From positions 1-35,005 of the forward strand of contig NZ_CAMDRA010000018.1 of NCBI RefSeq assembly GCF_945906275.1: DNA of 35,005 nucleotides, in the 5' to 3' direction. Origin of the DNA: Dongia mobilis. GTDB lineage: Bacteria; Pseudomonadota; Alphaproteobacteria; Dongiales; Dongiaceae. Position 1 is the stretch's first letter. Every line of letters begins with the position of its first letter. The translations under genes and the position numbers were made by a program. The notes under the pieces were generated by a model, which was given only the letters and a program-made list of their open reading frames with translations, was not told the DNA's origin and did no database searches. Below are positions 1 to 35,005 of this stretch, piece after piece.

Positions 1-594
1 TATGGCGCCACCGCCGGCTATCTCGGTGGGCGTATTGACGATCTCATGATGCGCTTCGTCGATATCCTCCTGAGCGTCCCGTTCATGTTCCTGGTGATCA
101 TGATCAATGTCAGTCTGAGCGATTGGCTGGGCTGGTGGCTCGACGCTTGGTTAGGCGGGTGGCTAACCGCGAAGAATCTTTCGCTGTTCCTTGCTGTCGT
201 CATCACCCTGTGGCTGACGCCAGCCGTCATCGCGCGGGGCCAGGCGGTCAGCCTCCGGAACCGCGAATTCGTCGAGGCGGCGCGGGCCGGTGGTATGAGC
301 AGTTGGCAGATCATCTGGCAGCACGTAGTACCAAACTCTGTCAATGTGGTGATCGTCTATTCCAGCCTGCTCGTGCTCGAAGCGATTCTCACAGAGAGTT
401 TCCTCTCCTTTCTGGGTATCGGTGTTCAGGCGCCGGCGGCGAGTTGGGGCACGTTGATTTCCGATGGCGCCAGGGAGTTGGAAACAGATGCCAGCCTGCT
501 GCTGCTGCCCGGCGCGTTCCTCGCCCTGACACTGTTCTGCCTCAACTACATCACCGACGGATTGCGCGATGCCTTCGATCCCAATGAGCGCTGA
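1..594 (+). CDS. Peptide ABC transporter permease, DppC/OppC-like (5' end outside window)
   Basis: This is the C-terminal part of an inner-membrane permease of the DppC/OppC family, which forms half of the channel of a peptide (or nickel/glutathione-type) importer. The reading frame is already open at base 1 (YGATAGYLGGRIDDLMMR), so the true start lies upstream; the first ATG at 46 is internal. The sequence shows several hydrophobic segments and the cytoplasmic EAA loop that contacts the ATPase (EAARAGG near 276-296, then the HVVPN end of the loop). It ends in the usual DppC tail ([19 protein letters not shown]). The stop overlaps the next gene, an ATPase of the same system. The substrate cannot be read from the permease, but two peptidase genes further down the operon favour peptides. 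Confidence 0.93.
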   Translation, partial: YGATAGYLGGRIDDLMMRFVDILLSVPFMFLVIMINVSLSDWLGWWLDAWLGGWLTAKNLSLFLAVVITLWLTPAVIARGQAVSLRNREFVEAARAGGMSSWQIIWQHVVPNSVNVVIVYSSLLVLEAILTESFLSFLGIGVQAPAASWGTLISDGARELETDASLLLLPGAFLALTLFCLNYITDGLRDAFDPNER

Positions 595-1585
595 GGCGAT
601 GAACGCCGGAATGGCCGCACCGCTGCTCGCGGTGGATGGTCTCACCGTGCGATTCAAACTGCCGCAGGGCTGGGTGACGGCGGTCGACAAGGTGGCTTTC
701 AGCATCCAGCCGGGCGAGATCGTCGGCATCGTTGGTGAATCAGGCTCTGGTAAGAGCCAGATCCTGCTCTCGATCATGGGCCTGCTCGCCAGCAACGGCC
801 GCGCCAGCGGCAGCGTGCGCTTTCGCGGCAACGAAATCCTCAACCGGCCGGCGGATGAACTCGACGGCATCCGCGGATCCACCTTGTCGATGATCTTCCA
901 GGATCCGATGACCTCGCTCAATCCCTATATGCGGGTGAGCCAACAATTGACCGAGGTGTTGACAACCCATCAGGGCATGTCGGAAACGCAGGCGTTTAAC
1001 ACCGCCACGGCGATGCTGGACCGCGTGCGCATTCCGGATGCGCGCCGCCGCATCGGTCTCTATCCCCATGAATTCTCCGGTGGCATGCGCCAGCGCGTCA
1101 TGATCGCCATGGCGCTTTTGTGCCGGCCCGCCTTGCTGCTGGCGGACGAACCTACCACGGCGCTTGACGTCACCGTGCAGGCACAGATTCTGGAACTGAT
1201 TGCCGAACTCGGACGCGATCTCGGCACCTCGGTCGCTATCGTGACGCATGATCTGGGCGTCATCGCACGGCTCTGCGACCGCGTGATCGTGCTCTATGGC
1301 GGCCGCATCATGGAGGAAGGCAAGGTCGATGATATTTTCCACGACACACGCCATCCCTATACCGGCGGCCTGCTCGCGGCCACACCAAGGCTGGATGCGG
1401 CGACCCATGGGGAATTGGTCACCATTCCTGGCCAGCCACGCGCGGCGATGGGGGATCTGCCAGGGTGCCCATTTGCGCCGCGCTGCGCCTTGAAGGCTGA
1501 CATCTGTACGGCGGAGATGCCGCCAATCGTGACTGGACCCAGCGGCCACCGCCTCGCCTGCCATCTGCGCGAGGTGCGCTCATGA
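569..1585 (+). CDS. Peptide ABC transporter ATP-binding protein, DppD/OppD-like
   Basis: One of the two nucleotide-binding subunits that energise the peptide importer at the inner face of the membrane. Visible motifs are Walker A GESGSGKS (residues 56-63), the Q-loop IFQDP, the ABC signature FSGGMRQRV (169-177), Walker B LLLADEP (189-195), and the H-loop THDLG. The C-terminal oligopeptide/dipeptide extension contains the Cys-rich [15 protein letters not shown] stretch typical of DppD/OppD. At 338 residues the length is normal. Four in-frame ATGs lie near the start (569, 584, 599, 611); none has a clear Shine-Dalgarno sequence, so the exact start is uncertain. All but the last two overlap or touch the permease end, implying translational coupling. 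The 3' end overlaps the next gene by 4 bases (ATGA). Confidence 0.93.
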
Positions 1586-2571
1586 GCGAGACCCTGCTCA
1601 AGGTCGATCATCTAAAGGTTCATTTTCCGATGCGCGCGACGCATCTCTTCGGCGGGCAAGGTGCACCGGTGCGCGCGGTCGACGGCGTGTCCCTCGACCT
1701 CAAGGCCGGCGAGACGCTGGGCATCGTCGGTGAATCCGGTTGCGGCAAGACCACGCTCGGCCGCGCCATCCTGCGCCTCATCGAGCCCACGGACGGCCGC
1801 GTGCTGTGGATGGGGCAGGATCTGCTGGGACTTGGCGCAGGACATTTGCGCGAAGCGCGTCGTCACATGCAGATCATCTTCCAGGATCCACTGGCCTCGC
1901 TCGATCCCCGGATGTCGGTCGAGACCATCATCGGCAAGCCCCTGCGCATCTTCCATCCGGAGTTGAGCCGCAAACAGGTGCGCGAACGCGTGCTGGAAAC
2001 CATGCAGCAGGTGGGCCTTGCCCCCAGCATGGCCAACCGGTTCCCGCATGAATTTTCCGGCGGCCAGTGCCAGCGCATCGGCATCGCCCGCGCCATCATC
2101 CTCAAGCCCAAGCTCATCGTCTGCGACGAACCGGTCTCGGCCCTCGATGTCTCGATCCAGGCGCAGATCATCAATCTGCTGATGCAGATCCAGCGCGATC
2201 TCGGCCTTTCACTCCTGTTCATCTCGCACAATCTTGCGGTCGTGCGCCATATCAGCCACCGCGTGATGGTGCTCTATCTCGGCAAGGTGATGGAGATCGC
2301 CGACCGCGACGATCTCTATGCAAGACCTCTCCATCCCTATACCGAGGCGCTGATCTCCGCCGTGCCGATCGCCGATCCGCGCACGGAACGGGGCCGGGAG
2401 CGCCTGCTGCTGGAAGGCGATCTACCGTCACCGATCAATCCACCATCCGGCTGTCGCTTCCAGTCGCGCTGCCCGAGGGCGACCGAGATCTGCGGGCAGG
2501 CCGAGCCACCGCTGGTGGGCTATGGTAAGAACCATCTCGCCGCCTGCCATCATATCCAAGTACAAGATTGA
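1582..2571 (+). CDS. Peptide ABC transporter ATP-binding protein, DppF/OppF-like
   Basis: The second ATPase subunit of the peptide importer, pairing with the DppD-like protein encoded just upstream. It carries Walker [10 protein letters not shown] (50-58), the Q-loop IFQDP (99-103), the signature FSGGQCQR (158-165), Walker B LIVCDEP (178-184), the D-loop SALDVS and the H-loop SHNLAVV. It ends with the family extension containing [11 protein letters not shown]. The 329-residue length is normal. Its start overlaps the preceding stop as ATGA (1582-1585), so the pair is translationally coupled. The following peptidase gene begins within a few bases of its stop, extending the operon from uptake to intracellular peptide breakdown. 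Confidence 0.94.
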
Positions 2572-2573
2572 CC

Positions 2574-4421
2574 ATGACCAAGCCCTTCGACCTCGCCGAA
2601 TTCGATCCATTCCTGGATCGGCTGCTCGATCTGCCGACCATCTACACCGCCGGCCTCTCGCCGGACGGGACCCAGCTTGCCTGGATCTGGTCGAAACTCG
2701 GCCCCACCACGCAGCTCTGGTGGCAGCCGGCCGATGGCAGCGCTGCGCCGCGCTGCCTGGTCGATGATGGCCGCGATTGCGACGATCTCATCTGGGCGCG
2801 CGACAGCCGCTCGATCATCGTCGGCCAGTCGAGCGGCGGCGATGAGCGCACCAGCCTGTTGCAGGTCTTTCTCGATGGGAGGCCCGCCCGGCGCCTGACG
2901 CCGGAGGAGCCCGACTATTACATCCATGGCGGCCAACTGCTGGCGGACAACCGGCACCTGGTCTATGTCGCCAATGTCGATCCCGAGACCGGTGAGGAGA
3001 TCGAGCCGACTTTGGTCTATCGCCACGATATCGAGACCGGCACGAAGCGTGTGCTGGCGCGTCCCGAGAAGGCAGCTTTCATGTGGCCCGCCGTCTCGCC
3101 CGATGACAGGCATGTGCTCTATGAGCGCAAGGATCGCGATCCCTCTGGCTGCCAGCTCTGGCTCGCGACCGTGGATGGCAGGGACGACCGCGAGATCGTC
3201 AATGTCGGCGACAAGGCCAAGGTCGACGGTGCCTGGACGCCGGACGGACAGCACATCGTGCTGGCGGCGGAGGGAAAGCCGCATCGCCGCATCGGCCTCT
3301 ATCACCTGGAAGATGGCCGCATCGACTGGCTGCTCGACGATCCTACCCGCAATATCGAGGATGCCGTCTGGCTGCGCCGCACCGAGCATCTCATCATCGA
3401 GGAAGTGCGCGACGCCCGTGCGGTGATCTCACTGCTCGATCCGGCGACGCGATTGGAACAGCCGTTCAAGCCCGGCGCCGGCACCTTCGATCCCATCGGC
3501 ATGACCGCCGATGGTCATTGGGTTGCCTGGCACTATGCCGCGCAATTTCCGACACGGCTGGTGCGGCTGGAGAAAGCGGCGCCTTATGCCGTGGCGGGTG
3601 TCTTGGCCGAGCATCCGACGCGACCCGGCATCGCCGCTTCGGACCTGGCCGCGGCGGAAGATTATCGCTGGAAATCCGTGGATGGGCTCGACATCCAGGG
3701 TTGGCTCTACCGCGCGAAACAACCGCGCGGCACGATCCTGCTGGTCCATGGCGGTCCCACCCATCACGACGAAGACGAGTTCGATGTCGAGATCCAGTAT
3801 TACGTCGCCTGCGGCTTCCATGTGCTGACGCCGAACTATCGTGGTTCCACCGGCTTCGGCCTTGCCTATGAGGAGTCGATCAAGCAACAGGGCTGGGGCG
3901 GGCTGGAACAGGCGGATATCCGCGCTGGGGCCGAGGAACTGATCCGCGACGGCATTGCCGAACGGGGCCGCATCGGCATCACCGGCACCTCCTATGGCGG
4001 CTATTCCTCCTGGTGGGCGATCACGCATTTCCCGACCGACATCATCGCCGCCGCGGCCCCCATCTGCGGTATGACCGATCTTGTGGTCGATTACGAAACC
4101 ACGCGCCCGGATCTCAGACCCTATTCCGAGGAGATGATGGGTGGCTCGCCGCAACAGGCGCCAGAGCGCTACCGGGAACGCTCGCCCATCCATTTCGTCG
4201 GCGACATCAAGGGCAAGCTGCTGATCATCCAGGGCGACAATGACCCCAATGTGACGCCGCAGAATGTAACTGACGTTATTTCGCGGCTGAAGGGCGCCGG
4301 CATCGATTATGAACTGCTGACCTTCGACGATGAGGGCCACGGCATCGGCCGGCCCGCGAACCAGCGCATCCTTTATCGCCGCATCGCCGATTTCTTCGCG
4401 CGGGCCTTTGCCACATCATGA
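2574..4421 (+). CDS. S9 family serine peptidase (prolyl oligopeptidase / acylaminoacyl-peptidase type), first of two
   Basis: A serine exopeptidase or oligopeptidase of family S9 that probably cleaves short peptides in the cytoplasm; no signal peptide or N-terminal membrane segment is present. The N-terminal two thirds has repeated SPDG/DDR-type blades of a beta-propeller that gates access to the active site. The C-terminal alpha/beta hydrolase domain shows the nucleophile motif GTSYGGY with Ser473, Asp557 in GDNDPNV and His589 in DEGHG, so the triad is complete. I chose ATG 2574 (615 residues). A TTG at 2568 is in frame and would overlap the DppF stop as TTGA; neither has a strong ribosome site. 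The gene sits in the peptide importer operon and overlaps the second peptidase by 4 bases. The residue cleaved is unknown. Confidence 0.93.
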   Translation: MTKPFDLAEFDPFLDRLLDLPTIYTAGLSPDGTQLAWIWSKLGPTTQLWWQPADGSAAPRCLVDDGRDCDDLIWARDSRSIIVGQSSGGDERTSLLQVFLDGRPARRLTPEEPDYYIHGGQLLADNRHLVYVANVDPETGEEIEPTLVYRHDIETGTKRVLARPEKAAFMWPAVSPDDRHVLYERKDRDPSGCQLWLATVDGRDDREIVNVGDKAKVDGAWTPDGQHIVLAAEGKPHRRIGLYHLEDGRIDWLLDDPTRNIEDAVWLRRTEHLIIEEVRDARAVISLLDPATRLEQPFKPGAGTFDPIGMTADGHWVAWHYAAQFPTRLVRLEKAAPYAVAGVLAEHPTRPGIAASDLAAAEDYRWKSVDGLDIQGWLYRAKQPRGTILLVHGGPTHHDEDEFDVEIQYYVACGFHVLTPNYRGSTGFGLAYEESIKQQGWGGLEQADIRAGAEELIRDGIAERGRIGITGTSYGGYSSWWAITHFPTDIIAAAAPICGMTDLVVDYETTRPDLRPYSEEMMGGSPQQAPERYRERSPIHFVGDIKGKLLIIQGDNDPNVTPQNVTDVISRLKGAGIDYELLTFDDEGHGIGRPANQRILYRRIADFFARAFATS

Positions 4422-6226
4422 CCCAGCAATTCACCGATCTTGCAGCTAGCTGGTCGCGCTATGGCGTGAGCTGGACGCCCCATGTCTCCAAGGACGGGCG
4501 GATGCTGGCCTGGTCCTGGAGCGGGCCCACTGACAGCGCCGATGTATGGGTGGCGCCGACCGATGGCTCGGCCTTGCCGCGCCGCGTCATCGAGGGCGGC
4601 GACCATTTCTTCGTCAACGGCATCAGCGCCGATGGCAGCATGCTCATCCTGGCGCAGGGGAAGGGCGGCAACGAGCATGATCGGCTGTTCCGCCTCGATC
4701 TCGCGGCGGGCGGTGCGCCCGTGGCGTTGACGCCGGCGCAGGGTGATCATTACGTCTTTGGCGGCGTGCTGCATCCCGATGGCCGCTCGCTGCTCTACAC
4801 GGCCGACTATGACTATGAAAAGGGTGCCGTCACCGATGGGTCCTGGCTTTATGTCCAGGACCTCGCGACCGGCGCGCGCCGCGTGCTGGCCCGCGCCCAT
4901 TCCATCGTCGATCGCAGCCCCGAGATCAGCCCCGATGGCATGCGCGTGCTCTATCATCGCGGCGACATTCATCCGGCTGGCACGCAGGTCTGGCTGGTGA
5001 ATTGGGACGGGTCCGGCGACCGCGAGATCTACAGCGCCGGCGAGCGCCTGCGCGCCTATGGGTATTGGCTGGATGACAGCCGAATCCTGCTGCTGGCGGA
5101 GACCGAGTCGCATATGCGGCTTGGCATCCTCGATATCGATGGCGACGCGATCGAGTGGATCATCGATGACCCGGAACGCGGCATCGAGAATGTGGTCGTC
5201 GGTCATGACGGAACTGAGGCCATGCTGGTGGAGTTTGTGGAGGGCCGCTTGACGCCCTGGCTGCTCGACCTCGAAACCTATCAGGCGCGCAGGGTCGAGC
5301 TTGCCGGCCGGAGCATCCTCCCGCTCCAGCAATGCCCCGACGGGAGCTGGATCGTCGAGACCTACACCTCAAGCGGGCCCCATGCGTTCCTGCGTCTCGA
5401 TCCGGCGACCAATGGCGCCGTGCTGCTGGCATCCCAACCTGAACAGCGCAGCTACGTCACGGCCCAGGATTTCCGCTGGGTCTCCAGCGATGGCGAAAAG
5501 GTGCAGGGCTGGCTCTATGAGCCTGCCAGTGAGAGCCGCGGTCTCATCGTCTGGGTCCATGGCGGCCCGACCTGGCACAGCGAGGATTGGGCAAATCCGG
5601 TTTTGCAGTTCTTGGTGCAGGCGGGATTCACCGTGCTCGACCCCAATTACCGCGGGTCGACCGGCTTTGGCCGGCGCTTCCGGGAACTGATCAAGGAGGA
5701 TGGCTGGGGTGGCCGCGAACAGGATGATATCCGCGCCGGCATCGAGGCGCTCATCGCTGCTGGCAAGGCGCGGCGCGGCTGCATCGGCGTCGCCGGCCTT
5801 TCCTATGGCGGCTATTCATCCTGGGTGGCGATCACGCGCTTTGCCGATTTGGTCGATGCGGCCTCACCCATCTGCGGCATGTATGAACTCGGCATCGATT
5901 ATCACAATACCGAGATGCCCCATGGCCGCGCCTATAGCGAGGAGATAATGGGCGGCACGCCGGAACAGTTTCCGGACCGCTATTTCAACGCCTCGCCGCG
6001 GAACTTCGTGGACCGGATCAAGGGACGACTGATGATCGTTCACGGTCTGAGCGACAGCAATGTCTCGCCCACCAATACCGAGGCCGCGGTCAAGGATCTC
6101 GATGCCCGCAACATTTCCTACCGGCTGCTGACTTTTCCCGATGAAGGCCATGGCATCTACAAGGCCGGCAACCGCGCCCGCTGGCTGGAAGAGATGGCTG
6201 ATTTCTTCGCGACGTCGTTCACCTGA
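4418..6226 (+). CDS. S9 family serine peptidase, second of two tandem paralogues
   Basis: A second S9 peptidase, clearly homologous to the gene before it (same propeller-plus-hydrolase layout, matching HGGPT, YRGSTGFG and PICGM blocks) but diverged across most of its length. It is complete in its catalytic parts: Ser462 in GLSYGGY, Asp546 in HGLSDSNV and His578 in DEGHG. It has no signal peptide, so it should act on peptides already imported. Its ATG overlaps the preceding stop (ATGA, 4418-4421). This is the last gene of the operon. Its stop is one base from the stop of the convergent methyltransferase gene, leaving no room for a separate terminator. Two paralogues side by side suggest split specificity, for example different N-terminal residues or lengths; this is an inference. 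Confidence 0.92.
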   Translation: MTQQFTDLAASWSRYGVSWTPHVSKDGRMLAWSWSGPTDSADVWVAPTDGSALPRRVIEGGDHFFVNGISADGSMLILAQGKGGNEHDRLFRLDLAAGGAPVALTPAQGDHYVFGGVLHPDGRSLLYTADYDYEKGAVTDGSWLYVQDLATGARRVLARAHSIVDRSPEISPDGMRVLYHRGDIHPAGTQVWLVNWDGSGDREIYSAGERLRAYGYWLDDSRILLLAETESHMRLGILDIDGDAIEWIIDDPERGIENVVVGHDGTEAMLVEFVEGRLTPWLLDLETYQARRVELAGRSILPLQQCPDGSWIVETYTSSGPHAFLRLDPATNGAVLLASQPEQRSYVTAQDFRWVSSDGEKVQGWLYEPASESRGLIVWVHGGPTWHSEDWANPVLQFLVQAGFTVLDPNYRGSTGFGRRFRELIKEDGWGGREQDDIRAGIEALIAAGKARRGCIGVAGLSYGGYSSWVAITRFADLVDAASPICGMYELGIDYHNTEMPHGRAYSEEIMGGTPEQFPDRYFNASPRNFVDRIKGRLMIVHGLSDSNVSPTNTEAAVKDLDARNISYRLLTFPDEGHGIYKAGNRARWLEEMADFFATSFT

Positions 6227-6227
6227 T

Positions 6228-7814
6228 TTACCAGCGCGTGTTGCCAGGGCGCATGTCCGCGGCGCCAAGGCGAATGGGAAAACGGTCGCGCAAGGCGGCA
6301 TCGCGCGCTGGATCGATATGATCCGGGTAATGCTGCGCCATGATCTTCTGCACCGCTTTGTGCGCCGTCGCGATGATTTCCGGTGCGCCGCGGTATTCCC
6401 ATTCCGAGAGCGATGTGCGGTCGGCCACTTTCGGATAGAGGAATTCCGATTGCATGAGGCTCAGCGTCTGCGGGCTACCGAGGTAATGGCCGGGTCCCAT
6501 CACCGTCTCGCGGATGGTCTCGAAGGACAAGGTTTCGTCATTGACCTCGATCCCGCGCAAGGCGCGTTGCACGGCGCCAAGCAGGTCGTTGTCCAGCAGC
6601 ATCGCTTCGAGAGAACAGCCGAGCAGGCTGCCCATCATGCCCGCGCATTCGCCGATCATATTGCTGCCGGCCATGGCGCTGAGCGCGATGGTGAGGCCCT
6701 TTTCGTACCCCGCCTGGTAGTCCGGCCGCTTCGCATCGGTCATGCCGGCGGCGACGATGCCGGGCAGGCCGTAGAAGCGCGCAATCTGGCCGGCCGCCGC
6801 CTGCAACACCGCTTCCTCCCCACTGCCGCCGGTGAAGGCGCCGGTACGGAGATCAGCCACGAAAGTCCAGGGGCCGAAATCGACCGGGCTGCCGGGCCGT
6901 ATCAGATTGACGACCACCACGATGGCGATGGCCTCGGCGGTGCATTGCGCCAAGGCGCCGGCGAGGGCAGCGGGTGCTGTCGCCCCGGCCTGGGGCGCGG
7001 TGCAAGCCGAAATGGGGAGGCCGCGCCGGGCCGCTTCAATCAGCACCGCCGTGGTATCAGGCCCAAAGCGCAAGGGCGAGACCACCGGGCAGAGGCCGAT
7101 GGCGGCGAAAGGCGCCTTGGCGAAGGCACCCTCGGCGCCCAGCACCGTGTCCCAGACGTCGATCACATCGGCCACCGTGCTGGGATCGGCCAGCGACACG
7201 CTGAACGGCTTGGTGGTCCCGGCCGCCCCGGCATAGGCGATGTTGATCGCATGCAGGCGCGAATCTTCGCAGATATCGTTGGCGATCACCGTCTGGCCGC
7301 AGAAATCGATATGGTCGAGATAGTCGGCCATGCGGAAGAAATCATAGAGATCGACCAGGGTCGACGGGCGATAGGCGCCGGTCAGCGCATCGACCACGCG
7401 CACCGCCTCGCCGGAGGTCGCAAAGAAGACCCGGTTGCCGCCACTATGGACATCCTGGCCCGGCTTGCGGCCGTGATAGAAGATTTCCTTCGCGGCCAGT
7501 CCGATCATCTCCTCGACCAGGCCGCGCGGGAAAAGCAGCCGCCCTTCCGGGCTCATGCGGCAGCCCTTGGCGCAGGCAAGCTCGATGAGGTCGGCCGGCG
7601 CCTGGCCCATGCCGATCTTCTCGAGGATGTCGAGTACGGCGGCGTGGATGCGCGTCATGTCCAGATCGCTCAAGGGCCGGTAGGTGCCGCCGGGCAGGCC
7701 CGGGCGCACGGCGCTGGATTTTCCCGCAGTCTGCCTTGCGATCACCCGGGCATGGCGCCCGCCGGCCAGGCCATGACTCGCGTGGCCCGGCACGGTGATT
7801 TCAGCGACTGTCAT
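6228..7814 (-). CDS. Trimethylamine methyltransferase (MttB) superfamily protein, non-pyrrolysine
   Basis: A member of the MttB superfamily, TIM-barrel enzymes that move a methyl group from a quaternary or tertiary amine to a corrinoid protein. The C-terminal block (HYPDHIDPARDAALRDRF) and the Gly-rich core around EECAGMMGSLLG-type sequence fit the family. The frame is open throughout with no in-frame amber codon, so it is the non-pyrrolysine type; known relatives act on glycine betaine, proline betaine or carnitine. I start it at ATG 7814 because GGAGG lies five bases upstream (7820-7824, read on the minus strand); an ATG at 7826 is also in frame. The predicted length is 528 residues. No corrinoid protein or corrinoid-dependent partner is encoded nearby. 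It is divergent from a BetI-like TetR gene, its likely regulator. Confidence 0.88.
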   Translation of the reverse strand: MTVAEITVPGHASHGLAGGRHARVIARQTAGKSSAVRPGLPGGTYRPLSDLDMTRIHAAVLDILEKIGMGQAPADLIELACAKGCRMSPEGRLLFPRGLVEEMIGLAAKEIFYHGRKPGQDVHSGGNRVFFATSGEAVRVVDALTGAYRPSTLVDLYDFFRMADYLDHIDFCGQTVIANDICEDSRLHAINIAYAGAAGTTKPFSVSLADPSTVADVIDVWDTVLGAEGAFAKAPFAAIGLCPVVSPLRFGPDTTAVLIEAARRGLPISACTAPQAGATAPAALAGALAQCTAEAIAIVVVVNLIRPGSPVDFGPWTFVADLRTGAFTGGSGEEAVLQAAAGQIARFYGLPGIVAAGMTDAKRPDYQAGYEKGLTIALSAMAGSNMIGECAGMMGSLLGCSLEAMLLDNDLLGAVQRALRGIEVNDETLSFETIRETVMGPGHYLGSPQTLSLMQSEFLYPKVADRTSLSEWEYRGAPEIIATAHKAVQKIMAQHYPDHIDPARDAALRDRFPIRLGAADMRPGNTRW

Positions 7815-7865
7815 CGGATCCTCCATCGCAACTGTCGGCTAAATCCTCTGTCTTTGCATGGTAAT

Positions 7866-7897
7866 TGTCAATATAATTGTATGAACATTCATTCATA
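7866..7897. promoter_or_regulatory. Divergent control region with TATAAT and an 18-bp inverted repeat
   Basis: The 120 bases between the MttB-like and TetR genes are much richer in A+T than their surroundings. They contain a perfect TATAAT (7872-7877, plus strand) placed to drive the TetR gene. Next to it is an inverted repeat TATGAA-N6-TTCATA (7880-7897); a shorter one, ATGAA-CA-TTCAT (7881-7892), shares its left arm. The position, overlapping or just downstream of the -10 box, would suit autorepression by the TetR protein and control of the methyltransferase gene. No convincing -35 box was found for either direction. Confidence 0.45.
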
Positions 7898-7934
7898 ATT
7901 TGACTTGCGGATCTGCATCGCCGATGCTGGCGAT

Positions 7935-8618
7935 ATGGAAAATGTCGACTCACAGGCTGAAAAGGCGCGGTGGCGCGGCCGGGCCAAGCCCCAGGCGGCG
8001 GAAGCCAAGCGGGCCCAGCGCCAACAGCAGCTGATCCTGGCTGCCATCGACTGCATCAGCCGCAAGGGCATCGGCGATACCACTGTCGCAGATATCGCGC
8101 GCGTGGCCGATATGGCGGTGGGGTCGATCACGCAATATTTCACCGGTAAGGACGCCCTGTTCTCGGCGGCCTTGCAGCAGATGGCCCAGGAATTCGAAAC
8201 TGCCTGGCGCGCCGACATGGCCCTCGCCGGCACCCATGACGCGGCTGCGCGGCTGCGCGCCTTCCTGCTCGCCTATTTCCGTGCCGATGTCTGCCAGCGC
8301 AAGAAGGTCGCGGTCTGGTTCGCCTATTGGGGCGAAGTGCGCGCCCGCCCGCGCTACCGTGCCATCTGCGCCGAATTCGATTTGGTGCATGACACCATGC
8401 TGCGCGACCTCTGCGCCAGCCTGATCCAGGAAGGCGGCTATGCGGAGCTCGATCCGGCCCGCACCGCCAAGACTCTGGCGGCGCTGGCGCAGGGTCTGTG
8501 GCTAGAGCATCTTACCGGCAGCGACGGCCTTTCGCGTGACGAATTGTCTATGCACGCGCTCCTGGGCCTGCGCGCGCTCTTCCCGCACGATGCGGATGCC
8601 TTCGCGGACCCAGCTTGA
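7935..8618 (+). CDS. TetR-family transcriptional regulator (BetI-like)
   Basis: A TetR-type repressor. The N-terminal helix-turn-helix is clear (QQLILAAIDCISRKG, then TTVADIARVADMAVGSITQYF, about residues 28-72), followed by a ligand-binding domain with the WFAYWGEVRARP stretch found in BetI-like proteins. I start at ATG 7935 (227 residues); a TTG at 7905 is in frame but less likely and would overlap the candidate operator region. It is divergent from the MttB-family gene and probably controls it, sensing a substrate such as a betaine or choline-like compound; the ligand is an inference. A second protein with the same architecture and the same WxxxWGE motif is encoded at 29370-30011. Confidence 0.9.
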   Translation: MENVDSQAEKARWRGRAKPQAAEAKRAQRQQQLILAAIDCISRKGIGDTTVADIARVADMAVGSITQYFTGKDALFSAALQQMAQEFETAWRADMALAGTHDAAARLRAFLLAYFRADVCQRKKVAVWFAYWGEVRARPRYRAICAEFDLVHDTMLRDLCASLIQEGGYAELDPARTAKTLAALAQGLWLEHLTGSDGLSRDELSMHALLGLRALFPHDADAFADPA

Positions 8619-8624
8619 ACCGCG

Positions 8625-9395
8625 TCACACAGCGGTAAAGCAATTGTCGACGAAAAGATGGGCGCCGTTGATGAAGCTAGCCTCCTCGCTGGCCAGGAAC
8701 AAGGCGGCCTTCGCCACTTCCTCGGGCTCGCACATCCGTCCCTTTTGCGCGGCGAGGGCGGCTTCCGAAGCGTCGACGCCAAGCCGGGTGAGGGCGTCGA
8801 CCTCGCGCATGCCGTGGGGCGTCCGGATGAAGCCTGGGCAGACCGCATTGCAGCGGATATTGCGGTCGCGGAATTCGACAGCGATGGCACGGGCGAACAT
8901 GTGCACGGCCCCCTTGGTGGTATCGTAGAGGACTTCCATCGGCGTCGCTGCCACCGCGGAGATCGAGGAGGTGCAGACGATGGCGCCCCCGCCCGCCTCG
9001 ATCATGCCGGGCAGGATGGCGCGGGTCATCATGAACATTGACTTCATGTTGATGTCCATCAACCAATTATAATCCTCATCGGTCGTCTCAAGGAACGGCT
9101 TCACGACAATCGTGCGGGCATGGTTGAAAAGCACCTGTAGCGCGCCATGCGCCGCTGTCGCCTTGGCGACCGCAGCATCGATCCCCGCGCGTTGCGATAC
9201 GTCGGTTTCGATGAAGATGGCGGTGCCGCCTTTGCCGCGGATCTCTTCGGCCAAGGCCTCGCCGGCCGCCTTCTGCTTGTCGACGATGGCGATCCGGGCA
9301 CCTTCCGCGGCGAACAGGCGCGCCGCCGCCGCGCCGCAGCCACCGGCCCCACCGGAAATCAATGCACTTTTCCCAGACAGTCTGTGACTGCTCAT
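8625..9395 (-). CDS. SDR-family NAD(P)-dependent oxidoreductase
   Basis: A classical short-chain dehydrogenase/reductase of 256 residues with a Rossmann fold. The cofactor motif is SGGAGGCGAA (residues 14-23), with Asp39 at the end of the second strand favouring NAD(H). The catalytic set is Asn116, Ser144, Tyr157 and Lys161 (YDTTK), and PGFIRTP follows in the usual place. One oddity: the structural NNAG motif after strand 4 reads NHAR (91-94). Its ATG at 9395 has an AGG-rich stretch upstream. It lies 201 bases downstream of a frameshifted permease gene on the same strand and a few bases from the convergent TetR stop. The alcohol or ketone substrate cannot be deduced. Confidence 0.9.
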   Translation of the reverse strand: MSSHRLSGKSALISGGAGGCGAAAARLFAAEGARIAIVDKQKAAGEALAEEIRGKGGTAIFIETDVSQRAGIDAAVAKATAAHGALQVLFNHARTIVVKPFLETTDEDYNWLMDINMKSMFMMTRAILPGMIEAGGGAIVCTSSISAVAATPMEVLYDTTKGAVHMFARAIAVEFRDRNIRCNAVCPGFIRTPHGMREVDALTRLGVDASEAALAAQKGRMCEPEEVAKAALFLASEEASFINGAHLFVDNCFTAV

Positions 9396-9548
9396 TACCT
9401 GATCCTCGCATTGAGGGTGTTCTGAAAAAAATCCCCGGCTGGCAGGACCGTGTCACCGCCTTGGGAGGGTGATGGTCAACCAGCCAGGGCTCGACGCCGG
9501 GGGTAGGCCCAATCCTGGGTCTAAGAGCGCCGAAGGAGAAAGCCGGGT

Positions 9549-9584
9549 GGGACTGGATCCATGCTATGGCATGGATCCAGTCCC
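9549..9584 (-). terminator. Strong stem-loop downstream of the APC permease
   Basis: A perfect 16-base inverted repeat (arms 9549-9564 and 9569-9584, starting GGGACTGGATCC) with a four-base loop. It begins 12 bases past the permease stop on the minus strand. The run after the stem on that strand is CT-rich (GGCTTTCTCC) rather than a clean U tract. It may therefore be a weak intrinsic terminator or a 3'-end stabilising hairpin separating the permease from the SDR gene. Confidence 0.5.
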
Positions 9585-9596
9585 AGTTCAGTCGGG

Positions 9597-11140
9597 TCAG
9601 CGTGTTTCGCCGACGGCCTGTTCGGCTTGTTTGATGGCAGCCGCCAGCTTTTCGATCTCGGCACCGATCGGCGGACCCTGGAAGCGCTTGCGCTCGAAGC
9701 CGAACCAGACGATGGCGGTCAAGACCAGGAAGCCGACCGTGATCCACAGCGCTTTGTCGTTGGGCGGCTGGATGCCGATGAAGAAGATCAGCACCATGGC
9801 CACAATCGACAGCACCGCGAACACCCGGTACCAGCCGCCGATATTCCATGGCCCCATCACGGTCCAGGTCTTGCCGAAGGCCATGAGGCCAAGGGCAATC
9901 GGCACCGTGAAGGACAGGAACAGGAAGATCACCGTGACCGAAACGATCGTGGTGTAGAGCGGCGTATAGGCGGTAAACAGCACCGCCAGCACCGAACCCG
10001 TCCAGATCGCCGCCACCGGCGTGCGATAGGTCGTGCTGACCTTCTTCAAGGCGTTGGAACCCGGCAGGCCACCATCGCGCGAGAAGGCGAAGATCATGCG
10101 CGAGACCGAGGTCACGGTGGCCAATCCGCACAGATATTGCGCGGCGAGGATGATCAGCAGCAGGACGAATTTGAGCGGCCCGGGCAGGACCTCGTTGAGG
10201 GTCCAGAAGAAGACGCTCCAGCCCTGTCCGGCAGCCGCATCCATGTTCGGGATGGCAATCACCACCGCCACCAGGAACAGCCAGCCGAAGACGCCGGACC
10301 ACCAGACCGAGCTGATCATGGATTTCGGCACGTTGACCGCGGCCTTCACCGTTTCTTCAGAGGTATGGGCCGAGGCATCGTAGCCGGTGATGGTATAGAT
10401 CGGCAGCAGGAGGCCGAGGGCGAACAGTAAGCCGATCGATTCGGTCTGCGGCCAGACACCACCGCCGACATCGCCGCTGTAATTGGCGAAGGTCCACAAC
10501 CGGCTGAAATCGTAGGACGGCGCAAAGGCGAACAGGGCTACCGCCAGGGCCACCGAGCCGAACAGGATCAGATAGCCGCTGAAATCGGTCAGAATGCTGG
10601 TGAGCTTGATGCCGAGATGGTTGACCAGGGCCTGGCTGGCCGTGATCACGATCATGAAGATCAACTGCTCGTTAAACGTCGCCTCAAGCCCCAATTGCGC
10701 GCCGAAGGCACCCAGGAAGAAAGTCCAGGTGCCGATATTGATCGCCCCCAGCACGGTGACGAGGCCGATGAGGTTGAGCCAGGCGGTGAGCCAGCCTGAG
10801 CCTTTGTTGCCGAGGATCGAGCCCCAGTATAGAGCCCGCCGGCGGTCGGATAGGAGGAAGATATCTGTGCCATGGCGACCGCAAAGACGCCGGAGATGAA
10901 CACGCCCAACGGCCAGCCGATGCCGATCGAGGCGCCACCGACGCCGCTCAACCCCTGGCCGAGCGAATTGTTGCCGCCCGACAGGATGCAGATGATCGAG
11001 AAGCTGATCGCAAAATTCGAAAAACGGCTCATGCGCCGCTCAAGCTCTTGGGCATAGCCCATGCTGTGCAATACTTTAACATCTTCCCGGTGGTCGGATT
11101 CGGAATATCCGGCGCCGCCCGGCGTTGATTTTTCGGCCAT
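9597..11140 (-). pseudogene. APC-family amino acid/GABA-type permease, disrupted by a single-base frameshift
   Basis: An inner-membrane amino acid permease of the APC superfamily, closest by eye to the GABA/choline-type bacterial and fungal permeases. The N-terminal half starts at ATG 11140 with a GAGGGGG ribosome site upstream and reads through ERRMSRFSNFAISFSIICILSGG to YPTAGGLY. There the frame breaks near 10826-10834. The expected continuation WGSILGNKGSGWLTAWLNL and the rest to the stop at 9597 are intact in another frame. One missing base between the Leu-Tyr and Trp codons explains this fully; restoring it gives about 514 residues, normal for the family. Without repair the first frame ends at 10661 after 159 residues. 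The break may be a real mutation or a sequencing error. The remainder shows no other decay. Confidence 0.85.
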
Positions 11141-11286
11141 TCTAGCCCCCTCTGTCCTGATGCCTGTTTTAGATGGGCGCTGTCTTCGGGCGCCTCTGCC
11201 TAGCGTTCAAGCGCCAGTCCAGCGTGACGTTGCGCCGGGTCGGGTGGAGTGCCAATATCCCAAAGGGGCTACCCGTTGGCGGGTGG

Positions 11287-11304
11287 CCGGATCGCTTGAT
11301 CCGG
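11287..11304 (+). promoter_or_regulatory. Small perfect hairpin in the leader of the LuxR-type gene
   Basis: CCGGATC (11287-11293), a four-base loop and GATCCGG (11298-11304) form a perfect seven-base stem just upstream of the proposed start of the regulator at 11328. It lies in the divergent region between permease and regulator. It could be an operator half-site pair or a leader hairpin; nothing more can be read from it. Confidence 0.25.
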
Positions 11305-11327
11305 GGAGTTCACGGTCGCGGCGGACG

Positions 11328-12242
11328 ATGAGGATGGCGGGGCAGGTTACTTCAAATGTGCTGGTGGAGTGGCCCAGGTCGTCGCCAGCGACGTCGCCGG
11401 AGCGAAACACGCTCTCGGCCCAATCGGCCTTGTCCATACTGTCAGCCTGGCAGGCGGCGAGCGCCGATATCCTGGCGCGGATCGACGAACCGGATCTGCC
11501 GGTGGTGCTCGATGCCGCGCTGAAGCGCCTGGCGCCCTATGATCTGTCCTGTGCCTTCGCCTATCCCGACGAAGCGGCGCCTCTGTTCATCTACAATGGT
11601 CTCGACGCGTCTGGGAGGGCGCTCGACAATTATCTTAAGGGCGCGCATCTGCTCGACCCCTTTTCCACGGCCTGCGCGCGGCGTGTGCCGGACGGGCTTT
11701 ACCGCATGCGCGATCTGGCGCCGGACAATTTTTTCGAAGGGGAATATTTCAATTCCTGGGAAGTGCATCCTTGCATCTCCATGGAATCGGGGACGCTGGC
11801 TGAGGAGATCGGCTATCTGGTAAGCCTGCCGGGCGGTTTCATGGTGGCCTTTTCGCTGATGCGCCGCAACGACAAGCAACCCTTCAGTGCTGAGGAGTTC
11901 GCCCTCCTGCAGGCAGTCGAACCGCTGGTCCGCCAGGCGGTGATGCGGCAATGGCGGCATCTGCGCCATGAGCCCAGCGGCCAAACCGCAAACCCGGCCT
12001 GGTCGGCCAAAGGGGCCGTCATGGAGCGGGCCTTTGAGAGCTTCGGCGCCGGCCTTCTCACCGACCGCGAACAGATGATCGTCCAACACATCCTGCGCGG
12101 CCATTCGGCCCATTCCATCGCCGATCGCCTCGGCATTGCCGAAGGCACGGTCAAGAATCACCGCAAGAGCATCTACGCCAAGCTGGGCCTCGCCAGCCAG
12201 CAGGAGCTATTCGCCCGTTTCATCGAACATATGCTGCGCTGA
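11328..12242 (+). CDS. LuxR-type HTH transcriptional regulator with an N-terminal sensor domain
   Basis: A DNA-binding regulator. The C terminus holds a standard LuxR/GerE helix-turn-helix (LTDREQMIVQHILRG, then SIADRLGIAEGTVKNHRKSIYAKLG). The preceding 180 or so residues form a GAF-like or autoinducer-like sensor region of unknown ligand, with the blocks YLKGAHLLDPF and EEIGYLVSLPGG. No receiver domain is present. The start is uncertain: the frame is open back to 11061 but that part overlaps the permease gene and looks non-coding. ATG 11328 or 11334 gives about 304 residues, and starts as late as 11430 (TTG) would still include every recognisable domain. It is divergent from the permease, so controlling that gene is the simplest inference. 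Confidence 0.85.
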   Translation: MRMAGQVTSNVLVEWPRSSPATSPERNTLSAQSALSILSAWQAASADILARIDEPDLPVVLDAALKRLAPYDLSCAFAYPDEAAPLFIYNGLDASGRALDNYLKGAHLLDPFSTACARRVPDGLYRMRDLAPDNFFEGEYFNSWEVHPCISMESGTLAEEIGYLVSLPGGFMVAFSLMRRNDKQPFSAEEFALLQAVEPLVRQAVMRQWRHLRHEPSGQTANPAWSAKGAVMERAFESFGAGLLTDREQMIVQHILRGHSAHSIADRLGIAEGTVKNHRKSIYAKLGLASQQELFARFIEHMLR

Positions 12243-12248
12243 GCGCGC

Positions 12249-12923
12249 TCAGGTCTCGGCCCACATGCGCAGCAGGTTCGTGTAGAGGCGGAACGCCATG
12301 TCCGTTTCGGGCGCCTTGGGGTCGAGCGCGTGCAGTTTGTCGCGGATGGCGAGCGTGTCCGACAGGAACTGGCGCTGGCGCTCATCCCGCACATAGGATT
12401 GCACCCAGGTGACGGCCACCAGCCGTTCACCCTTGGTGACTTCCAGGACCTCATGCAGCGTGCCGGACGGATAGACCACGGCAAAGCGCGCCGGCAGCTT
12501 CACTTCCTGCGGCCCATAGGGCGAATGGATCACCAGTTCGCCCCCTTCGTACTCGGTGGCATCGTTGATGAAAACGGTGACCGACACGTCGGTGCGTTCG
12601 CGATTGGTGGCAGCCCCCATCAGCGCATCGTCGACATGGGCGCCATAGGTCATGCCCGGGCGGTAGCGGCTGATGAGCGGCGGGCGGATGCGGTGCGGCA
12701 CGGCGCCGCGACGGAAATCCTTTGACCGGTTGAGTGCGCCGATGACGATTTCCTGGAGCTGCTTCTTGTTGGTGGCGTCCTTGGCCACCTGCTCATTGTT
12801 CTTGACCAGCTTGGCGCGGAATCCGGCAGTTTCCTTGCCGTCGACAAAGTTCGTCTGCGCGGCCAGTTCCTTCAGCTTCTGCTGTTCGTCCACGCTCAGG
12901 ACATCGGGGATAATCACGATCAT
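12249..12923 (-). CDS. Fe(II)/2-oxoglutarate-dependent dioxygenase, PiuC/YbiX (PKHD-type) family
   Basis: A predicted soluble oxygenase that uses Fe(II), oxygen and 2-oxoglutarate. The double-stranded beta-helix core shows the iron ligands His96 and Asp98 (HVD) and His157 (GTLHEV), with Arg167 (KGERL) to bind 2-oxoglutarate. The N-terminal stretch MIVIIPDVLS and the C-terminal helical tail match PiuC/YbiX-like proteins of about 225 residues; this one has 224. In other bacteria such genes often sit beside TonB-dependent siderophore receptors, but none is here. It follows the cysteine desulfurase gene on the same strand after 27 bases, so the two are probably cotranscribed. The substrate is unknown. 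Confidence 0.9.
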   Translation of the reverse strand: MIVIIPDVLSVDEQQKLKELAAQTNFVDGKETAGFRAKLVKNNEQVAKDATNKKQLQEIVIGALNRSKDFRRGAVPHRIRPPLISRYRPGMTYGAHVDDALMGAATNRERTDVSVTVFINDATEYEGGELVIHSPYGPQEVKLPARFAVVYPSGTLHEVLEVTKGERLVAVTWVQSYVRDERQRQFLSDTLAIRDKLHALDPKAPETDMAFRLYTNLLRMWAET

Positions 12924-12950
12924 GCGGCAGTTCCCACCATCTCTGGTTCT

Positions 12951-14231
12951 CTAGCGCAGCATCTGCCGCACGCGGGCGAGGCTGTCAACCAGACGGTCGA
13001 CATCATCGCGCGTATTGTGAACGCCAAAGGAGATGCGGGCGGTCCCGGAAAGGCCCAGATGTTCCATCAACGGCTGTGCGCAATGATGCCCGGCGCGCAG
13101 ACAGATCCCGCTTTCCCCCAGCAGCGTGCCGATATCGTGCGGATGAAGTCCGTCGATCGTGAAGGAGATGATGCCGATCCGCGAAACCGGTGCACCGATG
13201 ATCTTGAGACCGGCGATTTCCGGCAGGCGCGCCATGGCATGCGCCAGCAGGGCCGTCTCATGGGCGGCAATCGCCTCGAAGCCGATTGCCTCGATGAAGT
13301 CGAGTGCCGTCGTCAGGGCTAGCGCAGCGCCGATGGCCGGCGTCCCGGCCTCGAAGCGACGTGGTCCGTCGGCAAATTCCGTGTGCTCGATGCTGACCGA
13401 CCGGATCATGCCGCCACCGCCCATGAAGGGCGGCATCTTGTCGAGAAGGCCTGCCTTGACGTAAAGGCCGCCGATCCCGTCCGGGCCATAGAGCTTGTGT
13501 CCGGTGACAGCGAGGAAATCGCAGTCCAGCGGCTTCACGTCGAGGGCAAAATGGGGGGCTGCCTGTGCTGCATCCACCATGACCAGCGCACCCGCTCGAT
13601 GCGCCATCGCAATGATTGTCTGCAGTGGTGTGACTGTCCCGATCGTGTTGGCAGCGGCTGTGATGCAGACGATCTTCGGTTCCCGCGACAGCAACATCTC
13701 ATAGCGTGCAAGATCGATATCGCCCTTGCCGTCGATGGGGATGGCGGCCAGGCGCAGGCGCTTGCGTTCCTTCAGCAACTGCCAGGGCACGATATTGGCG
13801 TGGTGTTCCAGGAGCGACGTCAGGATCAGGTCGCCTGGTCGCAGATTGCCATCGCCCCAGGCATGGGCCACCAGGTTGACGGCCTCGGTGGCGTTGTGGG
13901 TGAAGATGATCTCGTCCTGGTCGGCGCCGAGAAACCGCGCGAGGCGGAGGCGGGCCTGCTCATAGGCCTCGCTCGCCGCTTCGCTCAAGGGGTAGAGGCC
14001 GCGATGGATATTGGCGTATTCGCCGCTGTAGAAGCGGGTCAGCCGGTCGATCACGAGGCCTGGCTTCTGCGCGCTCGACGCGCTGTCGAGATAGACCAGT
14101 CCCGGATTGCTGCGCAGCAGCGGAAACTGCTCGCGCCCGACCAGGGCGTCGTCACCGGGATTTCGCTTCAGAATGGGTATGGAGCTCGACATCTGCCTGA
14201 ACCAGCGCCTTAATTTCTCGTCATCCGTCAT
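12951..14231 (-). CDS. Cysteine desulfurase, SufS/CsdA type
   Basis: A PLP-dependent enzyme that removes sulfur from cysteine as a protein persulfide for Fe-S cluster or other sulfur-transfer pathways. Group II features are clear: FTHNATEAVNLVA (110-122), the LEHHANIVPW block (141-150), the PLP lysine Lys246 in TGHKLYGPDG, and the catalytic Cys384 in RAGHHCAQP. I start at ATG 14231 (426 residues), which has an AGG about seven bases upstream; ATG 14192 would give 413 residues and is an equally plausible length. The frame extends to 14417 but the added part does not look like protein. It is not in a suf operon here; its partner gene is a 2OG dioxygenase. It is divergent from the PotD-like operon. 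Confidence 0.93.
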   Translation of the reverse strand: MTDDEKLRRWFRQMSSSIPILKRNPGDDALVGREQFPLLRSNPGLVYLDSASSAQKPGLVIDRLTRFYSGEYANIHRGLYPLSEAASEAYEQARLRLARFLGADQDEIIFTHNATEAVNLVAHAWGDGNLRPGDLILTSLLEHHANIVPWQLLKERKRLRLAAIPIDGKGDIDLARYEMLLSREPKIVCITAAANTIGTVTPLQTIIAMAHRAGALVMVDAAQAAPHFALDVKPLDCDFLAVTGHKLYGPDGIGGLYVKAGLLDKMPPFMGGGGMIRSVSIEHTEFADGPRRFEAGTPAIGAALALTTALDFIEAIGFEAIAAHETALLAHAMARLPEIAGLKIIGAPVSRIGIISFTIDGLHPHDIGTLLGESGICLRAGHHCAQPLMEHLGLSGTARISFGVHNTRDDVDRLVDSLARVRQMLR

Positions 14232-14381
14232 GCCCAAACCTGGCACGGGCAGCCACTCTATCAGTTGTGAGCCTGACGTGGCGGCCCTCTTGAAACAAGG
14301 GCCGGCCGGATTGGGGCCAATTTTTATACCTGCGGTCAGGAATCCAAGAGCCGGCTTCACTGACAGGTGATGATTAGATTG

Positions 14382-14393
14382 TTTGCATACAAA
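14382..14393. promoter_or_regulatory. Possible operator upstream of the PotD-like operon
   Basis: The 247 bases between the divergent desulfurase and binding-protein genes contain the near-palindrome TTTGCATACAAA, 86 bases before the binding-protein start. Its shape (TTTG-N4-CAAA) resembles sites bound by GntR-type regulators. No regulator is encoded beside it, so this is only a candidate. Confidence 0.25.
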
Positions 14394-14478
14394 TGATCTC
14401 TGCTTGAATGATCCCATAAACCATGTTTTGCTCGCTCAAGAAGGCACCGCTCCGTGTGCCTGTGGAGGAGGGAAGAAA

Positions 14479-15597
14479 ATGACCGGGAAGACGCGTGGCG
14501 GTAAGGGCAGCTTCGGCAATGTGTCGCGGCGCCGTTTTGTGGCTGGCGCATCGGCGCTTGGTGTTGGCGCGGGTCTGACCCCGTTCCTCAGCCGGCGAGC
14601 GCAGGCCAGCACCGAGGTCAAGGTGCTCAACTGGCAAGGCTACGGCACGGACGAGGCCTGGGCGCTGGAGGCGTTCAAGAAGGCGACCGGCCTTGACATC
14701 GTTCACGAATACTACAACTCCGAATCGGAGATGATCACCAAGCTGCAGACCAATCCCGGCGCCTATGACGTCATCGTCACCAATTCCGCCTGGAACGGCC
14801 GCGCCACCGAGCTGGGCGTCATCCAGCCGATCGATACGGCACAGGTCAGCAATTTCGCCGACCTCAACCCGTCCTTCCGCGACTCGCCGCTGCTCAATGT
14901 TGACGGCAAGACCTATGGCGTATCCTGGGTCTGGGGCATCACGGCTGTGGCCTATTCGACCGAGGTCTACAAGGATGCACCGACCTCGATCGAAGCCCTG
15001 TGGGATGCCAAGAACGCCAAACGCATCTCGATCCGCGACGATGCCATTGAAGCCGTGAGCTTCGCTGCCATCGCCACCGGCCAGGACATGAACCACCCCT
15101 CGGATCTTGCCAAGGTGAAGGAAAAGCTCCTCGCCCTGAAGCCGAATATTGCCATGCTGTGGTCGTCGGAAGACGATTGGAACAAGCAGTTCCAGGCCAA
15201 GGCGTTCGACCTCTCGGTCTATTGGAGCGGCTCGGCCCTGCGCAGCAAGACCAATTTCAAGTTGCCGGTCGGCTATGTCGTGCCGGAAGAAGGCGCCGTG
15301 GGCTGGTTCGACGGCCTTGCCATCGGTACCGACGCGCCCAATGCCGAAGGTGCGCACAAATTCATCAACTACATGATCGAACCGACCTATTACGTCGAAT
15401 GGGCGACCAAGGTCGGCGCGCCGGCCTCCGCCAACCCGAAAGCCATGGCGGCTCTGCCCGACAGCGATCCTTCGAAGGCCTTCTATTCGGATGAGGCGGC
15501 CATCAAGCGGCTGCAGTTCATGGCCCCGCTCAGCGACAAGGAACGGCAGGACTTCTCCGATCTCTGGGCCGAAGTGAAGACCGAGTACGCCAAGTAA
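14479..15597 (+). CDS. PotD/PotF-like ABC transporter substrate-binding protein, Tat-exported
   Basis: A periplasmic solute-binding protein of the spermidine/putrescine family that delivers its ligand to the two permeases encoded next. The N terminus has a twin-arginine signal (SRRRFVAGAS followed by a hydrophobic stretch ending near AQAS), so it should be exported folded. The mature part begins EVKVLNWQGYGTDE, and shows YDVIVTNSAWN and GWFDGLAIGTDAPN as expected for this fold. ATG 14479 is well supported by a GGAGGAGGGA ribosome site at 14464-14473; the open frame upstream is not protein-like. The length is 372 residues. Polyamine is the default substrate for the family, but the catabolic genes at the end of this operon argue for a different nitrogen-containing ligand. 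Confidence 0.92.
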   Translation: MTGKTRGGKGSFGNVSRRRFVAGASALGVGAGLTPFLSRRAQASTEVKVLNWQGYGTDEAWALEAFKKATGLDIVHEYYNSESEMITKLQTNPGAYDVIVTNSAWNGRATELGVIQPIDTAQVSNFADLNPSFRDSPLLNVDGKTYGVSWVWGITAVAYSTEVYKDAPTSIEALWDAKNAKRISIRDDAIEAVSFAAIATGQDMNHPSDLAKVKEKLLALKPNIAMLWSSEDDWNKQFQAKAFDLSVYWSGSALRSKTNFKLPVGYVVPEEGAVGWFDGLAIGTDAPNAEGAHKFINYMIEPTYYVEWATKVGAPASANPKAMAALPDSDPSKAFYSDEAAIKRLQFMAPLSDKERQDFSDLWAEVKTEYAK

Positions 15598-15619
15598 ACG
15601 CGGCTCGCGCATGAACGAG

Positions 15620-15652
15620 GGGCGCCGCGCAGTTTGAAGCTGGGCGGCGTCC
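15620..15652 (+). promoter_or_regulatory. Intercistronic stem-loop after the binding-protein gene
   Basis: The 73-base gap between binding-protein and permease genes contains two 13-base arms (15620-15632 and 15640-15652) that pair at 12 positions including one G-U, with a seven-base loop. There is no following U tract. Such hairpins after a binding-protein gene commonly protect its message and lower expression of the downstream membrane subunits; that role is inferred here. Confidence 0.5.
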
Positions 15653-15670
15653 ACGTTCGAAGGATTCTGC

Positions 15671-16534
15671 ATGACACCGACGACGCGCACGCGCTGGGCC
15701 ATTCTCGGCCTGACCGGACCTGCCTATCTGTGGCTGGCCTGCACGATCTTTTTGCCGATCGCCGCCATGCTGGCGCTGAGCTTTCTCGACAAATCGCCTC
15801 TCGTCCCCAAGCCCGCCAGCTTCACGCTGGACAATTACGGCGCCTTTTTCGGCAAGCCGTTTTACTGGTCGCTGACGCGCTGGTCGATCGAGCTCGGCTT
15901 CTGGGTTACCTTGTTTTCCTTCCTGATCGGCTATCCGGCGGCCTACGCGCTGGCGAAACGCGTCAAGGGCCGTTGGCGGGAAGCCATCTTCCTGCTCATC
16001 GTGCTGCCGTTCTGGTCCAATGCGCTGGTGCGCATCTTCTCCTGGACCATGGTGCTGCGCTCCAATGGCATCATCGACCTCGGCATGCAGTCGATCTTTC
16101 CCGGCGCGCCCACGGTCGACCTGTTGTTCACCTATCCGGCCGTGGTCATCGGCCTGGTGCATTCCTATCTCCCCTACATGATTCTCACCTGCTACATCGC
16201 GCTGCAGGCGATCGATGACAGCCTGATCGAGGCTGGCCGCTCTTTGGGTGCGAGCAAGTTCACGACCTTCCGCCGCGTTGTTCTGCCGTTAAGCCTGCCC
16301 GGCATCATCTCAGGGTCAGCCCTCATCTTCGTGCCTGTGATCGGCTCTTTCATGGAGCCGCGCATCCTGGGTGGCACCAAGGGGGCGACGCTCGGCATGA
16401 ATATCGAGGAGCAGTTCACGGTGACGGCCAATTGGCCGCTGGGCGCGGCGCTCTCTTTCATCCTGCTCGCTATTGTGCTCGTCATCTTCGGCATCCTCTT
16501 CCCCTTCCTGCGCAAGCAAGGTGGTGCGGCATGA
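15671..16534 (+). CDS. ABC transporter permease, PotB-like
   Basis: The first of two inner-membrane permease subunits of the polyamine-type importer, 287 residues with about six hydrophobic segments. The N-terminal segment LGLTGPAYLWLACTIFLPI and the following IAAMLALSFLDK stretch are typical of PotB. The EAA loop that docks on the ATPase is EAGRSLGASKFTTFRRVVLP (near 16228-16287). An AGGA lies upstream of ATG 15671. The stop overlaps the start of the second permease gene by 4 bases (ATGA). Confidence 0.93.
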   Translation: MTPTTRTRWAILGLTGPAYLWLACTIFLPIAAMLALSFLDKSPLVPKPASFTLDNYGAFFGKPFYWSLTRWSIELGFWVTLFSFLIGYPAAYALAKRVKGRWREAIFLLIVLPFWSNALVRIFSWTMVLRSNGIIDLGMQSIFPGAPTVDLLFTYPAVVIGLVHSYLPYMILTCYIALQAIDDSLIEAGRSLGASKFTTFRRVVLPLSLPGIISGSALIFVPVIGSFMEPRILGGTKGATLGMNIEEQFTVTANWPLGAALSFILLAIVLVIFGILFPFLRKQGGAA

Positions 16535-17346
16535 AGAACCTCGCCGATGCGGGCATCCGCTTCTACCTCATCCTGGTCCTGGTCTTTCTCTATGTGCCGA
16601 TCCTGGTGATGGCGGTGCTGGCCTTCAACAAGTCGCCGCTTTATGCCCTGCCATTCGAATTCGACCTCGTCTGGTTCAAGGCGCTCATGGAGAATGATCG
16701 GTTGCTGAAGGCTGGCCTCAACAGCGTGCTGATCGCACTTGCCAATACAGTGATTGCAACGTCGCTCGGCACCATGGCGGCGGTGGCGTTCGGTCGCTAT
16801 ACTTTCCGCGGCAAGACCATGATGCAGGCGCTGCTCTTTCCACCCATCGCCATTCCATGGCTGGTGATCGGTACCGCCATGCTGGTGTTCTTTTTCTGGA
16901 TCGGCCGGGCCATAGGCTATCCCGGCATCGCGCGCGGCCTGCACGCCATTCTGCTGGGGCACGTCGCCCTGTCGTTGCCCTATGTCATCTTCGTCGTCGG
17001 TACACGCCTCAACGATTATCCGAAAGCGCTGGAAGAGGCGGCCGCTACTTTGGGGGCGACCCCGTGCCAGGTGTTCCGCCGCGTCTCGGTGCCGATCCTG
17101 GCGCCCGGTGTGGTCGCGGCATCACTGTTTGCCTTCGCCGTATCGTTCGATCAGTTCGTGATTTCATATTTCCTGGCCCCGCCCGGCGTCACCACCCTGC
17201 CGGTCGAGATCTATACCTCGATCCGCAAGGGTTTCACGCCCGAGATCAATGCCATCTCGACCATCATCATCCTGGTCTCGATGGGGTTGATGCTGATTGT
17301 GGCCAGGTTCTATCGCTTTGGTGGGGAGAGGTCGGGGAATGAGTGA
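16531..17346 (+). CDS. ABC transporter permease, PotC-like
   Basis: The second permease subunit, 271 residues, with an N-terminal hydrophobic segment FYLILVLVFLYVPILVMAVL and about five more. The EAA loop is EEAAATLGATPCQVFRRV. I start at ATG 16531, which overlaps the previous stop by 4 bases; the frame is open for about 100 bases further upstream but that segment overlaps the PotB-like gene and lacks permease character. Its 3' end overlaps the ATPase gene by 8 bases, so all importer subunits are translationally coupled. Confidence 0.93.
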   Translation: MKNLADAGIRFYLILVLVFLYVPILVMAVLAFNKSPLYALPFEFDLVWFKALMENDRLLKAGLNSVLIALANTVIATSLGTMAAVAFGRYTFRGKTMMQALLFPPIAIPWLVIGTAMLVFFFWIGRAIGYPGIARGLHAILLGHVALSLPYVIFVVGTRLNDYPKALEEAAATLGATPCQVFRRVSVPILAPGVVAASLFAFAVSFDQFVISYFLAPPGVTTLPVEIYTSIRKGFTPEINAISTIIILVSMGLMLIVARFYRFGGERSGNE

Positions 17347-18412
17347 AGTTGCCGTCAAGGGGGCCGTCAAGCATTACGGCACCGTGGCCGCGTTGGACGG
17401 GGTGGATCTCACCTTCGCCGATGGCGAGTTCTTCGGCCTGTTGGGGCCCTCCGGCTCGGGCAAGACCACGTTGCTGCGTGCGATTGCCGGCTTCATCGAG
17501 CTCGACCGTGGTGAGATCCGCATCGACGGCACGGATATTTCGCGCATTCCGGTGCACCAGCGCAATATCGGCATGGTGTTCCAGAACTATGCCCTGTTCC
17601 CGCATATGAACGTGGCCGAAAACATCGCCTTCGGGCTCGACGTGCGCAGTGTCGCGGCGGCGGAAATAAAGCAGCGTGTGAGCGAGAGCCTTGATCTCGT
17701 GCGCCTCTCCGGGCTGGACCAGCGGCGGCCCAAGCAATTGTCTGGCGGGCAGCAGCAGCGCGTGGCGCTGGCACGCGCTCTGGTGACACGGCCGCAGGTG
17801 CTCCTCCTCGACGAGCCGCTGAGCGCCCTCGACAAGCATCTCCGGCAGGAGATGCAGGTCGAACTCCGCCGCATTCAGCGCCAGATCGGCATCACCACGA
17901 TCTTCGTGACCCATGACCAGGAGGAAGCGCTGACGCTCTCCGACCGGGTCGCCATCTTCAACAAGGGCCAGGTGGTGCAGGCGGGCTCCCCGCGCGCCGT
18001 CTATGAACGGCCCGTCGACCGATTTGCCGCGGGCTTCCTGGGCGAAGCGAACTTCCTCGATGGCCGGGTGAGTGTCATCGCCGGTGGCGTTGCGCGCGTG
18101 GTGCTCAGCACCGGTGGTGAAATCCTGACTCCCGCCGCGGATCTGGCTCTCAACGAAGCCGTTCTCATCGCCCTGCGTCCGGAAAAGATCAGCATCGACC
18201 CGGCACCTGCCGGTGCCGCCGCCATGCCCAACCGGATCCTGGGCACGGTGGTTGCGGCGATCTTCTCCGGCTCCAGCCTCACCTACCGCATTGCCGTGGG
18301 CGATCGCATCTTCATTGTCTTCGAACAGAATAAGAGCCGGGCGCCGTTGCCCGAACAAAGTGCTGTCATACTTGAATGGCCGACGGCCGACAACGTCGTG
18401 GTGAAACCTTGA
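17339..18412 (+). CDS. ABC transporter ATP-binding protein, PotA-like
   Basis: The ATPase subunit of the importer. Motifs: Walker A GPSGSGKTT (36-44), Q-loop FQNYALFPH (81-89), signature LSGGQ (134-138), Walker B VLLLDEP (154-160), and H-loop His192. A C-terminal TOBE domain (about residues 235-357) is marked by the GEANFLDG and ALRPEKI blocks, as in PotA, MalK and related spermidine/sugar-type ATPases. ATG 17339 is preceded by GGGGAGAGG, a strong ribosome site lying inside the end of the PotC-like gene. The gene ends at the start of the cysteine hydrolase gene (TTGA overlap if TTG 18409 is used). Confidence 0.94.
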   Translation: MSEVAVKGAVKHYGTVAALDGVDLTFADGEFFGLLGPSGSGKTTLLRAIAGFIELDRGEIRIDGTDISRIPVHQRNIGMVFQNYALFPHMNVAENIAFGLDVRSVAAAEIKQRVSESLDLVRLSGLDQRRPKQLSGGQQQRVALARALVTRPQVLLLDEPLSALDKHLRQEMQVELRRIQRQIGITTIFVTHDQEEALTLSDRVAIFNKGQVVQAGSPRAVYERPVDRFAAGFLGEANFLDGRVSVIAGGVARVVLSTGGEILTPAADLALNEAVLIALRPEKISIDPAPAGAAAMPNRILGTVVAAIFSGSSLTYRIAVGDRIFIVFEQNKSRAPLPEQSAVILEWPTADNVVVKP

Positions 18413-18999
18413 CCAAGTTGCCGCTTTCCGACCGCAGCCAGCATGTCGTCGTCGATATGCAGGAAGTCTTCGCCACCAACCCGCAATGGGGCTTTGCGGG
18501 GATCCATGCGATCGTGCCAGCGATTGCCAAGCTCGCCGCCGCCAAGCCGGCGCAGACCCTGTGGACCCGTTTCATCTCCGCCCATTCGGCGGAGCAGGCG
18601 GAAGGGTCCTGGGCGGCGCTTTATCGCCTGTGGCCGGGGGCCACACTTGAGGCCGGCGCACAGATGGACATCCTGCCATCCTTGCTGCCGCTGGTCTCCG
18701 GACCGGATGCCGTGTTCGACAAGCCGACCTATTCGGCCTTCCACAATCCGGCGTTTGTTACGCGCCTGAAACAGGGCAAGGTCGACACCCTGGTGCTCTC
18801 GGGCATCGAAACCGATGTCTGCGTGCTGGCAACCCTGCTGGAAGCGGTCGATCGCGGCTATTTCGTGGTGATGCCGGTGGATGCACTGACCAGCAGCGAC
18901 CCGGATGGCCACCGGCAGATCATGGATGTCATTCCGCGTCGCCTGAAGTCGCAGGTCTTCATCGCCAGCGTGGCCACGATCCTGGAGCAATGGTCATGA
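18409..18999 (+). CDS. Isochorismatase-family cysteine hydrolase
   Basis: A small alpha/beta hydrolase of the isochorismatase / nicotinamidase / N-carbamoylsarcosine amidase superfamily, which mainly cleaves amide, carbamoyl or vinyl-ether bonds. The catalytic triad is visible: Asp16 (VVDMQEVF), Lys105 (FDKPTYSAF) and Cys138 (ETDVCV). I use TTG 18409 (196 residues), which overlaps the ATPase stop in the same way as other junctions here; ATG 18376 would add 11 residues and overlap the ATPase gene by 37 bases. It lies between importer and glycosidase genes, so it probably acts on an amide- or carbamate-like intermediate of the imported compound. The exact reaction cannot be read from the sequence. 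Confidence 0.88.
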   Translation: MTKLPLSDRSQHVVVDMQEVFATNPQWGFAGIHAIVPAIAKLAAAKPAQTLWTRFISAHSAEQAEGSWAALYRLWPGATLEAGAQMDILPSLLPLVSGPDAVFDKPTYSAFHNPAFVTRLKQGKVDTLVLSGIETDVCVLATLLEAVDRGYFVVMPVDALTSSDPDGHRQIMDVIPRRLKSQVFIASVATILEQWS

Positions 19000-21209
19000 C
19001 CAAATCCTATCCGGATCTGCCGCCGGCGCGGCACTGGAACAGCTGGCAGAGCGAGTATCCGGCCCAAATGATGCACCTGCCGCTGGGCCTCACCGTTGCG
19101 GTCGCCGCCTATTCCGGTGCCCAGAACAGTTTCACCGATTTTCCGGCCAATAAGGGCCAGCTCACCTACGGCCCGCGCGATGTGACCGGCCGGCAGATCG
19201 GATTTACCGCGCAACATGCCGGGACGGTGTTCGACTGGCGCTGGGACCAACCCGTCGAAGGCGCCATCCGTGGTGCCTGGGTGGTCACGGATAGTGGCGA
19301 ATGGGGCCTCCGGTTCTGGCTCATGCCGGTCTTCGCCATCACCGGCCGCGACGACATCACCTGGCAGTTCGATCCCGCGAGCGGTGTGCTCAGCAGCATC
19401 ATCGATGGCCGGCATGTGGCAGCCATCGGCGACGCCATTCCTTTGATTGCGAGCTTCCACGACAGCCGCGCAGCCCTGGCCGCCGAATTCGAGCGGGAAG
19501 GTTATTTCTTCCTGGGCTCGCGCGGCACAGAGGGCCGCATTCCGGCACTCCGCTACAATCTCGACGAAACGCCGACCATGCGTTTCGCCGTCGCTGTCGG
19601 CGCCACTGCGGCCGAAGCTCTCACCCGCGCCAAGGCAGCACTCGCAGCACCCGAACCCGCCGCGCTGCCGCAGAGCCAATCGCTCGACGCCATTCGCGAC
19701 ATCGTGGGCTGGAACTCGGTCCACGATTTCATCAATGACTGGCCCTATATGAGCCTCAGCCGTACCTGGGTCGCCCAGAAGTTCGGTGGCTTCGGCCTGT
19801 GGCTCGACGACATCTTCTATCATGCGCTGGCCTCCGGCCTGCACGACACGCAGATGGCGCGCGAGAATATCAAGGCTGTCCTGGACCGCGAAACGCCCGA
19901 GGGCAATCTAGCCTGCCTGCTGACCGGTCGCGACAGCTGGATCGACCGTTCGCAATTGCCGGTCTGCTCGCTGGTGCTGTGGAAGATCTGGCAGCATACC
20001 GGCGCCGACGATCTCATCGAACTCGGCTACAGGAAGCTGCTGCGCAACCATGATTGGTGGTTCAGCCATCGCGACGGCAAGAAGCAAGGTTTGATGGGCT
20101 GGGGTACCTCGGCCGGCGTCGGCGACGGGCTCTACAAGGGCACCAAGCTCGGCGCCAAGAATGAATCCACCATGGACAATTCGCCGCTCCACGACGACAC
20201 GATCTTTGATCCCGCAAGTGGCTGTCTCGATGCTGCCGATGTCGGCCTCAATTCGATCCTGGTGGTGGATGCCGAAGTGCTGGCGGCCTGGGCCAGATCG
20301 CTGGGCGACCAGGCGACAGCCGACCGGCTGCTCACCCGTGCCAACACCTTGCGCGCCCGCATCGGTGCCGACCTGTGGGATGACAGTCGCCAGATCTTCG
20401 CCAACCGGCGCTGGTCCGGTGACTTCGTGCGCCCACTTGCCCCCACCAGCTTCTATCCGCTGCTGGCCGGGGCTGCCGATGCGCGCCAGCAGCAGGGCGT
20501 TGTTGCCATGCTCAATGATCCCAGGAAGTTCGGCGGCAAATGGCGCCTGCCGTCGATCACGCGCGATGATCCTGCCTATCATGACAATGTCTATTGGCGC
20601 GGACGCGTCTGGCCGCCGCTCAACTACCTCACCTATCAAGGCCTGAAACGTGCCGGCCTCGACGAGATGGCTGAGGCGCTGGCCGTGGATTCCGGCGAAA
20701 TCTTCAGCGCCGCCTGGACACGTCGTCAATGCCCGGAGAATTTCTCCGCCGAGACCGGCCACGGCGACGACCAGCCGGATACCGATCTCTTCTACGGCTG
20801 GGGTGCGCTCATGCCGGTCATCGCCGTTAATGAGGTGGTCGACGTGACGCCCTGGCATGGCTGGGAGTTGACGAACAAGGTGGGTGACCAGCGTGTCGGC
20901 CCGTTGAACGCCTTCAACGGTCGCAGCACCGTGATCGAGATCAATGACGGCCGCCTGTCACTGGCATTGAACGACCGGCGCATCTTCACCACCGATATCC
21001 CTGGCCGCTTCCGACATGTCGAAATCACAGCAGCGCGTCTTGCCTTTGAACCGCCGCTTGCCGGCGGTCGGGTGTTCGTGCCCGGCAAGGTCGGGCGCGT
21101 CCATTACGGCGCCGGTACGCTTGCTGGCAAACCGATCGGCGATGAAACGGTGATCGACCTCCCGGCCGTGACCGCGCGCCAGCTCTGCGTCATCGAGCTT
21201 GTGCCATGA
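18996..21209 (+). CDS. Cytosolic glycoside hydrolase of the MGH1/GH63-like (alpha/alpha)6-barrel type
   Basis: A 737-residue predicted glycosidase. After an N-terminal beta-sandwich-like region (to about residue 225), the C-terminal part matches the (alpha/alpha)6 barrel shared by GH63 glucosidases, mannosylglycerate hydrolases and trehalases. It has the acid motif NESTMDNSP with Asp394, a YWRGRVWPPLNYL block, and a likely base Glu581 in CPENFSAETG. The role of Asp394 and Glu581 is inferred by analogy with GH63. No signal peptide is present, so it should act in the cytoplasm on an imported glycoside. ATG 18996 overlaps the preceding stop (ATGA) and has GGAG eight bases upstream; ATG 18990 is also in frame. 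It is followed by a sugar kinase gene overlapping by 4 bases. Linkage and sugar are unknown. Confidence 0.85.
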   Translation: MTKSYPDLPPARHWNSWQSEYPAQMMHLPLGLTVAVAAYSGAQNSFTDFPANKGQLTYGPRDVTGRQIGFTAQHAGTVFDWRWDQPVEGAIRGAWVVTDSGEWGLRFWLMPVFAITGRDDITWQFDPASGVLSSIIDGRHVAAIGDAIPLIASFHDSRAALAAEFEREGYFFLGSRGTEGRIPALRYNLDETPTMRFAVAVGATAAEALTRAKAALAAPEPAALPQSQSLDAIRDIVGWNSVHDFINDWPYMSLSRTWVAQKFGGFGLWLDDIFYHALASGLHDTQMARENIKAVLDRETPEGNLACLLTGRDSWIDRSQLPVCSLVLWKIWQHTGADDLIELGYRKLLRNHDWWFSHRDGKKQGLMGWGTSAGVGDGLYKGTKLGAKNESTMDNSPLHDDTIFDPASGCLDAADVGLNSILVVDAEVLAAWARSLGDQATADRLLTRANTLRARIGADLWDDSRQIFANRRWSGDFVRPLAPTSFYPLLAGAADARQQQGVVAMLNDPRKFGGKWRLPSITRDDPAYHDNVYWRGRVWPPLNYLTYQGLKRAGLDEMAEALAVDSGEIFSAAWTRRQCPENFSAETGHGDDQPDTDLFYGWGALMPVIAVNEVVDVTPWHGWELTNKVGDQRVGPLNAFNGRSTVIEINDGRLSLALNDRRIFTTDIPGRFRHVEITAARLAFEPPLAGGRVFVPGKVGRVHYGAGTLAGKPIGDETVIDLPAVTARQLCVIELVP

Positions 21210-22129
21210 TCGTCGTCTTTGGCTCGCTCAATGTCGATGTGATGATCGCGGTCGATCATCTGCCGCTGCCGGGCGAGACCGTGCTGGGGCCTGGCTACCA
21301 GTTGACCGCCGGCGGCAAGGGCGGCAACCAGGCGTTGGCGGCCGCACGCGCCGGGGCCGAGGTCAAGATGATCGGCTGCATCGGCGGCGATCCCCTCGCC
21401 GAAACGGCGCTCACGGATTTGCGCGAAGCCGGCGTCGATCTCTCGACCCTCACCAAAGTGGCCGATCCGACTGGGCTTGCCGCCATTTGCGTGGACAAGC
21501 TCGGTGAAAATCACGTCGTGGTGGCGTCGGGCGCCAACCGCCAGACGAAATCGGCACAGTTTCCGGACAATCTGCTCGGGCCCAGCGCGCTCATCGTCCT
21601 GCAGATGGAAGTGCCACTCGCCGAAAACTGGGCGCTCATCCGCCGCGCCAAGGAGAAGGGCGCCCGCATCCTCCTCAACGCGGCTCCCGCCGCGGCCATT
21701 CCAGCGGATATCCTGGGCCTGCTCGACTGGCTGATCGTCAATGAGAACGAGGCGAAACAGATCGCCGGCGCCTTGGACATCAAGACTGATGATGCCCGTA
21801 TTGCCGCGCAAGCTTTGGCCAAGACGCGCGGGACGACGGTCATCGTTACCTTGGGTGCCGCGGGTGCTGCCGCTTATCTCGGCAAAGGCGGCGGGTTCAG
21901 CGTCGGCGCCTTGCCGATCCGGCCGGTCGATACGGTGGGTGCCGGCGATTCCTTCGTCGGCGGCTTTGCCGCCGCCACTGATCGCGGCCACACGCTCAGC
22001 GACGCGCTGCGCTATGCGTCGGTCGGCGGCGCGCTCGCCTGCCTGAAACCCGGCGCCCAGCCGAGCCTGCCGCTGCTGGCGGCGATCGAAGGTCGGTTGG
22101 CGGATTTGCCGGCGGTCAACGCGATCTGA
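21206..22129 (+). CDS. Ribokinase-like PfkB-family sugar kinase
   Basis: A PfkB-fold kinase of 307 residues resembling ribokinase, which phosphorylates a pentose at O5 with ATP. The N-terminal FGSLNVDVMIAVDHLPLPGET and the GGKGGNQALAAARAG motif (about 34-49) are characteristic of ribokinase. The C-terminal anion-hole motif DTVGAGDSFVGG carries the catalytic base Asp248. The start ATG overlaps the glycosidase stop (ATGA, 21206-21209). As the last gene of the operon it probably phosphorylates the sugar freed by the glycosidase. No ribose transporter or RbsD accompanies it, so the sugar may not be ribose. Confidence 0.92.
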   Translation: MIVVFGSLNVDVMIAVDHLPLPGETVLGPGYQLTAGGKGGNQALAAARAGAEVKMIGCIGGDPLAETALTDLREAGVDLSTLTKVADPTGLAAICVDKLGENHVVVASGANRQTKSAQFPDNLLGPSALIVLQMEVPLAENWALIRRAKEKGARILLNAAPAAAIPADILGLLDWLIVNENEAKQIAGALDIKTDDARIAAQALAKTRGTTVIVTLGAAGAAAYLGKGGGFSVGALPIRPVDTVGAGDSFVGGFAAATDRGHTLSDALRYASVGGALACLKPGAQPSLPLLAAIEGRLADLPAVNAI

Positions 22130-22132
22130 CGA

Positions 22133-23614
22133 TTACGTGTTCCGCAGACTCAGCGGATAGAGCGTCTTCGGTGCGTGCTTGAAATTGTAGTGGTCAAGCG
22201 TCACCCCCGCCGGTCCCGGCGCATCGCATTCGATGATGGCGCGGGTGAGCGGCGTGAAGCCGGCGCGGAAATGATTCTTTGCCTTCACGCAGAGCAGGCC
22301 GACCTTGGCAAGGTCGATGCCGTGCAAGGTGAAGTAGGCCGGATCATGCGGCGTCTGGCAGGAGGTGGTGACGATCACCTTGATGCCTTCGACCTCGAAC
22401 AGTGCCGTGTTGCCGACATCGACGGCAAGATTGTTCTCATAGGGGCCGACATTGCGGAACTTGCCGTCGGTGAGCGCCAGGACCTTGGCGCCGATGCGCA
22501 CCGGGGCGCCGAAAATCGAGGTGACGCGGCCACCGAAGGCGACATCCAGCGTGGCACCAATACCAGCGAGCCGCGCTTCGGCCACCAGTTCCGGATCCCA
22601 GAAGAAGGCGAAGACGCAAGGGACTGGCGGTCTTGCATCGAGCAATGCACGAAACAAGGTGGGCGTGTCGCCGATCCCGCCGGAAAGCGGGTTGTCGGCG
22701 GGATCCGTGATCGCCGCGGGCTTCTCGCCGGGAAGGGCCAGCGCCTGTGCGATGGCCTCACTGGGTGAGGGCGGCCTGGCTTCGAAGCGCGCCTGCCTTG
22801 CCGCCATCTCCGCCGCCAGGGCATGTGCCGCGCGCTGCGCCAGCATCCGGTCGCCATCGGTGAACACCATGGCGGTCGGCCCGGCAAAGGGGGAATCGCC
22901 ATAGGCAAAGCCACCGAACACGGTCGCTTCCAGGATGCCGGGCTCGGCGCGCCATGCGGCCGCCAGCTTCGCCATTTCGGCCATCGGCCCATCGGTCGTG
23001 CGCATGTTGAAACTGGTATAGATCGCCGGCACCTTGGCGATGGCGCCGACCGGCCTGATCTGGCCTTCGGCGAGCGCTGTCAACAATTCCAGGGCGCGCG
23101 CCGCCGTTGCATCCATGTCGATATGTGGATAGGTCTTGTAACCAGTGGCGACATCGAGGAGCGCGATCATCGCCGGGCCGATATTGGCATGAAGATCGAA
23201 GCTGGCGGCGAGCGGCGTCTTGCCGATGATCACCCGCACATCCTCAAGAAGTTCCAGTTCCGGCGTCGGGTTGCCGCAGGTGACCATGGCGCCATGCAGC
23301 GACAGATAGACAGCGTCCCACTTCTGCTGCTGCAGCCCATCGAGGATATCGGCGCGGATGGCGGCATAGGCATCGTCGGTCACTGGCCCGCCGGGCGGTG
23401 CCGCAGCGCAGCGCAGGTAGGTCACCTCCCAATCGGGATGCGCCTCGGCAAAGGCGATGACGGCGCCGATTTCAGTGGCCGTATTGCGATAAAGCGTAAC
23501 CGCCGCGTCGCCCACGGCCCATTCGCGCGCCTGGAAGATATCAAGGCCGGTGGTGATGGGAGAGAAGGAATTGCCCTCATACCACAGCCGCGCAACCGCC
23601 AGCTTCTTCTTCAT
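22133..23614 (-). CDS. M81-family (MlrC-like) metallopeptidase
   Basis: A member of the M81 / MlrC family, named from the linear-microcystin-degrading peptidase of sphingomonads; most relatives in other bacteria have unknown substrates. Typical features are the N-terminal ARLWYEGNSFSP (usually xxxxHETNTFSP), SLHGAM, FDLHAN and TYPHIDM. The DLH and HID residues are the likely metal ligands. ATG 23614 is chosen because it places the conserved first strand at the N terminus (493 residues); the frame is open to 23680 with further ATGs. It has no signal peptide. It converges on the ribokinase gene (3 bases between stops) and is divergent from the flavoprotein gene, so it could belong functionally to either. 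Confidence 0.9.
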   Translation of the reverse strand: MKKKLAVARLWYEGNSFSPITTGLDIFQAREWAVGDAAVTLYRNTATEIGAVIAFAEAHPDWEVTYLRCAAAPPGGPVTDDAYAAIRADILDGLQQQKWDAVYLSLHGAMVTCGNPTPELELLEDVRVIIGKTPLAASFDLHANIGPAMIALLDVATGYKTYPHIDMDATAARALELLTALAEGQIRPVGAIAKVPAIYTSFNMRTTDGPMAEMAKLAAAWRAEPGILEATVFGGFAYGDSPFAGPTAMVFTDGDRMLAQRAAHALAAEMAARQARFEARPPSPSEAIAQALALPGEKPAAITDPADNPLSGGIGDTPTLFRALLDARPPVPCVFAFFWDPELVAEARLAGIGATLDVAFGGRVTSIFGAPVRIGAKVLALTDGKFRNVGPYENNLAVDVGNTALFEVEGIKVIVTTSCQTPHDPAYFTLHGIDLAKVGLLCVKAKNHFRAGFTPLTRAIIECDAPGPAGVTLDHYNFKHAPKTLYPLSLRNT

Positions 23615-23757
23615 CGCACCGGTTTCTTCTTCATTGCATCTGACAGTCATTCCCACGATCAGGCCCACGAACAGGGACAAAAATTAGCCTATGGGGCGGC
23701 TTGCGTCCATCTCCCACCCCCGTCTAAAGTCCGGCCAACATCAGGCAGGGGGAAAAG

Positions 23758-25824
23758 ATGGCCCGCGACCCACGTTACGATATTCTGTTCGAACCGGTGA
23801 AGATCGGGCCCGTGACCGCCCGCAACCGCTTCTTCCAGGTGCCGCATTGCAACGGCATGGGCCATCAGCATCCCCAGGGCCATGCCGCCATGCGGGGCAT
23901 GAAGGCCGAGGGCGGCTGGGCGGTGGTGGCGACCGAGGAATGCGAGATCCATCCGTCCGGCGATGTGACGCCCTATGTCGAGGCGCGCATCTGGGACGAT
24001 CACGACATTCCCTATCTTTCCATGATGACCGAAGCCGTGCATTGTCACGGCTCGCTGGCGGCGGTCGAGCTTGTGCATAACGGGCCCAGCTCATCCAACC
24101 TCTACAGCCGCGAAGTGCCGATCGGCCCCAGCCACCAGCCGACCAATTACTATCCGTTCCAGGCGCGCGCCATGGACCGGGAGGATATCCGCAACTATCG
24201 CCGCTGGCACCGCGACGCGGCCGTCCGCGCGAAGAAAGCCGGCTTCGATATCGTCTATGTCTATGCGGGTCACGATCTTTCCTTGCCGATGCATTTCCTG
24301 CAGAAGCGGCGCAACCAGCGGACCGACGAGTATGGCGGCAGCCTCGAGAACCGCGTGCGCCTGTTCCGCGAACTGATCGAGGAGGCGAAATCGGCCGTGG
24401 GCGACACCTGCGGCATCGCCGTCCGTTTCGCGGTCGAGGAGATGATGGGCGATGACGGCGTCTCGATCGAGGGCGAGGCGAAGGACATCGTCGCCATGCT
24501 GGCCGATCTGCCCGACCTCTGGGACGTCAACCTCTCCAACTGGAAATATGATTCCCAGACCTCGCGCTTTGCCGAAGAAGGCTATCAGGAACCCTTCACG
24601 GCCTTCGTGAAGAAGTTGACCAGCAAGCCCGTCGTAGGTGTGGGGCGCTATACCTCGCCCGACCGCATGGTGTCGCTGATCAGGAAGGGTGTGCTCGACA
24701 TGATCGGCGCCGCCCGGCCGTCGATCGCCGATCCCTATCTCCCGAAGAAGATCGAGGAAGGACGGATCGAAGACATCCGCGAATGCATCGGCTGCAACAT
24801 CTGCATCACTGGCGACATGACCATCACACCGCTCCGCTGCACGCAGAACCCGACCATGGGCGAGGAATGGCGCAAGGGCTGGCATCCTGAGATCATCCCG
24901 GCCAAGGCGTCCAATGACCGCGTGCTCATCGTCGGTGGCGGTCCAGCCGGCCTCGAAGCCGCGCGCGCCCTTGGCCTGCGCGGCTATGAGGTGGCGCTCG
25001 CCGAAGGCTCGACGGAGCTCGGCGGCCGCGTGAACAAGGAATCGCGCCTGCCCGGCCTCTCCGCCTGGGGCCGCGTGCGCGACTATCGTCTGGGCCAAAT
25101 TGGCAAGATGAGCAATGTCGACACCTATCTCGACAGCCGCATGACGGTCGCCAACATCCTGGAACAGGGGTTCGAGCGCGTGGTTCTGGCAACCGGCTGC
25201 CATTGGCGCAAGGACGGGGTGGGTCGCTCCCACGCCCGCGCCATTCCGGGCCTCGACGGCGCCAATGTCTTCTCGCCCGACGACATCATGGAAGGCCGCC
25301 TGCCGCCCAGCGGCACGGTCCTGGTCTATGACGACGACATGTTCTATCTCGCTGGTGTGCTGGCGGAAAAGCTCGCCAAGGCCGGTCTCGACGTCGTCTA
25401 TGTGACGCCGGGCGATACGGCATCGAGCTGGACCGCGAACACACTCGAAGTCCTCTTCATCAACAAGCGCCTGCGCGCGCTTGGCATCCGCGTCATCACC
25501 GCCCATGACCTCGTCGAGGTGAAGGCCGGCGTGGCACAGCTCGATTCCGCCTATGGCGAGAAGCCGCATTTCATCGCCATCGACGCCGTAGTGCCGGTAA
25601 CAGCACGCCTGCCGGAAGAGGCGCTCTATCACGCCCTGATGGCCAATCCCAATGCACTCAAGGATGCCGGCATCAAATCGGTGACCCGCATCGGCGATTG
25701 CCTCGCCCCCGGCCTCATCGCCTACGCCGTCTATGCTGGTCACCGCTATGCGCGGGAACTGGATACAAACGACACCAACGAAGTGAAGTTCCGGCGACCG
25801 CTGCCGATCATGGCGACGTCGTAA
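23758..25824 (+). CDS. TMADH-family Fe-S flavoprotein amine dehydrogenase (histamine dehydrogenase-like active site)
   Basis: A 688-residue flavoprotein of the trimethylamine/dimethylamine/histamine dehydrogenase group, which oxidises an amine and passes electrons to ETF or another acceptor. Domains in order: Old-Yellow-Enzyme barrel (1-340), 4Fe-4S ligands Cys343, Cys346, Cys349 and Cys361, then an FAD/ADP-type Rossmann domain (VLIVGGGPAGLEAAR). Cys31 in QVPHCNG matches the cysteine that binds FMN covalently in TMADH. Tyr169, His172 and Asp265 match its catalytic residues. The substrate cage differs: TMADH Tyr60 is Glu61 and Trp355 is Asp353, while Trp264 is kept as Trp262. An Asp at the last position is a histamine dehydrogenase trait. 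Some relatives act on N-methylproline, so the substrate is open. A purine-rich stretch (GGGGGAAAAG) precedes ATG 23758. No ETF genes are nearby. Confidence 0.9.
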   Translation: MARDPRYDILFEPVKIGPVTARNRFFQVPHCNGMGHQHPQGHAAMRGMKAEGGWAVVATEECEIHPSGDVTPYVEARIWDDHDIPYLSMMTEAVHCHGSLAAVELVHNGPSSSNLYSREVPIGPSHQPTNYYPFQARAMDREDIRNYRRWHRDAAVRAKKAGFDIVYVYAGHDLSLPMHFLQKRRNQRTDEYGGSLENRVRLFRELIEEAKSAVGDTCGIAVRFAVEEMMGDDGVSIEGEAKDIVAMLADLPDLWDVNLSNWKYDSQTSRFAEEGYQEPFTAFVKKLTSKPVVGVGRYTSPDRMVSLIRKGVLDMIGAARPSIADPYLPKKIEEGRIEDIRECIGCNICITGDMTITPLRCTQNPTMGEEWRKGWHPEIIPAKASNDRVLIVGGGPAGLEAARALGLRGYEVALAEGSTELGGRVNKESRLPGLSAWGRVRDYRLGQIGKMSNVDTYLDSRMTVANILEQGFERVVLATGCHWRKDGVGRSHARAIPGLDGANVFSPDDIMEGRLPPSGTVLVYDDDMFYLAGVLAEKLAKAGLDVVYVTPGDTASSWTANTLEVLFINKRLRALGIRVITAHDLVEVKAGVAQLDSAYGEKPHFIAIDAVVPVTARLPEEALYHALMANPNALKDAGIKSVTRIGDCLAPGLIAYAVYAGHRYARELDTNDTNEVKFRRPLPIMATS

Positions 25825-25867
25825 GAAGCCTTGCCGCCATTCGGCGGAAACGGAAGGCATGCATCCC

Positions 25868-26539
25868 ATGAAGAGTCGAATTGGCCTGCTGGCAACAATA
25901 CTGCTCTGCGGGTTGGGAGTATCGATCTATCTCGCCCGTGCAGACGAGATCAGGCCTAGTGCGGATGCCGAGCTGCTTATGCTGAGATATGCAAGTGGTG
26001 GATCGCAAGTAATCTTTGGTTACCCGGAGACGCCGCTGCCTACGAAGCCGCTTATTAAGTTGCCGGATATTGCGATCTACAGCGACGGAACCGTTCTGAT
26101 ATCCGAAGAAACTTATGATTCTGCTCAACGACGAATGCGCGTGAGCGTCATGCCCGCGGACGTTGCCATCTTCCGGTATAAGAGCTTTGCTGAAGATCTG
26201 GCGAATGCTTCACCTACCTATCCCTTCAACTGCTGGAAGACGGAGAGTGGCGGCAGCAAGCAGCCACACAATTGTGTTCACGACGCGGGCACGGCCAACA
26301 TTGTGCTGAAACTGCCGGGAAGCAATCAGTTCAAGGCTGTCGCCGTCAATGCCGGCTATGAGTGGCGCCACGTAAGCGGGATGCGCGATTTCGTCCCGGC
26401 CGCCTATTTCGACCTGATGGCGTGGATGGATGGATTGCGCTCCCGGCCATCCCAACTTTGGCCGGTGCCGGATCAGGGTATTCCAGGTTTGGCGATATCA
26501 GATCCCGCCTGCGTTGCCGCCACGGAGCTTTGCGACTGA
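25868..26539 (+). CDS. Unrecognised secreted protein with four cysteines
   Basis: I do not recognise this protein. It begins with a clear Sec signal peptide (MKSRIGLLATILLCGLGVSIYLARADE) and the mature part, about 200 residues, has no membrane segment. Four cysteines remain after cleavage (NCW, NCV, ACV and LCD), compatible with two disulfides in the periplasm. ATG 25868 lies ten bases after GGAAGG; ATG 25859 is also in frame but too close to that site. Codon use is less GC-biased than in neighbouring genes, which suggests a different origin. A short CCGCC-loop-GGCGG hairpin (25834-25847) lies between it and the flavoprotein gene. A 91-bp palindromic repeat follows its stop. Confidence 0.7.
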   Translation: MKSRIGLLATILLCGLGVSIYLARADEIRPSADAELLMLRYASGGSQVIFGYPETPLPTKPLIKLPDIAIYSDGTVLISEETYDSAQRRMRVSVMPADVAIFRYKSFAEDLANASPTYPFNCWKTESGGSKQPHNCVHDAGTANIVLKLPGSNQFKAVAVNAGYEWRHVSGMRDFVPAAYFDLMAWMDGLRSRPSQLWPVPDQGIPGLAISDPACVAATELCD

Positions 26540-26573
26540 CGGCGATATCGCAAACCGAACCCCCAAGTAGAAC

Positions 26574-26664
26574 CGTCATGCCCGGGCTTGACCCGGGCAT
26601 CAGCTGGCAGATAAGGGATAAAGCCCAGTCGATCCTGATCCCCGGGTCAAGCCCGGGGATGACG
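26574..26664. repeat. 91-bp palindromic intergenic repeat, copy 1
   Basis: An element with near-inverted ends (CGTCATGCCCGGGCTTGAC... and ...GTCAAGCCCGGGGATGACG). Each end folds into its own hairpin (CCCGGG-CTTGA-CCCGGG type), and the whole can form one long stem. It matches copy 2 (28054-28144) in length and at both ends, differing mainly in the centre. It lies between the convergent ends of the secreted-protein and MFS genes, 11 bases from the MFS stop, so it could terminate both. Elements of this type are widespread in alphaproteobacterial genomes. Confidence 0.85.
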
Positions 26665-26675
26665 TATTTATGTTC

Positions 26676-27953
26676 TCAATCCGACATTGGCTTGGCGCCG
26701 ACATGGGGCATGTGTTCGCCGCGCGGGTCGAGTTCGGGGGCGCCATAGGCGCCCTGCACGGCGGGGACGGCGACGTAGTTGTTCTGCTCTTCCGGCGTCT
26801 TCGCCTTGCGCCTAAGCACGCGGTAGAGCGCGAAGGCCACGATGAGGCCATAGCCGCAGCCGACGAACAGGAACAAAGCGCGCGGCCCCAGCTCATGCAT
26901 GGCGATGCCGGCCAGTGACGGGCCGATTGAAGCGCCGAGGCCCCAGGCAAAGAGCAGGCCGCTGGAGGCCGCGACGAAATCCTTCCGCGCGATGTAATCG
27001 CTGGTCTGGCCGATGCCCAGCGCATACAGCGGCGACTGGAAGGCCGAGAGCAGGAAGAAGATCACCAGCAGGAAAATATAGGGCATCTCCGGCGTCGCAT
27101 AGACCATCAGGCACAGCAGCGCCGAGGCGGTCACCGTGCCGATGATGATCGGTCGTCTGCCATGGACGTCCGCCGCATGGCCGATCGGGAACTGGGCGAT
27201 GAGGACCGCGATGGTGCCGATCAGCAGCAGGAAGGAAAGCTCCCGCTCGCCCATCGCCATCGCATCGACGAAGGCCGGCAGCAGGCCATAGAGCGAGCCG
27301 TTGAGGAAGCCGGCGCCGAAACAGCAGACAACGCCCAGCGGCGATATCTTGAACAGGCGCCGCAGGCTGAGATGGGTATGTTCGCTGATGACCGGGTTGC
27401 CTATCTTGGTGAGGCCCAGCGGGATCATCGCGCTGGCGAGGCACAGCGTGCAGAAGGCAAAGAGCAGGATGCCGGTCGGATCCTCGACATTGAGCAGCAA
27501 AGGCGAGATGCCGGAAGCCCCCCAGCTCACCGCGGTATAGATCGCGAAGATGCGGCTCCTTGTCTCGTCGGTCGATTTGTCGTTGAGCCAGGATTCGATC
27601 ACCACGAAGCCGCCGGCCAGCGAGAATCCGGCGATGGCGCGCAAGCCGATCCAGAAATAGGCATCCTGGATGACGAGGTGCAGCACGGTGGCGTCGGCCG
27701 CCAGCACCACGAACACGCCGAAGGCACGGATATGCCCCACCCGGCGGATGATGCGCTGGCAGACCACGGTGCCGGCGAGGAACCCCACGAAATAGGCCGA
27801 GGCCGCGACACCGACGACGATCTCGGAGACGCCCCAGCGCGCCAGCTGGATACCGATGAGCGGCATCAGAATGCCCAGCGCCACGTCGATCAGCGTGATG
27901 CCGATGAGGACCGGCAGGACCGGCTGCGTGGTGCGCCAGATCGCCTGAAACAT
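26676..27953 (-). CDS. MFS transporter, YcaD-like
   Basis: A 12-helix major facilitator, 425 residues. The N-terminal half begins with hydrophobic LPVLIGITLIDVALGILMPLIGI and carries FIVG-type packing and the ESWLNDKS segment seen in the YcaD-like branch of MFS. The loop between the two middle helices of the C-terminal half has the MFS signature GHAADVHGRRP. The tail is cytoplasmic and hydrophilic. ATG 27953 is set by GGAGG five bases upstream; a TTG in front of it is in frame but unlikely. It is flanked on both sides by copies of the 91-bp repeat. It follows the Rieske, TetR and acyl-CoA dehydrogenase genes on the same strand and may move their substrate or product, but its own promoter is likely given the 207-base gap. 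Confidence 0.9.
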   Translation of the reverse strand: MFQAIWRTTQPVLPVLIGITLIDVALGILMPLIGIQLARWGVSEIVVGVAASAYFVGFLAGTVVCQRIIRRVGHIRAFGVFVVLAADATVLHLVIQDAYFWIGLRAIAGFSLAGGFVVIESWLNDKSTDETRSRIFAIYTAVSWGASGISPLLLNVEDPTGILLFAFCTLCLASAMIPLGLTKIGNPVISEHTHLSLRRLFKISPLGVVCCFGAGFLNGSLYGLLPAFVDAMAMGERELSFLLLIGTIAVLIAQFPIGHAADVHGRRPIIIGTVTASALLCLMVYATPEMPYIFLLVIFFLLSAFQSPLYALGIGQTSDYIARKDFVAASSGLLFAWGLGASIGPSLAGIAMHELGPRALFLFVGCGYGLIVAFALYRVLRRKAKTPEEQNNYVAVPAVQGAYGAPELDPRGEHMPHVGAKPMSD

Positions 27954-28053
27954 CAAAACCTCCGAAAAGCCGCCAGAAACCCGGCCAGAAACCCCGGCGG
28001 GACTTTAGAGGGTCGACAGGTCGTTTGGCTAGGGGAAGGCCATTTTTCTCGAT

Positions 28054-28144
28054 CGTCATGCCCGGGCTTGACCCGGGCATCGGCGAACAGCTGACGGGCC
28101 GCGCCCAGTCGGACCTGATCCCCGGGTCAAGCCCGGGGATGACG
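28054..28144. repeat. 91-bp palindromic intergenic repeat, copy 2
   Basis: The same 91-bp element as at 26574-26664, in the same orientation: identical outer 26 or so bases at each end and a shared GCCCAGTCG...CCTGATC block in the centre. It begins 16 bases downstream of the acyl-CoA dehydrogenase stop and upstream of the MFS gene, where it could act as a terminator or transcript-end stabiliser. Together the two copies bracket the MFS gene. Confidence 0.85.
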
Positions 28145-28160
28145 GCAGCGTCAGGGAGGG

Positions 28161-29345
28161 CTATTCCACCACCGCCACACCGCGCTTCAGCAGGCCGTTG
28201 GCGATGATCACGCGCTGGATTTCGCTGGCTCCTTCCCAGATGCGGTCGACCCGGAGCTCGCGGAAGAAGCGCTCGGCCACGTTTTCCCGCATATAGCCGC
28301 GGCCGCCGAAGATCTGCACGGCGCGGTCGGCGACGCGGCCGGCCATCTCGCTGGCATAGAGCTTGGCCATGGCGCATTGCGCATGCGCCGTCTTCAGGTC
28401 GGACCCTTCATCGATGGCGCGGGCGGTCTCATAGGTCATGAGGCGTGCCGCGAACAATTCGGTGAGGGAATCGGCCAGCATGAACTGTATCGCCTGCTGC
28501 TCGGCCAAGGGCTTCCCGAAGATGATGCGCTGTTTGGCAAAGGCGGTCGCTTCCTCGATGAGGCGCTCGGCCGCCCCGCAGCAGCGCGCGGCGATCATGA
28601 GGCGCTCGTGGCGGAACCAGGCATAAGTGAAGCCCATGCCGTCGCCTTCCGCGCCGATGCGGTTCTTGCGCGGCACGCGCACATCGGTGAAGCGGTAGAT
28701 CGGGTGATGCGCCCGGTAATTATGCGTATAGGCAGGTGTCCGGACGATCTCGACGCCGGGCGTGCCCTGGTCGACGAAGAAGAGGGCATGGGCGCCCTTG
28801 TTGGGTCCGTCGGCGATCTTGGCCTGGAAGAACATGAAGTCGGCGAGGTTGGCGCTGGTCACATGCCATTTCTCGCCGTTGAGGATGTAGTGATCGCCCT
28901 CTCCCCCGCTCACCAACTGGGCGGTCGACTGGATGGCGTCGACATCCGATCCGGCTTCAGCTTCCGTGATGGCATAACATTCATGCCGCGCGCCGGTCAT
29001 CAGCGGCTTGATCAAACGGTCGATCTGCTCGGGCGAACAGGCTTCCAGCATCCATTTCTGCGGGTTGTTGGCGCACCAGCCCAGCGCATTGGTGACGCGG
29101 CCGGTCTGCTCCTGCGCCACCGCCTGTTCCAGCGTCGTGTAACCGCGCCCGCCCATGCTCTCCGGCAGGTCCATGTTGTCGAGGCCCGCCTCCTTGGCGC
29201 CGGCCTTCATGCGTGTCCAGACATCCTCCGGGACCAGCCCGTCATGCATTTCGGCGTGCACTTCCCAAGGGATCAGTTCGGCATCGACAAAGGCGCGCAC
29301 ACGCGCCTGGATCTCGCGGGCGCGGGGTGGCAAGGGCATGGTCAT
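28161..29345 (-). CDS. Acyl-CoA dehydrogenase family flavoprotein
   Basis: A 394-residue FAD enzyme of the acyl-CoA dehydrogenase family that introduces a 2,3-double bond in an acyl-CoA and hands electrons to ETF. Motifs: ECYAITEAEAGSDVDAIQ (FAD/substrate loop), KWHVTSANLADF, RQRIIFGKPLAEQQAIQ-type helix (here KQRIIFGKP), QIFGGRGYMREN, and RIWEGASEIQR with the likely catalytic Glu. ATG 29345 has GGAGA six bases upstream. It lies 24 bases after the TetR gene and is probably cotranscribed with it and the Rieske oxygenase gene. The acyl substrate is unknown; relatives in such clusters act on branched or betaine-type acyl-CoAs. Confidence 0.93.
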   Translation of the reverse strand: MTMPLPPRAREIQARVRAFVDAELIPWEVHAEMHDGLVPEDVWTRMKAGAKEAGLDNMDLPESMGGRGYTTLEQAVAQEQTGRVTNALGWCANNPQKWMLEACSPEQIDRLIKPLMTGARHECYAITEAEAGSDVDAIQSTAQLVSGGEGDHYILNGEKWHVTSANLADFMFFQAKIADGPNKGAHALFFVDQGTPGVEIVRTPAYTHNYRAHHPIYRFTDVRVPRKNRIGAEGDGMGFTYAWFRHERLMIAARCCGAAERLIEEATAFAKQRIIFGKPLAEQQAIQFMLADSLTELFAARLMTYETARAIDEGSDLKTAHAQCAMAKLYASEMAGRVADRAVQIFGGRGYMRENVAERFFRELRVDRIWEGASEIQRVIIANGLLKRGVAVVE

Positions 29346-29369
29346 GGGAAATCTCCGGTGGGATGGATC

Positions 29370-30011
29370 TCAAGCGGCGGCGTTGCCGTTGGCAGCCGCA
29401 ACCTTGCCGCCGAATTCGCGTGGGAAGAGGCCGGCGAGAAAGGCGCGGACGCTGGCCTTGGCCGTGTCGCGGTCGGTCTGCTTGGGATTGAGCAGCATGT
29501 CGAGCCACAGCCCGTCGATCATGGCATTGAAGCCGCGGGCGATGAGGCCGGCATCGAGCCCTTCATAACCGCCTTCATCGATCAGTGCCTGGAAGGTCTC
29601 GGTCGTGGCGATCTGGAACGAGGTCGAGAGGTCGGCGCAGAGTTTCAGGAATTCCGGGCGCCAGCGGGTCTCGCCCCAGAAGGCGTACCAGACGGTGACC
29701 TGCTTCCGGTTGGCGTGGGTCCGGGCGAAATCCGCCTCGATCATGGCGTCGAGCTGGGCTGCGGCCGATTTCCCGGCCTTGGCCAGGATAGCCTGCATGT
29801 GCTGCTCGTAATCCTCGACCAGATGCTTGAAGGTCGCGATGAGGAGCGCGTCCTTGCTCTTGAAATAGAAATTGACGATTCCGACCGAGAGGCCGGCTTC
29901 CTGCGCCACGTCGGCGATCTTCAGCTCGGTAAAGCCCTTGCGGGCAATCCCGTCGATCGTCGCTTCGATGAGCTGCCGGCGCCGGGCCTCCTTGGCCAAT
30001 TCGCGGCTCAT
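29370..30011 (-). CDS. TetR-family transcriptional regulator (BetI-like)
   Basis: A 213-residue TetR-type repressor. The helix-turn-helix is RRQLIEATIDGIARKGF followed by LKIADVAQEAGLSVGIVNFYF (about residues 10-50). The ligand domain has VTVWYAFWGETRWRPEF, the same motif as in the regulator at 7935-8618 and in BetI. I start at ATG 30011, with AAGGGA upstream; the frame extends to 30059 but the extra residues are not family-like. It sits between the Rieske oxygenase and acyl-CoA dehydrogenase genes on one strand, so it is probably autoregulated. An 18-bp palindrome upstream of the Rieske gene (31407-31424) is a candidate binding site. Confidence 0.92.
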   Translation of the reverse strand: MSRELAKEARRRQLIEATIDGIARKGFTELKIADVAQEAGLSVGIVNFYFKSKDALLIATFKHLVEDYEQHMQAILAKAGKSAAAQLDAMIEADFARTHANRKQVTVWYAFWGETRWRPEFLKLCADLSTSFQIATTETFQALIDEGGYEGLDAGLIARGFNAMIDGLWLDMLLNPKQTDRDTAKASVRAFLAGLFPREFGGKVAAANGNAAA

Positions 30012-30076
30012 GCCTTGTTCCCTTTCGGGCGGCAGAACCGGCCAGTGGTTGACGCGCATGCCGGCTGGGCCTTCGC

Positions 30077-31312
30077 TCAGGCCGCCGACCGGCTCGTCTC
30101 CCGCAAGGCGTCATTGCGCCGCCGCAATGTCCCGGCCGCCGGCGCCCGCACCTCGTTCACCACGGGGCAGGCTGCCCGAATCCGGTCATGGAAATCTACC
30201 ACCGCATGCTCGTAATTGGAAAGCGGCCCCGGCTCATAGCCGTGGGACCCCATGCCGAGCTGGACCCGCTCGCACAATTCCCGGTCCTCGGCCCCGACCT
30301 GGCGGTTGATGCGGGCGTTCAAATACTGCATCGCCTTCAGCTCCCGGCTGGCACCCTGGTCCTTGGCGGGGCGCACATAGATGGGATAGCGCATGACGCA
30401 GGTCTCGCCCCCCATGGGCAGGATCTGGAAGATGTCGAAGCTGTCCGGATAGATGTCGAGGCCGATATTCGGCGCCATGGAGAAGAAGGTCCAGGTCTTG
30501 CGCACATCGGCCGGCAGGTCCCGAAGCGCGTCCTTGGCGAGGTGCTGGTACATCCGCTCGGCCCGGTTGGCCGAGGGAATGCCCTTCAGGACACTCTTGC
30601 TGTAGGCAACGCCATGCTGGTTGATCACCCCGGTCAGATCACTGTCCAGCATCCGGTTGAGGCCGGGATGCCCGATCGGCACATGGTAGTTCTCGAGATT
30701 GTTGTCGACCGCGATCTTCCAGTTGCAGTTCCAGCTGTCGATCCAGACCGGACCGCCCGGCACCATTTCCTCAAGATTGTAGCCGGCGATGACATCGGCC
30801 ATGTCGCCGAAGCTCTCGCGCAAGGACGGGCCGCCCGGCACCACGCGGGTGAACACCATGCCGGCGAGGATCTCCATCTCGACTGGCTTCAGGCCGAGTT
30901 GCTCCTTCTCGATGCCGGGGAAGGTCTTTTCCGCGGGCACGCCCTTCAATTCGCCGTTGAGGTCGTAGCTCCAGCCATGATAGGGGCAGGTAACGCGCGC
31001 CTTGCAATGGCCGCTGCCGTCGAGGAGCTTCGCCGCGCGGTGGCGGCAGACATTCATGAAGGCGCGCAGCACCTTGTCCTTGCCGCGCATGACCAGGATC
31101 GAATCGCGCTTGAGGTCCAGGGTCGCATAATCGCCGGGCTTGGCCACTTCCGAGATGTGGCAGACGAACTGCCAGCTGGGCAGGATCAGGTTCTCGTACT
31201 CGATGTCGATCAGCTCGTCGCTGGTATAGGCCCAGGCCGGCAGGCTCACAGCCAAGCCCCCATGCACATCCGACCGCGCCGTCTGGTTTTTGATTTGATC
31301 GATCATCGTCAT
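30077..31312 (-). CDS. Rieske non-heme iron oxygenase alpha subunit, choline/carnitine/betaine-oxygenase-like
   Basis: The catalytic subunit of a ring-hydroxylating-type oxygenase. The Rieske cluster ligands are Cys89 and His91 (CRHR) and Cys109 and His112 (CPYHGW). The mononuclear iron site has His210 and His215 (ENYHVPIGH), and the residue that bridges electrons from the Rieske centre is Glu207, where most family members have Asp. Glu at this place is known from the carnitine oxygenase CntA; together with two BetI-like regulators this suggests oxidation of a quaternary or N-methylated amine. The length, 411 residues, fits. ATG 31312 (MTMID) is followed by a second ATG at 31306. No reductase gene is nearby, so electrons must come from a partner encoded elsewhere. 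Confidence 0.92.
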   Translation of the reverse strand: MTMIDQIKNQTARSDVHGGLAVSLPAWAYTSDELIDIEYENLILPSWQFVCHISEVAKPGDYATLDLKRDSILVMRGKDKVLRAFMNVCRHRAAKLLDGSGHCKARVTCPYHGWSYDLNGELKGVPAEKTFPGIEKEQLGLKPVEMEILAGMVFTRVVPGGPSLRESFGDMADVIAGYNLEEMVPGGPVWIDSWNCNWKIAVDNNLENYHVPIGHPGLNRMLDSDLTGVINQHGVAYSKSVLKGIPSANRAERMYQHLAKDALRDLPADVRKTWTFFSMAPNIGLDIYPDSFDIFQILPMGGETCVMRYPIYVRPAKDQGASRELKAMQYLNARINRQVGAEDRELCERVQLGMGSHGYEPGPLSNYEHAVVDFHDRIRAACPVVNEVRAPAAGTLRRRNDALRETSRSAA

Positions 31313-31342
31313 CGTCCCGCTCCGATTTACCGCTGCGTTTAT

Positions 31343-31371
31343 ATGATATGACTTCTACCCTATGTAATCAA
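31343..31371 (-). promoter_or_regulatory. Candidate sigma-70-like promoter for the Rieske operon
   Basis: Upstream of the Rieske gene, read on the minus strand, TTGATT (31371-31366) and TATCAT (31348-31343) are separated by 17 bases. They match the -35 and -10 consensus at four and five of six positions. The whole segment 31320-31440 is strikingly AT-rich in this GC-rich window, as expected for a regulated promoter region. Confidence 0.4.
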
Positions 31372-31406
31372 TAAAATCAATATTTTCATATAAATAACGT
31401 TCATAT

Positions 31407-31424
31407 ATTGAATGATGGTTCAAT
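31407..31424. promoter_or_regulatory. 18-bp palindrome resembling a BetI box
   Basis: ATTGAATGATGGTTCAAT is an inverted repeat with perfect six-base arms and a six-base centre. From memory it is close to the site bound by the choline-responsive repressor BetI (ATTGA...TTCAAT). It lies about 95 bases upstream of the Rieske gene and just upstream of the candidate promoter, and the operon encodes a BetI-like TetR protein. Direct copies of TATATGAA also occur on the minus strand between here and the promoter. Confidence 0.45.
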
Positions 31425-31522
31425 CAAAATCAAAGAAAATCAAGGACTTGGCCGGGCAGTCCTAAGGTGCCGGGGAAAAGGCGGGATTTAAGTGGGTGGG
31501 GTGGGGATTGGGGGCGTCAAGG

Positions 31523-31636
31523 CACCCCCCTCTCTAACTCTCCCCCTCAAGGGGGGAGAGGACTGCAGCGAGTCCGATATCGAGAGTCATCCGCTTCTCC
31601 CTCCCCCCTTGAGGGGGAGGGCCGGGGAGGGGGGTG
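31523..31636. repeat. 114-bp C/G-run inverted repeat downstream of psuG
   Basis: The element is bounded by perfect 10-base inverted ends (CACCCCCCTC at 31523-31532, GAGGGGGGTG at 31627-31636). It has two internal hairpins built on CCCCCTCAAGGGGG-type sequence. It starts nine bases past the psuG stop (minus strand). The rest of the 333-base stretch between psuG and the Rieske gene is the AT-rich promoter region and about 80 bases with no recognisable feature. It resembles a family of small palindromic repeats dispersed in alphaproteobacteria. Only one copy is in the window. Confidence 0.7.
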
Positions 31637-31645
31637 GGCCAGAAC

Positions 31646-32554
31646 TCAGCCCGCCATCGCCACCGCGATCGCCGCACCCAAGCGTGCGTTGTTGCGCACC
31701 AGTGCGATGTTGGCCACCAGCGAGCGGCCTTCGGTGAGCGCTGCCACGCGCTTCAGCAAGAATGGTGTCAAAGCCTTGCCGCGATAGCCGGTGGTGTCGG
31801 CCTCGACCAGGGCGCCCTGGATCTGGCGGTCGATCTCGGCCGCCGGAATTTCATCGGCCAGCGGGATCGGGTTGGCGATGACCAGCCCACCTTTCAGGCC
31901 CAACTCCCATTTGGCGCGCATGACGGCGGCGATTTCAGCGGCGCTGTCGGCGGTGAAGGGCGATTTGTGACCGCTGTCGCGCGAATAGAAGGCCGGGAAG
32001 ATGTCGCTGCCCATGGTGATCACGGGGACACCGGCGGTTTCCAGATATTCAAGCGTCAGGCCGATGTCGAGGATCGATTTCGCCCCGGCGCAGACCACGG
32101 CCACATTGCTCTCCGCCATCTCCTCGAGATCGGCCGAGATGTCGAAGCTCTTGCTCGCACCCCGGTGCACGCCGCCGATGCCGCCGGTCACGAACACCTG
32201 GATGCCGGCCATGGCGGCGATGCGCATGGTGCTGGCGACGGTGGTCGCCCCATTGCCGTGGGCTGCCACCAGCACGGGGATATCGCGGATGCTGGCTTTC
32301 ACCATGTCCGGCGATTGTGCCACGCGCTGCAGTTCCTGCGGGCTGAGGCCGACCTTCAGCCTTCCATCGAGGATGGCGATGGTGGCAGGGAGGGCGCCGC
32401 CGTCACGCACGATATCCTCGACGCTCTGCGCCGTTTCCAGATTCTGCGGATAGGGCATGCCATGGGCGACGATGGTCGATTCCAGCGCCACCACCGGCTG
32501 GCCGGCCCTGAGGGCTTCGGCGATTTCCGGGGCGATGTCGAGATACTGGTTCAT
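31646..32554 (-). CDS. psuG: Pseudouridine-5'-phosphate glycosidase
   Basis: An enzyme that splits the C-C glycosidic bond of pseudouridine 5'-phosphate to uracil and ribose 5-phosphate. It is 303 residues, the usual length. The conserved blocks are VALESTIVAHGMPYPQN (with the active-site Glu), ATIAILDGRLKVGLS, VFVTGGIGGVHRGA, SFDISADLEE, and SRDSGHKSP. ATG 32554 has AAGGAG six bases upstream; ATG 32572 overlapping the kinase stop is in frame but has no such site. It follows the PfkB kinase gene immediately, as psuK and psuG commonly do, so both steps of pseudouridine breakdown are encoded together. Confidence 0.94.
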   Translation of the reverse strand: MNQYLDIAPEIAEALRAGQPVVALESTIVAHGMPYPQNLETAQSVEDIVRDGGALPATIAILDGRLKVGLSPQELQRVAQSPDMVKASIRDIPVLVAAHGNGATTVASTMRIAAMAGIQVFVTGGIGGVHRGASKSFDISADLEEMAESNVAVVCAGAKSILDIGLTLEYLETAGVPVITMGSDIFPAFYSRDSGHKSPFTADSAAEIAAVMRAKWELGLKGGLVIANPIPLADEIPAAEIDRQIQGALVEADTTGYRGKALTPFLLKRVAALTEGRSLVANIALVRNNARLGAAIAVAMAG

Positions 32555-32568
32555 GACCGCTCCTTGGT

Positions 32569-33477
32569 TCATTTGCTCGAGGCGGCAACACTGGTCAATG
32601 AATGCACCGCGCGGCCGGCAAGTTCCTGGCCCATCCGTGCAGCTTGCGCAGCGCTCTTGCCGCACGCAAGGCCATAGGCAAAGCCAGCCACCATGGCATC
32701 GCCGCCACCGGTCACGTCACGCACCTTGGGGCGTGCGGCTGTTGGCAGTTGCACCGCAAAATTGATCTCGTCATGGGCCGAGGAGAGATAGCAGCCCTGC
32801 GACCCCAGCCCGACCAGCACATGGCGGACACCGCGGCGGTGCAGCAGCCGCATGGCGCGCTTGAGGGCGGCCTCGCTTTTGACCGGGAAACCCACCAGCG
32901 CTGCCAGTTCGTCACGGTTCGGCGTCACGGCGTGGATCGGCAGGCCTGTGCGGAGCAGAGCGGCGAGGCGCCTGGCCTTGGGCACGGAGACCGGTTCGAC
33001 GATCAGCGGGATCTGCGCCTTCGCCGCGATCTTCGCGATCTCGGCCAAGGCCTCAGCGCTGAGATTGCAATCGGCCACCAGCAGCCTTGCTGCCGCCAGC
33101 TGTGCCTTGTGGCGGGCGATGAAGCGCGGCGTGATGGCGTCGATGAGGCGCATGTCGGCAACGCCGATCACCATCTCGCCCTGGCGGTCGATCACCACGG
33201 CATAGGTGCCGGTATTGCCCTTGGCGCGGGTGACAAGGCTCATATCGATGCCGGCAGCAGTCGAGCCTTCGATGAGACGTGTGCCCGCATCATCGTCGCC
33301 CACCACGGACAGGAGGGCGACAGGTGCGCCCAGGCGCGCCAGATTCTCGGCGATGTTGCGGCCGACCCCGCCCAGGCTCAGCGAGCTCGTGCCGGGATTG
33401 GAGGTGGCGGCCACGGTCTTCCCCGCGATGACGCTCTTGATGTCGAGATTGGCGCCACCGATGACGATGATGTTCAT
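32569..33477 (-). CDS. psuK: PfkB-family kinase, probable pseudouridine kinase
   Basis: A 302-residue PfkB-type kinase that most likely phosphorylates pseudouridine to the 5'-phosphate used by PsuG. N-terminal IIVIGGANLDIKSV and LGGVGRNIAENLARLG (the sugar-binding GG motif) match PsuK/YeiC-like kinases. The anion-hole motif reads DVTGGGDAMVAGFAYG, with Gly in place of the more common Ala and the catalytic Asp kept. ATG 33477 lies four bases after the upstream ABC exporter stop; the frame runs on into that gene but only the 33477 start gives a kinase N terminus. The specific function rests on the adjacent psuG gene. Confidence 0.9.
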   Translation of the reverse strand: MNIIVIGGANLDIKSVIAGKTVAATSNPGTSSLSLGGVGRNIAENLARLGAPVALLSVVGDDDAGTRLIEGSTAAGIDMSLVTRAKGNTGTYAVVIDRQGEMVIGVADMRLIDAITPRFIARHKAQLAAARLLVADCNLSAEALAEIAKIAAKAQIPLIVEPVSVPKARRLAALLRTGLPIHAVTPNRDELAALVGFPVKSEAALKRAMRLLHRRGVRHVLVGLGSQGCYLSSAHDEINFAVQLPTAARPKVRDVTGGGDAMVAGFAYGLACGKSAAQAARMGQELAGRAVHSLTSVAASSK

Positions 33478-33481
33478 GATG

Positions 33482-35005
<1,524 letters not shown>

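Follow-up and report, generated by a model that had tools for sequence, protein, structure and literature searches.

The gene at positions 30077-31312 of the window (the whole stretch of 35,005 nucleotides analysed here) raises the question of whether the residue joining the two metal sites of an oxygenase can reveal its substrate. A glutamate at this bridge was reportedly first described for CntA, and the preliminary description of this DNA pointed to Glu207 (LENYH) as the same unusual trait, proposing a related oxygenase with another quaternary-amine substrate. The gene does encode a Rieske oxygenase alpha subunit, as that description had it, and it lies on the minus strand, which had not been given, as the first gene of its operon. 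The genome assembly comprises 3.72 Mb in 271 contigs, and the nearest named relatives of the 411-residue protein are from an uncultured Dongia (84% identity) and Dongia mobilis (72%).

Pfam recognised a Rieske domain (78 bits) and a Ring_hydroxyl_A domain (124 bits), both above cut-off. By alignment, the Rieske ligands C89/H91/C109/H112 and the 2-His-1-carboxylate iron ligands H210/H215/D343 are all present. Residue 207 is a Glu within NNLENYH, three residues ahead of the first iron-ligand His210, and aligns with CntA E205, confirming at the level of alignment that Glu207 occupies the bridging position. The gene product is thus presumably an active Rieske non-haem iron oxygenase. An AlphaFold monomer model (pLDDT 86.4, pTM 0.87) had CntA as its closest structure in Foldseek (5.5e-29), and the VIA-align Z scores for CntA (34.0), Stc2 (33.5) and terephthalate dioxygenase (TPADO; 33.5) were tied, indicating that the fold does not settle the substrate. 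The best PDB sequence match was also CntA (128.7 bits). No NCBIfam model cut-off was reached by the oxygenase, and assignment to CntA or GbcA by library score was dropped for that reason; a scan of the whole window against Rfam gave no family at or above its gathering score.

Glutamate at the bridge proved to be common. It occupied this position in 67 of 77 sequences of a first homologue set (Asp in the other 10) and in 69 of 83 rows of a tree that included references (Asp in 14; at least six changes along the tree), counts in which the window oxygenase's side of the family is over-represented because both homologue sets were collected with it as the query. Glu is also found in Stc2, the TM1040 protein and five GbcA-like enzymes, and all four aromatic references have Asp. 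Within the oxygenase's own clade of 48 rows, 36 carried Glu and 12 Asp, and orthologues with 56-57% identity (L071, L073 and L074) read LDNYH. The residue is therefore not the unusual trait that the preliminary description took it for, and its frequency in the tree means that it is not diagnostic of CntA. Since both acids occur inside one clade, Glu at the bridge is no pointer to carnitine chemistry either, and its value as a sign of CntA-type chemistry is further lowered by the absence of CntA-specific features. As far as sequence comparison goes, the bridging glutamate is real, common and changeable, and is no marker of carnitine chemistry. A tempting marker is thereby removed. According to PMC7948474, the E205D and E205Q variants of CntA lost activity; orthologues that naturally carry Glu or Asp, with 56-57% identity, are well suited to asking whether the length of the acid matters.

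We placed the oxygenase by phylogeny. The 116 oxygenase rows collected came to 96 once duplicates were removed; for the 83-row tree (IQ-TREE), 19 more near-identical rows were omitted, and CntA and YeaW were brought back as references together with six others that were new. The window oxygenase fell in a clade of 24 rows (support 100/100, branch 0.78) that contained none of the characterised enzymes used as references. CntA and YeaW formed a neighbouring clade, joined to that of the window at only 91/73, and Stc2 and the GbcA-like enzymes formed another clade, apart from the window oxygenase. HcaE, BenA, AndAc and the p52 alpha subunit had a clade of their own (100/99), so that the window protein is not inside an aromatic-ring dioxygenase clade, in keeping with the preliminary description. 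When 24 more relatives were added and 8 long-branch rows omitted, a 99-row tree made by a quick method enlarged the clade to 48 rows (SH-aLRT 100) and did not resolve its sister group.

Clade members (E 1e-62 or better) were present in all 17 genomes of the family searched, which were also every genome of the order in the set, and orthologues with at least 57% identity in 14 of these. Across 385 genomes drawn from the class, 20 held clade members, five of them from the genus of the window, its own genome counted. Trp at window-oxygenase position 274 was found in 48 of 48 clade rows and the CxxC pair in none, and position 205, equivalent to CntA 203, was Asn, Tyr, Phe or Asp. This variability makes a single substrate across the whole clade unlikely, as judged from the aligned residues. 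We found no biochemistry for any clade member, and nothing on this Rieske clade was among the literature matches listed. The enzyme type is known, the clade lacks a characterised reference, and the palindrome and neighbours described below yield short, testable substrate lists and candidate partner genes for this clade.

The residues around the predicted active site differ from those of CntA. Asn205 stands at the position of CntA Tyr203, Asn208 and Val211 replace the pair Cys206/Cys209, and only one of the six other carnitine-pocket residues (Y225, F258, N270, Y295, Y315 and F319) appears to be kept, Y309 being aligned with Y295. CntA Asn270 aligns with Asp286 of the window oxygenase, and Asp was found there in 22 of 24 clade rows; an acid in this place would make sense if it faced a cation. 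Group V is split, in PMC7948474, into Va with an aromatic residue at 203 and Vb with Asn, and PMC10952381 describes the Cys pair as unique to some group V enzymes.

The oxygenase gene heads a run in one direction, all on the minus strand. It is followed after 17 bp by a BetI-like TetR regulator (29370-30059; PRK00767 132.7 bits against a cut-off of 118, TIGR03384 130.3 bits against 201.3), after another 24 bp by a protein of the acyl-CoA dehydrogenase family (28161-29345; WEGASEI motif; best NCBIfam model AcrC, 204.9 bits against 640) and after another 204 bp by an MFS transporter (26676-27956; PRK03633-like, 149 bits against 361). These are the neighbours that had been named earlier, and no reductase gene was found among the neighbours scanned. 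Because a BetI-type sequence does not fix the ligand of the regulator, it counts to that extent against an amine reading.

On the plus strand, at 23758-25824, PDB comparison and motifs identified a flavoprotein of the histamine/trimethylamine dehydrogenase (HDH/TMADH) family. It matched histamine dehydrogenases at 819 bits (3k30; residues 6-682) and 818 bits, TMADH at 568 bits and the 2,4-dienoyl-CoA reductase FadH at 139 bits. Its best NCBIfam models were of the old-yellow/FadH type and below cut-off, and such an identity was dropped after the PDB comparison (819 against 139 bits). The protein contains PHCNGMG and CIGCNIC, which we take to be the flavin-Cys motif and a 4Fe-4S-type motif. No match joining histamine dehydrogenase with a Rieske protein was among the literature matches listed. 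An MlrC-type (M81) metallopeptidase gene (22133-23680) adjoins this gene in the window and is kept in L006, L009, L010 and L104.

A palindrome, TTGAATGATGGTTCAATCAA, lies at 31408-31427, 95 bp ahead of the oxygenase start codon, and is a putative operator. When six upstream regions of the Dongia-type locus were aligned, it fell in one of the best-conserved blocks, other blocks being conserved too. The number of sites expected from shuffling was 0.00 for the 20-mer (three mismatches or fewer) and 0.03 for the general form (two or fewer). The general form, TTGANTGANNNNTCANTCAA, with up to two mismatches was present at 17 of the 44 clade loci and at 2 of the 27 controls, and the reversed motif at none of either. 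By eye, the sites at clade loci lie ahead of the oxygenase, ahead of its TetR or between divergent neighbours. We take the palindrome to resemble known BetI sites; literature searches on this likeness returned no match.

The genome of the window has seven palindrome sites and none for the reversed control. Five stand at this operon, a second HDH/TMADH homologue, two MttB-family genes and an MFS gene. The second site in the window (7877-7896; general form, two mismatches) is between an MttB-family gene (trimethylamine/glycine betaine methyltransferase family; 6228-7826, minus strand; TIGR02369 347 bits against 525; glycine betaine methyltransferase 9yce 193 bits), a possible member of the same regulon, and the gene for a second BetI-like TetR (7905-8618, plus strand; TIGR03384 95.4 and PRK00767 88.7 bits, both below cut-off). 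On contig C13, one site (4548) is about 24 bp ahead of the start used for the second HDH/TMADH homologue, which is 52% identical to the first and matches histamine dehydrogenase at 636 bits, and another (8625) is ahead of the second MttB-family gene, with a crotonyl-CoA carboxylase/reductase gene on its other side. This MttB-family gene (L201, 8663-10162) scored 238 bits against the TIGR02369 cut-off of 525. Site C141:7116 lies between the MFS gene (product 34% like that of the window) and a gene without a Pfam match, and two sites have no clear sense, C64:6302 and C233:796, the latter inside a reading frame beside GcvT. The simplest reading of these sites would be a methylated-amine regulon.

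Conservation of the locus was followed across relatives. The gene order ABC-PsuK-PsuG-oxygenase-TetR-acyl-CoA dehydrogenase-MFS, with the HDH homologue on the other strand, recurs in four loci of this Dongia type (L006, L009, L010 and L104) and, as far as its contig extends, in L005. Three further genomes, G016, G015 and G004 (L106, L107 and L109), keep the partners: their acyl-CoA dehydrogenases are 67-72% and their TetR proteins 56-58% identical to those of the window, as are the HDH homologues of G016 and G015 (66-68%) and the MFS proteins of G015 and G004 (49-59%). Their oxygenase is just 39-43% identical and lies between TetR and the dehydrogenase, not ahead of TetR, and L168 and L192 resemble this arrangement. 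A tree constrained to unite the oxygenases found at this locus, six of the window type and those from G004, G015 and G016, was rejected by the AU test (p 1.42e-06; 28 rows); the group to be constrained had been picked after the identities were seen. Outside Dongia-type loci, the oxygenases most closely related to that of the window are accompanied by a different TetR or none, and in a 12-row tree the nine acyl-CoA dehydrogenases of this locus grouped at 100/100, without a resolved internal order. The AU rejection and the retention of the partners with a dissimilar oxygenase argue that relatives have exchanged the oxygenase at this locus; either type could have replaced the other.

To see how far the neighbours go with the clade, we counted them at 36 clade loci and at control loci with other oxygenases, the latter being the 27 of 44 (L012-L055) longer than 15.5 kb. 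The clade count omitted the window, other Dongia-type or solitary copies and short contigs (L005-L009, L011, L100, L169-L171, L173, L177, L179 and L185). As the query proteins were taken from clade loci and related loci lack independence, each of which favours the clade, the p values serve as guides only for a TetR like that of the window (17 of 36 clade loci, 1 of 27 controls; p 0.00014), for any of an HDH homologue, a CrtI-like or a DAO flavoenzyme (18 and 3; p 0.0013) and for an acyl-CoA dehydrogenase of the window type (9 and 0; p 0.0076). The HDH/TMADH homologue alone was not significantly commoner (10 of 36 against 3 of 27; p 0.13), nor were CrtI-like proteins (7 and 1), PotABCD (8 and 2) or aminotransferases (3 and 3). 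Where control loci had an HDH homologue (L016, L021 and L022), they held ECYHC oxygenases, indicating that such a partner is not confined to the clade. A "flavin amine oxidase" label from Pfam at other clade loci was dropped, as the best PDB matches were phytoene desaturases.

None of the scored neighbours was found at clade loci L101-L103, L105, L184, L186 and L187, and several orthologues, those of L101-L103, are solitary. In L101-L103, whose oxygenases have Asp at the bridge, the palindrome is kept ahead of the oxygenase and no TetR of the window type was found alongside; biotin genes follow, BioB and BioA being over cut-off in L102 and the same families present in L101 and L103. In L058 (9956-15222), an EGYHV and an ECYHC oxygenase from different clades are encoded in a single cluster, together with PotABCD, a class III aminotransferase, an HDH/TMADH homologue and GcvT-type genes, and some partners of this kind stand beside the ECYHC oxygenases of L016, L021 and L022. 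Two contigs of alphaproteobacterial metagenome-assembled genomes carry clusters of three (L012, 6678-10301) and four (L014, 6313-12971) different Rieske oxygenase genes.

The genome of the window yielded no CntB-like reductase, and the same was true of G013 and G014, each a single contig. In this search, G016 gave three matches of 7e-56 or better (best 3.9e-60), and there were weaker matches in G002 (2.2e-15), G007 (7.2e-13), G003 and G005. The lack of a CntB-like reductase suggests that the oxygenase is probably an orphan that borrows electrons from elsewhere in the genome. That genome has one PF00175 match, in a 270-residue protein taken as an Fpr-type reductase, twelve Fer2 matches and one Reductase_C match beside a ferredoxin. 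The last belongs to a row on contig C98 (L138, 204-3070) consisting of a glutamine-synthetase-like gene, a 2Fe-2S ferredoxin and a Reductase_C ferredoxin reductase, a possible general electron supply for the Rieske oxygenases of this genome. Orthologues of the C98 reductase are present in 13 of 17 family genomes. As a fixed electron partner the cluster was rejected, since by eye none lies near a listed clade oxygenase, and it is therefore a candidate only.

An amine role for the oxygenase is likely. Our main reading, to which we give a probability of about 0.5, is that the protein is an orphan oxygenase, from a clade lacking a characterised reference, which acts on a cationic and probably N-methylated amine by dealkylation or cleavage and is under the control of a BetI-like regulator. 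From the preliminary proposal this retains the amine, which fits the HDH/TMADH-type dehydrogenase, the BetI-like regulator and the palindrome shared with MttB-family genes; the substrate is worded more broadly than a quaternary amine. When the amine is absent, the BetI-like TetR from the same operon would sit on the palindrome before the oxygenase gene and keep the operon off, and the amine or a relative of it would release the repressor. The oxygenase would then use O2, draw its electrons from a ferredoxin and a ferredoxin reductase whose genes lie elsewhere in the genome, and hydroxylate the carbon next to the nitrogen of the amine, with loss of a methyl group (as formaldehyde) or of the C-N bond. 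The less substituted amine would pass to the histamine/trimethylamine-dehydrogenase-type flavoprotein, the acyl-CoA dehydrogenase may process the carbon skeleton at a later step, and the MFS protein may move substrate or product.

A betaine N-demethylase like GbcA or Stc2, with the same chemistry reached in another clade, is a doubtful alternative. Asn205 matches the Asn of group Vb as it is given in PMC7948474, and the genes that carry the same palindrome, of MttB and HDH/TMADH type, would suit such an enzyme. However, the window oxygenase scored 143.8 bits against the cut-off of 670 for the GbcA equivalog NF058607, lies outside the GbcA/Stc2 clade and has no CxxC pair, and its close relatives have Tyr at 205. 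No genome exceeded the GbcA cut-off in a search of 58 from the class, and 30 had a weaker match; the GbcA-like rows in our tree are accordingly not proven to be GbcA.

Hydroxylation of an aromatic or other neutral compound, the amine-type neighbours being unrelated, is unlikely. The fold scores do not separate the oxygenase from TPADO, and some clade loci (the seven named above) are without any scored neighbour. Against this, the protein lies outside the clade of aromatic references and has Glu where all four of these have Asp, no beta-subunit gene was found among the neighbours scanned, and the palindrome is common to MttB-family and HDH/TMADH-type genes.

Three of 46 loci examined, from two families, suggest another relation between regulator and enzyme. 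In L176 (7540-9474, plus strand; 644 residues), L185 (2755-4776, minus strand; 673 residues) and L191 (7748-9862, plus strand; 704 residues), a BetI-like TetR, a linker and the oxygenase form an apparent single frame. The fused frames may reflect assembly error; if they are real, regulator and enzyme belong together physically. Fusions suspected in L109 and L168 from their long oxygenase frames were not seen when the frames were checked. It is conceivable, if quite unlikely, that oxygenase and BetI-like repressor act as one touching unit in which substrate binding or redox state sets transcription, the window protein being an unfused Rieske-based amine sensor-enzyme. In L191, Glu replaces the first iron-ligand His, as would be expected of an oxygenase turned sensor domain.

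Very unlikely is a strict carnitine (or choline) oxygenase with CntA-type C-N cleavage and a substitute for CntB: the sequence and fold matches to CntA, the weak sister relation of the two clades (91/73) and the adjacent BetI-like regulator favour it, but the oxygenase is in a separate 100/100 clade whose sister relation did not resolve with more rows, its pocket differs at Tyr203, both cysteines and five of the six other residues, its genome yielded no CntB-like reductase, and another protein of that genome (L002; ECYHC, Phe at 203) is in the CntA clade and is the better carnitine candidate.

Compared with known systems, the window oxygenase shares with CntA/YeaW (group Va) the Rieske and iron ligands, Glu at the bridging position and the overall fold. 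It differs in its separate clade, Asn for Tyr203, the missing CxxC, other pocket residues, another operon and the lack of a CntB-like reductase in the searches made, and is not a CntA. With the Stc2/GbcA type (group Vb) it shares the bridging Glu, Asn at the CntA Tyr203 position and, for Stc2, a tied fold score; it differs in having ENYHV rather than ECYHC, in lying outside that clade and far under the GbcA cut-off, and in having no reductase gene among the neighbours scanned. The regulator resembles the choline repressor BetI in its TetR_C_6 domain, a PRK00767 score above cut-off and an AT-rich palindrome ahead of the operon, but it falls below the stricter TIGR03384 cut-off and sits in an oxygenase operon. 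The HDH/TMADH homologues of L058 and L108 depart from the 23758-25824 protein in the residues that follow the iron-sulphur motif. TMADH has a Trp at this position, and the histamine dehydrogenases have GD in the stretch after the 4Fe-4S-type motif, as does the flavoprotein of the window.
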